DNA from: Haloarcula sp. H-GB4 | GTDB lineage: Archaea; Halobacteriota; Halobacteria; Halobacteriales; Haloarculaceae | Direction of reading: 5' to 3' | Assembly (NCBI RefSeq): GCF_030848575.1 | Contig: NZ_JAVDDX010000004.1 | Location: 124,001-188,000, forward strand | DNA length: 64,000 nt | Shown here: piece after piece, positions 1-64,000 of the stretch | How positions within the stretch are numbered: position 1 is the stretch's first letter | How the letters are laid out: every line of letters begins with the position of its first letter | Notes under the pieces: generated by a model | What the model was told of the DNA's origin: nothing | Database searches by the model: none | What the model saw: the letters and a program-made list of their open reading frames with translations, nothing else | Made by a program: the position numbers and the translations under genes

Positions 1-247
1 GAACAACTATATCAACGTTTTCCCGAGCTTCTCGATAGTGTTGCCACTCAGCGAATTGAATCGCAGTCTCTGGTCTGTGAATCTCGGCTGCGATCATTCC
101 ATGTTGAATAGATTCGATAGCTGTACGAAGATTCGAGGGTTAGACGCGAACGGCTTACTAAGCCGGTCTTCACCTCAGATTTGCAATGGCAGGAAACAAC
201 GACCGACACGTCGAGGGTAGTGATTCTAGAACGGGGTGCAACTGATC
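1..247. other. Window margin, no gene
   Basis: I see no convincing gene here. The stretch at about 17-51, read on the minus strand (CTGAGTGGCAACACTATCG...), resembles the sequence just after the stop codons of the two transposase remnants near 29.1 kb and 45.3 kb, so it may be the end of a third decayed copy of that insertion sequence. Confidence 0.3.
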
Positions 248-583
248 ATGCGCATTCCAGTCCCCAATAACAAACTCGTCGCCTTCACGCTGGCAAGTGC
301 CCTCCTCACAGCCATCGTGGCTGGTGGCCTTGCAATGCCCGGCGTCGGCTTCGGGCAAACTGGTGGGCAATCTGACTCGTCTGGAACGTCCGCGTCGGAC
401 GCTTCTCAACAGGTTGCTGCCGATACCCCAACGCCCAATCAGGAGTTCACGCCAGCAGTCCAGACACAATCCGGCTACGAGGAGGAAGAGCACGAGGAGT
501 ATGACGGAGACGAGGACGACGAAGACCACGAGGAAGAATACGAAGCGGAAGACGAGGACGAAGAACACGAAGAGGATGAGTGA
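248..583 (+). CDS. Small acidic exported/membrane-anchored protein
   Basis: This is a 111-residue protein with a hydrophobic signal or anchor segment at about residues 10-30, a Ser/Thr-rich linker, and a tail from about residue 75 made almost entirely of Glu and Asp with a few His and Tyr. I recognise no family. The ATG at 248 is preferred over 236 because it starts directly before the basic-hydrophobic segment. Its stop overlaps a GTG start of the ApbE gene, so the two are probably co-transcribed. The tail would lie outside the cell and could bind cations; that is inference. Confidence 0.65.
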   Translation: MRIPVPNNKLVAFTLASALLTAIVAGGLAMPGVGFGQTGGQSDSSGTSASDASQQVAADTPTPNQEFTPAVQTQSGYEEEEHEEYDGDEDDEDHEEEYEAEDEDEEHEEDE

Positions 584-1458
584 CCAAGATGATGGAATCG
601 CTCGCATCGCTCACTACACGGTTCGGAGACAGTCGCCGCGAGTTCGATTGCTGTGATACGACGTTTCGAGTCCAGGCGACGGGTGTCCGGGCCGGCGCTG
701 CGGTGACCGCGGCGCGAGACACGGCCGAGTCACTCGAAGCTCAGCTGAACGCCTTTGATGAAGCGAGTGCCGTCAGCAAACTTAACCGCGGAGGAGAGGT
801 CGTGAATGAGCACATTGCCCGTATCGTTCGCCGTGGACTCGAATACAAGGATCGGACCGATGGAGTGTTTGATATCCATCAGGGCCGCATTGAGCAGGAA
901 CTCAAAACGTTCCTGGGTGGCGACAGTGAAACACCCCCCACAGAATTTGACGCTGGAACAGTCCGCGTTAGCGGCTCTCAGGTCGCTGCTGATGTCGAAC
1001 TTGACCTCAATGGTCTCGCGAAGGGATATATTGTCGATTGTGCTAGCAAGACACTCGCAGGTCTCGGTCGACGTGGGTTCGTCAGCGGCGGGGGAGATAT
1101 GTCTCCGCCGACCGGCCCGGTCGCAATTGAGAGCCCGTACGGCGACGACACACCGCTGAAGATTCTGGAGACGGACTGGCACGTCGCGACATCCGGCGGA
1201 TACCGACGTTCACGAAACGGCACGGACCACATATATGACTCGACTACCGAGTCGCTCGGCTCGCGCCACGAGTCCGTTACCGTCGTCGCGCGTCGGGACT
1301 GTATGGAAGCTGATGCCCTAGCGACGACGTTGGCCGCACTCCCACTTGATGAGGCACATGTATTAGCCACCGAATGGGATGGGATGGAGGCGCTGATTAT
1401 TCACGATGGCATCTTCCACACGACAGACGGGTTTGAGACACATGTCAGGGACACATAA
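580..1458 (+). CDS. apbE: ApbE-family FAD:protein FMN transferase
   Basis: ApbE enzymes move FMN from FAD onto Ser/Thr of extracytoplasmic redox proteins. The 292-residue reading frame carries the family signature DLNGLAKGYIVD at about residues 141-152, followed by the Gly-rich SGGGDM stretch, the usual substrate-site region. The length is a little short for the family and no signal peptide is evident, so the enzyme may act in the cytoplasm or lack the usual lipobox. GTG 580, ATG 589 and ATG 592 are all possible starts; 580 gives overlap with the upstream gene. It sits second in a tightly packed four-gene run ending in a haem-type membrane protein, which points to assembly of a flavin-containing electron path. 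Confidence 0.85.
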   Translation: MTKMMESLASLTTRFGDSRREFDCCDTTFRVQATGVRAGAAVTAARDTAESLEAQLNAFDEASAVSKLNRGGEVVNEHIARIVRRGLEYKDRTDGVFDIHQGRIEQELKTFLGGDSETPPTEFDAGTVRVSGSQVAADVELDLNGLAKGYIVDCASKTLAGLGRRGFVSGGGDMSPPTGPVAIESPYGDDTPLKILETDWHVATSGGYRRSRNGTDHIYDSTTESLGSRHESVTVVARRDCMEADALATTLAALPLDEAHVLATEWDGMEALIIHDGIFHTTDGFETHVRDT

Positions 1459-1729
1459 ACAGCGAATCACTATTATCGCAATCGTCGTGCTAGTCGTGGC
1501 CGTTCCGGCCCTTTGGCAAATCAGCGGCGTTCGTGCCACCCAAGCGACCGAAGAGAAGCAAAGCGACCTCGTCGCTCAGACCGTTTCGGAGCGACAGGCA
1601 CCGGCGGATTACGACGGGGATGGCATCAACGACTCCACCGACCAGTGTCCGACCCGCCCGGAATCAACGAACGGGTTTCAGGACTCAGACGGGTGCCCAG
1701 ATGTCGTCGAGACGACAGGGGCATCGTAA
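1442..1729 (+). CDS. Membrane-anchored TSP3-repeat calcium-binding-like protein
   Basis: This is a 95-residue protein with one N-terminal membrane segment (residues 9-25) and a single thrombospondin type-3 style repeat at about 56-86 (DYDGDGINDSTDQCP, then DSDGCPD), which in known proteins binds calcium outside the cell. The start at ATG 1442 lies inside the end of apbE, and the stop overlaps the next start (TAATG). The extreme C-terminus reads TTGAS, which resembles the (S/T)GA(S/T) core of ApbE flavinylation sites but lacks the usual Asp three residues before it. It may therefore be the FMN acceptor; that is a hypothesis. Confidence 0.7.
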   Translation: MSGTHKQRITIIAIVVLVVAVPALWQISGVRATQATEEKQSDLVAQTVSERQAPADYDGDGINDSTDQCPTRPESTNGFQDSDGCPDVVETTGAS

Positions 1730-2271
1730 TGTCGCAGTTTGTCTGGCTCCTTGACCGGGGTGCCGCGCTCGTCGCATATCCGGTGCTGTACCTGGCGGTA
1801 CTCACCGGTGCCCTCTACAACACAGAGTCGTTCGGCGTGCTCCATGAGGCCGCCCAACGCATACACATCGAACTCTCTGTGCTTGCGATGATCGTTACGC
1901 TACTCCACGCGGGGCTTGGTATCCTTGACGCGTGGTTCGTCGTCAGCGGTCAGGTTCCAGCGCCGGCATACTCGATGCCGTATTTCTTTGGAGGGATCAC
2001 CGTCGGCGGCGGTGCACTGCTCATGCTCGTCGTTGCGGTGCTTGGCTTTACTGACGCGAAACGTTTCCAGCAACCATGGGGGCCACGTGTCGTCCACTCG
2101 TTCGCGTACGCCGGGTTCACTTTCGGGACGGTTCACGCGGCAGCGATCGGGACTGATTTGACTGGTCTGATCCGCCCCCTGCTGGGCCCCTCAGTTGCGT
2201 TTCTCGTGTACGTGCTCCTGTTGCGCCTGCTGATGCTTCGCAAAAGTTCATCGAACACGATCTCGACTTAG
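1729..2271 (+). CDS. Ferric-reductase-like/cytochrome b-type membrane protein
   Basis: This 180-residue protein has about five hydrophobic segments. Two pairs of histidines have the spacing of bis-histidine haem ligands in ferric-reductase-like and MsrQ/YedZ domains: His46-x13-His60 on the second segment and His123-x12-His136 on the fourth. No flavin or NAD-binding domain is attached, so electrons must come from a separate partner. It overlaps the TSP3 gene by one base and closes the ApbE operon. Together these genes look like a membrane electron-transfer unit whose flavin protein is loaded by ApbE. The electron donor and acceptor are not evident. Confidence 0.7.
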   Translation: MSQFVWLLDRGAALVAYPVLYLAVLTGALYNTESFGVLHEAAQRIHIELSVLAMIVTLLHAGLGILDAWFVVSGQVPAPAYSMPYFFGGITVGGGALLMLVVAVLGFTDAKRFQQPWGPRVVHSFAYAGFTFGTVHAAAIGTDLTGLIRPLLGPSVAFLVYVLLLRLLMLRKSSSNTIST

Positions 2272-2789
2272 TAGCCGTCCCAGAGGCCAAGGATCCGGTC
2301 GACGACCTTGTCGGTGAACGAGCGTTGATGAATCGTATAAAGGTATTTGACCTGGTCAGGATCGCTGACCTCGTAGACGACGCTGCGACCGTCGCGCTCT
2401 TTCGTGACGAGGTCAGCCTCAGAGAGCTTCGACAGATGCCACGAGATGGTCGATTGCGCCTTGTCCAGGCGGTCGCTGAGCTCAGTTGTCGAGAGCGGGC
2501 CGTCCGCAAGAAGGTGCGCGAGGATGCGGCGACTGTACTCCCGTCGCAACGCGTTCATCACTGCCTGGTCGCCTTCGTCGAACTCGGCAGCGGGGTAGTA
2601 CCGCGTGTACTTGCCGTCGTCCGAGACATCGATCAGCCCTTCGTCAGCGAGCCAGCGGAGGTGATACTGGAGCGTTCCCTGCGCGTACTCAAGATCGTTG
2701 AGGAGCGCGCGAAAGTGAACGCCCGGCGTGTCAGCTACTCGCTGGTAGATCGCCCGCCGAGAGTCTAGTTCGAGGTCCGGTTCCGACAT
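2268..2789 (-). CDS. Double winged-helix transcriptional regulator
   Basis: This 173-residue protein contains two winged helix-turn-helix units. The first (residues about 10-65) contains GTLQYHLRWLADEGLI and the second (about 90-150) contains STISWHLSKLSEADLV, the typical recognition-helix pattern of haloarchaeal ArsR/MarR-like regulators. There is no ligand domain. It converges with the cytochrome-like gene, their ends overlapping by 4 bp, and lies 3 bp after a small membrane-protein gene on the same strand, with which it is probably co-transcribed. This pairing is common in haloarchaea, so the regulator may respond to a membrane signal. Confidence 0.85.
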   Translation of the reverse strand: MSEPDLELDSRRAIYQRVADTPGVHFRALLNDLEYAQGTLQYHLRWLADEGLIDVSDDGKYTRYYPAAEFDEGDQAVMNALRREYSRRILAHLLADGPLSTTELSDRLDKAQSTISWHLSKLSEADLVTKERDGRSVVYEVSDPDQVKYLYTIHQRSFTDKVVDRILGLWDGY

Positions 2790-2792
2790 TGC

Positions 2793-3080
2793 TCAGTCTC
2801 GCATGAGGGCGACGAAGAACGTCAGGAGGCCACCGAGAATCAAGATTGCACTCCCGTGTTCGACCAATTCGAGCGTCGCATACGGGATATACGGGAGCAG
2901 CGGGTACTCAAGAAACACGATGAGTCCGTAGACGGCGAACATCGTGTATCCGAGTGTGACGATTCGCATCCGATTATCGCGTTCCCGTTGCCACGCGAGG
3001 AGGCTGAGGAGGCTGAGTCCCCCTGCAAGGACGAAGATACCGAGACTGATGTATTGTTCGAGGAGTTGAGCGAGTGGCAT
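2793..3080 (-). CDS. Small three-segment membrane protein paired with regulator
   Basis: This is a 95-residue protein with three hydrophobic segments (about 10-27, 38-57 and 72-91) and the basic loop WQRERDNRMR between the first two. It ends 3 bp before the double winged-helix regulator gene on the same strand. Small three-helix proteins adjacent to such regulators are a recurring haloarchaeal arrangement (I think the DUF7521 type, not checked). A role as sensor or partner for the regulator is inferred only from position. Confidence 0.75.
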   Translation of the reverse strand: MPLAQLLEQYISLGIFVLAGGLSLLSLLAWQRERDNRMRIVTLGYTMFAVYGLIVFLEYPLLPYIPYATLELVEHGSAILILGGLLTFFVALMRD

Positions 3081-3186
3081 ACGTTACTGTCTGTGCATAC
3101 GGCCGGTGCGACGTGCTCGGCGGTCGGTACAGGTCAACGGATGATGGTATCGGTGAAAACGGTTGGCGTTCAACCGTCGAATCCAA

Positions 3187-3575
3187 TCAAATAGGAGCGT
3201 CGTCCGCAGCGAGGACGCCGGCAGTGACACCGACGACGCCGAGCGCCGTGCTGGGCCGGAGTGTTCCGGCAGCAGCGAACCCGACGGCAAATAGGCTGGC
3301 GGCGAGCGAGAGGCGGGTGGGCGGCGCAGTGGCGGGCCTCCTCAGGGGAACAGATGCCGACGGTCAGGTCCGTCTCAACCGTGGTGGGTGGACCACCGAA
3401 CAGCTCCGACAGGGCCATGGGTCCCTCCTCGTCAACGACGGCCGTGAGCAGGACGTCGCCGGCAAGGTCACGGTCGGCGAGCCGATTAAACGCGACCATC
3501 ACGGCCGCGAGTCCACCCTTCATGCCGCAGGCGCCCTGCCCGTACAGTTTACTATCAAAAGCACCTCGTTTTGAT
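3187..3575 (-). pseudogene. Fragment of M20-family peptidase joined to a membrane-protein tail
   Basis: Read on the minus strand, the stretch 3575-3340 gives KLYGQGACGMKGGLAAVMVA and then DEEGP, the zinc-site region of ArgE/DapE-type M20 amidohydrolases. The preceding N-terminus is missing; a stop lies just upstream. After about 3340 that frame turns into low-quality Arg/Cys-rich sequence, while another minus frame reads an open hydrophobic segment ending ...GVTAGVLAADDAPI at the stop 3187-3189. The region is thus a broken peptidase fragment abutting an unrelated membrane tail, through deletion or frameshift. It lies beside an insertion sequence. Confidence 0.6.
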
Positions 3576-3807
3576 TCCGGCTGACGGAGACTTCAGGCGT
3601 TCTGCGGGGCATATTCGTCAATCTAACTGGGAGATGGACGCCGTCTGGAAATATGGCATCGCTCAGACGGCTTGCCTGGCTGTGAGAGTACTCGGGACGA
3701 TGCTATTGTCTACCAGCTTCGGACAGCATCCCATGTAGCCCCAAGCGGTACCTGATATCAATGAATTTGTTACCAGTTGGAGGAGGACTACTGTACTATG
3801 GATAGTT

Positions 3808-4516
3808 TAGACCCTCGTGTTCAGATTAGCTGGTTCCACGCGAGGCTGAACGACCAAAGCCAATCGTCAACCGTTTCTGCTTCAGCGTTGCTGAAACAGT
3901 TTGGGAAACAGATAGTTCGCCGTTTTACCTCTCTAAAGACACGTTCCGCAGCGTTCCGGTTTCCATGTTTTTCGTATCTGAAATCCACTCCGTATCGGTG
4001 ACACGCAGCCTGTAACGATTTGGAGCCATCGACGAGAAACACGGTGTCGTCAATGTCGTATTTCTCGCTGAGTTCGGTGAGACTGGACTGAGAGAGAACC
4101 TTCAGAGTGGTCGGTCTAAGCTTTGTATGAAGCAATTCATTTGTTTGTGAATCGACAGCGGCGTACAGCCAGCACTGTTCATCATTGAGTTAGATCACGG
4201 TCTCATCAACCACAACGTGATCCTGTGACCGGCCGTCTTCGGGCTGTAAATCAGCCTTGTGAACCCAATTATGCACAGCCGAACGAGCGCGTTGGACGCC
4301 GAATCCCTCAAGAATAGAAACAGTATTCGAAAGTGATAGTCCGGCTAAGCGTGGATGCAACTGACTACTCAGCTTCATCAGCAGTCGCGGTGTCGCTTCT
4401 CGCTCCACAAAATCTAAGTCGATTTGGGCGATGCTACTGCTGTAGCTAGCGTTTTCGGGCATAGAGCACTCAGAAAACGCTACGCCTCACTCTTCAATCT
4501 CTATCTGAACCCACGG
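3808..4516 (-). mobile_element. IS6-type haloarchaeal insertion sequence with internal stop
   Basis: A roughly 0.7-kb element carrying an IS6-like DDE transposase. The ends share the core GTTCAGAT in inverted orientation: left end about 3811-3827, right end about 4502-4516 (read as the complement). The match outside the 8-bp core is imperfect, so the exact borders and target duplication are not settled. The left repeat runs into the transposase stop codon, as is usual in compact elements. Because the transposase has an in-frame TAA, movement would need help in trans. Confidence 0.7.
3821..4462 (-). pseudogene. IS6-family transposase, interrupted by in-frame TAA
   Basis: The frame runs 213 codons from 4462 to 3821 with one TAA at 4190-4192 (codon 91). 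Before it lie the N-terminal helix-turn-helix region and the first catalytic Asp (VVDETVI). After it, in the same frame, come the second Asp (FLVDGSKSL) and the Glu (ERVFREVKRRT) of the DDE triad, then the C-terminal SLAWNQLI. Everything apart from the single stop looks intact, so inactivation seems recent. The two pieces are 90 and up to 122 residues. Confidence 0.85.
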
Positions 4517-4789
4517 TTGCAAACGTTCAAGTCGGACACAGCCACCCAGCGGCAGCCGGCTAATCACAACAGTCACTGCTCACCACACGGAAGCGGGTCG
4601 AAAGCCTGCCGATCGATATAGTAGTGTTTCTGTACACACGCCAACGCTGACTATGGTCGACGGCAGTCGGGACACTACACCTACTGGCCACCGCAGCGAC
4701 GGCCCGGAAAAATCCCGCCGCTAGTCTGTGCCTGTTGCTGCTGGTGACCTTGGTTATCTGACGGAATCGACCTGACGGTACCACCATGG
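4517..4789. other. Spacer upstream of xseA, no gene seen
   Basis: No reading frame with recognisable features. The segment links the insertion sequence to the exonuclease VII promoter and shows no obvious repeats. Confidence 0.5.
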
Positions 4790-4799
4790 CTTAAGTATA
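4790..4799 (+). promoter_or_regulatory. TATA box for xseA-xseB
   Basis: CTTAAGTATA is centred about 27 bp before the ATG at 4823, the standard distance between an archaeal TATA box and transcription start. The xseA message is therefore probably leaderless, which supports the start at 4823. Confidence 0.55.
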
Positions 4800-4822
4800 C
4801 AACTGCACTACAGAGGAGCCGA

Positions 4823-6034
4823 ATGGGTTCGGAGCCGGAGTCGACGGAGACATCGCTGGAGACACTTCAGGAAGCACTCCAAACGGAGCGGATTACCTAC
4901 GTTGATACGCTGAATGAAGATATCGGCGCAGTTGTTGAGAGTGCAGACCAGCTTGCCTTCGATTATGTTGTCGGTGACGTCTCTGACTACGGCGTGTCCT
5001 CGAATGACCATGTCCACCTTGATCTGGTCCATGAGGGCTCGACGATTCATTGTGTGCTCTTCGGGTACAAGCGGTCAGCTATCGACACCGCAATCGAGGA
5101 CGGGATGCAGGTGGCTGTCAAAGGCTCACTGTCGTACTACGAGGAGGGAGGCAACGTGTCCGTCATCATCGAAGACATCGTTGAGGTCGGTGAGGGCACG
5201 TACCAGCGTATCTACGAGCAAAACCGGCAACTGCTGGACTCGGATGGGTTGCTTGATCCGGAGCACAGACAGGCTCTTCCAGACTTCCCAGAGCGAATCG
5301 GGATCGCCACCAGTGCGACAAGCGATGCCCGGATGGATGCGGTCACCAGCATTCACGAGCGGTATCCCGATGTGGATCTCGTCATCCAGAACACGAGTGT
5401 CCAGGGCGATGATGCAATGATGTCGATCATGGGCGCGATCAGTGAACTTGATGACGACCCGCTGATTGACGTCATCGTTCTCACTCGTGGTGGCGGTTCT
5501 GACAAGCATCTCCGGGTGTTCAACGAAACACCACTCTGTCGTGTCATCCACAAAACCGAGACACCGATTGTGGTTGGGGTCGGCCACGAGAACGACCGAA
5601 CACTGGCCGATGAAGTGGCTGACAGACGGGTGATGACACCAACCGAGGTGGGCAACATCGTTCCGGAGCGGACAACGCTGAACGCGGAACTGGAAACATT
5701 CGAAAAACGCCTCAACACAGCCTACACAGAGACCGTGGAGACGGCACTGGAAACGATGGATGGCCGGCTCACACGTGCCTACGGACGGACAGTTGAGTCA
5801 AATCTGTCCGCGTTCGATGCTGAGCTTGAACGCACATACGACACACACGTTCGCGATGAACTGACCGAGCTTGAGAACCGGCTAGAGCAAGCACGAACCC
5901 AGTACGATCAGCAGCGAAAACGTGAACAGGAGGCCGCAGCCCATCGCCGCCAGCGTCAGCGGCTGCTGCTCATCTTGGTAGCGCTGGGCTTGCTTGTTGT
6001 GGCCTTGCTCCTGTACATCCTGCTTCCACTATGA
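4823..6034 (+). CDS. xseA: Exonuclease VII large subunit with C-terminal membrane anchor
   Basis: This 403-residue protein matches the exonuclease VII large subunit, which degrades single-stranded DNA. An OB-fold at about residues 40-115 is followed by the catalytic core with FPERIGIATSATSDARMD (about 155-172), VLTRGGGSDKHL (about 220-231) and VVGVGHENDRTLADEVADRR, the usual signature set. A long charged coiled-coil region follows (about 285-375). Unusually, the protein ends in a basic stretch and a roughly 22-residue hydrophobic helix (377-402), so it may be tethered to the membrane. The stop overlaps the xseB start by 4 bp (ATGA). Confidence 0.9.
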   Translation: MGSEPESTETSLETLQEALQTERITYVDTLNEDIGAVVESADQLAFDYVVGDVSDYGVSSNDHVHLDLVHEGSTIHCVLFGYKRSAIDTAIEDGMQVAVKGSLSYYEEGGNVSVIIEDIVEVGEGTYQRIYEQNRQLLDSDGLLDPEHRQALPDFPERIGIATSATSDARMDAVTSIHERYPDVDLVIQNTSVQGDDAMMSIMGAISELDDDPLIDVIVLTRGGGSDKHLRVFNETPLCRVIHKTETPIVVGVGHENDRTLADEVADRRVMTPTEVGNIVPERTTLNAELETFEKRLNTAYTETVETALETMDGRLTRAYGRTVESNLSAFDAELERTYDTHVRDELTELENRLEQARTQYDQQRKREQEAAAHRRQRQRLLLILVALGLLVVALLLYILLPL

Positions 6035-6207
6035 AAGACGAGACAATCGCCGACAAGACCGACCGGCTTGAACAGATTATCCAACAACTCGAAAACGGAG
6101 ACGTCTCGCTGGAACGAGCCAATGAACTCCATGCTGAGGGGACGGAACTGATTGCCGAACTCGAATCAGAGCTGGCAGTTGGGGATGGCGAGGTTATTGA
6201 TCGCTGA
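6031..6207 (+). CDS. xseB: Exonuclease VII small subunit
   Basis: A 58-residue protein starting at the ATG that overlaps the xseA stop (ATGA). It reads as an XseB two-helix hairpin: DRLEQIIQQLENGDVSLERA and then ELHAEGTELIAELESEL, matching the family pattern of LE.IV..LE.G...LE.AL..FE.G. Family members are usually 60-80 residues, so this is a compact version. It would bind the coiled-coil region of XseA to form active exonuclease VII. The overlap implies translational coupling and balanced synthesis. Confidence 0.9.
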   Translation: MKDETIADKTDRLEQIIQQLENGDVSLERANELHAEGTELIAELESELAVGDGEVIDR

Positions 6208-6292
6208 AGTCCGGTTCAAACTGTCTTGAGCGATAGTACTCTCCTCACGGAATCAGCTCATATGTCGACTTTAGCCACAGTCTTGCTCCCAA

Positions 6293-7288
6293 TTAGTTCG
6301 TCACCCAGCCAATTGAGTCATTGTACTGCCGGAGATACGCTGGCTTGATGTTGCCGTCCAGCTGGGGGACGGACTCACCAGCCCGGTCAATGATTGTCTG
6401 TTTCAGCAGGTCACTGTTGGTCTCGAAGTCGGGATTGATATGCAGCCGATAGTCGTGGTCGATGGTGAATAGTTCACGGTCGAAGGCTGCGTGGTGAATT
6501 TTGCTGAGTGGGAGGACATTGGTAGGATCCGCCCGGTGCTGTGGGTAATCACTCCAGGGCAAGACATGAGCGACATCCAACAGCCCGCGGTGGTCAACAC
6601 CGGATATTGGACAGGTTCCATCATACTGGACCAGTACCGTCTCCCGGAACTCCGGGTCAACTGCCCGGGCCTGGACCGTCGTTTCGTAGGTCGTTGCAGT
6701 TGGAGCAGCTGTGGTGGCTGTGTCGGGACGTGGATCAGATCCGGCCCACTGCTCGACGGCGGTCTCGACGAACTGGTGGCCCTCATCCGTGAGTGCATAC
6801 TGGTGACCGTCCTTGTGGACGAGTCCGAGGCTCCGAAGCCAGTTCGCCCGCTGTTTGGCCATATCCGTGTTGGTTGGGTCCCAGCCCAAGTTTGCGTGTG
6901 TGTTGAGTTGCTGGTGCCCGATTTCTTCGATTGTCATCGGAGCGGGGACGAGCGAGTACAGCAGGCTACGGAGGCCGACGTTTCGGCGACACATGATTTC
7001 GAGCAGCGTTTCGGTCGTTTGCTCAGCGACGTAGGTGGTCCCCTCTGGCCCAAGGCGCCAGTGATGGCCGTCATTTTCAATAAATCCGACATTTTCGAGA
7101 TAGTCGATCCGGCGCTGGATCGAGTCTCGACTTGAGACTCGTTCGAAGTGGCCCCGGTGCCAGCCGATGAGTTCATCGGGTGTAGGTTGTTGGTCATCAA
7201 CATACTCGAGGATTGCAGTGAGTGTCTTGACGTAGCTTGTTGCCCCGCCGAACATCGGGACGATACTCCGGAGCCGGTCAGGTGGCAT
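6293..7288 (-). CDS. Winged-helix/HNH endonuclease
   Basis: This 331-residue protein starts with helical, winged-helix-like DNA-binding segments (about 15-175; DSIQRRIDYLENVGFIEND and KQRANWLRSLGLVHKDGH each look like the wing after a recognition helix). An Ala/Thr-rich linker leads to an HNH nuclease domain (about 215-290) with GTCPISGVDHRGLLDVAHVL, PTNVLPL and the KIHHAAFDRELFTID stretch, which supplies the His-Asn-His set. Proteins of this build are found among modification-dependent restriction nucleases in haloarchaea. No methyltransferase is adjacent. Two small upstream genes overlap in series and may belong to the same unit. Confidence 0.8.
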   Translation of the reverse strand: MPPDRLRSIVPMFGGATSYVKTLTAILEYVDDQQPTPDELIGWHRGHFERVSSRDSIQRRIDYLENVGFIENDGHHWRLGPEGTTYVAEQTTETLLEIMCRRNVGLRSLLYSLVPAPMTIEEIGHQQLNTHANLGWDPTNTDMAKQRANWLRSLGLVHKDGHQYALTDEGHQFVETAVEQWAGSDPRPDTATTAAPTATTYETTVQARAVDPEFRETVLVQYDGTCPISGVDHRGLLDVAHVLPWSDYPQHRADPTNVLPLSKIHHAAFDRELFTIDHDYRLHINPDFETNSDLLKQTIIDRAGESVPQLDGNIKPAYLRQYNDSIGWVTN

Positions 7289-7460
7289 CTCTGGCTGGTA
7301 TTTTGCAGGTCAGTACATGTCCTTTGGGACTACGCGGTCGAGGAAGGCCACAGAATAAGCACCCATCTGCTTCGAGGTGCTGGAGGAGGAGCTTTCGGCT
7401 CTGGTCGGTTGCGAGTTCGGTCAGCGACACGTCATCGTTACTCACACAACTTTCTGCCAA
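7278..7460 (-). CDS. Small Cys-rich protein upstream of HNH nuclease
   Basis: A 60-residue protein with a compact cysteine cluster, CLFCGLPRPRSPKGHVLTC, near residues 34-52: a CxxC pair followed by a His and a Cys, suggestive of a zinc knuckle. Its end overlaps the HNH gene start by 11 bp, and its start overlaps the end of the gene before it by 19 bp. The overlaps on both sides argue that it is translated, but I know no family. It may act with the nuclease. Confidence 0.5.
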   Translation of the reverse strand: MAESCVSNDDVSLTELATDQSRKLLLQHLEADGCLFCGLPRPRSPKGHVLTCKIPARDAT

Positions 7461-7765
7461 GCCGGGCTCGCTTTGAGTTCCTGAACCGCTGCGCGGAGTT
7501 CTGATTGAAGTGCCCCATAATACCGCTTTCGACCAACAGGTGTCTGGATACGGATAATGGCGGTCTCGCTCGTTACCTCAAACAGCGACAGCGACCACTG
7601 CCCAGCTTGATAGGACCATGTGCCGAGCGCCGTTGATTGCTCATCGTGAATAGAGCGTGTGCCTAATTCCCAACTCTGTCGTGACAGATGAGGTAGATTG
7701 AATGGAACAACATCGGGAAGCGTGGCAGAACAACTGCTCTCACACCGATTGGTATCTACCGCCAT
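7442..7765 (-). CDS. Hypothetical protein, first gene of HNH unit
   Basis: A 107-residue soluble protein of unrecognised family. The second half, with an alternating pattern (SLSLFEVTSETAIIRIQTP) followed by a helix (YYGALQSELRAAVQELKA), resembles a small alpha/beta domain. It overlaps the 60-residue Cys-rich gene downstream by 19 bp, forming a three-gene run that ends with the HNH nuclease. Function is unknown; position alone suggests a partner or immunity-like role. Confidence 0.5.
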   Translation of the reverse strand: MAVDTNRCESSCSATLPDVVPFNLPHLSRQSWELGTRSIHDEQSTALGTWSYQAGQWSLSLFEVTSETAIIRIQTPVGRKRYYGALQSELRAAVQELKASPAWQKVV

Positions 7766-8142
7766 AGAACGAAATCTAGAACCGATCAGTAAAAACGTGT
7801 CTACTTCCCCGCCTAGAAGCGCCGACCGATCTTCCTCTGCAACGAGTCCTGCAGAAAGCTATCTACCGATGTTCAGAGACGTGGGATGGGGCTGAGGACG
7901 GCTCGACTGTGCGGTCAGACGCGAACGTCGGGACGCTGGCCGACGGGACATTCCAGAGCAGGCGTCCCACGAGGCCTATAAAAACCGCACCGGAATACCT
8001 CGAACAGCCTGCACAACTCGTCAAAGAATCCCCTCGTAGAACCAGTCACGGAGCAATAAACGCAACACACGTCGAATCCTGAACACGCTACCGGCAGACA
8101 CGAACGAGTACTGGGGCGAGTGGATCAGTCGACAGTCGCTGT
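7766..8142. other. 377-bp spacer, possible decayed sequence
   Basis: No recognisable gene. One plus frame stays open through part of it but has no start or motif, and the base composition is coding-like in places, so this may be a decayed gene or element end. Confidence 0.3.
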
Positions 8143-8346
8143 TTATCCATTTTCATTGGGATTGAGCCAGTAGTAGACTACCGTCATGGTAAGTCCGACC
8201 ACCATTGCGTCGAAGCCCAGTGGTCTCCCGATGGCGATACCAATCCCAAACATTATAGCCGCCGTCATGACTCCTGTCACGAGTGCGTATTCAGCGCGCG
8301 AACGGGCGCGGAGCCACTGGTCGAGACGGTTGTAGAGGTCGCTCAT
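8143..8346 (-). CDS. Small two-helix membrane protein
   Basis: A 67-residue protein starting at ATG 8346, with a charged N-terminus (RLDQWLRARSRAEYA) and two hydrophobic segments (about 21-40 and 44-62), ending YYWLNPNENG. No family is recognised. Its start overlaps the stop of the upstream small membrane protein (ATGA), so the pair is translated together and the two may form one complex. Confidence 0.65.
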   Translation of the reverse strand: MSDLYNRLDQWLRARSRAEYALVTGVMTAAIMFGIGIAIGRPLGFDAMVVGLTMTVVYYWLNPNENG

Positions 8347-8516
8347 TGCACAGTTGCGTCCCGCTGATAGCTGGTGAGTACTGTCGGCAACACGACGCCA
8401 ACGCCAATAAGAACTGCCCATGATACCCACGTAGCGACACTGCCCAGTGAGGCATACCAGAGCAGCACTGCGACGACGATGAAGGGGAGGGTGGTTTTCG
8501 TCTGCCTGGAGACCAT
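8343..8516 (-). CDS. 57-residue two-helix membrane protein
   Basis: An ORF of 57 codons from ATG 8516 to the TGA at 8343-8345. It has a basic start (MVSRQTKTT) and two hydrophobic segments (about 10-27 and 29-48), ending SYQRDATVQ. The 4-bp ATGA overlap with the downstream 67-residue membrane protein supports translation. I recognise no family, and no signal peptide cleavage site is evident. Confidence 0.6.
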   Translation of the reverse strand: MVSRQTKTTLPFIVVAVLLWYASLGSVATWVSWAVLIGVGVVLPTVLTSYQRDATVQ

Positions 8517-8854
8517 GGGTTATAGTTGTTGGATAGAAAGTGTAAGCTTACCGCTCCCGAAATCAGGCTGTCGCCCGACCGACACCAACCCAGCTACTGG
8601 GAAGCGCCGGGATATCGCTGGGAACAGCGCAGGGTTGGTCTTACCGTCCCATAGCTGGCCGACACTGCCGGGGTTGACGACGAGTCCGTCGTCAAGAGTC
8701 TCGGCGTGTTGGATATTTCTGGACTGTCTCTTTGGAGTCCTGACCTCCCAGAACTCCCCTGTAGTGAGGTGTTATAGAACTGTTCACATCCCATCTTCGA
8801 GACTCCTGAATCCTCAGTGCAGAGCAAAATTCTATCAGTTCGTGCAACAGACAT
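8517..8854. other. Spacer, no gene seen
   Basis: Divergent spacer between the small membrane-protein pair and the GrpB gene. No convincing gene or repeat was seen; it must hold promoters for both directions. Confidence 0.4.
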
Positions 8855-9403
8855 ATGCTTGAAACGCAGTCCGCGGCACCAATGATCGGATTAGAACGAG
8901 GGACAGTCGAACTTGTCCCGTATCAAGCGGAGTGGAAACCCCTCTATGAAAAGGAAGTTGCGCACCTGAAAGCCGTTGCAGGTGAGCGACTGCTTGATTT
9001 CGAACACATCGGTAGTACCGCGATCGAAGGAGTGCCAGCGAAACCGATCATTGACATACTCGCTGTTGTCGAAGACTTGAAAGATGTGAGGGGCTTTGTT
9101 CGAGTTCTCGAGGAGAACGGGTATGAGTACCGACCCGATGACGACGTACACGGCCGGCTATTCTTCGCTAAAGGGCCACGCACGAACCGGACACACTACC
9201 TCTCGCTCACGGAATGGGAGAGTGACTTCTATCACGAAAAAATCGCCTTCAGGGAGTACCTTAGAGAGCATCCGGAGGTCGCTGAACAATATGCGTCGGT
9301 AAAGCGGGCACTAGCGCAGAAGTACCCAAAAACGAGAGACAAATACACCGCTGAAAAGAGTGATTTTATCCAAGATGTACTTGATCGTGCAATGAGTGAG
9401 TAG
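8855..9403 (+). CDS. GrpB/UPF0157-family nucleotidyltransferase-like protein
   Basis: This 182-residue protein matches the GrpB (UPF0157) family, a branch of the nucleotidyltransferase fold whose substrate is not established. Visible signatures are VELVPYQAEWKPLYEKE at about 19-35, the FEHIGSTAIEGVPAKPIIDI stretch at about 49-68 with the acidic pair of the active site, and HYLSLTEWES further on. The length is normal. It stands alone and no neighbour suggests a partner. Confidence 0.9.
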   Translation: MLETQSAAPMIGLERGTVELVPYQAEWKPLYEKEVAHLKAVAGERLLDFEHIGSTAIEGVPAKPIIDILAVVEDLKDVRGFVRVLEENGYEYRPDDDVHGRLFFAKGPRTNRTHYLSLTEWESDFYHEKIAFREYLREHPEVAEQYASVKRALAQKYPKTRDKYTAEKSDFIQDVLDRAMSE

Positions 9404-9607
9404 TTCATATTGAGTGAATATTTCACGCAGTTGCTGGCGGAACTGTCTCGAGAACTACGGCGCTTTGACGAGCAGCGCAAGGTCGTCCACGACCACCCTG
9501 ATGAACGAGACCGGGATACAGAACCCGGGGACTTCGTGCCACACCGCTTGAGGCCAGAGACGCTCCTGTTCCGGGCCATACACAGAGTGATTCGTTGTGG
9601 GAACTGG

Positions 9608-10972
9608 TCAGCAGTCTTGCAGTCGTCCATCCACCCGGACAGTGAGGCCTTCTTCGCGAGCGTAGTCCGCGACGGCCTTGAACGGAAGACCGAACGAATC
9701 GACGGGTGCCTCCTGTGGAATTGGCCAGTCATCGCTGTAGACGACGTAGGAATTGGTGGCAAGGCTGTACTCTCGACCGGCTTCGATATTCTGGCCGTTG
9801 ACAGCCACACCGATTAGCCGTCCAGCCTCAGAATCGTACTTGACGGTCATCCCGCTGACGTCACCGTGCCAGAGCCGTCCGTCTCCGCGGTGGGGACGGA
9901 AGGCCGCCTCCAAGAGGGCTCGTAGCTGTTTACCCGTGACGTGGAGGGCTTCTACCGTACCGCCGAAGGGGTGTACACTGGCCACCTCACCAGCAGTGAC
10001 CTCGCCAGACAGGGGTCGCCCCTCTCGAAGACCGCCATTGTGGACGAAGCTAACGTTGGTATCAGCCGCCCAGCGATAGGCGTCGGCCACGAGATTGCCG
10101 ACGCGACTCTCGCCGCAGGTTCGCCGGTCGATATCTCGATGGATCGGGTCATCAACAGTGGCAACAGTCTCCAGCAGGCCGACACCGGCCAACTGTTCGC
10201 GGGTCGTGTCGGCCACGAACTCGTCGATAGGTCCCTCGGCTGTCGAATGACGGGTGGCAATCGGCGAGCGAATACCGTCGAAGAGCTCGACTTCCCAGAC
10301 CACCTGCCCGTTCGCTCCGGGGCGGACGATCAGCGTTCCGTCGACAATTTCGTGGCGTTCCCTGTGGACGTGACCACCGAGGACCGCATCGACGCCGTCA
10401 ACGGCCGCAACGTCGGTCTCTAAGTCGCTCCGCAAGTGTGCGAGAACGACGAAATGATCGACACTGTGACCGAGTTCACTGACCGCTGTCCGCACGCTCT
10501 CGACAGGACTGGTCACGTTCAGCTCTGACGCGCCGGTGGGCGCAATCCGGGGAGTCGCAGGATCGATTACGCCGACGAATCCGACTCGCTGGGCATCCCG
10601 GTGCAGGACTGTCGTTCCGTCTAACCCAGCGAAGGGAACGCCACACTCGTCCTCACTCTCCCCTTCAAAGACGTTCGCGACAATCCACTCCTGTGGACTC
10701 TCCGAAACCACGTCCAGAATAGGATCAGTTCCAAAGTCGAAATCGTGGTTTCCTAACGTCCCGATGTCGGTACTCACTGCCCGGAAAAACGGCATCGCTT
10801 GACGCCCTTCGCAGTAGTGGGCGAGGACACCCGGTGCAGTGTTGTCGCCGGTGCCAGCGACGACTGCGTCCTCCCCGTATATCGACTGGATGGTTCCGGC
10901 AAGCCGACCCATTCGCACAGGATCGTCACAGGCGTTCTCAATGTCTGAGTAGTGAAGCAGCCGGACCGACAT
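9608..10972 (-). CDS. 5'-nucleotidase/UshA-type metallophosphatase
   Basis: This 454-residue protein has a calcineurin-like metallophosphoesterase domain (about 1-240) followed by a 5'-nucleotidase C-terminal domain (about 265-440, with VRVDGRLQ at the end). Metal motifs visible are GTGDN, LGNHDFDFG and LGGHVHRE. The first motif reads HYSDIEN rather than the usual D-x-H, so one metal ligand may be changed. There is no signal peptide, so it probably acts in the cytoplasm on nucleotides or related phosphoesters. It is monocistronic as far as can be seen. Confidence 0.85.
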   Translation of the reverse strand: MSVRLLHYSDIENACDDPVRMGRLAGTIQSIYGEDAVVAGTGDNTAPGVLAHYCEGRQAMPFFRAVSTDIGTLGNHDFDFGTDPILDVVSESPQEWIVANVFEGESEDECGVPFAGLDGTTVLHRDAQRVGFVGVIDPATPRIAPTGASELNVTSPVESVRTAVSELGHSVDHFVVLAHLRSDLETDVAAVDGVDAVLGGHVHRERHEIVDGTLIVRPGANGQVVWEVELFDGIRSPIATRHSTAEGPIDEFVADTTREQLAGVGLLETVATVDDPIHRDIDRRTCGESRVGNLVADAYRWAADTNVSFVHNGGLREGRPLSGEVTAGEVASVHPFGGTVEALHVTGKQLRALLEAAFRPHRGDGRLWHGDVSGMTVKYDSEAGRLIGVAVNGQNIEAGREYSLATNSYVVYSDDWPIPQEAPVDSFGLPFKAVADYAREEGLTVRVDGRLQDC

Positions 10973-11141
10973 CGCTCAAAACTGATTCCAGCGGGGCATA
11001 AAAGTGTATTTCGCTTGTGATATATTATCCCAGGGCTCCCGCTCTGGTCCCCAGCGAAACCGTCTCTATTGCTAGGCGAGATGCGTTTTCCGAAAAATAG
11101 CCTCGATTGGCGCGTCCACCACTTGTTACGATCCGATTTCT

Positions 11142-12248
11142 TTAGGTCGATTGTTCGGCCAGCGTTTTGAGTTCCACCAGTCGCGGCAGTTCTGTGACGC
11201 CGCTCAGTACAACCAGAATCGACAGCGTGTTTTGATCGGGCGTCGGCATATCGCCGCTCCGAACCTCCGGTGACTGGAGTTCCTCTGTGAGCCATCGCCG
11301 CCCGTCGGTAACGGCATCCCGAATCAACCACGCGGGCGGCCCGGCAAACACAGCAAGGGCTCTATCAACCGAATCTAGCTCACACTGGGCTGTCAGTTTG
11401 CCACGCACCGCTCGGCGGAGTGTCGTCTCGACGGCGTTGTACGCCTCGATTTCGTCGACATCGTCTGTGCTGTCACCGAGAAAGCGGTTTTTGAGCTGGT
11501 CTATAACTGTCCCGTCACCGCTGCCAGCGTCCGCCTGCAGTTCCTGACTGGCGTAGCCAAGCGTTGTGAAGCCCGAATCCGAGAGGGTATTGATTATTTC
11601 GCTGGCGTCGACAACACTCTGGCCGACAGCGTCGGACGCCGTCGCCTCACCCGCTGCAAGTAGCGCCCCCAGCCGCGTCACAACTGTCTCATTCAGCGTC
11701 TCGGAGGCCGCCTCGACCGTCTGCCCGCTGCCGAGCCACGCTTCGTTATCGAACAGTATCTGCCCGTCGACGGGCGATTCCAGCGCCCGAAGTGCCTGCA
11801 TCGTGTTCGCGGCTGCATCGTCGTCTCTGCCTGCGGGTAACACCGCCAGACAGTAGACTGGGATCGTGTAAACCTCTCTGAGCGCATCAGCAATGTGGGC
11901 CGTGGCGCCGCTGCCCGTCCCGCCCGCAAGCCCAGCCACGACGACGATGGCGTCAATGTCGCTTGTTACCAGTTCGTCTATCGCCCGGCGAACTTCGAGC
12001 TGTTCGTCTTCGATAGCGGCGGTCCCGCTCGTTCGGTCCCCGTCTGTTCCGGTCCCATTTGTTTCGGAGAGTCCGAAGGTATGCCGCCGGTCGGCCGGGA
12101 GTGCGTCGAGTTCGTCGAGCGCTTCGGTGTCCGTGTCGACAGCACAGGCCGCACCGAGATACGTTGTTTCGCGGCGTTGATTGTCCTGCAACAGCCGCTC
12201 AACGATCCGGCCCCCAGCACCACCGATTCCGACTGCCGCGACTCGCAT
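11142..12248 (-). CDS. Divergent tubulin/FtsZ-superfamily protein (CetZ-like)
   Basis: This 368-residue protein starts with the tubulin/FtsZ nucleotide fold: AVGIGGAGGRIVERLL at residues 5-20 and a glycine-rich T4 loop GLAGGTGSGATA in place of GGGTG(S/T)G. The T7 loop, which supplies the catalytic aspartates in FtsZ (NxDxxD), appears here as NTLSDSG, so both aspartates seem to be lost. GTP binding is likely but hydrolysis in a polymer is doubtful. Haloarchaea carry several such proteins: FtsZ1/2 for division, CetZ for shape, and poorly known divergent ones. This looks like the last group. Confidence 0.7.
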   Translation of the reverse strand: MRVAAVGIGGAGGRIVERLLQDNQRRETTYLGAACAVDTDTEALDELDALPADRRHTFGLSETNGTGTDGDRTSGTAAIEDEQLEVRRAIDELVTSDIDAIVVVAGLAGGTGSGATAHIADALREVYTIPVYCLAVLPAGRDDDAAANTMQALRALESPVDGQILFDNEAWLGSGQTVEAASETLNETVVTRLGALLAAGEATASDAVGQSVVDASEIINTLSDSGFTTLGYASQELQADAGSGDGTVIDQLKNRFLGDSTDDVDEIEAYNAVETTLRRAVRGKLTAQCELDSVDRALAVFAGPPAWLIRDAVTDGRRWLTEELQSPEVRSGDMPTPDQNTLSILVVLSGVTELPRLVELKTLAEQST

Positions 12249-12403
12249 ATGCCGTGTTTAGTGTAGACTGACATTAATAGTCCGACTCGGTACGAGGCCC
12301 CACCGGTACTTCGTAGCATGATGAGTAACAGCGGAATAGCGTCTGCGCTTCACCAGCGCTCCCCAAAGCCGGTGTCCGGGATGTCCGGGAACGATACTGT
12401 CAC

Positions 12404-13600
12404 ATGTCGGAGGAACAGAGGCCTTTCATACGGCAAGCGCTGAGATGGGCCGTGTCTCAGGACCTCGCCAACGAGCCATCCGATTCCCTGTCTGTTACTA
12501 TCTCCGGCGGGTCGATGGGCGGCCTGTTTACCGGCATCGCTCTTGACAGTGCAGGCCACGACGTGACTATCGCTGAGCAATCGGCCGGCGACCTTCGAAG
12601 TCGCGGCGGCGGCATCGTCGCCCAGCAGTCAATCCGCCAGTTCCTCTCACGTCACGACATCGTCGACCCGGCGAGAATAACCACCCGAGCCAGTGAGCGG
12701 CGCTTTCTGACCGCTGACGGCGATGTACGGACATCGACACCGGATTCAATGGTGTTCACTTCCTGGGACGCCGTCTATCGTCAGTTGCGAGCGGCGTTCC
12801 CGGACGACCGCTACCACACCGGTCGGACTGTCACGGGTGTCAGGGCCACAGACGGCACGATTAGATTCGCTGATGGGGACCGGACCACCGCCGATCTGGT
12901 CGTCGCTGCCGACGGCGGGCAATCTACAGCCCGTGCGCAACTGTTTCCCGACACCGACCCGGAGTTTGCTAACTACGTCGCCTGGCGTGGTGTCGTCCCG
13001 GAAGCGGACCTGTCGGACGCAGTCATTGACGCGTTCGACGGCCGTTTCACATTTTATCAAGGGGAACAGATGCTCATCCTCGCGTACTTCATCCCGGGCG
13101 AGGATGGCAGCACCGCCCCAGGTGACCGCCGTCTCAACTGGGTCTGGTACGACACACTCTCCGGGCGAGAGCGTGAGACTATTTTCACTGACACAACAGG
13201 TACGAGCCAGCAGTTCAGCGTGTCGCCAGGACAACTCCGCGACCCGGTCGAAACCCGCCAGCGCGAGCGGGCCGCCGAGATACTGCCGCCCGTGTTTACC
13301 GACCTCGTTGTAACAACAGCAGCCCCCTTCGTGCAGGCGATTTACGACCTGCAAATCCCCCGGATGACAGTCGACAGGGTCTGTCTGCTTGGTGATGCAG
13401 CGTTCGTCGCCCGACCGCACACTGCCGCTGGCACTTCGAAGGCGGCCAGTGACGCCGTTGAACTCAAAGCCGCTCTCGACCGCCACAGTTCGCTTGGGGA
13501 CGCACTGGCGGCGTGGGATGATGCCCGGACCAACTACGGAGCGCGTCTCGTTGCGCAGGGCAAGCGAATGGGCGACGAACGGTTGTCCCTTGGGAGTTGA
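12404..13600 (+). CDS. FAD-dependent monooxygenase
   Basis: This 398-residue flavoprotein has a Rossmann FAD site SGGSMGGLFTGIALDSAGHD (about 34-53), the DLVVAADGGQST region (about 165-176) and the second FAD motif RVCLLGDAAFVARPHTAAGT (about 325-344). It resembles 2,6-dihydroxypyridine/aromatic hydroxylases of the PHBH class. The first ~28 residues precede the Rossmann fold, so a later start (for example GTG at 12452) is possible. The substrate cannot be told from sequence. Neighbouring genes do not form a clear catabolic operon. Confidence 0.8.
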   Translation: MSEEQRPFIRQALRWAVSQDLANEPSDSLSVTISGGSMGGLFTGIALDSAGHDVTIAEQSAGDLRSRGGGIVAQQSIRQFLSRHDIVDPARITTRASERRFLTADGDVRTSTPDSMVFTSWDAVYRQLRAAFPDDRYHTGRTVTGVRATDGTIRFADGDRTTADLVVAADGGQSTARAQLFPDTDPEFANYVAWRGVVPEADLSDAVIDAFDGRFTFYQGEQMLILAYFIPGEDGSTAPGDRRLNWVWYDTLSGRERETIFTDTTGTSQQFSVSPGQLRDPVETRQRERAAEILPPVFTDLVVTTAAPFVQAIYDLQIPRMTVDRVCLLGDAAFVARPHTAAGTSKAASDAVELKAALDRHSSLGDALAAWDDARTNYGARLVAQGKRMGDERLSLGS

Positions 13601-13728
13601 TGGACTACCGTTCTGCGTGCGGGTCTCTCGGGTATCGGTTCGGTACTGGCTCTTAGATTCTGGCGTTGTCTTCCCGCATTGTAAGAATGGACAGCGTGTT
13701 ACTTGTCTGCTGCTCCGCTAGTCAGTAT

Positions 13729-14238
13729 ATGACACTCGTTGTGCCGTTCGACGGCTCCGAGCTGGCCGAGGCAGCACTCGTCCGGGCGACGGAGTTCGGC
13801 ACCGTCTTCCAGGAGGATGTGCTGGCCGCCAGTGTCATCCGGGATGGGAATGCCAAGTACGCTCGGGAACACGACTGGATCGGACCGAACGAAGACTTCG
13901 ATCTGGAGACGGTCGTCACCTCACTGCACGAACAGGTGATGGACCTGTGTCCGAGTTCGGATTTCCGGCATACAGTCGTAGATCGGTACGCGCCGGCTGG
14001 GGCTGTAGCGAAAGCCATCCGCAAGATGGCCAAGAGAGAAGACGCCTCAATGGTATTCATCGGAAGCGAAAACGCCGGCCACCTCGTCACAAGCATCAGC
14101 AGTGTTGGGGGATCGATTGCCTCGGACGATGCCTACGACGTTGTCATCGTTCGACATCGTAACCCGTCGAAGATCGCCAAGCTCAGGAACACGTCCCCGC
14201 ACAGACAACAGAAATCCGATTTTTATCTCCCGGAATAG
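13729..14238 (+). CDS. Universal stress protein (UspA) family
   Basis: A 169-residue single UspA domain. It starts MTLVVPFDGSELAEAAL with the conserved Asp and Ser/Glu, and ends with VFIGSENAGHLVTSISSVGG, a weakened form of the ATP-binding GSxGxxG-GS motif, followed by DAYDVVIVRHR. ATG 13729 is chosen because the fold begins directly after it. The C-terminal 25 residues are an extension outside the domain. It stands alone ahead of a dead reductase gene. Confidence 0.8.
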   Translation: MTLVVPFDGSELAEAALVRATEFGTVFQEDVLAASVIRDGNAKYAREHDWIGPNEDFDLETVVTSLHEQVMDLCPSSDFRHTVVDRYAPAGAVAKAIRKMAKREDASMVFIGSENAGHLVTSISSVGGSIASDDAYDVVIVRHRNPSKIAKLRNTSPHRQQKSDFYLPE

Positions 14239-14418
14239 GTAACGACGGTCGTTCGGCAAAACAAGTATTGAAGATAGAAGATCGTCCTTGAACGCTTTTC
14301 CGCCGAATATCTTCGTGCCCTGTCTCACCGATTGGGAACCTGTGGTATCGTTCATTTAGCAAACGCCGTGGGAACCACGTATGCAGATACGCGCTGTCCA
14401 ACGGAGTGATGCCCGGTG

Positions 14419-14891
14419 ATGAAACTGTCACGGCGCGACTTCCTGACCGCGGCGGGTGCAGGGACGGTCGGCGCGCTTGCCGAAGGGGCATGGGGCGCGA
14501 CACAGTCCACAGAACCGATAACAAGCGTTGACAACCCGCTCAAGTCCTATCCGAACCGGGACTGGGAACAGGTGTACCACGACATCTACGCCTATGACGA
14601 GGTGGACTGGACGGTGTGTCACCCCAACTGCACCCAGTCGTGTGCGCTGAACTTCTACATGAAAACGGCGTCCCGATACGGGCCGAGCAGGTCCGCACCG
14701 AGTTCGGTGCGCTCGCTCCCGGCGAGTCACTCCATCTCGTGACTAATACCCGGCCGGGTAACGTCAGCGGAACGCTGGAAGATCTTACCGCGACACCGCC
14801 ACGGATGGCCATAGAACAGAAAGGGTCCGACGTGTGGGCGCTACAGATATCAAAGACCGACCCAGACACAGCCGAAGACGCGGCCTGTTAA
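14419..14891 (+). pseudogene. Truncated, frameshifted molybdopterin-reductase (DMSO/nitrate type) gene
   Basis: The first ~83 codons encode a Tat signal (LSRRDFLTAAGAG) and the N-terminus of a haloarchaeal DMSO-reductase-family catalytic subunit, including the Fe-S ligand region VCHPNCTQSCALNFY. A one-base loss in the A-run near 14663 shifts the frame: the homology (NGVPIRAEQVRTEFGAL) continues in the next frame. It then stops matching and runs into unrelated sequence ending at 14891. Catalytic subunits of this type are normally 800-1200 residues, so this is a dead remnant. Confidence 0.75.
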
Positions 14892-15767
14892 CGGACGATC
14901 AACTGGGCAATCCTCCCTCTTCTGATAGCGCGTCCATGGCTGCGCGGCAATCACAGAATCGACAGACTGCAAGCAGATATCACAACCGTTTTTATTACCA
15001 ACTGTATATCGGTAGGTGGGTTCTGGTCCTCGCTCAATTTCCCCTTGAATCCAATCCAGATCATCGATTGGCCCGAGTCCAGAACCTGTCGTCGTGGATG
15101 ACGACTTCGAATGGTGTGTGCATGCCACTCCCCCCGGCTGCCCACCATTCTTTTACTGACCTGAACTGAGGAGCGGACAGTACTGGAGACACTTGTGCAG
15201 ACATTCGATTGTCGCCATGCCGTGTTTCTTCAGCACCGAAGCGGCTACAGGACAGTTCGAGCATACCAGCGTGGCTCTGGAGCAAGTGTATACATTGAAA
15301 CCCGCCGCATACACATCGGTGCATGCACCAGGGACGGGTGGGATATCTACTTCAGAAGCTAGCCTGCTTCAGCGAATCGGGGCGCCCGTCGAAATCAAAA
15401 CTACGGGCTCGGACCTGTTACCTGCAAATTGTGGTCTAATCACTGCGTTGCCTATCTGGCCGTGCTAAACTCGGAGTCAGCGTGGTCAATTGTCCGCGTT
15501 GAAAACAACAAGTGGACTCTAGCAGACCTACTGTATCCGGGTCGCGACAACAGCCCGGGTCCTGTATCTATTCAAGGAGGTCCGTCGCGCGATGCTGTCT
15601 CTGACGGTACGGAGCCTGTCAAAACGGAGAAGGGGAACCCAGGTTGGCAGACACTGGCGTTGGCCCCACTGACTATATATGCCCCATAAACATAAGTCTT
15701 TTGACAATAAGTCGATAACATTATCTACACAGTTGAGAAAATAATAGGCGATGCGAGCTCCGATCGC
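14892..15767. other. 876-bp region without a recognisable gene
   Basis: Several short open frames exist on both strands (for example 15193-15468 plus and 15061-15324 minus), but none has a recognisable motif, a plausible start context or a partner overlap. With a dead reductase gene on one side this may be decayed sequence. The last 100 bp are AT-rich and act as the 3' flank of the phosphonate operon. Confidence 0.4.
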
Positions 15768-16562
15768 CTACATTACTTTCTTTCGCAGATAGGCCGAGAC
15801 GGCTTCACTGATGAGCACAAGGCCCAGAATTGAGATGAGGATCGTCAGGACTGCTTCCCAGTTGAAATAGTTGATCTCAGTCTGCAGCGGGACGCCGATA
15901 CCGCCTGCACCGACGAACCCGATGATCGTCGACGCTCTGACGTTGATGTCCCATCGAAGCGTCGCGACGCTGATGAACGCCGGCTTGATCTGTGGAACGA
16001 TACTGTAGATGAGTACATCAACGGGCGATGCCCCAGCTGCAGTGACCGCCTCAACAGACCCGCGGTCAATCTCTTCGATGGCTTCCGCGATTAGCTTTGC
16101 AGTGAACCCGATAGATCTGATCGAAATCGCCAGCACGCCAGCGAGGGCCCCAGGGCCAAAGATGACCACGAAGATCAGTGCCCAGATGATGACGTTAACC
16201 GAACGGGTAAACGAGATGATGAACTTACCCAGCAGGTACGCCGGCTTGTTGGGTGCCGTGTTGCTGGCACCGAGGAACGCGACCGGAATCGCCATCACGA
16301 TGGCCAGTGCCGTGCCGAGGATCGAGATGTTGATCGTCTCAAGCAGCGGCCCGACAATCTTCCGGGAGTATCCGACATTGGGCGGATACATCCGACCGAA
16401 GAGGTCGGCCAGCTCACGTGGGGCAGTCACGGCGTAGCCGTAATTCACTTCCATGGCGCGCCAGGCTGCGACGAGAATGACGAGCCCAGCCAGCAGCCCG
16501 AAGAACCGGAGTAAGCGCTCACGGCGATCAAACCGGCTCCAGGAGTCAGTGCTGTTTGACAT
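15768..16562 (-). CDS. phnE: Phosphonate ABC transporter permease PhnE (second copy)
   Basis: A 264-residue inner-membrane permease with about six hydrophobic segments and the PhnE-type coupling loop EAVTAAGASPVDVLIYSIVP (about residues 172-191), which docks onto the ATPase. It is the last gene of phnD-phnC-phnE-phnE on the minus strand, and its start overlaps the stop of the other permease gene. Two different PhnE subunits presumably form a heterodimeric channel, a common arrangement for phosphonate or phosphate-ester importers. Confidence 0.9.
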   Translation of the reverse strand: MSNSTDSWSRFDRRERLLRFFGLLAGLVILVAAWRAMEVNYGYAVTAPRELADLFGRMYPPNVGYSRKIVGPLLETINISILGTALAIVMAIPVAFLGASNTAPNKPAYLLGKFIISFTRSVNVIIWALIFVVIFGPGALAGVLAISIRSIGFTAKLIAEAIEEIDRGSVEAVTAAGASPVDVLIYSIVPQIKPAFISVATLRWDINVRASTIIGFVGAGGIGVPLQTEINYFNWEAVLTILISILGLVLISEAVSAYLRKKVM

Positions 16563-17377
16563 TATTGGATCCGCCTCCGGGCGAGGGCGCTAACACCTTC
16601 ACCGATCATAACGATCGCGACGATGACAGCGATGATCGCCATGCTGAACTGGTAATCGTACTTATCGAAGGAGTTCAGCAGCGTGATCCCGATACCACCC
16701 GCTCCGACAATCCCGACGACAGTGCTGTGACGGAGATTGATGTCGAGCCGGTAAATCGACAGCCCAACAATCCGGGGCATTACCTGCGGGAGGACACCAT
16801 AGAGATACGTCTGGACGGGTGTCCCGCCGGCAGCGGTGATCGCCTCCATCTGCCCGCGGTCGATATCTTCGATCTCCTCTGCGAGGAGTTTTGCGAAGAA
16901 TCCGATCGTTTTGAACGCAAGTGCAAGGACACCAGCGAGCGGACCGAATCCGACCGCTTTGACCATGATGATCGCAACGATGAGCTCGTGGAGCGAGCGC
17001 GTGACGGCAACGATGCTGCGACCGACGTAGTAGACTGGCTTCGGCGAGAGGTTATTGGAAGCCATAATCGCGACCGGCACGCTGACGATGATCCCCATTG
17101 TCGTGGCGACAATCGTCATCACGATACTCTCGACGATACCCTGTATGAGGAGTTCTCGTTGCGACGGAGTGTACGCCGGTGGAAGCATACTCGTGACGAG
17201 TTCGACACCGGCTCCGATCCCTCGAACGAATCGGCTGGGGGAAATCCGAAGGTTCCAGAAGCTATACGCGAAGAACAACAAGATAAGCCCGTAGATGAGA
17301 TACTTGACTTTCTTGTTGTAGAAGACTGTGGGCCGCTCCCAAGATTCTTCAACGGCCGATCCAGATTCAGCAGCCAT
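16562..17377 (-). CDS. phnE: Phosphonate ABC transporter permease PhnE (first copy)
   Basis: A 271-residue permease with about six membrane segments and the coupling-loop sequence EAITAAGGTPVQTYLYGVLP (about residues 183-202). It lies 5 bp after phnC and overlaps the next phnE by one base. Compared with the second copy it has an extra charged N-terminus (EESWERPTVFYNKKVK) before the first membrane helix. The pair would form the membrane channel fed by PhnD outside and powered by PhnC inside. Confidence 0.9.
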   Translation of the reverse strand: MAAESGSAVEESWERPTVFYNKKVKYLIYGLILLFFAYSFWNLRISPSRFVRGIGAGVELVTSMLPPAYTPSQRELLIQGIVESIVMTIVATTMGIIVSVPVAIMASNNLSPKPVYYVGRSIVAVTRSLHELIVAIIMVKAVGFGPLAGVLALAFKTIGFFAKLLAEEIEDIDRGQMEAITAAGGTPVQTYLYGVLPQVMPRIVGLSIYRLDINLRHSTVVGIVGAGGIGITLLNSFDKYDYQFSMAIIAVIVAIVMIGEGVSALARRRIQ

Positions 17378-17382
17378 ATTGA

Positions 17383-18198
17383 TTAGTCACCTCGTTCAGC
17401 AATGACGTCATCAGAATCAGTGCTGCCACCAGCACTCGGCTCTTCGCGGTCCGCAATTGATTCACCGCCACGATAGATCTCGTCTCTGGCCGCCTGATCT
17501 AGATCATCAGGTGGACCGTTAAAGACGATCTCACCGTCACTGAGGCCGATGATTCGGTCCGCGTAGTCGACTGCTAGATCGACTTCGTGGATGTTGATGA
17601 TGATCGGGATATCGTCTTCGTGAGCGATGTCCGTCAAGAGGCTCATCACCTCCCGGGAGGTGTCGGGGTCCAGCGCGCTCGTCGGCTCGTCAGCGAGCAG
17701 TATTTTGGGTCGCTGAATGACGGCACGGGCGATACCAACGCGCTGCCGCTGCCCACCGGAGAGTTCATCTGCACGGTTGTTTTCGACGCCCTCCAGATTC
17801 ACGCGACTGAGGATTTCCCGTGCGCGTTTGATATCCTCTGGTGGGAAGTTCCGACGGAATGCGTTCCACGTACTGAGATAGCCCAGCCGACCGGAGAGGA
17901 TGTTCTCCATGACCGTCAGGCGCTCTACGAGATTGAACTCCTGGAATATCATGCCCATATCGCGACGGACATCACGAAGGGCTGACTTCTCCAGCCCGGT
18001 CACCTCTGTATCATCAAGCGAGATGCGCCCGCCAGTTGGCTCGGTCAGCCTGTTGATGCTACGAACGAGCGTGCTTTTGCCGGCCCCGCTTGGCCCGATA
18101 ATCGCGACGATCTCGTTACCACTGACTTCGAATGAGACACCTTTGAGTGCTCGATCACCGGAATCGTACGTTTTTTCCAAATTATCTACAGTAAGCAT
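17383..18198 (-). CDS. phnC: Phosphonate ABC transporter ATPase PhnC
   Basis: A 271-residue ATP-binding subunit with Walker [10 protein letters not shown] (about 35-43), the signature [14 protein letters not shown] (about 144-157) and Walker [14 protein letters not shown] (about 164-176), followed by the switch His in NIHEVDLA. The last ~40 residues form an acidic extension beyond the normal PhnC end ([15 protein letters not shown]). It sits between phnD and the two phnE genes and powers uptake of phosphonates or related phosphorus compounds. Confidence 0.92.
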
Positions 18199-18213
18199 TA
18201 TTTGGTTCTCTTC

Positions 18214-19392
18214 TTAGCCTTCGATGTTATCGATCTGGTACGTGATATCGTTGTTCTCCTGAATCTGGAGGATGATATCGTAGGTCGTAGCGTAATCAAT
18301 CTCCGTCCACGTTCCGCGACCACCGAACACCTCTGCAATCTTGGTGTCCGAGTAGTCGTAGTCGATGAACGCCGCCCTGATACCCTCCTGAATTTCCGGT
18401 TTCAGGTTGTAGCGGTAACAGAAGCTCGTCGTGGGGAACGGATTGCTAGCCCACACTACTTTGAGGTTCGTCGGGTCAATATTGTCTGCCTCTGCAACGC
18501 GTGTGACACAGGTGCTACAAACGGGGGCGGCGTCGTAGTCGTCGTTTGCGACGCCCAGAATGCTCTGTTCGTGGCCGCCGGAATAGCTCACTTCGTAGTC
18601 TTCGCCCGGAGTGACGCCCTGGTTCGAGAACAGCGCACGCGGAGCGAGATTCCCGGAGTTGGACGACGGCTCGGCGTGTGCGACGCGCTTGCCTTTGAGG
18701 TCCTGCAGTGAGGAGATCTCGTCGTTATCTGCCTGCGTAGCTAGCCACAGCCGATAACCGAAGTCACCTGCCTTCGAAATCTGGAGCGAGAACGGGACAG
18801 CCCCAGCCAGGTTCACAGCAAAGGGCGTCGGCCCAGTGGAGAACCCGGCGACGTGGAGGCGTTCGGACCGCATCGCCTCAACCTGCGACGCGTACGAGTT
18901 GAGGGGGAAGTATTCAACGTCTTTCCCGGTCTCTTCTGCGATATTGTCCATCAGCGGTTGCATCGTATCCCGATAGACTGCCGGGTCTTCCGTCGGCGTC
19001 ATCGCAAACGCAATACGGTCCGGATCAATGAGCTCGTCTTCATTACTAGGAGTACTCTGGACGGGGTCACCGTAGCGAGGCTTCTCGCGTTCCTCCATGT
19101 TCTTCAGGTCCTGCAGCGACCCTGTCTCGAAGCCAGCCTCGATGAGCGTCTGCATCAACTGCGGGAACTCCGGATTCGACGGATCGAAGTCGGGGTAATC
19201 GTTACTCTGTGTGGACCCACCGTCACCGCTACTGGATCCGTCACTACTATCAGCGCCGTCTCCACCAGATTCTTCGGTGCTCTGGCTACTCTCCTGAGAA
19301 CATCCTGCAACGCCTGTTGCGAGCGCAGTAGCGCCAATTTTTAACACAGACCGTCGGTCAAATGGGTTCTGTTTCATTGTCGACGCAGACAT
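18214..19392 (-). CDS. phnD: Phosphonate ABC transporter substrate-binding lipoprotein PhnD
   Basis: The first gene of the operon. It has a twin-arginine lipoprotein signal FDRRSVLKIGATALATGVAG followed by the lipobox Cys, then a Ser/Gly/Asp-rich tether typical of haloarchaeal lipoproteins, then the PhnD-type binding domain (RIAFAMTPTEDPAVYRDTMQ region and KGKRVAHAEPSSNSGNLAP). Start 19392 is preferred over an upstream GTG (19449) because a TATA box lies ~26 bp before it, implying a leaderless message; ATG 19377 is also possible. No phosphonate-breakdown gene (C-P lyase, PhnX) is in this window, so the ligand may be a phosphonate, phosphite or phosphate ester. Confidence 0.88.
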   Translation of the reverse strand: MSASTMKQNPFDRRSVLKIGATALATGVAGCSQESSQSTEESGGDGADSSDGSSSGDGGSTQSNDYPDFDPSNPEFPQLMQTLIEAGFETGSLQDLKNMEEREKPRYGDPVQSTPSNEDELIDPDRIAFAMTPTEDPAVYRDTMQPLMDNIAEETGKDVEYFPLNSYASQVEAMRSERLHVAGFSTGPTPFAVNLAGAVPFSLQISKAGDFGYRLWLATQADNDEISSLQDLKGKRVAHAEPSSNSGNLAPRALFSNQGVTPGEDYEVSYSGGHEQSILGVANDDYDAAPVCSTCVTRVAEADNIDPTNLKVVWASNPFPTTSFCYRYNLKPEIQEGIRAAFIDYDYSDTKIAEVFGGRGTWTEIDYATTYDIILQIQENNDITYQIDNIEG

Positions 19393-19413
19393 GTGCGAAA
19401 CCTGGGTTAAAAA

Positions 19414-19422
19414 GTATTTATG
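19414..19422 (-). promoter_or_regulatory. TATA box for the phnDCEE operon
   Basis: On the minus strand CATAAATAC is centred about 26 bp before the ATG at 19392, the normal archaeal TATA-to-start distance. This supports a leaderless phnD message. A small palindrome ACTCG-TAG-CGAGT lies just upstream at about 19447-19459. Confidence 0.55.
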
Positions 19423-19651
19423 ATTAAATCTGACAAAACCATAACTCACTCGTAGCGAGTTTTAGCCACTACTCTTATAGAATCTGGAATTAGTGTCAAG
19501 ATTTGATATATGTATGATAGTGAATACTAAGGAGTGATCAAGGGCGATTTTCGATCTCCGCAGGGGCCATGGCGATATTCAAGCCAGCCTCAAGGCCAAC
19601 ACCTATTACCCATCAGTATATTTGTCTCCATATAGAATATAGTAGTATATA

Positions 19652-19661
19652 GACTATATAA
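19652..19661 (+). promoter_or_regulatory. TATA box for DUF4010 gene
   Basis: The AT-rich stretch GACTATATAA sits about 33 bp before ATG 19692 (or 24 bp before the first transcribed bases). The whole 19.61-19.66 kb segment is rich in TATA-like steps, so the exact box is uncertain. Confidence 0.4.
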
Positions 19662-19691
19662 AAATGACGGAACCACCGTTTGTGAGATAAG

Positions 19692-20993
19692 ATGACTGTA
19701 ATGAGTGCAATCGCGAATACGGCCGTTTTCGGAGGTATAGAAGGGATAACTATCGATCCTGAGATACTACACCTTTTTATCGCAGGTGCACTTGGTATGC
19801 TGCTTGGACTCGAACGAGAGTGGGCCAACAAGTCAGCAGGAATCCGCACGTTTACGCTGACCAGCCTGGTCGGCGCTGCCGCAATGTCGCTCAGCGAGCC
19901 GATACTACTTGCTTCGGGAGGGGCACTGGTACTTGTTCAAGGAGGGTTGCTCGGGATCCGGGGCATAGTCGCACAGTGGACCGGCGACGATAGTGAGTTG
20001 GACTCCGGCCTGTCCCTGACAACGTCGACTTCACTCCTTGTCGCGTACGCGGTCGGGATTCTGGTTGGAGCCGATCACGTCCTGATCGGCGTCATCATCG
20101 GTATAACGTCATCGTTCCTACTAGTCCTTCGAAGGGAGCTACACGACTTTGCAAACCAGCTATCGCGAGAAGAAGTACGCAGCGCCGGTGAGTTTGCGAT
20201 CATCTCATTTGTCGTGTATCCGCTCCTGCCCGGCGGAACGTACGGACCATGGAATGCGATTGATCCGAAACTGGTCTGGATGCTCGTCATCGCAGTCAGC
20301 GGGATCGGGTTTGTCAACTATATCGTGATGCAGCGATACGGGAGCAAGGGGATCGCAGTCACCGGCTTCTTCGGTGGTCTGGTGAACTCCACTGCTGTGA
20401 TCGGCGAAATCGCGGGCCGTGCAAAAGGCAACGCTGGGATTACAGAACTTGCCGTGGGAACGATACTGATCGCTGATGCGGCGATGGCGGTCCGTAATTT
20501 AGCAATCATCGTTGCATTCGTCCCCGAGTCGGCAGTCAGTGTTGGACTGCCCCTCGGCCTGATCGCGATCAGTGGGGTCGGACTCGCATATTACGACAGC
20601 GACTGGGAGGGTGATCTGGAACTAGATTTCGACTCGCCGTTTAGCAGCGCGAACGCGCTGAAGTTCGGGGTGCTTTTCCTTGCCGTCTTGATTCTCACTG
20701 CTGGCGCACAGCGCATATTCGGAACAGCCGGATTCCTGATTACGAGCTTCCTCAGTGGCATGGTTTCGAGCGGCACGACGACAACGACTGCGGTGACGCT
20801 GACGTCAACTGGGCAGATATCGCCGGCGGTAGCAGCGCAGGGTGTGCTGGCCGGGACGCTCTCCAGTATCCTCGTGAAAATCGGGTTTGCAACGAGTATC
20901 AACCGCTCACTGCTAGCGCCGGTGGTGCGAAAGTCACTCTACCTGTCGCTGATCGGAATCGGTGGCGTGGTTATCAGCGTCCAATTGATATGA
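19692..20993 (+). CDS. MgtC/SapB-DUF4010 family membrane protein
   Basis: A 433-residue protein with about 11-12 hydrophobic segments. The N-terminus has the MgtC/SapB-type pattern LGMLLGLEREWANKSAGIRT (about 36-55) and the remainder matches the DUF4010 membrane domain, with a conserved core FFGGLVNSTAVIGEIAGRAK (about 225-244). The transported substrate of this family is unknown. The stop overlaps the start of a 42-codon ORF, which in turn overlaps a phosphatase gene, so the three form one unit. It lies divergently from phnD, inside a phosphorus-acquisition block. Confidence 0.85.
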   Translation: MTVMSAIANTAVFGGIEGITIDPEILHLFIAGALGMLLGLEREWANKSAGIRTFTLTSLVGAAAMSLSEPILLASGGALVLVQGGLLGIRGIVAQWTGDDSELDSGLSLTTSTSLLVAYAVGILVGADHVLIGVIIGITSSFLLVLRRELHDFANQLSREEVRSAGEFAIISFVVYPLLPGGTYGPWNAIDPKLVWMLVIAVSGIGFVNYIVMQRYGSKGIAVTGFFGGLVNSTAVIGEIAGRAKGNAGITELAVGTILIADAAMAVRNLAIIVAFVPESAVSVGLPLGLIAISGVGLAYYDSDWEGDLELDFDSPFSSANALKFGVLFLAVLILTAGAQRIFGTAGFLITSFLSGMVSSGTTTTTAVTLTSTGQISPAVAAQGVLAGTLSSILVKIGFATSINRSLLAPVVRKSLYLSLIGIGGVVISVQLI

Positions 20994-21118
20994 ACGGGGA
21001 GAGCTATCGGCGTGTTTCGAGAGTTGCCGCGGTCATTGCAGTAGAGGAGACACCTGTGCTCTCGGTAGCAGCGGCTTCTGCCGAGGCATCACTGTTTGAG
21101 ACGGAGGACTCTAGATGA
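20990..21118 (+). CDS. 42-residue ORF coupling DUF4010 and HAD genes
   Basis: An ORF whose ATG (20990) overlaps the preceding stop (ATGA) and whose TGA overlaps the following ATG (ATGA). The peptide begins MNGESYRRVSRVAAVIAVEE and ends FETEDSR, with a weakly hydrophobic Ala/Val middle. It matches no family I know. Its double overlap suggests it is translated, perhaps mainly to carry ribosomes across the gap to the phosphatase gene, though chance is possible. Confidence 0.4.
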   Translation: MNGESYRRVSRVAAVIAVEETPVLSVAAASAEASLFETEDSR

Positions 21119-21906
21119 CATACACCAGTGCAATTATCGACCTTGACGGAACGGTCTATCGAGGGGATTCGTTAGTTGAAAACGCCGCGGAAGGGATACA
21201 AGCGGTGCGTGAGGCGGGGCTCTCGACGCTATTCGTTACTAACAAGCCGATTGACCGGCGAGAAAAGTATTGTGAGAAGCTGAACGCGCTAGGTATTGAT
21301 TGCACCAGTGATGACATAATCACGTCTGCCACTGCATCAGCGGATTATCTATCCGCGCAGTATCCGGAACGCGAAATCTACGTTATCGGCGAGGATGCCC
21401 TGGTCGCGGAGTTGCGCGCCGCTGGGCTGAAAACGACTACTGACCCAGAGCGAGCGGGCACCGTGATCGCATCACTTGATTTCGGTTTTGATTACCAGAC
21501 GCTACAGGATGCGTTAATCGCACTCACTGAGAACGACGCGCTCTTCGTTGCGACCAATCCGGACCGAACGTGTCCTGTAGAGGGAGGGGAGATACCCGAT
21601 GCAGCAGGGATGATCGGAGCGATAGAGGGAGTGACTGGGCAGGAACTGGACCAGTTGATTGGCAAACCGTCCAATGTCATCCTGCAAATGGCTCTGGAAC
21701 GGGTCGGTGGTGAGCCGGACCGATGCCTTATGATCGGTGACAGGCTTGGGACAGACATCAGAATGGGAAACCAAGCTGGAATGGAGACGGTACTGCCACT
21801 AACTGGCGTTACCAGTACGGCGGAGTTAGAAGAGAGTGACGTGAGTCCTGACCACGTTGTGACCGACCTTTCAGAGCTGGCAGCGATCGTAGAACACGGA
21901 CGATAG
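21115..21906 (+). CDS. NagD-like HAD-superfamily (IIA) phosphatase
   Basis: A 263-residue hydrolase with all HAD motifs: nucleophile DLDGTVYRGD (about 9-18), motif II VTNKP (about 41-45), the Lys in GKPSN (about 185-189) and the metal site MIGDRLGTDIRMGNQAG (about 205-221). The middle insert is the C2B cap of the NagD/p-nitrophenylphosphatase branch, which acts on small sugar or nucleotide phosphates. It is translationally coupled to a tiny ORF and to the DUF4010 membrane protein. A role in recovering phosphate from imported esters is plausible from context. Confidence 0.88.
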   Translation: MTYTSAIIDLDGTVYRGDSLVENAAEGIQAVREAGLSTLFVTNKPIDRREKYCEKLNALGIDCTSDDIITSATASADYLSAQYPEREIYVIGEDALVAELRAAGLKTTTDPERAGTVIASLDFGFDYQTLQDALIALTENDALFVATNPDRTCPVEGGEIPDAAGMIGAIEGVTGQELDQLIGKPSNVILQMALERVGGEPDRCLMIGDRLGTDIRMGNQAGMETVLPLTGVTSTAELEESDVSPDHVVTDLSELAAIVEHGR

Positions 21907-21957
21907 TTGGAAACGGGGAGCGGTTAGCCGTTTCCACTGCACCACTGCCGCAGGATA

Positions 21958-22914
21958 TTAGTCGAGCACGCCGGGGTAGTCAGCGATGATTCCGTCAACA
22001 CCGGCCTCAACAAGTTTCTCCGCCTGATGCCATGTCGTTATCGTGTACGGGATTACTTTCCGCCCTTCCTCATGGGCCGTCTCGACCAGATCGATTTCAG
22101 CGAAACCCGGGTCTTCGAGGTAGTAATCCTCGTTGAAGAAGGGCGTGTTCATAATCATATTGTACGGCGGCTGGATGTACTCCGCGTCTAGGTCACGGAC
22201 GACAGAGAGACCCTCTTCGATTGAGTCCCAGAGCAAGTACGCTATCGGAACCTCAGAGTCTGAGTTGCGAACGGACTGCAGCGCAGCCTTTTCGAACGAC
22301 TGGACGATAAAGTCGTTCTCGTGATTGGAGAGGACATCAAGTGCCTGTTCCGTAAACGGGTCCCAAGTTTCGACGGCAGATGCTGACGCATCATCATCAG
22401 GAGAGACACCCGCAGCTTTCCACTCAATATTGAGCGGGATGCTGTCCGGCGTAGCTTCGACGAACTCGTCTAATCGAGGGATCGTCTGGCCGCTATCACG
22501 AATCTCGGCATTTAGGACGGTCTGCACATCGTTCTCCCAGACGTACCCGGATTCATCTGTTAGGTTATCTAGCTTATTATCGTGGAAAACGACGATTTCG
22601 AAGTCTTCGCCCTCCCAAGGCTTACCGCCTGCAGGAACGAGGTCACACTCCATCATGTCGGTGTCATACCCCTGACTGCGACGACTACCGTACGCCGCCT
22701 GTTGGACAGCGGCAATGGTGTTTTGCGGATACAGACCGCGGTAGCCGCGGTGTGCAGCCAGGATCGGTGTGGAAGCCATAGGCGGCTCAGTACTGCTGTG
22801 ATCGTTTTCCTTGGCAGCCCCAGTTCCAACGATGGAGCCCAGGGCAGCAGCAGACGCACTCTTCAGCACAGTTCGACGGCATATGTCTGGTATTCGAACC
22901 ATTCCGTAGCTCAT
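21958..22914 (-). CDS. Tat-exported glycerophosphodiester phosphodiesterase
   Basis: A 318-residue GDPD with a twin-arginine signal (CRRTVLKSASAAALGS) and the TIM-barrel motifs LAAHRGYRGLYPQNT (about 52-66), a metal-site acidic residue in MECDLVP, VVFHDNKLD, and the late GVDGIIADYP. It hydrolyses glycerophosphodiesters to glycerol phosphate outside the cell. The TATA-like stretch TATATATAG is about 18 bp before ATG 22914 and 30 bp before an in-frame ATG at 22902, so the shorter start is possible. The ugp transporter downstream of it in coordinates would import the product. Confidence 0.9.
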   Translation of the reverse strand: MSYGMVRIPDICRRTVLKSASAAALGSIVGTGAAKENDHSSTEPPMASTPILAAHRGYRGLYPQNTIAAVQQAAYGSRRSQGYDTDMMECDLVPAGGKPWEGEDFEIVVFHDNKLDNLTDESGYVWENDVQTVLNAEIRDSGQTIPRLDEFVEATPDSIPLNIEWKAAGVSPDDDASASAVETWDPFTEQALDVLSNHENDFIVQSFEKAALQSVRNSDSEVPIAYLLWDSIEEGLSVVRDLDAEYIQPPYNMIMNTPFFNEDYYLEDPGFAEIDLVETAHEEGRKVIPYTITTWHQAEKLVEAGVDGIIADYPGVLD

Positions 22915-23206
22915 TACCTACACAATCTATATATAACTATTGATTGGTAATATTAGTATATACGATTCTGTTTTCTTGAGTTTATGTACGCTGTAGAGCG
23001 GCGACAATGGCTATAGAACAGGAGTATATATTGGTATATAGTATAAATATTAGTAGAAACGGAGTTGTAGTTATGTTGAGACGACAGATAGCACGCGCAA
23101 TAGACGAACTGTACTTGCTGACCTTTCTCGCCAGCAATGGCTCTGCGATAGCGCTCCGCTGTTATCGGGTGAGCCGAGCGTCTTTCTCTGGGTTACAGCC
23201 GCGAAT

Positions 23207-24346
23207 TCAGATGGTGCTATCGATAGTGCCGGCTTGTTCGGACGGCTGTGCCGCCGCTGCGTGATAGATGGCTTCGCCTGTCTGTGGATCGAACAGGTGG
23301 AGCCGCTCAGCATCAAGCGTCAACGCGACTTGGTCACCCGGCTCGACGGCCGTTCGAGGCTCTGCATGCAGTTTGAAGACCTGATCGCCAGTCCGACACT
23401 CCAGCAGGAGGCTATCACCGAGTGGTTCTGTAACGGTCACCTCAGCGGTGAACGAATTCCGGTCGGTCGAATCAGCTAATGACAGGCTCTCGGGCCGAAT
23501 GCCTAGCAGTGCCTGCGCTCCGGCGGCTGTTTCCAATCCGTCACCCTCGGGTAACGGTATACGGAACGTTGGACCGACAGCCTCGTATTCGCTTCCGTCA
23601 CGAGTGATATCCACGGAGAGCATGTTCATCGCAGGGTCGCCGATGAACTCCGCGACGAATCGAGTCTCTGGATAGTCATACAGCCGCTGTGGACTATCGA
23701 CCTGCTGGATGCGGCCGTCGTTCATCACGACCACCCGATCACCGAGCGTCATCGCTTCCGTCTGGTCGTGAGTGACGTAGATAGTGGTGGTGCCGAATTC
23801 GCTGTGGAGTTTCGCCAGTTCAGCCCGCATTTTGATCCGGAGTTTGGCATCGAGGTTCGACAGCGGCTCGTCCATGAGGAACACCTCCGGGTCCCGGACT
23901 AATGCGCGACCGAGTGCGACCCGCTGGCGTTCGCCGCCGGATAACTCACCGGGCGTCCGGTCGAGGAGGTCCTCGATGTCGAGCACCGATGCGGCCTCCG
24001 CCACCTGGCGGTTGATTTCCTCGTCACTGAAATCGCCAGCTGACTTCATGCCGAACGTGATGTTCCGGCGCGCGGTCATGTGGGGGTACAGCGCGTAGTT
24101 CTGGAACACCATCGCAACGTCCCGGTCTTTCGGTTCAACCTCGGTGACGTCCTGATTGCCCATCTGAATCGTGCCGTCAGTGGCCTGCTCTAGCCCGGCG
24201 ATCAGCCGAAGTGTGGTGCTTTTGCCACAGCCACTCGGCCCGACCACGGTCACGAACGCTCCGTCCGGGATCTGGAGGTCGATATTTTTCACGGCGACGA
24301 CACCATCGAATTCCTTCCGTACGTCCTGTAAGGTTACGTCAGTCAT
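23207..24346 (-). CDS. ugpC: Glycerol-3-phosphate-type ABC transporter ATPase
   Basis: A 379-residue ATPase of the UgpC/MalK class: Walker A GPSGCGKSTTLR (about 36-47), signature LSGGERQRVALGRALV (about 134-149), Walker B VFLMDEPLSNLDA (about 155-167), switch region YVTHDQTEAMTLGDR, then a C-terminal TOBE domain (about 250-360). It is the last gene of ugpB-A-E-C on the minus strand, 10 bp after the second permease. UgpC-type ATPases are often shared with sugar importers, so substrate assignment rests on the operon and on the nearby GDPD. Confidence 0.88.
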   Translation of the reverse strand: MTDVTLQDVRKEFDGVVAVKNIDLQIPDGAFVTVVGPSGCGKSTTLRLIAGLEQATDGTIQMGNQDVTEVEPKDRDVAMVFQNYALYPHMTARRNITFGMKSAGDFSDEEINRQVAEAASVLDIEDLLDRTPGELSGGERQRVALGRALVRDPEVFLMDEPLSNLDAKLRIKMRAELAKLHSEFGTTTIYVTHDQTEAMTLGDRVVVMNDGRIQQVDSPQRLYDYPETRFVAEFIGDPAMNMLSVDITRDGSEYEAVGPTFRIPLPEGDGLETAAGAQALLGIRPESLSLADSTDRNSFTAEVTVTEPLGDSLLLECRTGDQVFKLHAEPRTAVEPGDQVALTLDAERLHLFDPQTGEAIYHAAAAQPSEQAGTIDSTI

Positions 24347-24356
24347 TGGGAGCCTC

Positions 24357-25259
24357 TCATTTTTGTTGAATCGTAAACGTCTCCAGCAGCTGTCGGCGGA
24401 ACTGCACTAGCAGCGCCAGTGGTGGCAACAGGGTCAGTATCGACCCGGTCATCACCATGGACCAGGCCACTTCACCGGTGCTAGCCTGACCTCGAAGCAG
24501 ACTCAGGCCGACCTGTGCGACCTGCAGGTTCTCGGCGTTGATGATTACCAGCGGCCAGAGGTACTGGTTCCACGTGTAGACGAACATAATCACCGACACA
24601 CCCACGAGAACGGCGCGAGACATCGGAATCAGAACAGACCACAGGAACCGCAGCGGACCGACACCGTCGACCTTTGCCGTCTCAACGAGCGAGGCTGGAA
24701 TCGATAAGAAGTGCTGGCGCAGGATGAACACGGTCGTCGCACTGGCCAGATACGGGACCGTGATCGCGAGGAAGGTGTTGCTCATGCCAAGCTCCGTCGT
24801 CAGGCGATACAGTGGCACAAACCTGACCGGGACCGGGAGCAAGAGCGTAAAGAGAATAAACAGGAACACGGCGTTCTTGTACGGGAACCTGTAGTAGACG
24901 ATCACCAGCGCAGCCAGCAGCGACACGATCAGTTTCCCGACGACGACGGCAACAGACATCAAGAACGAATTGAGCATAAATCGCCAGAATTCGAGGCCGA
25001 TGAGCGCACGCCGGTAGTTCGACAGCGCGTGCCCACCGGGAGCCAGATCGCCGATAGAGGTAACGACCCCGGCCCGCTTCGTCGAGACGAGCGCCGCGAT
25101 CAACACTGGCAGTATGATCAGGAACGTGACGGTCGCTGCGAGCATGTGCAGCGTGAGCTGCTCCGTCTCGAATCGTTGGATGCGTTCACTGGTAGTTCGT
25201 CCCGCAGACCGGGAGCGCTCAGCAGCGGCGGTCAACGCAGCAAGGAGTGACCCGAGCAT
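24357..25259 (-). CDS. ugpE: Glycerol-3-phosphate-type ABC permease, UgpE
   Basis: A 300-residue permease with six hydrophobic segments and the coupling loop VETAKVDGVGPLRFLWSVLI (about 198-217). ATG 25259 is chosen because it lies just after the ugpA stop; an upstream in-frame start at 25280 would overlap ugpA. It carries an unusual ~38-residue polar N-terminus rich in Ser/Arg before the first membrane segment, compared with bacterial UgpE. It pairs with UgpA to form the channel. Confidence 0.85.
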   Translation of the reverse strand: MLGSLLAALTAAAERSRSAGRTTSERIQRFETEQLTLHMLAATVTFLIILPVLIAALVSTKRAGVVTSIGDLAPGGHALSNYRRALIGLEFWRFMLNSFLMSVAVVVGKLIVSLLAALVIVYYRFPYKNAVFLFILFTLLLPVPVRFVPLYRLTTELGMSNTFLAITVPYLASATTVFILRQHFLSIPASLVETAKVDGVGPLRFLWSVLIPMSRAVLVGVSVIMFVYTWNQYLWPLVIINAENLQVAQVGLSLLRGQASTGEVAWSMVMTGSILTLLPPLALLVQFRRQLLETFTIQQK

Positions 25260-25260
25260 C

Positions 25261-26145
25261 TTAGCCTCCGTAGTAAGCATATCTATCGCTCAGCCGGAAC
25301 TGACCGTACATCAACAGCCCGACAGCGATGAACAGCACAACGGACTTCGCCGAGGCGAATCCGAACTCGTAGAACTGGAAGGCGGTCCGGTAGAGGTCAT
25401 AAATGAGGATGTTCGTCGCACCGGCGGGCCCACCTTTCGTCATGAGGTCGACCATCGGGAACGTCCCGAAAAAGCCGTAGATCGTGTTCATGATGACCAA
25501 GAACACGAGCGTCGGGGAGATGATCGGGACGTACACGCGGAGCAGTCGCTGTGTTCGGGAGACGCCGTCGAGTTCGGCAGTCTCAGTCAGCGACTCGGGG
25601 ACGTTGCCGAGTGCGGCTGTCATGAAGATAACGTTGTACCCGACCTGCTTCCACACCGCGGCGATCAGCACGACGACGAACGCCTGCGGACCATTGCTGA
25701 ACCAGTTGACATCGACGCCAAGGGCCTCGATGTAGCTTGTGAAGATACCGATGTTCGGGTGGGCGATGAACAGGAACACCAGCCCGGCGACGGCAGGCGG
25801 CAGTGCGTACGGCCAGATAACCGCCACCAGATACACCCCTTTTCCGACCTCAATCTCGTGGATAAGAAAGGAGACACAGAGGGAAACGGCCATCACGCCG
25901 ACGACGACACACGCGGCGAACAGCACCGAGATCAGGACGCTCCGGAGATACTCCGAGGAGGCGGCTAACCGCCTGTAGTTCTCTAACCCGACAAACACGT
26001 CACCTCGGGCAAGCGAGGCCCGGTAAAAACTGAGTCCAACTGCACGGACCGTCGGGTAGTAGAGAAACACCAGCGACACGAGCATCGTCGGTAACAGCAA
26101 CACGCCGGCCTGCAGACGGTCTGTGAAGACTTCTTGCGTGGACAT
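25261..26145 (-). CDS. ugpA: Glycerol-3-phosphate-type ABC permease, UgpA
   Basis: A 294-residue permease with six membrane segments (first at about 13-33, LLLPTMLVSLVFLYYPTVRA) and the coupling loop LTETAELDGVSRTQRLLRVY (about 186-205). Its start overlaps the ugpB stop by one base, and ugpE follows directly. The family imports sn-glycerol-3-phosphate or glycerophosphodiesters. Since archaeal lipids are built on glycerol-1-phosphate, the substrate would come from bacterial or eukaryotic debris. Confidence 0.87.
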   Translation of the reverse strand: MSTQEVFTDRLQAGVLLLPTMLVSLVFLYYPTVRAVGLSFYRASLARGDVFVGLENYRRLAASSEYLRSVLISVLFAACVVVGVMAVSLCVSFLIHEIEVGKGVYLVAVIWPYALPPAVAGLVFLFIAHPNIGIFTSYIEALGVDVNWFSNGPQAFVVVLIAAVWKQVGYNVIFMTAALGNVPESLTETAELDGVSRTQRLLRVYVPIISPTLVFLVIMNTIYGFFGTFPMVDLMTKGGPAGATNILIYDLYRTAFQFYEFGFASAKSVVLFIAVGLLMYGQFRLSDRYAYYGG

Positions 26146-27506
26146 TAGCTGTAGTATCGGTCCAGTTCGTCCTCGACGGCTGACTTCAGTTCGGCGAGTC
26201 CCTCGTCGACGCTGACCTCGCCACTGAACAGTTCGACCGACATATCCTGAATTGTTGTCTGGACCTGTCGAGCCGGGCCGATGAGCATCCGTTTCGTCGC
26301 CGGCGTGTTCTCGGCCTGGGTCAACTGATCGAACGCGGTTCGGTACATCGGGTTCTCCGCAAACCAGCCGTCGTTTTCGAGCTGCTCAACAGCGCTCTGT
26401 CGGATCGGGTAGTAGCCAGTCCCCTTGTGCCAGGTGATCTGTGACTCCGGTCGCCCCATGAACTCAAGGAAGCTGCCGATGTCGTCTTGCCGCTCCTGTG
26501 GCAGCCCGGAGGGGACGAACCACGAGGCCCCGCCGATAACCGGGCCGGTTCGGTCGCCGTCTATCGTCGGGTAGAATGCGTTGTCGACCTCGAATCCGTT
26601 CTCCTCCGCGCCGGAGCGGATACCAGCAACTGACGCCGTCGAGGTCATCAACATAGCGGCTTTCCCGGTAAGGAATGTGGACGTTGCTTCCCCCCAGGCC
26701 TCGATTCCGGGGTTGCTGAACAGGCCGTTATCAGCCATCTCGTGCCACCACTCATACAGCGACCGGGCCGTGCTGTTGTCCGTCCGCATCGTCGTCGGCT
26801 GGCCGGCATGGCCGTTCTCGGCGTCAAGTAGCGTCTGTCCGTCGACGGAGTAGAAGTGCTCGACGAACCAGACGTGGTTCGGCCAGGTGAGCCCAGCTTC
26901 GGTGACTCCTTCGTCGACAAGCGTCTGTGAGTAGCTCCGCACTTCCTCAAGCGTTGTCGGCGGGCTATCCGGGTCGAGCCCGGCTTCTTCGAACGCTGAC
27001 CGGTTATAATAGAGAATGGCGTTGGAGTTGTTGAACGGCATCGATGTGAGCGTGTCATCGATAGTGAAAAACGAGGTCACATTCGACAGGAAGTCATCAA
27101 CCGGGTAGTCGTCGGAGAGCAAGTTTTCCACGGGCTCGACTGCGTCCGTGTCGAGGACCTGCTGGGCGAACAGACTGTCTATCTGGAAGACATCGGGGAC
27201 TTCGCCGGAATCGAGTGCGCTCAATGTGTTCGTCAGCACTCCCTCGTAGGAGTCCTGAAAAACGAGGTTGGCGTTGATACCCGTCTCGGACTGGAACTGG
27301 TCGACTAGCCCCTGCAGTGTCTCACCGTTGGTCCCACCCATGGCATGCCAGATAGTGAGACTGTCTTCGTTGACTGGCCGGACACTGGCACCGCTGCTAC
27401 TACTACACCCGGCCAGACCCACGGTCCCAACCGTGAGTGCAGTCCCCGATGCTTTCAGAACCGACCGCCGCGATACATCGTCGTACCCGCCACCACTGTG
27501 AACCAT
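26145..27506 (-). CDS. ugpB: Tat-lipoprotein substrate-binding protein, UgpB-like
   Basis: An extracellular binding protein of about 453 residues. It has the Tat signal VSRRSVLKASGTALTVGTVG and a lipobox GLAGCSSSSG, then a bacterial type-1 solute-binding fold (LTIWHAMGGTNGETLQGLVD near the start, PDVFQIDSLFAQ). ATG 27506 is preferred; a TTG five codons upstream is the only longer option. A TATA-like AAATTATAAT lies about 36 bp upstream. It heads the ugpBAEC operon. Similarity to sugar-binding proteins means the substrate is inferred from context. Confidence 0.85.
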   Translation of the reverse strand: MVHSGGGYDDVSRRSVLKASGTALTVGTVGLAGCSSSSGASVRPVNEDSLTIWHAMGGTNGETLQGLVDQFQSETGINANLVFQDSYEGVLTNTLSALDSGEVPDVFQIDSLFAQQVLDTDAVEPVENLLSDDYPVDDFLSNVTSFFTIDDTLTSMPFNNSNAILYYNRSAFEEAGLDPDSPPTTLEEVRSYSQTLVDEGVTEAGLTWPNHVWFVEHFYSVDGQTLLDAENGHAGQPTTMRTDNSTARSLYEWWHEMADNGLFSNPGIEAWGEATSTFLTGKAAMLMTSTASVAGIRSGAEENGFEVDNAFYPTIDGDRTGPVIGGASWFVPSGLPQERQDDIGSFLEFMGRPESQITWHKGTGYYPIRQSAVEQLENDGWFAENPMYRTAFDQLTQAENTPATKRMLIGPARQVQTTIQDMSVELFSGEVSVDEGLAELKSAVEDELDRYYS

Positions 27507-27795
27507 ATCCGGTGCCAGCAATGCATGAAAGATGAATGATTATAATTTCTCTCTATACTGTCCAATATGTATACAAAGGTATTGTGACAGAACAGTAGGC
27601 GCTGTCAGTTGCGATGGCGGCTCGAGAATGGCTGTCGGCCCTGAGATGCACTGCGGGAGTTTCCGTCCGGTCACGCCATATCGGAGGGGGGGCGAATTGC
27701 AGCCGCTCCGCCAGCAGACGATATTTGATAACGGCTGGCACTATTCGGCATATGCTGAACCACCCGTTAATTGTGTTATCCGCTTATCCGTCAAC

Positions 27796-28914
27796 GTGAC
27801 ACTGTTCGACGAAGCTACACTCAATGAGTTGTCGTTAGACAACCGAATCGGCCTCGCACCGATGACGCGTGTGAGCGCCACCGACGATGGCCGCGCGACC
27901 GCAGAGATGGCACAGTACTATGAGCGGTTCGCCAACGGTGGGTTCTCGTTTCTCATTACAGAGGGGACGTATCCTGACAAAGCACATAGCCAGGGGTATC
28001 TAAACCAGCCCGGACTGGCGACCGACACGCAGGCGGCGAACTGGCAGCAGGTCACCGAGACAGTTCACGACGCTGGTGTCCCGATTTTCGCCCAGCTGAT
28101 GCACGCCGGGGCACAGAGTCAGGGGAATCCACATGTCGACGGGGACCAGACGATTGCCCCGTCGGCGGTGCAACCGGAGGGAGAAAAGGCCGAAGCATAC
28201 GGTGGGAGCGGAGACTTCCCCACGCCGAAAGCAGCCACGGTCGATGAACTCACTGATATCCGCGATGCATTCGTCAACTCGGCGCAGAACGCCATCGACG
28301 CGGGGTTCGACGGTGTCGAGATTCACGGTGCGAACGGGTATCTCCTTCATGAATTCCTCTCGGCTGACTTCAACCAGCGTGACGACGAGTACGGCGGCGA
28401 ACCCGCAAATCGGGTACGCTATCCGCGTGAGGTTGTCGCTGCGATTGATGAGGCCACACCTGCCGATTTCGTCGTCGGCATCCGGGTCTCTCAGTCGACG
28501 GCCCTTGATGAAGACCACCGATGGCCCGAAGGCGAGGACGCCGCAGCGGTGTTCTTCGATGAACTGTCGGCGGCTGGGGCCGACTACATCCACGTTACTG
28601 AACCCGATGCGACCACGCCAGCGTTTGGCGACGACGGGCCGACGCTGGCCGAGGCCGCAGCCGAGCACGCCGCGGATGAGACGATCATCATTGACAACGG
28701 CGGGCTTGGCGCGCCTGACGCGGCCCGCGAGAAAGTCGATGCCGGTGCCGACCTGGTAACGCTGGCGACGAGTGCACTCCCCAATCCAGACTGGCCGGAA
28801 AAAGTCTCAAAGGGCGAGGAACTGACCGCGTTCGACCCTGCTGAGTTCCTCGCGCCATCCGCTGAACTCTCCGAGCATGAGGTCCAGACGAGCGGTGCCT
28901 CGGCCGACGACTGA
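27796..28914 (+). CDS. Old yellow enzyme family NADH:flavin oxidoreductase
   Basis: A TIM-barrel FMN oxidoreductase of 372 residues. Motifs: LAPMTRVSA near residue 19, ITEGT, FAQLMHAGAQ (about 100), EIHGANGYLLHEFLS (about 173) and FNQRDDEYGG (about 190), ending LVTLATSALPNPDWPEKVS. The open frame extends 88 codons upstream, but that part is not protein-like and the family N-terminus begins at the GTG 27796 (VTLFDEATL), so that start is used. OYE proteins reduce activated C=C bonds with NAD(P)H; the natural substrate is unknown here. Confidence 0.88.
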   Translation: MTLFDEATLNELSLDNRIGLAPMTRVSATDDGRATAEMAQYYERFANGGFSFLITEGTYPDKAHSQGYLNQPGLATDTQAANWQQVTETVHDAGVPIFAQLMHAGAQSQGNPHVDGDQTIAPSAVQPEGEKAEAYGGSGDFPTPKAATVDELTDIRDAFVNSAQNAIDAGFDGVEIHGANGYLLHEFLSADFNQRDDEYGGEPANRVRYPREVVAAIDEATPADFVVGIRVSQSTALDEDHRWPEGEDAAAVFFDELSAAGADYIHVTEPDATTPAFGDDGPTLAEAAAEHAADETIIIDNGGLGAPDAAREKVDAGADLVTLATSALPNPDWPEKVSKGEELTAFDPAEFLAPSAELSEHEVQTSGASADD

Positions 28915-29165
28915 TAGTAGTGCTGTAACTGTGTACCGGGACGACCCCTTGACGTAGTGCGGTCGGTACCGAATGGTGAGATTTGATCCTAAAAGGGTTT
29001 AACGGGGCTGTGGTGGGTGTTTTCGACCAGATGCCGAGCGAAAATTGCTTCAGATTGCTCTTCAAACGAGCGGTCTTGTTGGACTTCCAATACAGCGGCC
29101 GGATTTCGGCGACTTTTCACAGCGTTGCCACTCAGACGCCGCGCTATCACGAGTTGAAAACCTCA
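28915..29165. other. Spacer containing the end of a decayed insertion sequence
   Basis: No gene. The segment at 29100-29165, read on the minus strand, continues past the stop of a transposase remnant and contains GCGGCGTCTGAGTGGCAACG, which has counterparts at 45.29 kb and at the window start, consistent with the terminal region of the same element family. Confidence 0.4.
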
Positions 29166-29279
29166 CTATCCGATTCCGGTCTCCTTTTTCAACAGCGTCA
29201 GCGTGTTATCTACCGTCACCATCGGAGAGTGCACGTACTCACCGCTCAACTCCACCTGCACGAGTAAATCGACCGTACG
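29166..29279 (-). pseudogene. C-terminal remnant of a haloarchaeal transposase
   Basis: On the minus strand this reads TVDLLVQVELSGEYVHSP and then VDNTLTLLKKETGIG plus a stop, the C-terminus of a common haloarchaeal DDE transposase whose exact IS family I cannot name. An in-frame TGA sits just before it and nothing of the catalytic core remains. A second, longer remnant of the same protein is at 45.33-45.60 kb. Confidence 0.6.
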
Positions 29280-29384
29280 TCAATCGAGTAGTGTTGATCA
29301 GAATTGGTCGTGAACGAGACCTGCGGCCAAATTGAAACCAGACCGACAAAAAGGCATTCTACTGATCATCAGTTCCATGCAGCG

Positions 29385-29834
29385 TCAGCTGTCCCCGCTC
29401 ACCAAGCGAGACACTCCGCCCACTAACAGGATGCCCCCAGCAAGCCCAGCCACGATGCTGAGTGCATCCGTGAGAGTGCATGTCCTACATGTATTTGATA
29501 CAGTGCTTATAGCGTATATAGTCCCATTTTTTTCGACGTAGGTAGTGTCCGTAGTGTCACCTAGATAATTGAAATCTGGCGGTGACCGGTGGGTTTCGAC
29601 ACTTCCACTGATACGGAGTGTTCGGTCGAACAAGTCTTGACCCGCTGCTGATATGTTATTGTAACTGACTACTTCAGCATCGGGAGAGACTTGCGATTCA
29701 TCCGTCTCTGTGGTAAAAGCCGAATTTGTGGGCTCCGGGCCAGCAACAATAAGTAGACCGGATATAGCGAGTGCTACTACTGCAGATATGATAAGAGCCC
29801 GGCCACTGGATCGGAGTTTCGATATCGGTCTCAT
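29385..29834 (-). CDS. Two-helix membrane protein with extracytoplasmic domain
   Basis: A 149-residue protein. The first hydrophobic segment (about 13-31, LIISAVVALAISGLLIVAG) and the second near the C-terminus (about 122-142, ALSIVAGLAGGILLVGGVSR) enclose a ~90-residue outside domain containing NTCRTCT with two cysteines just before the second helix. Proteins of this plan are numerous in haloarchaea but have no assigned function. It stands alone, with AT-rich flanks on both sides. Confidence 0.7.
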   Translation of the reverse strand: MRPISKLRSSGRALIISAVVALAISGLLIVAGPEPTNSAFTTETDESQVSPDAEVVSYNNISAAGQDLFDRTLRISGSVETHRSPPDFNYLGDTTDTTYVEKNGTIYAISTVSNTCRTCTLTDALSIVAGLAGGILLVGGVSRLVSGDS

Positions 29835-30305
29835 TTTATACAGTCACTAAAGTAAATGTGTAAAACTAGAACGATATAAATCTAGCCCAAGTGATACAAT
29901 ATACCATTGAGTTTTTAATATGGGTATATTTTTGCGTTCACCGCTGGTTTAATCGATTCTCTTGTAAACATACTGAGTAGCCGATCATATCCCTGAGCAA
30001 AGTCGCGGGGTAATTGGTCCGTATGCATTGAGACAGCCAGTCTCAACTACTCCCGAACTGCGTTACAGCAGTTACTATGAGACAGTCTTCGCTCGCTTTC
30101 AGGGAGCCAGATTACACAGTACAGCGATCATAGCTGTCACCTCGTATCTGCAAGTAGCCCCGTCAGGACAGCCGTTCCCAGAGCACCGAGCACCAGTTTC
30201 ACAGTCGAATACGGACAGACTCGCGTGTAGTTCGACAGGCAAACAGTTCATTCATATGTAAAATGAGAACGACTAACTAGGACTGCTGAGACGTGAGTGG
30301 TACAG
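29835..30305. other. 471-bp AT-rich spacer, no gene
   Basis: A divergent spacer between the two-helix membrane protein and the thiolase operon. The left part is strongly AT-rich and should hold the promoter of the minus-strand gene. I saw no reading frame worth calling. Confidence 0.5.
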
Positions 30306-31475
30306 ATGCCAGAGCCAGTCATCGCGTCGGTCGGGGCTTCACCGCTCGGCCGCACGGACCTCCCGGGCCGCGACCTGTTCTCAGTGGCCCTTGCAGAGGC
30401 GTTCGGCGAACTGCCCGACCCTGCCGAGATTGTCGAGGCGGTGTACGTCGGGAACCAGTCGGAGAGCTACGAGCACCAGATCATGCACGGGACGCTACTG
30501 GCCGAGTGGGCTGGCCTCCGTCACGTCCCCGCCGAGCGGGTCGAGGGGTGTGCCGCCGCGGGTGCGCTCGCGCTACGCCATGCAGTCAAGGACGTTCGCA
30601 ACGGCGAACACGAGGCTGTGCTTGCGTGCGGCGTCGAGAAAATGACGTCTGCGGGCACCAGCGGTGCGACAGACGCGCTCTCAGCGGCGTTCGACCGCGC
30701 CATCGAGCAGCGCTCCGGCATCACCGCACCCAGCCAGTATGCACTGCTCGGCCAGCGCTATCTCCACGAAACCGACGCCACGGAACGCGACCTTGCTGAG
30801 ATCGCAGTCAAGAACCACGCCAACGCCGCTCGGAACCCCCGAGCGCAGTTCCCGAAAGAGATCGACGTAGCGACCGTGCTGGAATCGGACCCCGTCGCCC
30901 CGCCGCTGAAGCTCTACGACTGTGCGCCGGTCGGAGACGGTGCCGCGGCTGTCCTCGTAACGACTGCCGAGCTGGCGGCCGACCTCGACCAACCGCAGGT
31001 GCACGTCGCGGGCAATGGGGCTGCTGCGAACAACATCGCGGTCGCCGAGCGGGATATGACTGATATCGCGGGCGCTCGCGTTGCCACTGAGACGGCCTAC
31101 GAGGAAGCGGGCATTGACGCCGCAGCTGTCGACATCGCGGAGGTTCACGACGCGTTCACCGTCTGCGAGGCGCTGCTCGCGGAGGCCGCCGGCTTCGCTC
31201 CCGCAGGAACGGGCTATCAGAGCTACCTGTCACCAGCGGAGCGGGCTAACGGCTGGACAGACGTGCAGTTGAGCCCGAGCGGCGGACTGAAGGCCCGCGG
31301 TCACCCCATCGGCGCAACCGGGCTCCTGCAGGCGCTCGAAGCATACGAACAGCTCACGGGGGCCGCGGGAGACCGCGCGGTCGAAGGTGCCGAGACGGCC
31401 CTGTTGCTCAATGAAGGGGGTGTCGGGGACGCCGTCACCGTCAGCCACGTGCTCACGACGGCGGAGGCACCATGA
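30306..31475 (+). CDS. Archaeal thiolase-family acyltransferase
   Basis: A 389-residue thiolase. The nucleophile Cys lies in RVEGCAAAGALALRHA (about 77-92), the first His in EVHDAFTVCEAL (about 278-289) and the second in GGLKARGHPIGATG (about 323-336). The usual late Cys is absent: the C-terminal motif reads LLNEGGVGDAV. It is followed, with a 4-bp overlap, by its DUF35 partner. In archaea such pairs shuttle acetoacetyl-CoA, often with HMG-CoA synthase, which is not next to this copy. A role in fatty-acid or ketone metabolism is therefore as likely as the mevalonate route. Confidence 0.88.
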   Translation: MPEPVIASVGASPLGRTDLPGRDLFSVALAEAFGELPDPAEIVEAVYVGNQSESYEHQIMHGTLLAEWAGLRHVPAERVEGCAAAGALALRHAVKDVRNGEHEAVLACGVEKMTSAGTSGATDALSAAFDRAIEQRSGITAPSQYALLGQRYLHETDATERDLAEIAVKNHANAARNPRAQFPKEIDVATVLESDPVAPPLKLYDCAPVGDGAAAVLVTTAELAADLDQPQVHVAGNGAAANNIAVAERDMTDIAGARVATETAYEEAGIDAAAVDIAEVHDAFTVCEALLAEAAGFAPAGTGYQSYLSPAERANGWTDVQLSPSGGLKARGHPIGATGLLQALEAYEQLTGAAGDRAVEGAETALLLNEGGVGDAVTVSHVLTTAEAP

Positions 31476-31903
31476 CGGACAGCGACCTCGATGCGACCGA
31501 CCCGCGGACACTACCGGGTTTCTTCGACGCCCTCGCTGACGGTGAACTCTTGGGCGGAGTCTGTGCGGACTGTGGACAGGTCCTGTTGCCGCCGCGACCG
31601 GCCTGCTACGCCTGTGGCAGTCGCGCCGTCGATGTCGAACCGCAGTCTCGCGAGGGCCAGATCTTCTCGTACACAGCGGTCCACACGCCGCCGCCGGCAT
31701 TCGAAGCGGACGCACCCTACACGGTCGCTGTCGTGGAACTCGCGGATGGTGGCCGCCTGCTTGGGCGCGTCGCCGCCGACTACGCCGATGTCGCCATCGG
31801 TGACTCGGTCGAACTTACGGTTCGTGAGCCGACGGCCACAGAGCAGGAGGTCGCCCTCGACTACGAGACCGACTGGCCGGTCCACGTCTTCGAGCCGCGG
31901 TGA
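31472..31903 (+). CDS. Zn-ribbon/OB-fold DUF35 thiolase partner
   Basis: A 143-residue protein with a zinc ribbon CADCGQVLLPPRPACYACGS (about 31-50) and an OB-fold (about 62-125). DUF35 proteins bind archaeal thiolase and form the scaffold that channels acyl-CoA. The start overlaps the thiolase stop by 4 bp. The extra N-terminal helix (PRTLPGFFDALADGEL) is the usual one that docks to the ribbon. Confidence 0.88.
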   Translation: MTDSDLDATDPRTLPGFFDALADGELLGGVCADCGQVLLPPRPACYACGSRAVDVEPQSREGQIFSYTAVHTPPPAFEADAPYTVAVVELADGGRLLGRVAADYADVAIGDSVELTVREPTATEQEVALDYETDWPVHVFEPR

Positions 31904-31994
31904 GGGACAGGATGGTGAGACAGTGTTGGCCACTGTAACCGCTTGACGCTGCTGATGGGTGTCCGGTTATCGTCGGTTAATTCGGAGCGGTCGG

Positions 31995-33038
31995 TCAACC
32001 AATGTTTCCGTCGTCGATCTGAGACCAAGTATCCAGGCCGACGCGGAGAGCGGCTTTGAGTGCCCCGAGGACGACGGGACCGAAGAGCAGTCCCATAACC
32101 CCGAATGCGTATGCACCGCCGAGGATACCGAGGAGGATGACGGCCGGATTGAGCTTTGCGTACCTATCGACGGCGAACGGCCGAAGATAGTCGTCGGTGA
32201 GTCCAACGATGATGACGCTATAAAGGAATAACCCGACAGCAAGCAGCGGCTCGTCCGTGACATACAAGTAAACCACTGCCCCACCCCAGACAGGGATTGT
32301 TCCGATGAGTGGAACCATTGCGAGTACGATCATGATGGCCGTCCAGAACAGCGCATTCGGGACGCCAGTGGCGGCGAGTCCGACGCCGGCGACGATTCCC
32401 TGAACGATGGCAACGAAGACGTGGCCGAAGAGGACGCCCAGCATCACGTCGTCGATTTCGTCGTAAAAATCACGCTGGACGTCAACCGGAAGGGGCACCG
32501 TTTGTTGGAGCCAGTCGACCAGCTCATCGCCGTCCTTGAGAAGGTAGTAGAGCAGGAAGAGTGCTAACGCAATCCCGATGAGATGGAAGGTGACCGTACT
32601 GAACGCCTGGGTCGACCGTTCGAATATGATTGCCCCGATGTCCCGCCCTGAACTGACGATTTCTCCGGCGATGTCGACCTCGCGTCCGGTAAGTTCCTTG
32701 ATCCGTGATTCAATTATGTCAAGCTGCACCGGATCGGTGCCGAGCTCTCGGAGTACCCGATCGGCACTCTCCGCTATCGACGCGAGGACGACTACCACCG
32801 GCGCGACGACTCCGGCGACCGCCAGCGTCACGAGCGAGAGTGCAGCGACCATCGGCGAGACGTACGTTTCGAGGCGGACCTGCAGCGGATAGAGGACGTA
32901 GGCGAGGAGGACAGCACCGAGAATGTACTGGAGAAACGGCCGTATCAGCATGGCCGACAGCACAATGAGGGTGACGATGAGAGAGAGGACAAACCCCTTG
33001 CTGAGGTTCACGGCTGCGAGTTTAACGAGGGACGACAA
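31995..33038 (-). CDS. AI-2E family (PerM/UPF0118) membrane transporter
   Basis: A 347-residue membrane protein with about eight hydrophobic segments and the family features: an N-terminal three-helix set, a long middle outside loop (about 100-145), LFLLYYLLKDGDEL (about 161-174), the VPLIGTIPVWGGAVVYL region (about 245-261) and the last LLGILGGAYAFGVMGLLFGPV. Members export small molecules or act as Na+/H+ antiporters, and substrates cannot be told from sequence. It stands alone. Confidence 0.87.
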   Translation of the reverse strand: MSSLVKLAAVNLSKGFVLSLIVTLIVLSAMLIRPFLQYILGAVLLAYVLYPLQVRLETYVSPMVAALSLVTLAVAGVVAPVVVVLASIAESADRVLRELGTDPVQLDIIESRIKELTGREVDIAGEIVSSGRDIGAIIFERSTQAFSTVTFHLIGIALALFLLYYLLKDGDELVDWLQQTVPLPVDVQRDFYDEIDDVMLGVLFGHVFVAIVQGIVAGVGLAATGVPNALFWTAIMIVLAMVPLIGTIPVWGGAVVYLYVTDEPLLAVGLFLYSVIIVGLTDDYLRPFAVDRYAKLNPAVILLGILGGAYAFGVMGLLFGPVVLGALKAALRVGLDTWSQIDDGNIG

Positions 33039-33178
33039 AAAGATTCGATATCTTCACAGTATTGTCTCCGGTGTGTCAGGGCAGCCGTTAGCAATTGACC
33101 GGTGGGCGGTCCGAGCAGGATAGGAGCATCCTGGTGTCGACCTGAACATGAGAGACAGCGTCAGTGTGAGCGGAGTAA

Positions 33179-33466
33179 TTACTCGATTTCTAACGTCCCA
33201 CTGCCGCCGCCGTCCTCCCCATCAGTCTCGTCCCATTCGAGTTCGAACTCGATACTCAGTTCGGTCATGTCGCCTGCCGGACCTTCACGTTCCGCTTTGA
33301 CTTCGAAGGTCGGTTGGGCAGGGGGAGCCAGCGTTACAGTCTCAGAGCCTGCTTTCAGAGTGATATCGGCTCCGCTGTCGAGATTGTCCGCAACTTTCCG
33401 GAGGTATGATGCAATCGCTTCTCGGCTCTGGTCGCTTTCTGACTTGAACAGAACTTCTTCAGGCAT
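33179..33466 (-). CDS. Amphi-Trp domain protein
   Basis: A 95-residue acidic protein with the short amphi-Trp domain: an N-terminal VLFKSESDQSREAIASYLRK helix (about 5-24), then beta strands (ADITLKAGSETVTLAPP) and a closing strand FELEWDE. The function of this haloarchaeal family is unknown. The acidic Gly-rich C-terminus (DGEDGGGSGTLEIE) completes it. It is monocistronic. Confidence 0.8.
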   Translation of the reverse strand: MPEEVLFKSESDQSREAIASYLRKVADNLDSGADITLKAGSETVTLAPPAQPTFEVKAEREGPAGDMTELSIEFELEWDETDGEDGGGSGTLEIE

Positions 33467-33778
33467 ACAGAAGGCAATACACAGGCAGTCCCAATAAACC
33501 CGACCGCTGTACGGCTAAACCACGATCAAATTCCGGTCTCCCGTCTCTGGACAGTCGGTAAGCTTGGCGGAACACATCTCGAAAAAATCTCGTCTATTCC
33601 CAGCGCTGTGCAATCGTCTTCGCGTTGAAGTGTTCACTTTCCGACAGACAAATCGTGACAGAATCCATGTTTTACCGACTCGATATCGGCTGAGTCGGAC
33701 CAGACGACGGTCTCGTTGACCCCGTCGCAGACGAACTCACCGCCGGGTCAGCGTTGCTGTTCGGACAGGCGGAGGTAG
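33467..33778. other. Spacer, possible gene remnant
   Basis: No gene. One minus frame between about 33740 and 33620 reads EFVCDGVNETVVWSDSADIE before a stop, which looks protein-like but lacks a start and any partner, so a decayed small gene is possible. Confidence 0.3.
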
Positions 33779-34861
33779 TCACCCGGCCGCCCGATCCATC
33801 GGGTCTTCGAGTTCACCAGTAATTGCCTCGAACGCGTCTGTCGCAGTGAGGAGGCCAATGACATCGTCATCTGCCACCACGAGGGCAAGTTCCTGATTTT
33901 CGGCCTGACACCGGTCGATGAAGTCACTGATAGTCGTTTCAGCAGCGACGGTCAGCGGCGTGGTTGCCAGTTCTTCAAGCGTGGTCGCCCCCGAATCCAG
34001 CACTTCGTAGTTGTGCAACACTGTTGGCGCGTAGACAACACCCACGAACGAGTCCACTGAGTCTTCGATCAACGGAAAGCGGACGTATGGCATTCCGTCG
34101 ATCCGGTCCATGTTCGTCTCGAAGTCGTCAGTCGTCGAGAGCGCGACAATATCACTGCGATCAACCATGATCTCACTGACTGGCGTCGCGCCGATATCGA
34201 GGGCGTTGATAACTTCACTCCGTCGCTCTTCGGAGATATTGAGCCGGCTAAGTGACTCACCCATCTCGCTACGCAGTTCGGCGCGAGTAGTTGCGGGAGT
34301 GCTTTCGCCCTCCGATTCGGTCCACGAACGGGAGATTTCGACGCCGAAGAGCCCCAGCAACGCCTTGGCCACCCAGTCCGCTGCGATGATCACCGGATAC
34401 ATGAGCTTTGTCCAGGCGTACAGCGGACCCGAGCCGTATCCGGCGACGAACCTAGCACGCTCGATGCCCAGATATGTCGGTGCCTGCTCGCCGACAATAA
34501 CGTGCATGAGATTGACCACCACCAGCGCGAGAAGCACAGACAGTGTCGTGTGTCCGCCACCAGTGACGCCAACTGCACCCAGCAGAGGCTCCAGCACTGC
34601 TGTGATAGCCGGCTCAGCGACAACTCCCAGCCCGACACTGCAGATAGTGATCCCTACCTGACAGCCTGTGAGGAATATCTCCAACCGCTCGGTCATGTTC
34701 CAAGCGCGTTCAAGTCCACGGCCATTACCGAGAAACGCATCCTCTTCGAACTGCCTGACGCGGGTCATCGCGAACTCGGTCGTGACAAAGAAGCTATTTC
34801 CCAGAAGTAAGGCGACACCACCGAACAGGCGGGCCCACGTTGCCAGCGAAATAGGCATCAA
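33779..34861 (-). CDS. CNNM/CorC-type DUF21-CBS membrane protein
   Basis: A 360-residue protein with an N-terminal DUF21 membrane domain (about 1-180; FFVTTEFAMTRVRQFEED and HVIVGEQAPTYLGIERAR are typical) and a pair of CBS domains (about 225-350; VSEIMVDRSDIVALS and LALVVADDDVIGLLTATDAF). The family (CNNM/CorC/HlyC) is linked to Mg2+ or Co2+ export and resistance. No CorC_HlyC C-terminal domain follows, so the protein is short. A start at 34858 is equally possible. Confidence 0.88.
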   Translation of the reverse strand: MMPISLATWARLFGGVALLLGNSFFVTTEFAMTRVRQFEEDAFLGNGRGLERAWNMTERLEIFLTGCQVGITICSVGLGVVAEPAITAVLEPLLGAVGVTGGGHTTLSVLLALVVVNLMHVIVGEQAPTYLGIERARFVAGYGSGPLYAWTKLMYPVIIAADWVAKALLGLFGVEISRSWTESEGESTPATTRAELRSEMGESLSRLNISEERRSEVINALDIGATPVSEIMVDRSDIVALSTTDDFETNMDRIDGMPYVRFPLIEDSVDSFVGVVYAPTVLHNYEVLDSGATTLEELATTPLTVAAETTISDFIDRCQAENQELALVVADDDVIGLLTATDAFEAITGELEDPMDRAAG

Positions 34862-35057
34862 ACGCTGGTTTCTCCGGCCGTTATCTAAATCTACTGCTGC
34901 TACGACGTGGTCAGATGGCTTATGTTTGTTTCGTCAGCTTTGGATATTGAGTCCCTCGACCGCTTTCAAAAGCGGCTCACTTACCGTATCTGTGTTAGGA
35001 GAAGCGCGGGCGGAAAAATATCCGCGTGTACTTCGTACAAGTTCGTCGACAGTACGT

Positions 35058-36086
35058 TCACACGGGCGATGACGACTGACGCTCTTCCCGGAGCGCAGTT
35101 ATGCTGCTGTAGACGACAGCGCCACTGACCAGCAGCGCGGAACCGAGGATAAGCACCAGACTGACCGTGTTCAAGACGTCGATACCGTAGACGTTGCCGA
35201 TTTCACGGACCGCAACGGCGAGGGCCCCACCAAGCAACATTAGCCCGAAGTACACCTTGATCTCGTCCTCATCAACGATGCTCGTCGCAGCGGAACCCAC
35301 ACGGGCCCCGAGGGCGCTCCCCGCCAGCAGCGGGAGCACAATAGAGAGGTCGACGCCACCGTCCAGCGCGTACAGGAAGCTCCCGAGCCCGCCCGAGAAG
35401 ACGATCTCGAAGAGGTCGGTCCCGACAGCGATGGGGACGGGAACCCCAATGAGATAGAACAGCGCGGGCATACGGATGAACCCGCCGCCGACACCGAGGA
35501 AGCCCGAGAGCAGGCCGGTAACGAACGCGACGCCAAGTATCATCCAGAGGGAGACGCTGACGCCGCCACGGAGCGATATCATCGGCGGGATGCGGTACGA
35601 CTGAATCGTCTTGGCAATCTCCGGGATGTCGTCGGCGTCAGCGTCGCCCTCCGCGGCATCGTGGTCGATCCCATCGCCGCTATCGCCACCTCGAAGTGCC
35701 TCGTAGGTGACGAAGGCTCCGATACCGCCCAGCAGGACGACGTACGTGACGCTGATGATACTACCAGCCAGCCCGAGCGCCTCCAGGTGGATGACGATCT
35801 CTTTCCCGGCTTCGATGCCGGCGGTCGTCCCGGCGATCATCAACACCCCCAGTTTGTAATCGACCTGCCCCATATCACGGTGCTTCAGTGTGGCGATGAC
35901 CGAAGTCCCGAACACGAATGCGAGCCCGCTTCCGACAGCGACGCGGGTGGGATACCCCATCACCAGCAGTGCCGGCGTGACCAGGAACGACCCACCCATC
36001 CCGAAGAAGCCAAACAGGACGCCGATGAGCAGGCCGAACCCGACGAACAAGACCACCATCGCCAGGCTGAGTCCCAGTATCTCCAT
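35058..36086 (-). CDS. TauE/SafE (TSUP) family sulfite/anion exporter
   Basis: A 342-residue protein with about eight to nine membrane segments in two related halves. Each half has the TSUP pattern: GVLFGFFGMGGSFLVTPALL (about 22-41) and GLLSGFLGVGGGFIRMPALF (about 190-209). A long acidic loop (GDSGDGIDHDAAEGDADADD, about 136-155) joins them on one side. TSUP proteins move sulfite, sulfoacetate or related anions. It lies 3 bp after a 53-codon partner gene and near the sulfur gene block. Confidence 0.88.
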   Translation of the reverse strand: MEILGLSLAMVVLFVGFGLLIGVLFGFFGMGGSFLVTPALLVMGYPTRVAVGSGLAFVFGTSVIATLKHRDMGQVDYKLGVLMIAGTTAGIEAGKEIVIHLEALGLAGSIISVTYVVLLGGIGAFVTYEALRGGDSGDGIDHDAAEGDADADDIPEIAKTIQSYRIPPMISLRGGVSVSLWMILGVAFVTGLLSGFLGVGGGFIRMPALFYLIGVPVPIAVGTDLFEIVFSGGLGSFLYALDGGVDLSIVLPLLAGSALGARVGSAATSIVDEDEIKVYFGLMLLGGALAVAVREIGNVYGIDVLNTVSLVLILGSALLVSGAVVYSSITALREERQSSSPV

Positions 36087-36089
36087 CCG

Positions 36090-36251
36090 TCACTCCCCTC
36101 GTAACCGCTTGACGACACGCTGTCCGAATATCTCTTCCACTGCCCCGTACCCGACGTAGAGGATAGCTGCCTCTAGGAGTACTGCGCCGATGAGCATTGC
36201 CGCGTCGATGCTGTCTGCGCCCATTGATGCGAAGGCCGCGAGGTCTACCAT
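36090..36251 (-). CDS. 53-residue membrane protein paired with TauE exporter
   Basis: A 53-residue ORF (ATG 36251, TGA 36090-36092) with one hydrophobic helix, IDAAMLIGAVLLEAAILYVG (about 15-34), followed by a positively charged end (RVVKRLRGE). It ends 3 bp before the TauE-family start, so both are one unit. I recall such proteins beside haloarchaeal TauE exporters (DUF7512-like, not verified). It may be an accessory subunit. Confidence 0.75.
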   Translation of the reverse strand: MVDLAAFASMGADSIDAAMLIGAVLLEAAILYVGYGAVEEIFGQRVVKRLRGE

Positions 36252-36629
36252 GCCGACTCACCTCTGAAGTTGTGCTGTCGTGACTGTATCATACTTTTCT
36301 ACTCAATCACTCCTAACCGGAGGGTACTGATAACAGTTTTGGGACTAGCGAACAATATTATCGGTAGGTATCACACCGCTAACCCACGGAGATATCTGCA
36401 TACGTTATGTGGATATCAGTCACGGTCGGGCATCGTTCAAAACCCTGCTTTTAGCCCGTAATAAAGTTGCGCGCGCTGTTCTGTTGCGTTTCCGGAACAA
36501 GCTCTCAGTTTAGGCTGGATCTCTAAATCGACCGAACGCCAGGTGAAACAGCAGCTCTACGGACCAACTCATGTCCGTCTATATTGTGCAAACAAAACAA
36601 TATTAACGGTTGGTCGCCTACCATCGTGT
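36252..36629. other. 378-bp divergent spacer
   Basis: Spacer between the TauE unit and the UspA gene, with AT-rich stretches (for example near 36300-36360) that suit promoters. No gene or repeat was seen. Confidence 0.4.
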
Positions 36630-37469
36630 ATGAGAGCCATCTATGCGACAGATCTCTCGGCGGCGAGTGAAGCGGCGATACAGAACGAGACGTGTCTCGA
36701 GTGCCTCGGACGCATCGGTGTCGATACGATCCACCTCGTCACGGTCATCCCATCGAACGTCCACGCGGGGATGCCAGGGATGAACTTCAGCAAGCGACGC
36801 GAACAGGGACTTACGCGGTACCAGAACGTGATGGCGGACGCTGGGTTCGACACCGAGACCCACGTCGTGCGTGGGACCCCCCATCGCCGTATCAATGGTA
36901 TCGCGGAGGCAGAGAAAGTGGACATGACAATAATCGGGTCCAGAGGCCAGAGTTCACTGGACAACCGCGTCATCGGCTCAACGGCCCGGAACCTCGCGCG
37001 GACCACGGTGGTGCCGCTGCTGGTCAACCGCATCGAACGCAGTACCGACGAGCCGGACGTGCTCAGGGAGCACCTGTTCCAGCGGGTGCTCTACGCAACT
37101 GACTTCTCTGAGAACGCAACACGTGCCTTCGACGCGTTTCAGTATCTCCGTCACGCGACTCAGAAAGCGACGCTCGTCCACGTCGAATCACCGAAAGATA
37201 TGACAAGCGAGGAGGACCCATCCGAACAGCTTGCGTCGCTCGCCGACACACTGTCACAGTGGGACATCGAAACGAACGTCGAGGTCCGCCGTGGCGACCC
37301 TGCCGAGGAGATACTCGACGTCGAAGCAACGGTGACGCCGACGACGACGCTCGTCGGCTCTCGTGGTCAGAGCCGGATGCGGCGGTTGTTGCTCGGCAGC
37401 GTCTCCGAAGACATCGTTGCGCAGGCGAACGGGAACGTCTTCCTCGTCCCGCCACCACGAACCGCCTGA
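36630..37469 (+). CDS. Tandem universal stress protein
   Basis: A 279-residue protein with two UspA domains. The first (about 1-133) ends IIGSRGQSSLDNRVIGSTAR and the second (about 145-277) ends LVGSRGQSRMRRLLLGSVSE; both keep the ATP-binding GSRGQ...GS pattern. ATG 36630 begins directly with the first strand MRAIYATDLS. It converges with the sulfur-block permease 9 bp away. Its role in stress or sulfur metabolism is not clear. Confidence 0.85.
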   Translation: MRAIYATDLSAASEAAIQNETCLECLGRIGVDTIHLVTVIPSNVHAGMPGMNFSKRREQGLTRYQNVMADAGFDTETHVVRGTPHRRINGIAEAEKVDMTIIGSRGQSSLDNRVIGSTARNLARTTVVPLLVNRIERSTDEPDVLREHLFQRVLYATDFSENATRAFDAFQYLRHATQKATLVHVESPKDMTSEEDPSEQLASLADTLSQWDIETNVEVRRGDPAEEILDVEATVTPTTTLVGSRGQSRMRRLLLGSVSEDIVAQANGNVFLVPPPRTA

Positions 37470-37478
37470 AACGGGCGG

Positions 37479-38660
37479 TCAGAACGCGCCCATCGCGGTC
37501 ATCGACCCGAAGCCGACAGCCAGTGCAAGTGTGAACGACCCGGCCCACGCGCCCACCGTGACCAGAATCTTTCGTGGGTCGACCGCCTCGCTGCCGCCGA
37601 CTGCGGCACCGCTTCCGATGATAGCACTGACGATGATCTCGTTGAACGACACCGGCACACCGAGGAAGACGGCGAGCTGGGCGATGAGGAACGAGGGGAC
37701 GAGCGCGGCGATAGAGCGCCGCGGCCCCAGTGAGGAATAGTCCTGTGCGAGCGATTTTATCATCCGTGGTGCACCGGTCCACGACCCGACCAGAATTCCG
37801 AGGCCACCACCCAGCAGGACGACCGCTGGCGAGAGTATACCGACATCGTCCAGCAGGGGGAGCAACGGACCGACCGCCAGTCCGACCTGACTCCCACCGG
37901 CCGAAAAAGCGACCAGTGAACCGAGTGCCAGCAGGACGTGTCTGAGCCCGCCCGACTTGTCGTGGCGGATGTCTCGGTACACCGCGGCCCACACTACGGC
38001 GGCGACAGTGCCGGAGAGAACGACTGTTGCCACGACGATATCGATACCGAGCAGCCGCTGGCCGAGGCTCGTCAGCGAACCGGGACCACCGTCAGCCCCG
38101 AGAAACGCGAACTCAACGTTAGCCAGCACGACGCCGACCAGCGCCGCAAGCGTCGGAATCGTGGCCGCCTCCGGGACATCAGGCCGCGGCAGCACGCTCG
38201 CAATAGCATAGGCGAAACCGCCGCCGACGACCGGTGTCAGAACCCAGACGGCACCGATCTGCTGGTATTTCCCCCAGACGGGGGTGCCACCGAGAGCCAT
38301 CCCGACACCGATGATTGCGCCGGTAACAGTAAACGCCGTTGCGATGGGGTAGCCGGTGTAGATACCGACAGCCATGAGCCCAGCGCCAGCGAGTAGCGCG
38401 ACGATGACCCCCATGGCGGGGAGGGTGACGCCGCCGACGAGACCGCGTCCAACCGCTTCAGAGACGTTTGCCCCCTGTGTCACCGCGCCCGCAAGCCCGA
38501 AGATGCCGACGACAAACGCCGCCCGCATCGTCGAGATGGCGTTGGCACCGACAGCGGGCGCGAACGGCGTCGCACCGCTGGAGCCGGCACCAATAACCCA
38601 CGACATGAACAGGCTCGCGAGGCCGGCGGTCAAGAAGAGCGCGAGAAGCTGGAGTTCCAT
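37479..38660 (-). CDS. PiT-family anion permease (phosphate or sulfate/thiosulfate)
   Basis: A 393-residue PiT-family transporter with about ten membrane segments in two inverted halves. Family repeats are GANAISTMRAA (about 38-48; PiT GAND region) and VSFNEIIVSAIIGSGAAVGG (late in the protein). ATG 38660 is chosen because hydrophobic sequence begins there. Bacterial CysP, a sulfate permease, belongs to the same family. As the last gene of a minus-strand run with YeeE/YedE and rhodanese proteins, sulfate or thiosulfate is a better guess than phosphate. Confidence 0.8.
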   Translation of the reverse strand: MELQLLALFLTAGLASLFMSWVIGAGSSGATPFAPAVGANAISTMRAAFVVGIFGLAGAVTQGANVSEAVGRGLVGGVTLPAMGVIVALLAGAGLMAVGIYTGYPIATAFTVTGAIIGVGMALGGTPVWGKYQQIGAVWVLTPVVGGGFAYAIASVLPRPDVPEAATIPTLAALVGVVLANVEFAFLGADGGPGSLTSLGQRLLGIDIVVATVVLSGTVAAVVWAAVYRDIRHDKSGGLRHVLLALGSLVAFSAGGSQVGLAVGPLLPLLDDVGILSPAVVLLGGGLGILVGSWTGAPRMIKSLAQDYSSLGPRRSIAALVPSFLIAQLAVFLGVPVSFNEIIVSAIIGSGAAVGGSEAVDPRKILVTVGAWAGSFTLALAVGFGSMTAMGAF

Positions 38661-38679
38661 TGTGAAAATCGGGGTAAGT

Positions 38680-39150
38680 TCAGTCCGCTCCCGTGGGGGA
38701 TGGATCGACGCCGTCGGTCGCACGGCTTCGACACCACCCCTGCAGGTACGCACCGAGGAACATCCCTGCGAGCGCCCACAGGATGGTCACGTTGCCGATG
38801 CCGAGGCTGGCGTAAGCGGCACCCGGACAGATCCCGGAGAGCCCCCAGCCGACGCCGAATATCGCGCCGCCGATCAGCACGTTCCGGTCGAAGGACTTCA
38901 GCCGCCGTTCAAACGGGTCGCCAGTCAGTGGCGCTCGATCCAGCACACGCGGCATGACGAAGAACACGATCCCCGTCACGGCCGCGCCGCCGAACATCAC
39001 GAACAGCAGGCCGAAGTCCTCGAACTGGAGGAAGTTCAGCACCACCTCGGGGCGGGCCATGTGGCTGTAGCCGAGCCCAAAGCCGAAGATGAGCCCGCCG
39101 ACCAGCACGAGCGGCATGAACAGCGGGTGTCGGTCTGTCGTTGTCGTCAT
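38680..39150 (-). CDS. YeeE/YedE-family sulfur transporter, second half
   Basis: A 156-residue membrane protein with four hydrophobic segments and the YeeE/YedE motif GVGWGLSGICPGAAYASLGI (about 112-131), whose Cys is the ligand for thiosulfate-type sulfur in characterised TsuA/YeeE. It starts at ATG 39150, overlapping the stop of its partner (TAATG). In many bacteria the two halves are one ~330-residue protein; here they are separate genes. The pair would import thiosulfate or sulfane sulfur. Confidence 0.87.
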   Translation of the reverse strand: MTTTTDRHPLFMPLVLVGGLIFGFGLGYSHMARPEVVLNFLQFEDFGLLFVMFGGAAVTGIVFFVMPRVLDRAPLTGDPFERRLKSFDRNVLIGGAIFGVGWGLSGICPGAAYASLGIGNVTILWALAGMFLGAYLQGWCRSRATDGVDPSPTGAD

Positions 39151-39641
39151 TACGGCGTCACCCCCAGTGCGGCGACGACCTGTGCAGTCAGTATCGCGAC
39201 CAGCAGGAAGGCGAGCACGCCCGCCAGTGACGTTTTCGAGGCCGATCCCACGCCACAGACGCCATGACCTGAAGTACAGCCCTTCCCGACGCGGGTTCCG
39301 ATACCGACGAAGATCCCACCGAGCAACAGCCGCCACCAGGCGACATCCGTCGTCCACGCGCCGCCCTGATAAACGACCGCATACACAGCCGCGCCGAGGA
39401 TGATGCCGAGCGTGAACACGAGCCGCCAGTCCCGAGAGGCGACGTACTGCTGGAAGCGCGACTGGCTGGAGACGTACGACAGCGTCGATTCGAGGAACGT
39501 GCTCGCGCCGGCGCTGATGCCGGTGCCCATGTAGATAACCGCCGCGCCGAGACCGACGAAGAGGCCGCCGATGGCGTACCGGCTGATACCGTTGGGGAAC
39601 AACTCGGCGGCCAGTTGCAGCGGGACAGGGTCAGCTACCAT
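39150..39641 (-). CDS. YeeE/YedE-family sulfur transporter, first half
   Basis: A 163-residue membrane protein with about four hydrophobic segments. It contains the first-half YeeE/YedE motif GIGTRVGKGCTSGHGVCGVG (about 112-131), with two Cys that line the sulfur path. It overlaps the second-half gene by one base and follows the rhodanese-MBL gene closely (6 bp). The arrangement suggests a heteromeric permease passing sulfur to the cytoplasmic enzymes encoded next to it. Confidence 0.87.
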   Translation of the reverse strand: MVADPVPLQLAAELFPNGISRYAIGGLFVGLGAAVIYMGTGISAGASTFLESTLSYVSSQSRFQQYVASRDWRLVFTLGIILGAAVYAVVYQGGAWTTDVAWWRLLLGGIFVGIGTRVGKGCTSGHGVCGVGSASKTSLAGVLAFLLVAILTAQVVAALGVTP

Positions 39642-39647
39642 CGACGG

Positions 39648-40841
39648 TTAGTCACCCGCGAGCGATTCCTGGCTCGCCGCGCAGTTGTTCGGTCCGAGTT
39701 CCAGCGTGAACGCCTCCTCGTCGTCAACGGTGTTCTGCCCGAGGTTCGTCGCAATGATGTCCTCGTAGTTCGCCGGTCGCGGCGGCATGTCGGCCAGAAT
39801 CGTCTCGACGAAGTCGTCCTCGTCCATACTGAGTGCATCCATCTCCTCGACGAGGTGGCCGATCGGTGCGGTGTAGGTGCCGTCGTTCGCCGGCTCGGCC
39901 GCGTCGCTGAAGTGCGCGCCCCCGACGAGCGTGTCGTCGGGCAGTGTCAGCACACGCTCCTGCAATGACTCGTAGAGCATCCGGGCCGCGTCGGGCGCTC
40001 CCTCGTCGCCTTCTTCGAGGTCCGGTCGGGCAACACTCTCGATGAACAGCCCGTCACCGGTGGCGAGCAGGCTGTCGTCGACGAGGTACGAGGTCATCCC
40101 GGTCGTGTGGCCGGGCGTCGCGACGGTCTCGATGGTGACGTCGCCAACCTCGAAGGTGTCGCCGTCCTCGGCAGTCGTCAGGTCGTCGGCGTAGGTGACC
40201 CCGCGGTCCACGGCGGCTGCGGGGATGACACCCTCAACGCCCGCCGCATCGAGGTTGCGGACCCCCGAAATGTGGTCCGCGTGGATGTGGGTGTCGAGCG
40301 CGTATTTCAGGTCGACGCCCAGCTCGTCAGCATCGTCGAAGTATCGGTCGGCAAAGGCGCGCAGCGGGTCGATGATAGCGGCTTCGCCGTCATCGTAGAC
40401 CAGATAGCCGAGACAGCCAGAGGACGGCCGCTGGTACTGCAACAGCGTGCCGGCACCGTCGTAGTCGCTGACTTCAACGGTCTCGTAGATGCGAGCCCAT
40501 CCGTTCATGCCGTCTTCGAGGTGGTGGACATCGTAGCCGCGGTCCGCGAGCGTGCCCGCGACGTACTCGCTGGCCCCACCTTTCGCACAGAGCACCGTGA
40601 CCTCACGGTCGTCCGGAACATCCGCGATGATGTCCGCATCCAGCTCGTCTTCCAAGAAGTGGAAGTACGGGACGTTGATCGATTCGACGTTTTCTCCATC
40701 GATGTGCCACTCCTCGTAGTCACCAGACATACGCGCGTCAAGAATCGTGACCGACTCTCCGTCGTCGATGCGCGATTTCAGCGTTTCGGGCGTGACCGAT
40801 TCGACATCTGCGTCCGGCGTCGGGAAGTCTTCAGCGTTCAT
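39648..40841 (-). CDS. Rhodanese-metallo-beta-lactamase fusion (persulfide dioxygenase-like)
   Basis: A 397-residue fusion: rhodanese domain first (about 13-118, active Cys85 in VLCAKGGAS), then an MBL-fold domain (about 130-340) with the metal set THIHADH (His185, His187, Asp189, His190), ATPGHTTG, and TGDGLF. This resembles ETHE1/Blh-type persulfide dioxygenases fused to sulfurtransferase, which oxidise persulfide to sulfite. ATG 40841 is preferred over a GTG three codons upstream. It heads the minus-strand run to YeeE/YedE and the PiT permease, divergent from the tusA side. Confidence 0.87.
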   Translation of the reverse strand: MNAEDFPTPDADVESVTPETLKSRIDDGESVTILDARMSGDYEEWHIDGENVESINVPYFHFLEDELDADIIADVPDDREVTVLCAKGGASEYVAGTLADRGYDVHHLEDGMNGWARIYETVEVSDYDGAGTLLQYQRPSSGCLGYLVYDDGEAAIIDPLRAFADRYFDDADELGVDLKYALDTHIHADHISGVRNLDAAGVEGVIPAAAVDRGVTYADDLTTAEDGDTFEVGDVTIETVATPGHTTGMTSYLVDDSLLATGDGLFIESVARPDLEEGDEGAPDAARMLYESLQERVLTLPDDTLVGGAHFSDAAEPANDGTYTAPIGHLVEEMDALSMDEDDFVETILADMPPRPANYEDIIATNLGQNTVDDEEAFTLELGPNNCAASQESLAGD

Positions 40842-41089
40842 GTAGTACACTCCTTGCTACAGGGTTGAGGCATAAAAGAGTTTGTATAGAAATTCCCAAG
40901 ACACACAATACCATTTCATCAGTATTCCCGTTTCAAATAGAATAATGTCGAATTAGCTGCCCTGAAGTACTCTTAGAGCGTGCTATCCAGCTTCGGTAGT
41001 GCTAGGATAGTGCAATAATCGACATTCTTTTAACTATCGGGCCGATATTGTGTAGTAGCTCCAATACAGTAGCTGGAGTCCTTCCAACA

Positions 41090-41335
41090 ATGAGTGAAAC
41101 ATTCGACATCGCGGAGACGCTCGACGTGAAAGGTGCATCGTGCCCAATGCCGGTCGTCAAGACGAAACAGGCGATAGACGACCTCGCAGAGGGGTCAGTA
41201 CTGGAGGTCCTCGCGACCGACAGCGGCAGTATGAGTGACATCGAGGGCTGGGCCGACGGGACGAATGGCGTGGCACTACTCGAACAGGTCGACGAGGGCG
41301 ACGTGTACAAACACTACGTCGAGAAGACGGACTAA
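41090..41335 (+). CDS. tusA: TusA-family sulfur carrier
   Basis: An 81-residue TusA/SirA-like protein. The conserved CPxP motif is SCPMPVVKTK, with the persulfide-carrying Cys18. It starts at ATG 41090, and the dsrE-like gene follows 1 bp after the stop. A second TusA gene lies at 42985 with CPGP instead. TusA proteins relay sulfur from rhodaneses to DsrE-type partners, consistent with the neighbours. Confidence 0.92.
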   Translation: MSETFDIAETLDVKGASCPMPVVKTKQAIDDLAEGSVLEVLATDSGSMSDIEGWADGTNGVALLEQVDEGDVYKHYVEKTD

Positions 41336-41336
41336 A

Positions 41337-41909
41337 ATGAGCACGGACACACCATCGGCTGGCGACGGCGATTCGATGACCGAGGCGGAGCTGCAGGCTC
41401 GGATCGAAGAGCTCGAAGAGACCGTTGCCGACCTGAAAGCCGACGACGAGCAAAAGAAGATGACCATCGTGGCGACGCAAGGCTCGTTTGACATGGCGTA
41501 TCCGCCGCTCATTCTCGCCAGCACCGCGGCCGCGTTCGGCTGGGACGTTGTCGTATTCCACACGTTCTGGGGACTGGACATCCTCCACGAGGAGAAGTCC
41601 GAGAACCTCCAGTTGTCGGCCGTCGGCAACCCGAACATGCCGATGCCGAACGCGCTCGCGGCGCTGCCTGGGATGGACCGGATGGCGACGCGGATGATGG
41701 AAAAGCGCATCGACGACAACGGGACGGCGACGATCGACGAACTCATCGAGCTGTCGCTGGACCAGGGCGTCGAACTGCAGGCCTGTCAGATGACCATCGA
41801 ACTGATGGACTACGACGAGGACGACTTCTACGACGACGTCACTGTCGGCGTCGGCGCGGCTACCGCGCTCCAGCACATGGCCGAGTCCGACATCCAACTG
41901 CTCGTCTGA
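41337..41909 (+). CDS. DsrE-family sulfur-relay protein
   Basis: A 190-residue protein with an N-terminal acidic coiled coil (about 14-41) and a DsrE/DsrF-like domain (about 42-190): MTIVATQGSFDMAYPPLILA at the start, and a conserved Cys150 in VELQACQMTIELM. DsrE-type proteins accept persulfide from TusA in sulfur oxidation. It lies 1 bp after tusA, so the two are surely co-translated. Confidence 0.87.
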   Translation: MSTDTPSAGDGDSMTEAELQARIEELEETVADLKADDEQKKMTIVATQGSFDMAYPPLILASTAAAFGWDVVVFHTFWGLDILHEEKSENLQLSAVGNPNMPMPNALAALPGMDRMATRMMEKRIDDNGTATIDELIELSLDQGVELQACQMTIELMDYDEDDFYDDVTVGVGAATALQHMAESDIQLLV

Positions 41910-41950
41910 GCGAGGACAGCCACTGAGCGGCTTTTCGCGAAACCCCAGAC

Positions 41951-42661
41951 ATGAACCAGACAATCGCAATCGTCGATGCGTCAGTCGGTGAGACGCCCGC
42001 CGAACGAAACCTGACCCGGTCGCTTGACGCCGAGACAACGGTGTACAAAGTCAGCGACGGGCGTCTCCCACCGGTGCCCGCGGGCGGCGACTGGCGGTAC
42101 GACGGCGTGGTTATCAGCGGATCACAGACCTCAGTGTACGACGACCGCGACTGGATTCATGACCTCACGTCGTGGGTCCGAGATGTCCACCGGGCAGACG
42201 TACCGACCTTGGGGATCTGCTGGGGCCACCAGTTCCTCGCACAGTCTCTCGGTGGGCGCGTGGTCGACATGAACGAATACGAACTCGGGTACCGAACAGT
42301 TCACCGGCGAGGCGAAGACCCGCTGTTTGCCGACATGTCGTCGTCGTTCACCGCGTTCCAGACACACTCCGACCGCGTCGCCGAGCTGCCCGCAGACGCG
42401 GTGGAACTGGCACGAAACGAGTACGGCATACAGGCGTTCCGACTTGGAACACGCTACGGCGTCCAGTTCCACCCCGAGTACGACCGCGAGACAGCCGAGT
42501 GGGTCATCGGCAACAAGGACCTCACCGACGAACGGCGGGAGGCAGTAACGGCAACGATCACCGATGAGTCGGTCGCGGCCGCCCAAGAGGCGACGACGGT
42601 GTTCAAGAACTTCGTCAGACTGGTCGCCACCCACCAGCGGCGACCGGGTCGGTTCGACTGA
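41951..42661 (+). CDS. Class I glutamine amidotransferase-like protein
   Basis: A 236-residue protein with the full class-I triad: Cys90 in LGICWGHQFLAQSLGG, and His174 with Glu176 in GVQFHPEYD. It is a stand-alone GATase1 domain like those next to GMP synthase or in detoxification proteins, but no synthetase partner is nearby. It sits between the dsrE-like gene and the second tusA inside a sulfur gene block, which is odd and suggests ammonia or thiol chemistry not yet assigned. Confidence 0.85.
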   Translation: MNQTIAIVDASVGETPAERNLTRSLDAETTVYKVSDGRLPPVPAGGDWRYDGVVISGSQTSVYDDRDWIHDLTSWVRDVHRADVPTLGICWGHQFLAQSLGGRVVDMNEYELGYRTVHRRGEDPLFADMSSSFTAFQTHSDRVAELPADAVELARNEYGIQAFRLGTRYGVQFHPEYDRETAEWVIGNKDLTDERREAVTATITDESVAAAQEATTVFKNFVRLVATHQRRPGRFD

Positions 42662-42984
42662 TTTGGTACTTCAGAATTCTACCGTCAGTGTGGTTGCAAG
42701 CCGGTCGACTTATCGCTCGGTATTGATCGCCTGTATCGAAGCCCGCACCGCTGACGGTTCGGGCAGCAAACAGATGCCGATACCCGCATCTCCCAGTCGC
42801 TGTTCGGCCCACCGAATTCTTGCCATCCTCTCCACTCTGAAGGGCGTAACTTTCGCCCCGAACTTTCCCTAAACTGGTGCGCGATCACCGAGGGTTTTTG
42901 AGCATAGACAAATTGCTTTCCCACAGTCTTGGAATATCCATACATTACTAAATGCATAGCTTGCCTACGAACAGACGAGAAGGT
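42662..42984. other. 323-bp spacer with one possible sORF
   Basis: Spacer between the amidotransferase and second tusA genes. A minus-strand ORF of 38 codons (42826 to 42710; MARIRWAEQRLGDAGIG...) is open, but no overlap or promoter supports it. The 42880-42960 part is AT-rich and should hold the tusA promoter. Confidence 0.35.
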
Positions 42985-43233
42985 ATGACCACCAATCAAA
43001 GTCACACTGAGGCTGACACGACCGTGGACGCTCGGGGCGCGACCTGTCCGGGTCCGCTGATGGACCTCATCTCGGAGGTTCGGGCCGTCGACACTGGCAC
43101 CGTTATTGCCCTGTTGAGCGACGCCGAGAAGTCGCCGACAGAGGTGCGGGAATGGGCCGACGAGTCTGGCAACGAAGTCCTTGACATCGCCGATGAAGGC
43201 GACCACTACAGGATTCACGTGAAGAAACTATGA
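42985..43233 (+). CDS. tusA: TusA-family sulfur carrier, second copy
   Basis: An 82-residue TusA-like protein with Cys21 in GATCPGPLMDLI. It overlaps the sulfide:quinone reductase start by 4 bp (ATGA), so the two are coupled. Compared with the first TusA it has CPGP in place of CPMP and a longer polar N-terminus, so the two copies probably serve different partners: this one likely handles persulfide made by SQR. Confidence 0.92.
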   Translation: MTTNQSHTEADTTVDARGATCPGPLMDLISEVRAVDTGTVIALLSDAEKSPTEVREWADESGNEVLDIADEGDHYRIHVKKL

Positions 43234-44375
43234 CCGAACACATCGCAATCGTCGGTGGCGGCACTGGTGGGACTGTACTGGCGAACACCCTCGCGGAGAA
43301 ACTCGACGCGGAGCTAGCCGCCGGCGAGGTCGAAATCACGCTGTTCAACGACAGCGAGGACCACGTCTACAAGCCGGTGTGGCTCTACGTCGCTTTCGGA
43401 CAGCGCGAACCCGCAGATGGCCGGCGGCCCCTTGGGGAGGTCGTCGACGACCGCGTCACCATCCAGCATGACTACGTCGCTAACGTCGACCACGAGCGCA
43501 AGGAACTCGAACTTGTCGACGCCGTCAACTCCGCGCCGTACGACAAACTCGTCGTCGCAACGGGGGCACAGCTCGAACCGGAACGAGTCCCCGGCCTCGC
43601 CGAGGGCGGGCACCACTTCTATGGCGAAGACGGTTCCCAAGCCCTCCGTGACGAACTCTTGAAAATGGACAGCGGCCACATCGTCCTGAGCGTCGTCGGG
43701 ACGCCACATATGTGTCCGGCCGCACCGCTCGAGTTCACGTTTATGATCGACGACTGGCTTCGAGAACGCGGCCGTCGGGACGCGTTCGACATCACATACA
43801 CCTATCCCATCATGCGGGTCCACGGGAACGAACACATCGCGGAGTGGGCCGACCCGCGACTCCGGGAGCGCGACATCAGCATCGAGACGATGTTCAACGC
43901 CGAGGCGGTCGACCCCGAGACGGAGACGATCACGTCGATGGAAGGGACAGAGCTGGACTACGACCTCCTCGTCGCTATCCCGCCACACACTGGCAGTGAC
44001 TTCGTCGAATCGGCCGGGCTCGGCGATGGGGGATGGGTGGACGTCGACAAGCACACGCTCGAAGCGACCGGCTTCGACGACGTGTACGCCATCGGCGATG
44101 CCGCTCAGACCAGAGTCCCAAAGGCCGGGAGCGCGGCGCACTATCAGGCCCACGTCGTCGCTCAGCGACTCGCGAGTGAGGTCCGCGGCCAGCCAGCGAC
44201 AGCCGTCTACGGCGGCAAGACCGTTTGCTTCATCGAGACCGGGATGGACGACGCAACGTTCGTTGAGTTCGACTACGAGCGCCCGCCGGAGCCGAGTGAG
44301 CCGAGTCAGGCCATGCACTGGTCGAAGCTCGCGTACAACGAGTCCTACTGGCTCACAGCGCGGGGGCTTCTCTGA
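43230..44375 (+). CDS. sqr: Sulfide:quinone oxidoreductase
   Basis: A 381-residue FAD protein of the SQR/FCSD family. The FAD site is IVGGGTGGTVLANTLAEKLD (about 7-26), the second FAD motif FDDVYAIGDAAQ (about 282-293), and two cysteines at catalytic positions: Cys162 in TPHMCPAAP and Cys333 in KTVCFIETG. A C-terminal amphipathic stretch would dock to the membrane quinone pool. It oxidises sulfide to persulfide or sulfur. It follows tusA with a 4-bp overlap and is followed by DUF1641. Confidence 0.9.
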   Translation: MTEHIAIVGGGTGGTVLANTLAEKLDAELAAGEVEITLFNDSEDHVYKPVWLYVAFGQREPADGRRPLGEVVDDRVTIQHDYVANVDHERKELELVDAVNSAPYDKLVVATGAQLEPERVPGLAEGGHHFYGEDGSQALRDELLKMDSGHIVLSVVGTPHMCPAAPLEFTFMIDDWLRERGRRDAFDITYTYPIMRVHGNEHIAEWADPRLRERDISIETMFNAEAVDPETETITSMEGTELDYDLLVAIPPHTGSDFVESAGLGDGGWVDVDKHTLEATGFDDVYAIGDAAQTRVPKAGSAAHYQAHVVAQRLASEVRGQPATAVYGGKTVCFIETGMDDATFVEFDYERPPEPSEPSQAMHWSKLAYNESYWLTARGLL

Positions 44376-44386
44376 GGTGATCATCA

Positions 44387-44785
44387 ATGAGTGACCAACA
44401 ACCATCGGCCGACGATCTGACAGAGGAACTGACCACCGCCATCGAGGAGAATCCCGAGGCTTTCACCACGTTCGTCCGCAATCTCGATACGGTCAACGAA
44501 CTGGTCGAAGTAGCCGAACTCGGGACCGCCGCGATGGACGACGAGATGGTCACCTCCCTCGCTGGGACCGGGGCCTCGCTCGGCGAACTCGCGGATACGG
44601 CCGCCAGCGATGACACCCGGGGCGCGCTACAGACCGTCCTTGACGCACTCGGCGACGCGAACTCCAGCGGGCCAGTCGATCTACACGACCTCTGGAACGG
44701 GATTCGAAGCGGCGAGATTCTCACCGGCATCCAATACGTGCTCGCGATTGTCCGGTCTCTCGGTCGTACGGTCCAAAACCAGTGA
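44387..44785 (+). CDS. DUF1641 family protein
   Basis: A 132-residue acidic helical protein of the DUF1641 family, with the domain core ETAASDDTRGALQ-like helix region followed by LHDLWNGIRSGEILTGIQYV near the end. DUF1641 genes often sit next to SQR or formate dehydrogenase and may be accessory subunits. It lies 11 bp after the SQR gene and has a GTGATCATCA-type spacer; no metal site is evident. Confidence 0.8.
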   Translation: MSDQQPSADDLTEELTTAIEENPEAFTTFVRNLDTVNELVEVAELGTAAMDDEMVTSLAGTGASLGELADTAASDDTRGALQTVLDALGDANSSGPVDLHDLWNGIRSGEILTGIQYVLAIVRSLGRTVQNQ

Positions 44786-44909
44786 AATCAGATTTTTCTC
44801 GGTACTCGCGCGGGCAAGAGGAAAGAACCAGCTGATAGATAGGCTGACCACTATCTACATCCAGAAGAATCAGTTGCTGCCGGTGTGAAACCAATTAGGT
44901 CCCGACTGT

Positions 44910-45134
44910 TCACCGGGTATCGACAGAACAGGTGTCGACGCCTAGGAGTCCGTACAGCCCGCAGAATCCAGTGAATCCGGTGACGAGTAGCAACACCGAG
45001 GCGAGCCCGAGCACGGGCGCAAGTATCGCCGGCAACGGAACGGCGCTGGCGAGGATACCGAGCGATACCAATCCTGCAAGCGCACCGATAAGGATTCTGG
45101 CAGTCTTGTCCGTCGAACCGACGTTACGATCCAT
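44910..45134 (-). CDS. YgaP-like DUF2892 membrane protein
   Basis: A 74-residue protein with the YgaP/DUF2892 pattern: a charged start MDRNVGSTDKTARILIGALA, two hydrophobic helices (about 13-33 and 36-56), and the conserved GFTGFCGLYGLLGVDTC with two Cys. YgaP-type membrane domains often accompany rhodaneses. It points toward the sulfur block, so a link to persulfide handling is plausible. Confidence 0.85.
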   Translation of the reverse strand: MDRNVGSTDKTARILIGALAGLVSLGILASAVPLPAILAPVLGLASVLLLVTGFTGFCGLYGLLGVDTCSVDTR

Positions 45135-45332
45135 GCAAGATGCTTAGTTCCCCAGAGGTAATAACTCTTTGATTGTGCAATATAAGCAATAGCGTTTCAT
45201 TGGACCTGTTCAAGACAGTAAGGATGTTGATTCCAGACAGAATACTCATTATCCTAGCAATGATATGAGCGAATTTTCGAGACTTTCAGCATGTAGCCAC
45301 TCAGACTGCGCGCTAACCCGAACAGAGCAACA

Positions 45333-45600
45333 CTACCCAATCCTTGTCGCCTTCTTAGGCAGCGTCAGCGTATTGTCCACTGTAGTCAGCGGCGAATGTT
45401 CGGACTTACCGGTCAACTCGACCTGCACAAGCAAGCCCATCGTTCGCCAGGTCGAGTACAACAGGCAGGCAAATGCAGAGTAGAAGAACCGTAGCCGAAA
45501 TCCCTAGACGCCGTCGCGGCCACGAACCGCTTGATAGACCTGTAGCCACTCTCAGTTTCCCACCTGTAGCCACACTCCGTGAGGTTCCCACCCCCCGACT
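45333..45600 (-). pseudogene. C-terminal part of a haloarchaeal transposase
   Basis: On the minus strand the frames give ESGYRSIKRFVAATASRDFG, then after a frameshift LRFFYSAFACLLYSTWRTMG and LVQVELTGKSEHSPL with VDNTLTLPKKATRIG and a stop. This is the same transposase C-terminus as at 29.17 kb. An internal ~20-bp direct duplication (GTGGCTACAGG twice) lies at the upstream end. The catalytic core is absent, so the element is dead. Confidence 0.65.
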
Positions 45601-45691
45601 CGTCATGAACACCTCTACCAGCGAGGCGAAGGGTCGGAACATCCGCCTCCAGCTTTCAGCACAAGCCTCGACCATGGCTGAGACAATGTCG

Positions 45692-45847
45692 CTACTGCTC
45701 ACCTGGCGGTTCGTAGTCATCTGAGAGGAAGATACTGTCTTGCTCCGGGTCGAAATAGACCTCCAGAGCCCGAAGTGAGCCGGCATAGGCTGCAATCATC
45801 ACAAACACGAATCCGATCAGGCCGGGAAAGAGGAGTTCAAGAACCAT
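45692..45847 (-). CDS. 51-residue small membrane protein
   Basis: A 51-residue ORF (ATG 45847, TAG 45692-45694) with one N-terminal hydrophobic helix, LELLFPGLIGFVFVMIAAYA (about 3-22), then an acidic tail (FDPEQDSIFLSDDYEPPGEQ). It is open and compact, but I recognise no family. The transposase remnant begins ~90 bp beyond its stop. It may be a haloarchaeal membrane peptide; support is the strong helix-plus-acidic-tail pattern and the start. Confidence 0.5.
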   Translation of the reverse strand: MVLELLFPGLIGFVFVMIAAYAGSLRALEVYFDPEQDSIFLSDDYEPPGEQ

Positions 45848-45951
45848 TATGCTACGTCTGCCACGTCTACCTAATAAAAGACCCTAGTCAGTTTACGTGT
45901 CCGGTAATTACTCCGGTTAGATATTTACCGGTGGTCGTTGTATCAAATGAT

Positions 45952-46146
45952 ATGAATCTGCCCTCCAGACAGTTGTCTTCTGAGGTTCGCCAGTTGCTTT
46001 TTGTAGCGGTCTCAGCCACCACGGCCGTTGTTTTGTCGTACGGTTACGTGACGACGGCGGGACTCTCAGAGATGGTGTTTGCTATTGTCGGAGCGGGTCT
46101 GTTGCTTGCACTGTTGGTGATTCTTCCGGTCATACTTCTCGACTGA
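45952..46146 (+). CDS. 64-residue two-helix membrane protein
   Basis: A 64-residue protein starting at ATG 45952 with a polar N-terminus (MNLPSRQLSSEVRQ) and two hydrophobic helices (about 15-36 and 41-62), ending ILLD. It follows an AT-rich promoter-like segment with TATTTACC about 30 bp upstream. No family is recognised. It diverges from the 51-residue gene. Confidence 0.55.
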   Translation: MNLPSRQLSSEVRQLLFVAVSATTAVVLSYGYVTTAGLSEMVFAIVGAGLLLALLVILPVILLD

Positions 46147-46324
46147 ATCGGGAGTCGAACTAGTGTGGGTGAGCGTCACATATCAAGCAGTGTGTGGCGT
46201 ATGACAGTATTCTGAGCCGGTATCCACCCAGACTAGAGGCGGGCGTGGGGCCGCTCATCATCAAACGCCTCGGTATTCTGGAGAAATATTAATGAGACTA
46301 CCAGACTATTGTAAAATCTCACAC

Positions 46325-47161
46325 ATGGAATACACACGTGAGGAGTCGCTCTTGCGACTTCGAGAGACAGTCGAGCAAGGAGAGCCGATAATCGGTGCCG
46401 GTGCGGGGACAGGAATCTCCGCGAAGTTCGCCGAGCGCGGCGGTGTCGACCTGCTCATCATTTATAACTCCGGCCGCTACCGAATGAATGGGCGCGGGTC
46501 ACTCGCCGGGCTACTCCCGTACGGTGACGCAAACGAGATCGTTTGTGAAATGGGCCACGAGGTCATCCCAGTCGTCGAAGACACGCCGGTGCTTGCGGGC
46601 GTCAACGGCACTGATCCGTTTCGGCAAATGGACGTGTTCATCGAAGATCTAAAACGGCGAGGGTTCTCCGGAGTGCAGAACTTCCCGACAGTCGGCCTCA
46701 TCGACGAGGACAGCGGGTTCCGGCAGAACCTCGAGGAGACCGGGATGGGCTACGACAAGGAAGTTGACATGATCCGAGAGGCGGCCAGTCAGGACATGCT
46801 CACTTGCCCGTACGTGTTCAGCGAGACACAGGCCCGTGAGATGGCCGAGGCGGGCGCTGACGTCATCGTCTCACACATGGGGCTGACGACATCCGGCGAC
46901 ATCGGTGCGGAGACGGCACTCGATTTGGAAGCGGCAGCCGAGCGGGTACAGGCCCATCACGATGCTGCGAAGGACGTGAACGAAGACGTCCTCGTTATCT
47001 GTCACGGCGGCCCGATTGCGTGGCCTGATGACGCTGCGTACGTCCTCGAACATACCGACGGCGTCGTCGGCTTCTTCGGAGCCTCCAGCATTGAGCGGCT
47101 GCCGACAGAGGAAGCCATCGAGAACCAGGCTCGCGAGTTCAAGGGAATCGACATCCAATGA
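46325..47161 (+). CDS. PEP-hydrolase/TIM-barrel family protein
   Basis: A 278-residue TIM-barrel enzyme of the family named phosphoenolpyruvate hydrolase-like, which contains a barrel seen as half of plant Tm-1-type proteins. Motifs include IIGAGAGTGISAKFAERGGV (about 22-41), GLLPYGDANEIVCEMG (about 63-78) and the metal-site ADVIVSHMGLTTSGDIG. Its stop overlaps the cupin start by 4 bp. The third gene of this run encodes the other half of the Tm-1-type protein, so the two probably act on the same substrate. Confidence 0.8.
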   Translation: MEYTREESLLRLRETVEQGEPIIGAGAGTGISAKFAERGGVDLLIIYNSGRYRMNGRGSLAGLLPYGDANEIVCEMGHEVIPVVEDTPVLAGVNGTDPFRQMDVFIEDLKRRGFSGVQNFPTVGLIDEDSGFRQNLEETGMGYDKEVDMIREAASQDMLTCPYVFSETQAREMAEAGADVIVSHMGLTTSGDIGAETALDLEAAAERVQAHHDAAKDVNEDVLVICHGGPIAWPDDAAYVLEHTDGVVGFFGASSIERLPTEEAIENQAREFKGIDIQ

Positions 47162-47586
47162 GCGACTACTTCGTCGCCCCCGACGACGTGGAGAGTCAAC
47201 TGTTCGATTGGGGCGCACTCAAATGGATGAGCACGCCCGAGGTCACTGACGGAGAGCGGTTCAGCGCCGGTGTCGTGAAGCTCGAACCCGGCAAGGGCCA
47301 CGAGCGACACACCCACCCCGAGAGCGACGAGATCCTGTACGTCGTTCGCGGCGAGGGCGAACAGGAGGTCGACGACGAAACTCGCGATATTGCCACCGGC
47401 GATATGGTGTTCATTCCTGAGGGCGTCGAACACGGGACGGTCAACACCGGGTGGGAACCGCTCGTCCTGTTTGCGGTCTACGCGCCGCCGGGACCGGAAG
47501 ACGTGCTTCGTGACCTCCCGGAGTGTGAGATTGTTCCAGCCGGCAAACTGCCGACGCCGGAAAACGTCGACCCGGAGGCGAAGTGA
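47158..47586 (+). CDS. Cupin-domain protein in Tm-1-like operon
   Basis: A 142-residue cupin with both metal motifs: GKGHERHTHPESDEILYVVR (about 43-62, three His and Glu) and GDMVFIPEGVEHGTVN (about 81-96). It sits between the PEP-hydrolase-like and Tm-1-like genes with overlaps on both sides (ATGA, TGATG). A mononuclear-metal isomerase or dioxygenase role is possible. Cupins are too diverse to assign a substrate. Confidence 0.82.
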   Translation: MSDYFVAPDDVESQLFDWGALKWMSTPEVTDGERFSAGVVKLEPGKGHERHTHPESDEILYVVRGEGEQEVDDETRDIATGDMVFIPEGVEHGTVNTGWEPLVLFAVYAPPGPEDVLRDLPECEIVPAGKLPTPENVDPEAK

Positions 47587-48806
47587 TGGCGATCGTTCTC
47601 GTGGGGACGCTCGATACAAAAGGCGAGGAGTTCGCCTTCGCTCGCGATGTCATTGAGGGACAGGGCGTTGACGTACACGTCATCGACGTTGGCGTGCTAG
47701 ACGACGCCGGGTTTGAGCCGGACACGACCGCCGCCGAGGTGGCCGAAGCTGCCGGGACGACCCTCGACGAGTTACGTGCGGATAGCGATCGGGGAGAGGC
47801 GATGACAGCGATGGGTGAAGGAGCCGCTGCCGTCGTCACCGACCTCTTCGAGTCGGGGGAGCTGGCGGGCGTCCTCGGACTCGGCGGCTCCGGGAATACG
47901 TCGATCGCGACAAGGGCGATGCGGGCACTCCCAGTGGGCGTGCCGAAGCTGATGGTCTCGACGATGGCTTCGGGTGACACCGAGCCGTACGTCGGCTCGA
48001 CTGACATCGCGATGATGTACTCCGTCGCCGACATTGAGGGACTCAATCAGCTCTCACGGCAGGTCATCTCGAACGCTGCGCTGGCGATGGTCGGGATGGG
48101 CACTACCGAGTCAGACGTAACGGTCGAGGACCGTCCAACCGTCGGTATCACGATGTTTGGCGTCACTACGCCCTGCGTTCAGGCGGCCAGAGAACACCTC
48201 GAAGAAGCGGGGTACGAGACCATCGTCTTCCACGCCACCGGCACTGGCGGGCAGGCGATGGAGCGGCTGATCCGGGAAGGTATCATCGACGGCGTGCTTG
48301 ACATAACGACAACCGAGTGGGCGGACGAACTCGTCGGCGGTGTGCTCAGCGCTGGGCCGGAGCGATTAGACGCCGCAGCCCAGACGGGCGTTCCACAGGT
48401 TGTCTCAACGGGGGCGCTCGACATGGTAAACTTCGGCCCGCGTGATTCGGTCCCCGACGAGTTCGAGGGGCGGCAGTTCCACGTCCACAACCCACAGGTG
48501 ACGCTGATGCGAACCACGCCTGAGGAATGTGCGGAGCTGGGCGAAATCCTCGCAACAAAGCTGAATGCCGCGACTGGCCCAGCGGCAGTGGCACTCCCGC
48601 TCGGCGGGATCTCGATGCTCGATGTCGAGGGAGAGGACTTCTACGACCCCGAGGCGGATGCGGCGCTGTTCGACGCCATCCACGAGCACATCGACCCGGC
48701 TGTCGAACTGTTCGAAATGGAGGTTTCCATCAACGACGAGGCGTTTGCACGGGCACTGGCGGAGAAACTGGACGAGTACATGCGTGCCGCCGGTGTCGGT
48801 CCCTGA
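47586..48806 (+). CDS. Tm-1-like ATP-binding domain protein (UPF0261)
   Basis: A 406-residue UPF0261/Tm-1-like protein. The N-terminal half has LVGTLDTKGEEFAFARDVIE (about 4-23) and the glycine-rich site GVLGLGGSGNTSIATRAMR (about 98-116). The C-terminal half continues with VDDRPTVGITMFGVTTPCVQ and HATGTGGQAMERLIREG. In plant and fungal Tm-1 proteins the UPF0261 and PEP-hydrolase barrels are fused; here they are separate and flank a cupin. The catalytic role is unknown. A GTG at 47583 is an alternative start. Confidence 0.85.
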   Translation: MAIVLVGTLDTKGEEFAFARDVIEGQGVDVHVIDVGVLDDAGFEPDTTAAEVAEAAGTTLDELRADSDRGEAMTAMGEGAAAVVTDLFESGELAGVLGLGGSGNTSIATRAMRALPVGVPKLMVSTMASGDTEPYVGSTDIAMMYSVADIEGLNQLSRQVISNAALAMVGMGTTESDVTVEDRPTVGITMFGVTTPCVQAAREHLEEAGYETIVFHATGTGGQAMERLIREGIIDGVLDITTTEWADELVGGVLSAGPERLDAAAQTGVPQVVSTGALDMVNFGPRDSVPDEFEGRQFHVHNPQVTLMRTTPEECAELGEILATKLNAATGPAAVALPLGGISMLDVEGEDFYDPEADAALFDAIHEHIDPAVELFEMEVSINDEAFARALAEKLDEYMRAAGVGP

Positions 48807-49237
48807 GAGAACCCAATACTACATGCTCGACGTTCGAGCCTTGCCAGAATCCGCATACTGGCGGCCCGTCGAAAGGAAGGGCTGCCCCCACCTGATCGTG
48901 TCAGGGCAAGTATCGGGACAGCAGCTTTCTGACGGCTGCCACGCGGGTTCTCTCCCCGCTACCGCCACTTGGCTACAGGTCCACCGACTGCCCGTTCGTT
49001 GAGATCGATCTCGTGTTGTCACAGCGTCTCCCGTGATGTGGCGGCTGGTATCCCACAACTATCGTCACACCGAGAGCAGTCGCGCTACTCGAAAGCAACG
49101 TGTAGATTTTACACCCATTGGACAAGGTGTACCCGAACGCGTCCCGCTCGGTTCCATCGCTTTCCAGAACCCGAACAATCCCGTCGGTGCTGTCGCGGAA
49201 GTAAAACAGATCCCGATCGCCCCGGGGATTCCCCCGC
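48807..49237. other. 431-bp convergent spacer, no gene seen
   Basis: It separates the Tm-1 operon from the DoxX gene, which run toward each other, so only terminators are needed here. A long plus frame (49033-49344) antisense to DoxX has no features. Nothing else was seen. Confidence 0.4.
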
Positions 49238-49627
49238 TCAGTCAGTGTACCAGTACGCCCAGAGGATCAACACGCCCTGAACGGGCAGCCGTGCCCAGCG
49301 GACCAGTGCAGATGGATCGCCGCCACCCGTTCCCTCAATGGTGACCATTGAGACAGCCATATAGACGTTCGCGGGAAAGATCGCGACGAGCAATGCGATC
49401 GTCGCCCAGGCAGCGTACGAGCGCGTCCGCGGGACCAGCAGACCAAGCCCGACGGCGATTTCGGCGACGCCGGACAGATACACCAGCGCAAGTGGCGCCG
49501 GCAAGACCGGTGGGACGATCTGGACGTATAGTTCCGGTACGACGAAATGTAATATCCCAGCAACGACATACAGGAGCGCCATCACGTAGCACAACGGCCG
49601 TTTGAACTGCCGCAAGCCAACACGCAT
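49238..49627 (-). CDS. DoxX-family membrane protein
   Basis: A 129-residue protein with four hydrophobic helices and the DoxX/SURF4-type pattern: MALLYVVAGILHFVVPELYV (about 16-35), YLSGVAEIAVGLGLLVPRTR (about 50-69) and a C-terminal VLILWAYWYTD. DoxX is a thiosulfate:quinone oxidoreductase subunit in some archaea, but most family members have unknown roles. The sulfur block is 4-12 kb away. It stands alone. Confidence 0.82.
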   Translation of the reverse strand: MRVGLRQFKRPLCYVMALLYVVAGILHFVVPELYVQIVPPVLPAPLALVYLSGVAEIAVGLGLLVPRTRSYAAWATIALLVAIFPANVYMAVSMVTIEGTGGGDPSALVRWARLPVQGVLILWAYWYTD

Positions 49628-49702
49628 CTACTACCAGATATGGCGGCCAGTGGAAAGCAAGTTGGGATTTGTGTTCCAGAACGGAAACAGAGTGGCGGCT
49701 GC

Positions 49703-50284
49703 TCACCCTGGAAGAAAGAGATTGAGAATTGCGACTACCAATCCGGCAAGTCCCATCCGGGCGGCGGCAACGTACCACCGCTGGCCCGAAATCGATCCCA
49801 TGTAGGCGCCGAACACACCTAACACACCGATACCCAGACCGACTGCAATGAGTGCCGCCTCTGCCATTGTGACGACGGACCCTGCTACAAGAAATGGGGC
49901 CAGTGGAATCAGAATCCCGATAAGTGGCCCCAGCCCGCTCATCGTAGCGTGGACGAAGCGAGCACCGCGCTGGTTCTGCTGAACGCGGGTATCATCAAGA
50001 TCCGTGAGCATCGCCTGCTCGATACGCCTGATTTCCGCCCGGGTTTCAGCACGTTCGATTTCCCAGACGCTCCAGACCGCAGAAGTTCCGAGCCCGACTG
50101 CCGCGCCCAGTCCGATTTTGATGACAGTGTACCCGTCCGGAACTCCCGAGAGAACAGCGCCAACGATGATGCCAATGCTTGTGAGCGTCCCGTCGAAGCC
50201 GTTTGAGACGAAATACCGACGGGAGATTGCAAGGACATCTTCCTTCTCAAGAAGCCGTCTGAAGAGTTGTCGAATGGACGCCAC
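49703..50284 (-). CDS. VIT/CCC1-family metal transporter-like protein
   Basis: A 193-residue membrane protein of the VIT1/CCC1 family: RRYFVSNGFDGTLTSIGIIVGA (about 22-43, first helix with the family Asp), GLGAAVGLGTSAVWSVWEIERA, a soluble helical insert, then two to three further helices. VIT proteins move Fe2+ or Mn2+. The metal-binding Glu-rich insert of true VIT1 is replaced by a short charged helix (RAETRAEIRRIEQAMLTDL), so transport activity is uncertain. It lies 6 bp after the DUF211 gene. Confidence 0.82.
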   Translation of the reverse strand: MASIRQLFRRLLEKEDVLAISRRYFVSNGFDGTLTSIGIIVGAVLSGVPDGYTVIKIGLGAAVGLGTSAVWSVWEIERAETRAEIRRIEQAMLTDLDDTRVQQNQRGARFVHATMSGLGPLIGILIPLAPFLVAGSVVTMAEAALIAVGLGIGVLGVFGAYMGSISGQRWYVAAARMGLAGLVVAILNLFLPG

Positions 50285-50290
50285 GACGTC

Positions 50291-50581
50291 TCAGCCATCC
50301 TGTAACGTCCGTCGATCCGTAACAACGGAATCACCGCAGGCAACCTGGTCCACAGAGTGTACGGACCCACCGAGGTTTTTGATTGTTTCATCAATCGCCT
50401 CGAAGTCCAGATCATCGCTCTCAAAGGTTAGCTTGATGTTTTGCACTTCCTGATCTAGTTCGATCAGAGACGACGTTACGCCCTCGACGCTTTCAATTTC
50501 GGCCAGTTGATTGGTGAACGTCAGTAGCGGCGGGTCGTGTGGTTTCAGTACATCGATGACAAGGCGTCGGACTGCTGCCAT
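50291..50581 (-). CDS. DUF211 family protein
   Basis: A 96-residue protein of the DUF211 family, an alpha/beta ferredoxin-like archaeal domain: RRLVIDVLKPHDPPLLTFTN (about 5-24), ESVEGVTSSLIELDQEVQNI and KNLGGSVHSVDQVACGD at the end. It precedes the VIT-like gene by 6 bp and is co-transcribed with it. DUF211 proteins often sit beside membrane proteins, and a metal-sensing or regulatory role is conceivable. Confidence 0.88.
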   Translation of the reverse strand: MAAVRRLVIDVLKPHDPPLLTFTNQLAEIESVEGVTSSLIELDQEVQNIKLTFESDDLDFEAIDETIKNLGGSVHSVDQVACGDSVVTDRRTLQDG

Positions 50582-50914
50582 ATCACAACACGCGAGGGGT
50601 TATAATAAAAATGTGTGCCAACACCACACAGTCACCGCACGAAACGTATCGAGGCACCTAACGACGGTGCTATCCGTTCGCTATCCGGGTACAGATGACA
50701 GACACTCTGCAGGCGAGATGTTATTAGAAGCCCCTGTGTAGTTCTTCAAACAGCGTCTCTGAAGTACCATGCATCTGAGAAGGCATCGATGCGAACAGTT
50801 TGAGACGCAGAAGCCACACTCAACGAGGAGCGAATAGGGACCCGTCTCTGAGTACCGCGCTACGCCCTCCGTTGCCCAGATAGCTGACTGGCATGCAAAC
50901 ACGCGACTACCAGT
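50582..50914. other. 333-bp divergent spacer
   Basis: Spacer between the DUF211 and tandem UspA genes. A minus-strand frame (50902-50681) is open but Cys-rich and unsupported. It probably holds both promoters; no repeat was seen. Confidence 0.4.
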
Positions 50915-51799
50915 ATGTACGACACCATCCTGTTCCCGACCGACGGAAGCGACGCCGCAGAATCGGTACTTGAATACGCGCTACAGATCGCAGCCGAACA
51001 TGAGGCGACGATACACATCCTCAACGTCGCCGACACTGGCCGAGACAGCGTCACCACGATTCGTGGCGAGGTCATCGACGTGCTCGAAACAGAAGGCGAG
51101 CGCATCGTGGCGGAAGCCGAACAATATGCGAAAGACGCCGGCGTTCCCGCCGTCTCTGCGGTCCTCCAGGGTGACCCGCACAAGACGATAGTCGACTACA
51201 GCCAACAGTCCGACAGTGATTGCATCGTTATGCCGACTCACGGACAGCGTGGGATCAAGCGAATACTGCTCGGAAGCGTGACTGAGCGTGTCATCAACAC
51301 AGCAGAAGTTCCTGTCACTGCGGTCAACCCTGACAGAGATCGGTCACTCGTGTATCCGCCACAGCACGTCCTCGTCCCGACAGATGGGAGCCGTGGTGCA
51401 GATCTCGCACTGGCAGAAGGGATTGCTGTCGCGAGGGCGACGGGCGCAACACTCCATCTGCTTCACGTTGTCGAGACCGGCGGTCTCGGGCCTGATGCAC
51501 GCTCCGTCCTGAAAGAGGGGGAGTTGGCCGAGCGGGCGGATGAGATTATCGCTGAAGCGACTGAGAAGATCGACGACACATCGCTTGACACGATAACCAG
51601 CGTCATTGAGTACGGTGACCCCTCGAAGGTGATTTGCGACTACATCGACGCGAATGAAGTCGATCTCGCGGTTATGGGGACACACGGACAAACTGATTTC
51701 AGCAGGTACGTCATGGGTGGCGTCAGCGCCAAAATCGTCCGAAAGTCCCCAGTCCCGGTGACGTGGGTTCGCGAGCCTGAATCCGAATCAGATGAGTAG
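50915..51799 (+). CDS. Tandem universal stress protein
   Basis: A 294-residue protein with two UspA domains. The first (about 1-143) begins ILFPTDGSDAAESVLEYA and ends MPTHGQRGIKRILLGSVTER; the second (about 150-288) begins VLVPTDGSRGADLALAEG and ends MGTHGQTDFSRYVMGGVS. Both keep the ATP-binding GT/THGQ pattern. It is a different branch from the 36.6-kb tandem protein. It stands alone, upstream of rdfA. Confidence 0.88.
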   Translation: MYDTILFPTDGSDAAESVLEYALQIAAEHEATIHILNVADTGRDSVTTIRGEVIDVLETEGERIVAEAEQYAKDAGVPAVSAVLQGDPHKTIVDYSQQSDSDCIVMPTHGQRGIKRILLGSVTERVINTAEVPVTAVNPDRDRSLVYPPQHVLVPTDGSRGADLALAEGIAVARATGATLHLLHVVETGGLGPDARSVLKEGELAERADEIIAEATEKIDDTSLDTITSVIEYGDPSKVICDYIDANEVDLAVMGTHGQTDFSRYVMGGVSAKIVRKSPVPVTWVREPESESDE

Positions 51800-51926
51800 G
51801 TCGGTTCGTGAATCGATCAACTCATACTAGCGCACAAGTCGATAAAGCTCTGCGTGTGAGGAGCCTCGGCAGTACTCCCGATATGCGAGAGTGTTTAGTA
51901 ACTATGGGGCACACATAAATCGGAGC

Positions 51927-52541
51927 ATGACCACAGACGACTCACAGTCCGGTGGGGGAACGAGCAAGGTCGAAGCCGTAATTCAAAAATATGACCTTGT
52001 CGGGATGGGTGCAGAGCTTGAGAATCGGTGGGTTGGTGCTGACGGGGCGGAAGAAAGTACTCGCGACCTTGCTGACTATTTCAACCGATCGGTGCTTGAG
52101 TCCGCCATCGAGGGGAGTGACGCTCCAACATTGAGCGGCGATATCGAGCAGGTCTATCAGTCACTTCGCGAGGATGACGCCGACGCCCCGCTCATACGCT
52201 CCCGCCTCGAACAGAGCGGAGTCGATGTCGAATCTGTGATGGCTGATTTTATTTCCCACCAGACGGTGTATCGCTATCTCAAGAACGACCGTGGCGCGGC
52301 CCGACCCGAGCAGACGCCCGCAGAACGGAAAGAAAACGCTATTGATTCAATACAGCGTCTCCGGGGCCGAACAACCGCTGTAACGAGACAAACAATCGAG
52401 AGTCTGGAAAAAAATGACGCTATCTCAGCAGGCGATTTCAGCATTATCAACGAAGTACAGGTGTTGTGTGAGGACTGCGGCCGTAGCTACGATATTGTCG
52501 CGTTTCTGGAGCAGGGTGGCTGCGACTGCCAAACCACATGA
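51927..52541 (+). CDS. rdfA: RdfA-family (rod-determining factor) protein
   Basis: A 204-residue acidic protein that matches the haloarchaeal RdfA family, named for a Haloferax protein needed for rod shape. Features: GMGAELENRWVG and ESTRDLADYFNRSVLESAIE near the N-terminus, SHQTVYRYLKN in the middle, IQRLRGRTTAVTRQTIESL, and a final zinc site VLCEDCGRSY...GGCDC. ATG 51927 is preferred over a GTG 12 codons upstream because a TATA-like TTTAGTAAC lies about 30 bp before it. It is followed by two paralogous small zinc-finger genes. Haloarchaea hold several paralogues, so the precise role is not certain. Confidence 0.8.
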   Translation: MTTDDSQSGGGTSKVEAVIQKYDLVGMGAELENRWVGADGAEESTRDLADYFNRSVLESAIEGSDAPTLSGDIEQVYQSLREDDADAPLIRSRLEQSGVDVESVMADFISHQTVYRYLKNDRGAARPEQTPAERKENAIDSIQRLRGRTTAVTRQTIESLEKNDAISAGDFSIINEVQVLCEDCGRSYDIVAFLEQGGCDCQTT

Positions 52542-52625
52542 GGTCAGCTGTCCTTATTGTCAAAAGGAAGCTAGTAGCCCAGCCGGCGACCCTGTAGGCA
52601 GACACTACCCCACGACAGCAATCGG

Positions 52626-52904
52626 TCAGCCAAGCCTCGAGAATCGAGCGGTCTTACAATCGACATCGCAGAACGCGTATTCCGTGACGTTGCCAGCACT
52701 ATCTCTGGTAGTGACATTTCGATACCGGACGTTGTCGCTGATCGGCGTTCCACAGTGATCGCAGTGTCGCGTTGCAATCGAGCTAATTACGACCCTGATA
52801 GACTGGCTCTCAACGCTTTCAGGGACTGCCCTCCGCGCTTGGTCTGCGTTTGCGATGTCTGCTGATTGTTGGCTACGGTACTTCTGGGTGTTTTGTGCGT
52901 TCAT
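52626..52904 (-). CDS. Small treble-clef-like zinc-finger protein, copy 1
   Basis: A 92-residue protein with four Cys at 48, 51, 79 and 83: HCDHCGTPISDNVRY and TRDSAGNVTEYAFCDVDC. The CxxCG...FCxxxC layout is that of a treble-clef or TRASH-like zinc finger. A paralogue at 53565 has Cys at exactly the same four positions. Start 52904 (MNAQNTQ) is preferred over 52964 because it aligns with the paralogue's start. On its strand it lies 101 nt downstream of the conserved hairpin element. Function unknown. Confidence 0.75.
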   Translation of the reverse strand: MNAQNTQKYRSQQSADIANADQARRAVPESVESQSIRVVISSIATRHCDHCGTPISDNVRYRNVTTRDSAGNVTEYAFCDVDCKTARFSRLG

Positions 52905-53005
52905 GATGTCGCTGATTATGATTGTGTAGTTGGTGTCGCACCGCTTCGTGAGGTGGGCCGTCACGACCCGAAAACCGTCGGCTGGTGCTTTGGGACCAGC
53001 CAGGA

Positions 53006-53132
53006 CTGACGTTTTCCACCTGTGTGCCGGCGCTTGCCCGCACTGTGGTGGTCTACGTCAGTTTACAATTTGAAAAATGTAAAAAATGTAAAACCGGATG
53101 TAGAACGGTCTGCACCGATCAAGTGCTGGGAC
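53006..53132 (-). promoter_or_regulatory. Conserved leader element with 56-nt hairpin, copy 1 (upstream of zinc-finger gene)
   Basis: On the minus strand this ~127-bp unit begins with GTCCC (53132-53128), passes an AT-rich TTTTACATTTTTTACATTTTT stretch, and ends in a hairpin at 53061-53006. The outer arms are ACTGACGT/ACGTCAGT, the inner arms CCACC/GGTGG, then GTGC-G-GGC/GCC-G-GCAC around an AAGC loop. It lies 101 nt before the zinc-finger gene start at 52904. Two other copies share the same GTCCC-to-hairpin spacing. Confidence 0.65.
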
Positions 53133-53355
53133 AAGAGGCTTGCCTCCCAAGCCGTACAGTCGACGCCCAGATTCATAGACATATCTTTAATGGATGTACA
53201 CTTAATGATTATGTGAGTGATGTTCACACTCGACAGTTATTCGAGTGAGTGAGAAGTCCCATCTCAGTGGCGGAACTGATGGGGGTTATCCAAATTATTA
53301 AATACGACAGTTTAGTATAGAGAGATATGAACCCGGGTATCCAGACGGTAGAAGC
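53133..53355. other. Spacer between the two inverted element copies
   Basis: This 223-bp segment separates the head-to-head zinc-finger transcription units. No gene or further copy of the element was seen. It is AT-rich in the middle (53190-53330). Confidence 0.4.
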
Positions 53356-53480
53356 GTCCCGGAAAACGATTCGATCAGTGGCTGTAGCGATTGGCTATCC
53401 GTTTTTTACACTGCCTACCCGGTAACCTGCGTAGACCACTACAGTCCGGGCAGTAACCCGGCACAGGTGGAAAACGTCGG
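53356..53480 (+). promoter_or_regulatory. Conserved leader element with 55-nt hairpin, copy 2
   Basis: On the plus strand this ~125-bp unit starts GTCCCGG (53356-53362) and ends with a hairpin at 53426-53480. The outer arms are CCTGCGT/ACGTCGG (one mismatch, one G-U), the inner arms CCACT/GGTGG (one U-G), and the tip is a 5-bp CCGGG/CCCGG stem with loop CAGTAA. It lies 84 nt before the ATG of the second zinc-finger gene (53565). Confidence 0.65.
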
Positions 53481-53564
53481 TGAAACGACCATAGGGGCAC
53501 CAGATTCATGTGTAACAGTAGACAGAACGAGTAGACCGCTGTCAACAATAAATCGAGGCAAACA

Positions 53565-53840
53565 ATGAATGGACAATCTGAGGCGGAGCAATCACTAACA
53601 ACTGCTCGCTGTGCTATGGAAGCCAGCGGCAACACAGCCGCTGCCGAACTAAATATCCAGAACAAGTCAACGCGGACCTTGGTCGGTGGGTCACCGAACT
53701 ACCGTTGTGATTACTGCGGCCAGGTGATCAACGAGCAGATGAAGTACAGCGGAGTTACGATACGCGACTCAGACGGAGGGATAACAGAGCACTTCTTCTG
53801 TGAAGAAGAATGCATGACATCGCAATACCCCAACATATAG
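53565..53840 (+). CDS. Small treble-clef-like zinc-finger protein, copy 2
   Basis: A 91-residue paralogue of the protein at 52904-52626, with Cys 48, 51, 79 and 83 at identical positions: YRCDYCGQVINEQMKY and TIRDSDGGITEHFFCEEEC. Only the zinc-finger half is clearly conserved; the N-terminal 45 residues are polar and variable but of the same length. The two genes point away from each other and each follows a copy of the hairpin element. Such finger proteins in haloarchaea have no assigned function; a regulatory role is possible. Confidence 0.75.
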   Translation: MNGQSEAEQSLTTARCAMEASGNTAAAELNIQNKSTRTLVGGSPNYRCDYCGQVINEQMKYSGVTIRDSDGGITEHFFCEEECMTSQYPNI

Positions 53841-54117
53841 CAAACCTGTTTGGATTGGGAGCAGAACCAACCTTGGATTTATAACGAGAGAGTATATAAT
53901 CCAAGATCTTCGGGTTAGCTTCGGCATTACGGAAAACGAAGTGATAAGAAGTACCGGCACATGATACAACAACTAAATCTTCAACGCAAAAAACAGTCCG
54001 TGCGTATCTAGATTTTTACTGAATCTAAACAGATACGCTATTATTCTGTTCTGAGACATTGTCCGATATATAAATATTCTCGAAATGTTAATATTCAGTG
54101 GTACAGAATAAGGGACG
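53841..54117. other. AT-rich spacer
   Basis: No gene. It contains TATA-like steps (for example near 53890 and 54060) but no copy of the hairpin element. Confidence 0.45.
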
Positions 54118-54126
54118 AGTTTATAT
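54118..54126 (+). promoter_or_regulatory. TATA box for the 44-residue ORF
   Basis: GTTTATATG is centred 28 bp before ATG 54150, an ideal archaeal TATA-to-start distance, implying a leaderless message. Confidence 0.55.
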
Positions 54127-54149
54127 GTTTTCATCAGCCATGCCATTGT

Positions 54150-54284
54150 ATGACATGCTACAACGCAAGCAAGGGAATTCTATACGAAAACCTTCCAACA
54201 GATGTACCGAGACCAGAAGAAGAGGAGGAGAACAAGCTAAGTGCCAGTGACGGTGGCGCAACCCAGACGGTCGCTAACGACTAA
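54150..54284 (+). CDS. 44-residue leaderless sORF
   Basis: An ORF from ATG 54150 to TAA 54282-54284. The peptide starts MTCYNASKGILYENLPTDVP and continues with an acidic RPEEEEENK segment and a Ser/Asp-rich end. The TATA box 28 bp upstream fits leaderless translation. It is soluble, acidic and has one Cys; no family is recognised. It converges with the lpdA gene ~200 bp away. Confidence 0.5.
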   Translation: MTCYNASKGILYENLPTDVPRPEEEEENKLSASDGGATQTVAND

Positions 54285-54480
54285 ATCTGGATCGTAGTCG
54301 GCAGCCTCTGCGGGATAACGTAATATACACACCGAAGAGAGATCATTGAACCCCCGTAGAGACTGTTTGTTCCGGAACTGCGGTTTCGAATCGGCAAACA
54401 GTATTGGATGTACGATGTCTGGGTGAATATCTGTTCGGTTTGGTTGTGGATATAGTGACTGAGGCGTCAATATGGTTCGG

Positions 54481-55914
54481 TCAGTTTCGTCTGTGTATTG
54501 CCTTCCCTCTCGCATTCTGTGCAGCTTCCATTATCGCTTCACTTAATGTTGGATGTGTGTGAACAGTTGAGCCGATGTCCTGAAGCTTTGCACCCATTTC
54601 AATCATGGCTGCGATTTCTGCAATCAACTCGGATGCTTCCGGACCGACAATCTGTGCACCGATCACACGTTCAGTTTCTTTTTCCGCGACAATTCGGACA
54701 AAGCCTTCTGTCCGGTTTGCTGTTAGTGCTCGTCCAGACGCCTGAAACTGGAACTCACCTGTGACAGGTGTAATACCTTCGTTTGCTGCTTCGTTCTCCG
54801 TTAACCCGACAGTTCCGATTTCCGGATCGGTAAACACGGCAGCCGGGAGTGCCTGATAATCGACTGCAGCGGCTTCACCGGCGATTACTTCCGCTGCAAC
54901 TTCCCCTTCTTTCGATCCCTTGTGTGCGAGCATCGGTTCACCCGCAACGTCACCGACCGCGAAAATATGCTCCTTGTTCGTCCGACATCTGCTATCCGTT
55001 GGAATGAACCCCTGAGAATTAGTTTCGACGCCGGCATCGTCGATACTGAGCGTATCAGTCACCGGGCGTCTGCCGACGGCGACGAGTATTCTGTCAGCAG
55101 TGAGTTCTATAGCGCTATCATGCGCCGCCTCATCTGCGGGGACAGCAGTCAGGACAGCCTCACCGTCCGACTCTGTCCAACTGTCCGCAGTGTATCCGAA
55201 ATGGAAATCCACACCGAGACGTTCTGCTCGCTTCCTGACTATCGAGGCAATGTCTTCCTGATAGCTGGGGAGCGCCTGCTCTAGCATCTCAATTACCGAT
55301 ACGTCGCTCCCAAGTCGACTATAGACAGTCGCTAGCTCCATGCCGATGTACCCGGCTCCAACGATTACGAGCTCGTCGGGTACTGTTTCGAAGTTCAGCG
55401 CGCCGTCTGACGAGACGATACGCTCGTCATCAAAGTCGAACTCCGGAATTTCAATCGGTCTGGACCCCGTTGCGATGATGCAGTTTTCGAATTTCAGCGA
55501 CTCAGACCCCTGTCCCTCACCCTGATGGACGATTCTGATTTTGTTTTCATCAGCGAATTCGGCAGTCCCTTGCAACAAGTTCACGCCAGCCGCCGTACAC
55601 AGTTGCTCGATACCACTCGTTAACTGGTCGACGACACCATCTTTCCAGCTAATCATCTCGTCAAGCGCAACTGTTGGGTCTGCGTAAATCCCCAGTTCTT
55701 CCGCATGGCCCGCCTCCGATGCCAGTTTTGAACCGTTTATCAGGGCCTTGGAGGGGATACAACCACGATTGAGACAGGCTCCCCCATACTCCCCCTTTTC
55801 AACGAGCGTGACATCAAGGCCAAGCTGTGAAGCACGGATTGCGGCGACGTATCCGCCGGGGCCCGCGCCAATAACCAGTACGTCAGTCGACGTAGTTACA
55901 TCTCCGACAACCAT
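54481..55914 (-). CDS. lpdA: Dihydrolipoyl dehydrogenase (E3)
   Basis: A 477-residue flavoprotein disulfide reductase. The FAD site is VLVIGAGPGGYVAAIRASQL (about 12-31), the redox disulfide GGACLNRGCIPSKALI (about 43-58, Cys-x4-Cys), the NAD site IVGAGYIGMELATVYSRLG (about 184-202) and the C-terminal His-Glu pair in HTHPTLSEAI. It re-oxidises the lipoyl group of E2 with NAD+. The start overlaps the E2 stop (TAATG), closing the four-gene operon. Confidence 0.95.
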   Translation of the reverse strand: MVVGDVTTSTDVLVIGAGPGGYVAAIRASQLGLDVTLVEKGEYGGACLNRGCIPSKALINGSKLASEAGHAEELGIYADPTVALDEMISWKDGVVDQLTSGIEQLCTAAGVNLLQGTAEFADENKIRIVHQGEGQGSESLKFENCIIATGSRPIEIPEFDFDDERIVSSDGALNFETVPDELVIVGAGYIGMELATVYSRLGSDVSVIEMLEQALPSYQEDIASIVRKRAERLGVDFHFGYTADSWTESDGEAVLTAVPADEAAHDSAIELTADRILVAVGRRPVTDTLSIDDAGVETNSQGFIPTDSRCRTNKEHIFAVGDVAGEPMLAHKGSKEGEVAAEVIAGEAAAVDYQALPAAVFTDPEIGTVGLTENEAANEGITPVTGEFQFQASGRALTANRTEGFVRIVAEKETERVIGAQIVGPEASELIAEIAAMIEMGAKLQDIGSTVHTHPTLSEAIMEAAQNARGKAIHRRN

Positions 55915-57443
55915 TATTCTAGTAGTAGCAGGTTTGGATTTCGCAGGTACTTCTGTATGGAGTTTGTGAACCGTGCGGCGTCTGCGCCGTCAAGCACTCG
56001 ATGATCGAACGACAGGGATAGTGTCATGATGTGTCGAGGTTCTATCGTCTCTTCACCATCAGCTTCGACAACCCGTGGCTTCTTTTTGATCTCTCCCAGT
56101 GCCAGGATGGCGCTCTCCGGTTGGTTGATGATTGGCGTTCCGTACTCCCCGCCAATCCCGCCGATGTTCGAGATAGTAAATGTCCCGCCACGCATTTCTT
56201 TTGGCGAAAGACTGCGCTCTCTCGCCCTCTGGGTTTTTTCGTTGGTCTCCGATGCGACCTCCAGCAGGCCTTTCGCATCTACGTCCTCAACAACGGGAAC
56301 CAGTAGTCCGTCATCAGTTGCTGTTGCGACACCGATGTTGTAATACTGCTTTTCCACAATCTCTTCGTTTGCTTCGTCGAGAGAGATATTCACCTGTGGA
56401 TTCTCTTGCAGAGCCGCGGCACACGCTTTCATAACGAACGGCATGTACGTCAGTCGGATATCATGTTCCTCGGCCTCCTGTCTGAGCGTTGAACGAGCGT
56501 CGACCAGCGCAGTAACATCGACCTCGTCCTGATGAGTGACGTGCGGGGCCGTGTATTTCGACGACATCATCGCCGATCCAATCGTCTGCCTGATCCCGTT
56601 ATACGGCTTCCGAGACTCGGGGCGCGCTGGCTCGTCCGCCGTTGTCCCCTCAGCTACCGCTTCTCGATCCGTTTTCTGTGCCTGCTGTTGTGCCTTTGCA
56701 TACTCCTGGACCGTTTCGAGCGTGACAAAGGGTTCTCCGTCTTTTTGTTCATCAGTGGGGACAGTATCGAGATCAATCCCTTCTTCGGCTGCAATGTGTC
56801 TTGTTTTCGGGACGGCCACCGTCGTCTCCCGGTCCGCCGTTTCTCTCGTCTGTACCGGACTGACAGACTGCTCCGGGGCTGCCTGCTGTTTTGGTTGCTC
56901 CGCAGCAGCGGTCTGTTGACTTGAACGCTCTTGAGTCGAAGATTCCGCACTCGCGTACGCGCGAACATCTGACTCAGTTATACGCCCCGGAGATGAGTCC
57001 GCAATGCTGGAAATATCGACGCCCAGTTCGCGCGCGAGACGCCGCACAGACGGCGGGGCGGGGACTTGGACCCGCTCTGTCACTACCGGTTCTGACTGTG
57101 GATCTTCGGCTGGCTGTGCTGTGGCTCCAACGTCGGGTTGCTGGCCACTGTCCGCAGTGGTGTCGTCTGTCGGCGCTGTTTCAGTTCTCTCCGGTTCGTC
57201 TTCACCCTCAACCCGAAAGACGATAATCACATCACCGACTGGGACTATCTCTCCTTCCGCGGCACGAAGTTCTTCAACGACACCATTAACCGGCGATGGG
57301 ACATCAACGACGGCTTTGTCAGTCTCGACTTCCGCTACCGGTTGGTCTTCGGAAACTGAGTCGCCCGGCGCAACCCGCCATCGAAGGATTTCGCCCTCAG
57401 CGACACCTTCACCGACATCAGGTAGTTCAAATTCACGTACCAT
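55914..57443 (-). CDS. 2-oxoacid dehydrogenase E2 (lipoyl acyltransferase)
   Basis: A 509-residue E2 with an N-terminal lipoyl domain (Lys43 in ETDKAVVDVP), a Pro/Glu-rich linker, a subunit-binding domain VRRLARELGVDISSIADSSP (about 127-146), a second related segment KTRHIAAEEGIDLDTVP (about 208-224), and the catalytic domain ending SFDHRVLDGADAARFTN. The doubled binding-domain pattern is unusual. ATG 57443 (MVREFELPDVG) is the start, 2 bp after the E1-beta stop. It transfers the acyl group to CoA. Confidence 0.92.
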   Translation of the reverse strand: MVREFELPDVGEGVAEGEILRWRVAPGDSVSEDQPVAEVETDKAVVDVPSPVNGVVEELRAAEGEIVPVGDVIIVFRVEGEDEPERTETAPTDDTTADSGQQPDVGATAQPAEDPQSEPVVTERVQVPAPPSVRRLARELGVDISSIADSSPGRITESDVRAYASAESSTQERSSQQTAAAEQPKQQAAPEQSVSPVQTRETADRETTVAVPKTRHIAAEEGIDLDTVPTDEQKDGEPFVTLETVQEYAKAQQQAQKTDREAVAEGTTADEPARPESRKPYNGIRQTIGSAMMSSKYTAPHVTHQDEVDVTALVDARSTLRQEAEEHDIRLTYMPFVMKACAAALQENPQVNISLDEANEEIVEKQYYNIGVATATDDGLLVPVVEDVDAKGLLEVASETNEKTQRARERSLSPKEMRGGTFTISNIGGIGGEYGTPIINQPESAILALGEIKKKPRVVEADGEETIEPRHIMTLSLSFDHRVLDGADAARFTNSIQKYLRNPNLLLLE

Positions 57444-57444
57444 G

Positions 57445-58461
57445 TTAGAAATCGACTGTTTCGCGGATTCCGTCCTGAATACGGACCGCCTGTGGCAGGT
57501 AGTAATCCTCCAGCGAATGGAGTGGCATGGGAGCATCGAACCCAGCAATTCGTTTGATTGGCGCCTCCTGATGAACGAGCGCTTCTTCCTGAATCGTCGT
57601 TGCGATTTCCGCCCCTAATCCACCAGTCTTCGGTGCTTCGTGGACAATCGCGGCTCTCCCGGTCTTTTTGAATGATTCAGTAATCGTCTCTATATCGAGG
57701 GGTGACAGGGTTCGCAGGTCAATGACTTCGACGTCGATGTCATGTGACTGGTGAAGGTTCTCCGCAGCGATCAGCGCCGGCCGAGTCATCGCGCCCCAAG
57801 TGTAGACTGAGATATCGCTCCCTTCACGCCGGATAGCGGCCTCATTCAACGACACTTCATACGGTTTCGTCGGGACATCTTCACGGAAGGCACGGTAGAT
57901 TAATTTCGGCTCTAGGAAAATAACTGGATCCGGGTCATGGATGGACGCCGCTAGGAGCCCCTTCGCATCGTATGGCGTGCTCGGCGAGACGACTTTGAGC
58001 CCGGGCTCGTGCACGAAGAACGCTTCCTTTGACTCGGAGTGATGTTCTGGGGCTCGGATGCCGCCACCATATGGCGCCCGTATCACCATCGGCACCGAGT
58101 ACTGCCCCTGACTGCGGCTCCGGAGGCGTGCAGCGTGACTGACGATCTGGTCGAAGGCAGGATACATGAAGCCCATGAACTGCATCTCAGGAACAGGCTT
58201 CATCCCGGTCTGGGCGAGTCCAATCGAAGCCCCGATGATTCCGGCTTCGGCCAGTGGCGTGTCGATAACGCGGTCTTCGCCGAACTCTTCGTATAGCTGG
58301 TCGGTTGCTCTGAAGACACCACCGTTTTTCCCGACATCTTCACCCAGAACGACGACGCTGTCGTCCTGTGCCATCTCTGTGTACAGGCCATCCTGTATCG
58401 CCTCCACGAGGGTGAGACTCTGTGCGTTTTGCTGTGTCTGCGTGCTGGCTGTCGAACTCAT
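57445..58461 (-). CDS. 2-oxoacid dehydrogenase E1 beta
   Basis: A 338-residue E1-beta. It has the transketolase-like pyrimidine domain (VLGEDVGKNGGVFRATDQLY, about 37-56, with the cofactor-site Glu; and PEMQFMGFMYPAFDQIVSHA) and a C-terminal ligand-binding domain (VEVIDLRTLSPLDIETI). It pairs with E1-alpha as an alpha2beta2 thiamine-diphosphate enzyme. Start 58461 overlaps the E1-alpha stop by 4 bp. Confidence 0.93.
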   Translation of the reverse strand: MSSTASTQTQQNAQSLTLVEAIQDGLYTEMAQDDSVVVLGEDVGKNGGVFRATDQLYEEFGEDRVIDTPLAEAGIIGASIGLAQTGMKPVPEMQFMGFMYPAFDQIVSHAARLRSRSQGQYSVPMVIRAPYGGGIRAPEHHSESKEAFFVHEPGLKVVSPSTPYDAKGLLAASIHDPDPVIFLEPKLIYRAFREDVPTKPYEVSLNEAAIRREGSDISVYTWGAMTRPALIAAENLHQSHDIDVEVIDLRTLSPLDIETITESFKKTGRAAIVHEAPKTGGLGAEIATTIQEEALVHQEAPIKRIAGFDAPMPLHSLEDYYLPQAVRIQDGIRETVDF

Positions 58462-59606
58462 TCCAGCACCTCCGAGAACGCGCCCTCGTCATACTTCTCG
58501 CGCAGCCGGTTCAATTCGTCCCGCTGTTCTTCGAGTCGCGCTGGAACGTCCTCGTACACATGCTCAACGATGTTGTCCGGACTCGCCTCTGTCTGCTCTG
58601 CCGTTTCTATCGCCTCGCTGACTTCTTGTTCGATACTGTCTTGAATCTCACTCTCGAGGGCGGAATCGAGGATGCCCTCGTTGTACAGATACGTTTCAAT
58701 ACGGTCCACAGGGTCGCGGTCCCGCCAGGCCTCCTCTTCTGATTCGTCTCTGTAAACGGACGGATCATCCGCAGTGGTGTGTGCACCGAAGCGATACTGG
58801 ACAGACTCGATAAGCGTTGGGCGTCGCTCTCCAGGGCCCGGATTCCGGGCTTTCGCCAGTGCCTCACTAGCGACTTTATACACCGCCAGCGGGTCCAGTC
58901 CGTCAACTCGAACGCCGTCAATGCCATATGCCTGTGCCTTTTCAGCAATGGTTTCGCTCGCGGTCTGTCGCTCTCGAGGGACCGAAATTGCCCATTGATT
59001 GTTGTTACAGACGAATACAGCGGGGACATCGAACACCCCGGCGAAATTCAGCCCTTCGTGGAAATCTCCTTCGGAGGTCGCACCATCACCGAGGTGACAC
59101 AGGACGGCCGTATCGGTCTTTCCCTGTAGCTTGTGTCCCCACGCCATTCCCATAGCCTGTGGAACCTGGGTCGCAATCGGAATATACTCCGGCATCACGT
59201 TGACGTCGTCCGGGATCGCGTATCCGTCTCTATAGCCTCGCAGTGGCTCGAAAAGGGATACCAGATCCATTCCATGAGCGTACTTCGCCGCGTGCTCTCT
59301 GTAGGTCGGGAACAACCAGTCTTGCTCGGCAAGTGCCAGGCTCGTAGCGACCTGTGACCCTTCTTGTCCGGTCATTGGTGCGTACGTCGCGAGCCGCCCC
59401 TGTCGCTGGAAGCTGATCGCCCGCTGGTCGAAGTGCCGAGCGAGCTTGATTGTCTCATACAGCTCAAGTAACTGCCTATCTGAAATATCCGGGACAGACG
59501 CCTGTGGCAGTACGTTGCCTTCAGCATCCAGTATCTGGACCAGCTCCGAGTCTTCTCTGACGGCCGCTGGCACGTCTTTGCTTCCTGCTTCGTTTTTCAT
59601 GTTCAT
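58458..59606 (-). CDS. 2-oxoacid dehydrogenase E1 alpha
   Basis: A 382-residue E1-alpha. The ThDP motif GDGATSEGDFHEGLNFAGVF...NN (about 173-202) and the phosphorylation-loop region YRFGAHTTADDPSVYRDESE (about 270-289) are clear and most like the branched-chain type, though haloarchaeal assignments are often wrong. It is the first gene of E1a-E1b-E2-E3. The conserved hairpin element ends 98 nt upstream of ATG 59606 (ATG 59600 is an alternative). The adjacent branched-chain amino-acid importer supports a BCAA or 2-oxoacid role. Confidence 0.92.
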   Translation of the reverse strand: MNMKNEAGSKDVPAAVREDSELVQILDAEGNVLPQASVPDISDRQLLELYETIKLARHFDQRAISFQRQGRLATYAPMTGQEGSQVATSLALAEQDWLFPTYREHAAKYAHGMDLVSLFEPLRGYRDGYAIPDDVNVMPEYIPIATQVPQAMGMAWGHKLQGKTDTAVLCHLGDGATSEGDFHEGLNFAGVFDVPAVFVCNNNQWAISVPRERQTASETIAEKAQAYGIDGVRVDGLDPLAVYKVASEALAKARNPGPGERRPTLIESVQYRFGAHTTADDPSVYRDESEEEAWRDRDPVDRIETYLYNEGILDSALESEIQDSIEQEVSEAIETAEQTEASPDNIVEHVYEDVPARLEEQRDELNRLREKYDEGAFSEVLE

Positions 59607-59704
59607 TGTTTTCGATGATGTTTTTTGTATTCGACAGACGCTCCCTCAGCAGACCCTGATAACCCGAACAGCCGCTGGTTACGGCTCCCCGAGCGTGTTC
59701 AAGG

Positions 59705-59828
59705 CTGGCGTTTTCCACCAGGCACAGGGGCGAACTGTGCGCTGGCAGTCTACGCCAGTTTAAATGTCGAAAATGTAAAGAATGTAGCTGTGGAAGAGGG
59801 CAGTGCCCAATCCATTAACTGCCGGGAC
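59705..59828 (-). promoter_or_regulatory. Conserved leader element with 54-nt hairpin, copy 3 (oxoacid dehydrogenase operon)
   Basis: On the minus strand the unit starts GTCCCGG (59828-59822), passes TTTACATTTTCG, and ends in a hairpin at 59758-59705. The outer arms are CTGGCGT/ACGCCAG: the A-U pair of copy 1 is replaced here by G-C. Within lies a CCAG-GCACAG/CTGTGC-CTGG stem. It sits 98 nt before the E1-alpha start, matching the spacing in the other two copies. Confidence 0.65.
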
Positions 59829-60271
59829 AGCTGACCTGCAGGGCAGGCGATAGGGTTCAAGCCCGGATGCATATATCGAAACTAACATGGTAGATACTTA
59901 TTGTTTGTGCGACAGCCGTTCACACGCCACAGTAGCCATTCCGGTGTGAACGGTGACAGCTGCTGGCCCGAAGCGGCGTGGCGGGTGTAGTAAGTAAAAC
60001 ATAGTTGACCATTATCCCTATATGCGACATTTTGAGATGATGTCGGTACGGGCGATATTCCGGCACTCTTACCGACGGTACAAGATCGAGAACCGCTGTA
60101 AAAGATAGATATACTCAATTGTCTATAACTTCACTGGAGCCGAGTCTACGGTGTGAAAATCTGTGCGCTGGTTATGAGCGCTGCCACGGACTCAGCGGCC
60201 TGTACAGTATCACACGTAGATGGTATTCCCGTTGCAAAGCGTAGTCACCAAGCCAGTGGTGGGCACAGGAG
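59829..60271. other. 443-bp spacer with a perfect inverted repeat
   Basis: Spacer between the dehydrogenase leader and the end of livF. It contains an exact 10-bp inverted repeat (CCGTTCACAC 59916-59925 and GTGTGAACGG 59944-59953) around an 18-bp loop. No gene was seen. Confidence 0.55.
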
Positions 60272-60976
60272 CTACCCGCCGAGGAAGTCCTCGCGAACTT
60301 GTTGATCGTTGAGAAGTGCCTCCCCACTGTTCTCGTGTCGGTTCTGCCCCTGCACAAGGACATAGCCGCGATCACACCGCCGCAATGCCTCCTTGGCGTT
60401 TTGCTCGACGAGGAGAACAGCAGTACCGGCGTCGTTGATCTCGTCAATGCGGTCAAACATCTCATCGACGAGGTCTGGTGCAAGGCCTGCACTGGGCTCG
60501 TCAAGGAGTAGCAGATCTGGATCGAGCATGAGCGCACGGCCCATCGCCAGCATCTGTTGTTGGCCCCCTGAAAGTGTGCCTGCCTTCTGCTCCGACCGAG
60601 TCTCCAGTATCGGGAACCGGTTGTAAACCGCCTGTAGCCGGTCTTCCGGGAACTGGTCCAGCGTGTATGCGCCCATCTTGAGGTTCTCTGTGACCGTCAA
60701 TGGCTCAAACACGTTGTTGCTCTGGGGGACGAAGCTCAACCCATATGAGATGATATCTTCCGGTTGTTCGCCGGCGATATCCCTGTCATTGAATACAATT
60801 TTACCCCCCATGTATGTCGTCAGTCCGAACACTGATTTCATTACAGTGGACTTGCCCGCACCGTTCGGGCCGACAATGGTGATGTACTCACTCTGTCCGA
60901 CTTCCATGTCGACATCTGTGAGGATCTGCAGATCACCGTACCCGGCGTCCAGTTGCTGTACTGACAGCAGACTCAT
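60272..60976 (-). CDS. livF: Branched-chain amino-acid ABC transporter ATPase LivF
   Basis: A 234-residue ATPase with Walker A GPNGAGKSTVMKSVFG (about 35-50), signature LSGGQQQMLAMGRALMLDPD (about 135-154), Walker B LLLLDEPSAGLAP and switch His region LLVEQNAKEA typical of LivF. It overlaps the livG stop by 4 bp and is the last gene of livHMGF in this window. No binding protein gene (LivJ/K) is seen before the window edge. Confidence 0.92.
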   Translation of the reverse strand: MSLLSVQQLDAGYGDLQILTDVDMEVGQSEYITIVGPNGAGKSTVMKSVFGLTTYMGGKIVFNDRDIAGEQPEDIISYGLSFVPQSNNVFEPLTVTENLKMGAYTLDQFPEDRLQAVYNRFPILETRSEQKAGTLSGGQQQMLAMGRALMLDPDLLLLDEPSAGLAPDLVDEMFDRIDEINDAGTAVLLVEQNAKEALRRCDRGYVLVQGQNRHENSGEALLNDQQVREDFLGG

Positions 60977-61800
60977 ATTTTCACCTCTTCCCCAAGATAT
61001 GCGTCAAGCACTTTCTCGTTATTTTTCACTGCGTCCGGTTGCCCCTCTGTGAGCACACTCCCCTGATGCATCACGATGACCGTATCGCAGTTGTTCATGA
61101 TAACGTCCATGTCGTGTTCGACGAAGAGGAAGGTGTAGCCCTGCTCTTTGAGCGTATGTAACCGGTCGATGAGTTTCTCCTCGAGCGTCGGATTGACTCC
61201 CGCAAGTGGTTCGTCCAGCAGTACCATCTCGGGGTCGGTCATGAGCACACGCGCCATCTCCAGCAGTTTCCGTTGGCCCCCCGAGAGATTGCCGGCGGAT
61301 TCGTGCGCAACGTGCTCAATCTCAAACAGTTCGAGCATCTCCCAGGCCTGTTCTCGGAGTTCTTTTTCCTGTTCGACGACCTGTGTTCTGGCTCGCGGGA
61401 GGACCGTTCGCCAGAGTGCTTCGCCGGCCTGGTTCTGTGGTGCTAGCATGAGGTTTTCGAGCACGGTCATCTCTGAGAGCTCTCGTGCTATCTGGAAGGT
61501 CCGGACGAGTCCCTGATTTGCGACCTGATCTGACCGATATCCCGTTATCTCCGTATCGTTGAATTCGACTGCGCCCCCGTCTGGACGTTGCACACCGGTA
61601 ATCAGGTCGAACGTCGTCGACTTGCCAGCACCGTTTGGACCAATCAGACCGGTTATCGACCCCTTTTCGACGTGGAAAGAGACATCAGCGACAGCGGTAA
61701 TACCACCAAACGTCTTTCGTAGATTCTCCACTTTGAGTATCTGCTCTTGCTGTCCGTTCTGGGTCTGGTCGCTCCGTGCTGATTGTACGTTCTTACTCAT
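60973..61800 (-). CDS. livG: Branched-chain amino-acid ABC transporter ATPase LivG
   Basis: A 275-residue ATPase. Walker A GPNGAGKSTTFDLITG (about 53-68), the long LivG-type insert ending EHVAHESAGN, signature LSGGQRKLLEMARVLMTDPE (about 172-191), Walker B VLLDEPLAGVNP and FVEHDMDVIM. ATG 61800 is chosen; it overlaps the livM stop by 8 bp. The first ~20 residues are a polar extension absent from bacterial LivG. Confidence 0.92.
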   Translation of the reverse strand: MSKNVQSARSDQTQNGQQEQILKVENLRKTFGGITAVADVSFHVEKGSITGLIGPNGAGKSTTFDLITGVQRPDGGAVEFNDTEITGYRSDQVANQGLVRTFQIARELSEMTVLENLMLAPQNQAGEALWRTVLPRARTQVVEQEKELREQAWEMLELFEIEHVAHESAGNLSGGQRKLLEMARVLMTDPEMVLLDEPLAGVNPTLEEKLIDRLHTLKEQGYTFLFVEHDMDVIMNNCDTVIVMHQGSVLTEGQPDAVKNNEKVLDAYLGEEVKI

Positions 61801-63100
61801 TGTCGTCCTCGCGAGTCGCCTGTTGTGAGAGATCAACGCTCGATGCGATTGCTTTTCGATGGCCAAGCAGCCCATCCGGGTGCCGTTGCATGAGGTACAC
61901 CAGAACGATGCCTAACAACATCAATCTGAGAGCCGAAATACTCACGTCCTGCACGGAGTACGCCAGCAGCGGCGTGACATCAAGAGTCCCCAGCTCGGCA
62001 AGCGCACCGACAAGCGTATCGGGAGCGTTGCTGAGTTGGAGGTACTCTGCCACGACCCGGCGGATGAACGAGGGGCCTTCGAAGAGCAGACTCGCGAATA
62101 GGGCACCGCCAACAATACTCCCTGTGGGCGAGCCGGTCCCGCCGATAAACAGCGCAATGAAGATGTAGAACGTCTGTATCGGCTTGAACATCCGTGGCGA
62201 TGCATAGCCTCCGGAAAGACGCCAGAGAATGGCAATCAGGCCCATAAGCGCACAGCCAAGCGCGAACGTCTTGATCTTGAACAGGCGCGTATCTTTCCCC
62301 AGCGCCTGTGTGACCTGCTGGTCCTCGCGAATACTCTTGAGGACCCGTCCGAAGGGTGACTTCCCGATGCGGACCATCAGCCAGTACAGGAGGCCGAGGC
62401 AGAGGCATAACATAACTACGTACGCCCAGCCGATGACCAGCGTCTCCTCAATCCCCAGCGGTTCCACAGCGCTGAATATCGCCGCACCCAGAGCATTGGG
62501 TGCTGGGGCTGTTGCGGCCGGGTCTGTGTAAAATAGAATCCGGATCGGATTCGATGGCAGCGACAGCCCCGTCGCACCGCCCGTCCCAAATGCAACGCCA
62601 GCAACGCGAGTATTCGCGAACTCCGGTGCACGAAGTGTGAGGCGAACGATTTCCGAGAATGCAACAGTAACGATCGCAAGATAATCCGCACGAAGTCGGA
62701 TCGCAGGCAACGCAGCGAGGCCGCCGATGACCCCAGTCACGAGAATAGCACCCACAATCGCGACCGGAAGTGGCAGCCCGAAACCGGGCGGACTGGCCGT
62801 CACTGGAGCAGCCAGTATCCCCATCGTGTACACACCGATGGCCATGAACCCGGCCGCACCGAGATTGAACAGACCTGCGTACCCCCACTGAAGGTTTAGT
62901 GCGAGCGCTAACATGGCATAAATTACCGAGAGGAACGCGACACGACGAAGCGTGTTGACTGTGCCATTCAGCTGGAACCCAAGGACGATACTGAAAAGCG
63001 CGTACAAGCCCCCAATCGCGAGTGCCAGGGCGATAAGCAAGCGCACGTCGTTGTTGCCAAGCCAGCCCTCAGCCCGCGCCTGGATAGAGCCGGTACTCAT
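61793..63100 (-). CDS. livM: Branched-chain amino-acid ABC permease LivM
   Basis: A 435-residue permease with about ten membrane segments. Motifs: LNLQWGYAGLFNLGAAGFMA (about 69-88, typical LivM), the coupling-loop region RIGKSPFGRVLKSIREDQQV (about 238-257), and FIGGTGSPTGSIVGGAL. It overlaps livH by 4 bp and livG by 8 bp. A large outside loop (about 168-205, with TDPAATAPAPNALG) is longer than in bacterial LivM, and the basic C-terminus (LMQRHPDGLLGHRKAI) is typical. Confidence 0.9.
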   Translation of the reverse strand: MSTGSIQARAEGWLGNNDVRLLIALALAIGGLYALFSIVLGFQLNGTVNTLRRVAFLSVIYAMLALALNLQWGYAGLFNLGAAGFMAIGVYTMGILAAPVTASPPGFGLPLPVAIVGAILVTGVIGGLAALPAIRLRADYLAIVTVAFSEIVRLTLRAPEFANTRVAGVAFGTGGATGLSLPSNPIRILFYTDPAATAPAPNALGAAIFSAVEPLGIEETLVIGWAYVVMLCLCLGLLYWLMVRIGKSPFGRVLKSIREDQQVTQALGKDTRLFKIKTFALGCALMGLIAILWRLSGGYASPRMFKPIQTFYIFIALFIGGTGSPTGSIVGGALFASLLFEGPSFIRRVVAEYLQLSNAPDTLVGALAELGTLDVTPLLAYSVQDVSISALRLMLLGIVLVYLMQRHPDGLLGHRKAIASSVDLSQQATREDDNE

Positions 63101-64000
63101 GCCGTCATCCTCCCACTGAACAGCCCCGACGGACGCACGAGCAGCATGACGATCATGATAACGAATGCCGCAACCAGAAGGAAGCTGGCTGGAATCCAGA
63201 CAAGCGCAAGTCGGCTCGCGATACCGAGAATGACGCCGCCGACCATGGCGCCGTAGATCGAACCGACACCGCCGAGGATGACCGCTGCGAACACCAGTAA
63301 CAGCAGGTCCCACCCCATTGTCACTGTGAGCGTCCCCTGCTGTAATGCGATAAGAAAGCCTGCACACCCGGTAAGCCCGCCGCCGATAATCCACGTGAGC
63401 TTGACAACGCGCTCCGTTGGGATGCCGGTGACCTTTGCGAGGTCCTTGTTCGCGGCCATTGCACGCATCGCCATGCCGATCTTTGTGTACTGGAGTAGAA
63501 TGTGCGTTCCGAGCATTAGGAGTGCGGCGACGACAACCAGCGTAATCTGGTGTCCGCCGAACGTGACGCCCGCAACGGTAATCTGGGGGACGTTGCCGCC
63601 TGTCAGCCCGCGACTGTCGGTCAGGAAGGAATAGGTGAGGAAATTACGAAGGAACAGCGCGACGCCGACACTGGCAATCATCAGCGTCACACCATCGGCA
63701 CTGCGCATCGGTTTGAACACGATTCGATCCAGCAAAAGGGAAAGAGCGGCTGTCAGGACCGCAGCGACGAGTAAGCCAGCCAGAAGCGCCAGTGGAGTAT
63801 TGACGACATTGATGCCAAGCTCATTCGAACCGACTGCGATTGGTCCGCCGATAAGAATGAGCGATTCGACAGAGAACTCTCCCAGCCCGGCAATCAGAAA
63901 CGCCGTCGCCCAGCCGGCGAACGCACCGCTCGTAATCAGATCACCGTGGGCAAAGTTCGCGAAATTGAGGATACTGTATGTCATCGAGAGACCGACACCG
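63097..64000 (-). CDS. livH: Branched-chain amino-acid ABC permease LivH (5' end beyond window)
   Basis: At least 300 residues of a LivH permease, with no start inside the window: the open frame continues through GVGLSMTYSILNFANFAHGD at the right edge, a piece that normally lies ~15-25 residues into the protein. Other motifs are MAMRAMAANKDLAKVTGIPT and VFAAVILGGVGSIYGAMVGG. An ATG at 63984 exists but is probably internal. It is the first visible gene of livHMGF. Confidence 0.9.
   Translation of the reverse strand, partial: GVGLSMTYSILNFANFAHGDLITSGAFAGWATAFLIAGLGEFSVESLILIGGPIAVGSNELGINVVNTPLALLAGLLVAAVLTAALSLLLDRIVFKPMRSADGVTLMIASVGVALFLRNFLTYSFLTDSRGLTGGNVPQITVAGVTFGGHQITLVVVAALLMLGTHILLQYTKIGMAMRAMAANKDLAKVTGIPTERVVKLTWIIGGGLTGCAGFLIALQQGTLTVTMGWDLLLLVFAAVILGGVGSIYGAMVGGVILGIASRLALVWIPASFLLVAAFVIMIVMLLVRPSGLFSGRMTA

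Follow-up and report, generated by a model that had tools for sequence, protein, structure and literature searches.

A candidate translation-dependent leader common to a DUF7576 zinc-finger gene pair and a 2-oxoacid dehydrogenase operon in Haloarcula

The window analyzed here, a stretch of 64,000 nucleotides from Haloarcula sp. H-GB4, contains two small zinc-finger genes, designated ZnfM and ZnfP, which lie between an RdfA-family gene and a 2-oxoacid dehydrogenase operon:

51927-52541, plus strand: RdfA-family gene (PF21811, 227.3 bits, 1.8e-67), convergent with ZnfM
52626-52904, minus strand: ZnfM, DUF7576 zinc-finger protein of 92 aa (PF24461, 34.9 bits), ATG start
53565-53840, plus strand: ZnfP, DUF7576 zinc-finger protein of 91 aa (PF24461, 27.1 bits)
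54481-59606, minus strand: 2-oxoacid dehydrogenase operon (NCBIfam matches)
54481-55914, minus strand: lpdA (NCBIfam)
about 55914-57443, minus strand: E2 (NCBIfam)
57445-58461, minus strand: E1 beta (NCBIfam)
58458-59606, minus strand: E1 alpha (NCBIfam)

Both zinc-finger proteins belong to Pfam DUF7576, as their HMM scores (34.9 bits for ZnfM and 27.1 bits for ZnfP) exceed the curated cut-off of 27 bits. A sequence-only reading of this DNA had described two divergent genes for proteins of 91-92 residues, with four cysteines at the same positions and dissimilar N-terminal halves, and this description held in all its parts. Cysteines 48, 51, 79, and 83 are common to ZnfM and ZnfP, which are 27% identical overall, while the first halves are alike almost only at MNxQ and at S35/R37. 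The ATG start of ZnfM is conserved in 12 Haloarcula genomes and in relatives; an alternative in-frame GTG start would give a protein of 112 aa. In Haloarcula sinaiiensis, the gene is annotated from this GTG as 112 aa (L058 3941-4279, corresponding to 52626-52964 of the window), that is, with 20 residues more than from the conserved ATG. The structure model of ZnfM had a pLDDT of 69, with the N-terminal 30 residues modeled at low confidence (alignment depth of seven sequences). Compared with solved structures, it gave a weak fold match (Foldseek E 0.04, Z up to 5.6), and the finger aligned to ribosomal L24e (Z about 4.3-5.3) and zf-PARP fingers with middling scores. A sequence search of solved structures returned chance matches only. 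Relatives were also sought in viral contigs and phages; none were found there, and a virus or phage origin was thus rejected.

When 146 genomes of the family were searched at the DNA level, the head-to-head pair turned up in 12 genomes of the same genus, the species including Haloarcula amylolytica, argentinensis, sebkhae, japonica, and vallismortis; a protein scan of genome contigs recovered five Haloarcula species only. The order rdfA, ZnfM (leftward), ZnfP (rightward), lpdA is conserved in 12 of 12 Haloarcula genomes, and a universal-stress gene precedes rdfA in the 12 genomes, with L053 giving a partial match only. Because ZnfM and ZnfP each form a single clade of 12 (support 98/98 and 100/100), the sequences indicate that the pair is an old inverted duplication, which took place before the split of these 12 Haloarcula species. 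Since the leaders of the two genes are homologous, the earlier proposal of an inverted duplication of gene plus regulatory element is borne out. The two genes lie far apart on a single plasmid in Haloarcula sinaiiensis, with ZnfM and rdfA near 518 kb and ZnfP and the dehydrogenase operon near 116 kb. A rearrangement of this plasmid (pHsi540; L019, L058) has separated the two genes, and genes for a VapB-like antitoxin and a PilT-like protein now lie upstream of ZnfP. The ZnfP gene is not listed in the PLSDB table of the Haloarcula sinaiiensis plasmid, which is an incomplete table.

The neighboring rdfA gene is an unambiguous family member (227.3 bits against a curated cut-off of 27 bits) and one of six RdfA-family genes in the Haloarcula sp. 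H-GB4 genome. Most RdfA genes are reported to adjoin an SMC-like gene (PMC10869688); the one at 51927-52541 is flanked by the universal-stress gene and ZnfM. Both zinc-finger genes had been described as lying beside rdfA. This is true of ZnfM, which is convergent with it across a gap of 84 bp, but not of ZnfP, which faces lpdA. Furthermore, no rdfA gene was found within 3-8 kb of seven non-Haloarcula loci, namely, those of Haloferax mediterranei, G249, G174, and four sister-genus members. Thus, the rdfA part of the earlier interpretation falls by the test which that reading had set for itself; the association is confined to the Haloarcula loci, and rdfA was rejected as a part of the system. 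The adjacency of rdfA and ZnfM is local synteny only.

The hairpin ahead of each zinc-finger gene is the 3' part of a leader of ~170 nt, which consists of a TATA box, an AUG, a short upstream open reading frame (uORF) with a Phe/Thr-rich and U-rich tail, and the hairpin (P3), followed by the gene. The window contains three copies: those of ZnfM and ZnfP and a third (59704-59872, minus strand) immediately ahead of E1-alpha in the E1alpha-E1beta-E2-lpdA operon. The placement of each zinc-finger gene behind a hairpin copy had been recognized correctly, while the uORF, the P1/P2 stem, and the third leader copy had been missed. The elements of the three leaders are as follows:

53222-53228, minus strand: TGTGAAC box of the ZnfM leader, beginning exactly 52 nt before the uORF ATG
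53200-53204, minus strand: TATA-box core TAAGT of the ZnfM leader, centered 25 nt upstream of the uORF ATG
53063-53176, minus strand: ZnfM leader uORF, 37 codons, MNLGVDC...SGFTFFTFFKL, with its TAA at the base of P3; in-frame pN/pS 0.42
53126-53170, minus strand: P1/P2 stem-loop within the ZnfM uORF, CUGGG...GGCUUG.....CAAGCC...CCCAG; three pairs with double-sided changes
about 53066-53095, minus strand: U-rich tail of the ZnfM uORF
53005-53062, minus strand: P3 hairpin of the ZnfM leader (folding z -5.4; covariation)
53298-53304, plus strand: TATA box TTAAATA of the ZnfP leader, centered 26 nt upstream of the uORF ATG
53327-53425, plus strand: ZnfP leader uORF, 32 codons, MNPGIQ...GYPFFTLPTR; pN/pS 1.24
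53425-53481, plus strand: P3 hairpin of the ZnfP leader (folding z -2.6)
59918-59924, minus strand: TGTGAAC box in the promoter of the operon, beginning 52 nt before the uORF ATG
59750-59872, minus strand: third-leader uORF, 40 codons, MHPGLNPIACPAGQLSRQLMDWALPSSTATFFTFSTFKLA, with its TAG within the 5' arm of P3; in-frame pN/pS 0.32
59704-59759, minus strand: P3 hairpin of the third leader, before the dehydrogenase operon (covariation)

Matches to the hairpin are not expected by chance (0 in 100 dinucleotide shuffles). We scanned 391 haloarchaeal genomes, drawn from the larger group with strict filters, using the covariance model R2. Every one of the 12 Haloarcula genomes has exactly three leader copies, and G249 and G174 have one each; weak reverse-strand echoes of the hairpin were also seen. 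A protein profile run over the same 391 genomes detected 26 full-length close DUF7576 relatives in 14 genomes, exactly the leader-bearing ones, and the leader was present at all 26 genes. The plasmid gene of Haloferax mediterranei, the closest named relative outside the genus, has the same hairpin upstream, in which the stems are changed yet paired. Thus, the proposed link between element and gene family was upheld across the haloarchaeal genomes (26/26 close homologues and the Haloferax mediterranei gene), in contrast to the proposed link with rdfA (0/7 outside loci). In four sister-genus relatives, the uORF is retained, while the leader DNA is unrelated and the P3 sequence is not kept.

Dispersed copies of the element were found neither in its own genome nor in the 391-genome scan, and we therefore rejected a mobile repeat. 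Two further matches were set aside: that in G229 (R2, E 0.0024) lacks GTAGAC and GAAAAC and has the appearance of a GC-rich hairpin arisen by chance, and that on contig 48 of G099 is surrounded by numerous GTTTTACA/TGTAAAAC copies, which suggests a repeat array rather than a leader. The latter locus (L185, about 223.6 kb) carries many direct and inverted GTTTTACA/TGTAAAAC within about 400 bp and is possibly a replication origin. A search for more regulon members through the repeat TTYACRNNNTTYACA gave no clear excess over a control pattern. With a leader-peptide profile, the true copies, all in genomes with a DUF7576 gene, were separated by a clear gap from the background, which began at E about 0.005, and no more members emerged.

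In P3, a stem of 8 bp is followed by the AGA/AAA internal loop, then by 5 bp, a second internal loop (ACA/ACA in the ZnfM leader), and an apical stem. Relative to shuffled sequences, the ZnfM hairpin (z -5.4) and the ZnfP hairpin (z -2.6) are both stable. Across 21 leaders, P3 shows eight pairs with double-sided changes (40 cells), a value which none of 500 shuffles reached and which compares with at most 7 cells in slid controls. The AGA/AAA loop is nearly invariant, while the adjacent stems vary. A second structure, P1 (CCGGG/CCCGG) around P2 (GGCUUG/CAAGCC), lies within the uORF and has three pairs with double-sided changes (7 cells; again 0/500 shuffles as high). Among the four sister-genus relatives, two have a post-uORF hairpin of greater stability than shuffled sequences, but L153 and L157 do not. 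Covariance models of Rfam 15 had no match in window positions 50000-57000 (E <= 1) or in L086, L151, L155, and L157 (E <= 0.5), and known Rfam families were rejected on this basis. The aligned copies have no U-run 3' of P3; the U-tract lies before it. By inspection, the UUUUC of the tail could pair with GAAAA of P3, a type of pairing that is generic.

The promoter geometry of the leader is exact. In 39 of 39 leader copies, the distance from the TATA-box center to a downstream ATG is 25 or 26 nt, and this ATG opens a uORF that ends at or near P3. The uORFs of the ZnfM and operon copies have 34-40 codons and those of the ZnfP copies mostly 31-35, with one of 26. Because haloarchaeal mRNAs are mostly leaderless (72% of transcripts in H. 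volcanii; PMC4983044), the transcript most likely begins with the uORF AUG, a 5' end that we place from promoter spacing. P3 and the main ATG are separated by roughly 90 nt, in which no TATA box was seen by eye. The ZnfM and operon promoters have in common the TGTGAAC box, located 52 nt before the ATG in every Haloarcula copy, whereas the ZnfP promoter lacks it; the box is a likely operator at the DNA level for the two copies that carry it. The ZnfP leader (53298-53425) has neither the box nor peptide constraint, and this copy may therefore be changing function or decaying.

The ZnfM and operon uORFs are conserved in frame, with an in-frame pN/pS of 0.42 in the ZnfM set and 0.32 in the operon set, as compared to 0.73-1.22 in the other frames. 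The ZnfP peptide is not: its set has an in-frame pN/pS of 1.24, indicating that it is not constrained, and the position of its stop codon drifts. The frame is preserved by a 9-nt deletion in two ZnfM copies and by a 3-nt difference in Haloferax mediterranei. In the four sister genus leaders, whose DNA is unrelated, a TATA box is followed by a leaderless uORF of 37-46 codons with a Phe/Thr tail (LFTFFTPFTFFTRTLA, RFFTLSKRFTRFTQ, TPFTRFTFLKTF, and STFFKRFTRFTA; quoted ends before the stop are FTFFTPFTFFTRTLA, RFTRFTQ, and STFFKRFTRFTA) and then by the DUF7576 gene. In the tail, TTT and ACA are used far more often than in the background; in the operon-set uORFs, TTT accounts for 45 of 48 Phe codons, as compared to 20% in the genes of the window. 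This bias implies that the U-rich RNA itself is under selection, and selection at the RNA level could thus explain the Phe and Thr residues. The chance that ten lineages would all be open in frame, given their composition, is about 1e-4 if they are treated as independent, which they are not. The open frame by itself is weak evidence of coding.

The dehydrogenase operon is coinherited with the leaders in 12 of 32 genomes of the genus. An E1-alpha orthologue of at least 93% identity occurs only in these 12, while the others reach at most 60%. Thus, the module was inherited as one physical block, and this weakens the argument from co-occurrence alone. Genes of a branched-chain amino acid ABC transporter (60272-63999) lie directly upstream of the operon leader, a neighborhood that gives a hint at the substrate of the operon.

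The locus thus presents a conserved leader with an open uORF, exact promoter geometry, covarying stems, and a tie to these genes. From these features, we infer translation of the uORF, regulation in cis, and an attenuation step, and we favor, at a probability of roughly 0.55, a cis-acting, translation-dependent (attenuator-like) leader common to the DUF7576 pair and the 2-oxoacid dehydrogenase operon. Transcription would begin at the uORF AUG, so that a ribosome could load at once and translate 32-40 codons, the last of which form a Phe/Thr-rich, U-rich stretch resembling the haloarchaeal T-stretch terminator. This terminator motif, a T run with a TC dinucleotide, ends about 95% of transcription in vivo in an H. 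volcanii reporter (PMC7237163), and by inspection, runs such as TTTTTTACATTTTTC in the uORF tail are of this type. Coupling of transcription and translation is indicated in haloarchaea (PMC8576121); a first ribosome close behind the polymerase could affect both termination at the U-tract and the folding of P3, which has the stop codon at its base or within its 5' arm. The progress and speed of the ribosome through the tail would then set whether the downstream gene is made. The first candidates for the signal would be the supply of Phe or Thr, or stalling by the nascent chain. A more specific version, which we advance only tentatively, is an archaeal ribosome-dependent attenuator in which the Phe/Thr codons of the leaderless uORF double as a T-stretch terminator, a ribosome, by moving or stalling, directly hides or uncovers the site of termination, and the zinc-finger regulator pair and the dehydrogenase operon are controlled together.

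The main rival is that a protein, perhaps the DUF7576 finger itself, binds P3 as an RNA operator, in the manner of ribosomal proteins acting on their own mRNAs. This would give autoregulation and bring the operon under the same control, and the uORF would be incidental or serve to clear the RNA. The presence of the leader at every close DUF7576 gene and at one other gene type only is consistent with such an operator, as are the nearly invariant AGA/AAA loop beside variable stems and the alignment of the finger model to L24e and zf-PARP. On the other hand, distant relatives retain the uORF and not the P3 sequence, the constraint on the uORF is frame-specific in two of three sets, and the weak fold match says nothing on function. 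We therefore consider this rather unlikely. If the uORF product acted in trans as a small protein, the hairpin and spacer would be the intercistronic region of a two-gene operon. This reading would explain why the peptide is under purifying selection in two sets, and haloarchaea commonly have small proteins and uORFs (PMC4983044). It is harder to reconcile with three near-copies per genome, each before a gene, with a stop codon that stays at the hairpin, with covarying stems that overlap the reading frame, and with the degenerate ZnfP leader peptide, and we regard it as unlikely.

A metabolite riboswitch, which would fold around a small ligand with no need of translation, would suit a structured, covarying leader ahead of a metabolic operon, but no Rfam family matches, conserved unpaired nucleotides are few, and the RNA fold is less well conserved across families than the uORF; we deem it improbable. 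Least probable is an element acting solely as DNA, either an operator or a mobile repeat with no RNA function. The copies are indeed limited to one replicon region, and the upstream TGTGAAC box is itself a likely operator for two of them. Nevertheless, the element always sits between promoter and gene, with its orientation and position unchanged, its stems show compensatory changes, and the three copies per genome are not accompanied by dispersed ones.

Haloarchaeal mRNAs being mostly leaderless, structured and regulated leaders are thought untypical of them (PMC4983044), and a literature search, which was not exhaustive, found no description of an archaeal leader-peptide attenuator. A common leader before zinc-finger genes and a metabolic operon suggests control through translation of a leader peptide, which is hardly described in archaea, and its leaderless uORF bears on how a long regulated 5' region can work without Shine-Dalgarno initiation. 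The tie to a defined operon also gives work on DUF7576, a family with no assigned function, a first starting point, and transcription-translation coupling in archaea becomes testable with one small reporter.

The leader resembles the bacterial ribosome-mediated attenuators of the trpL and pheL type in its short ORF at the mRNA start, the residue-rich tail, the hairpins near the end of the ORF, and the metabolic operon downstream. It differs in being archaeal with a leaderless uORF, in having its U-tract within the uORF before the hairpin, and in that the downstream genes include zinc-finger proteins. Because the bacterial-type terminator hairpin with a U-run after it is absent, we do not class the leader as a ribosome-mediated attenuator. 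In the small size of their products and their place near a putative target operon, the zinc-finger genes recall the Brz-type haloarchaeal regulators (PMC2253796). While ZnfM and ZnfP pass the Pfam cut-off, their subfamily is distinguished from DUF7576 at large by a variable N-terminal part of ~45 residues and by the dedicated leader. Last, small ORFs in long haloarchaeal leaders have been described in Haloferax volcanii (16 cases of 15-31 aa; PMC4983044). Those were found in transcript maps of one species, whereas here the same uORF and structured RNA stand before three units and recur across genera.
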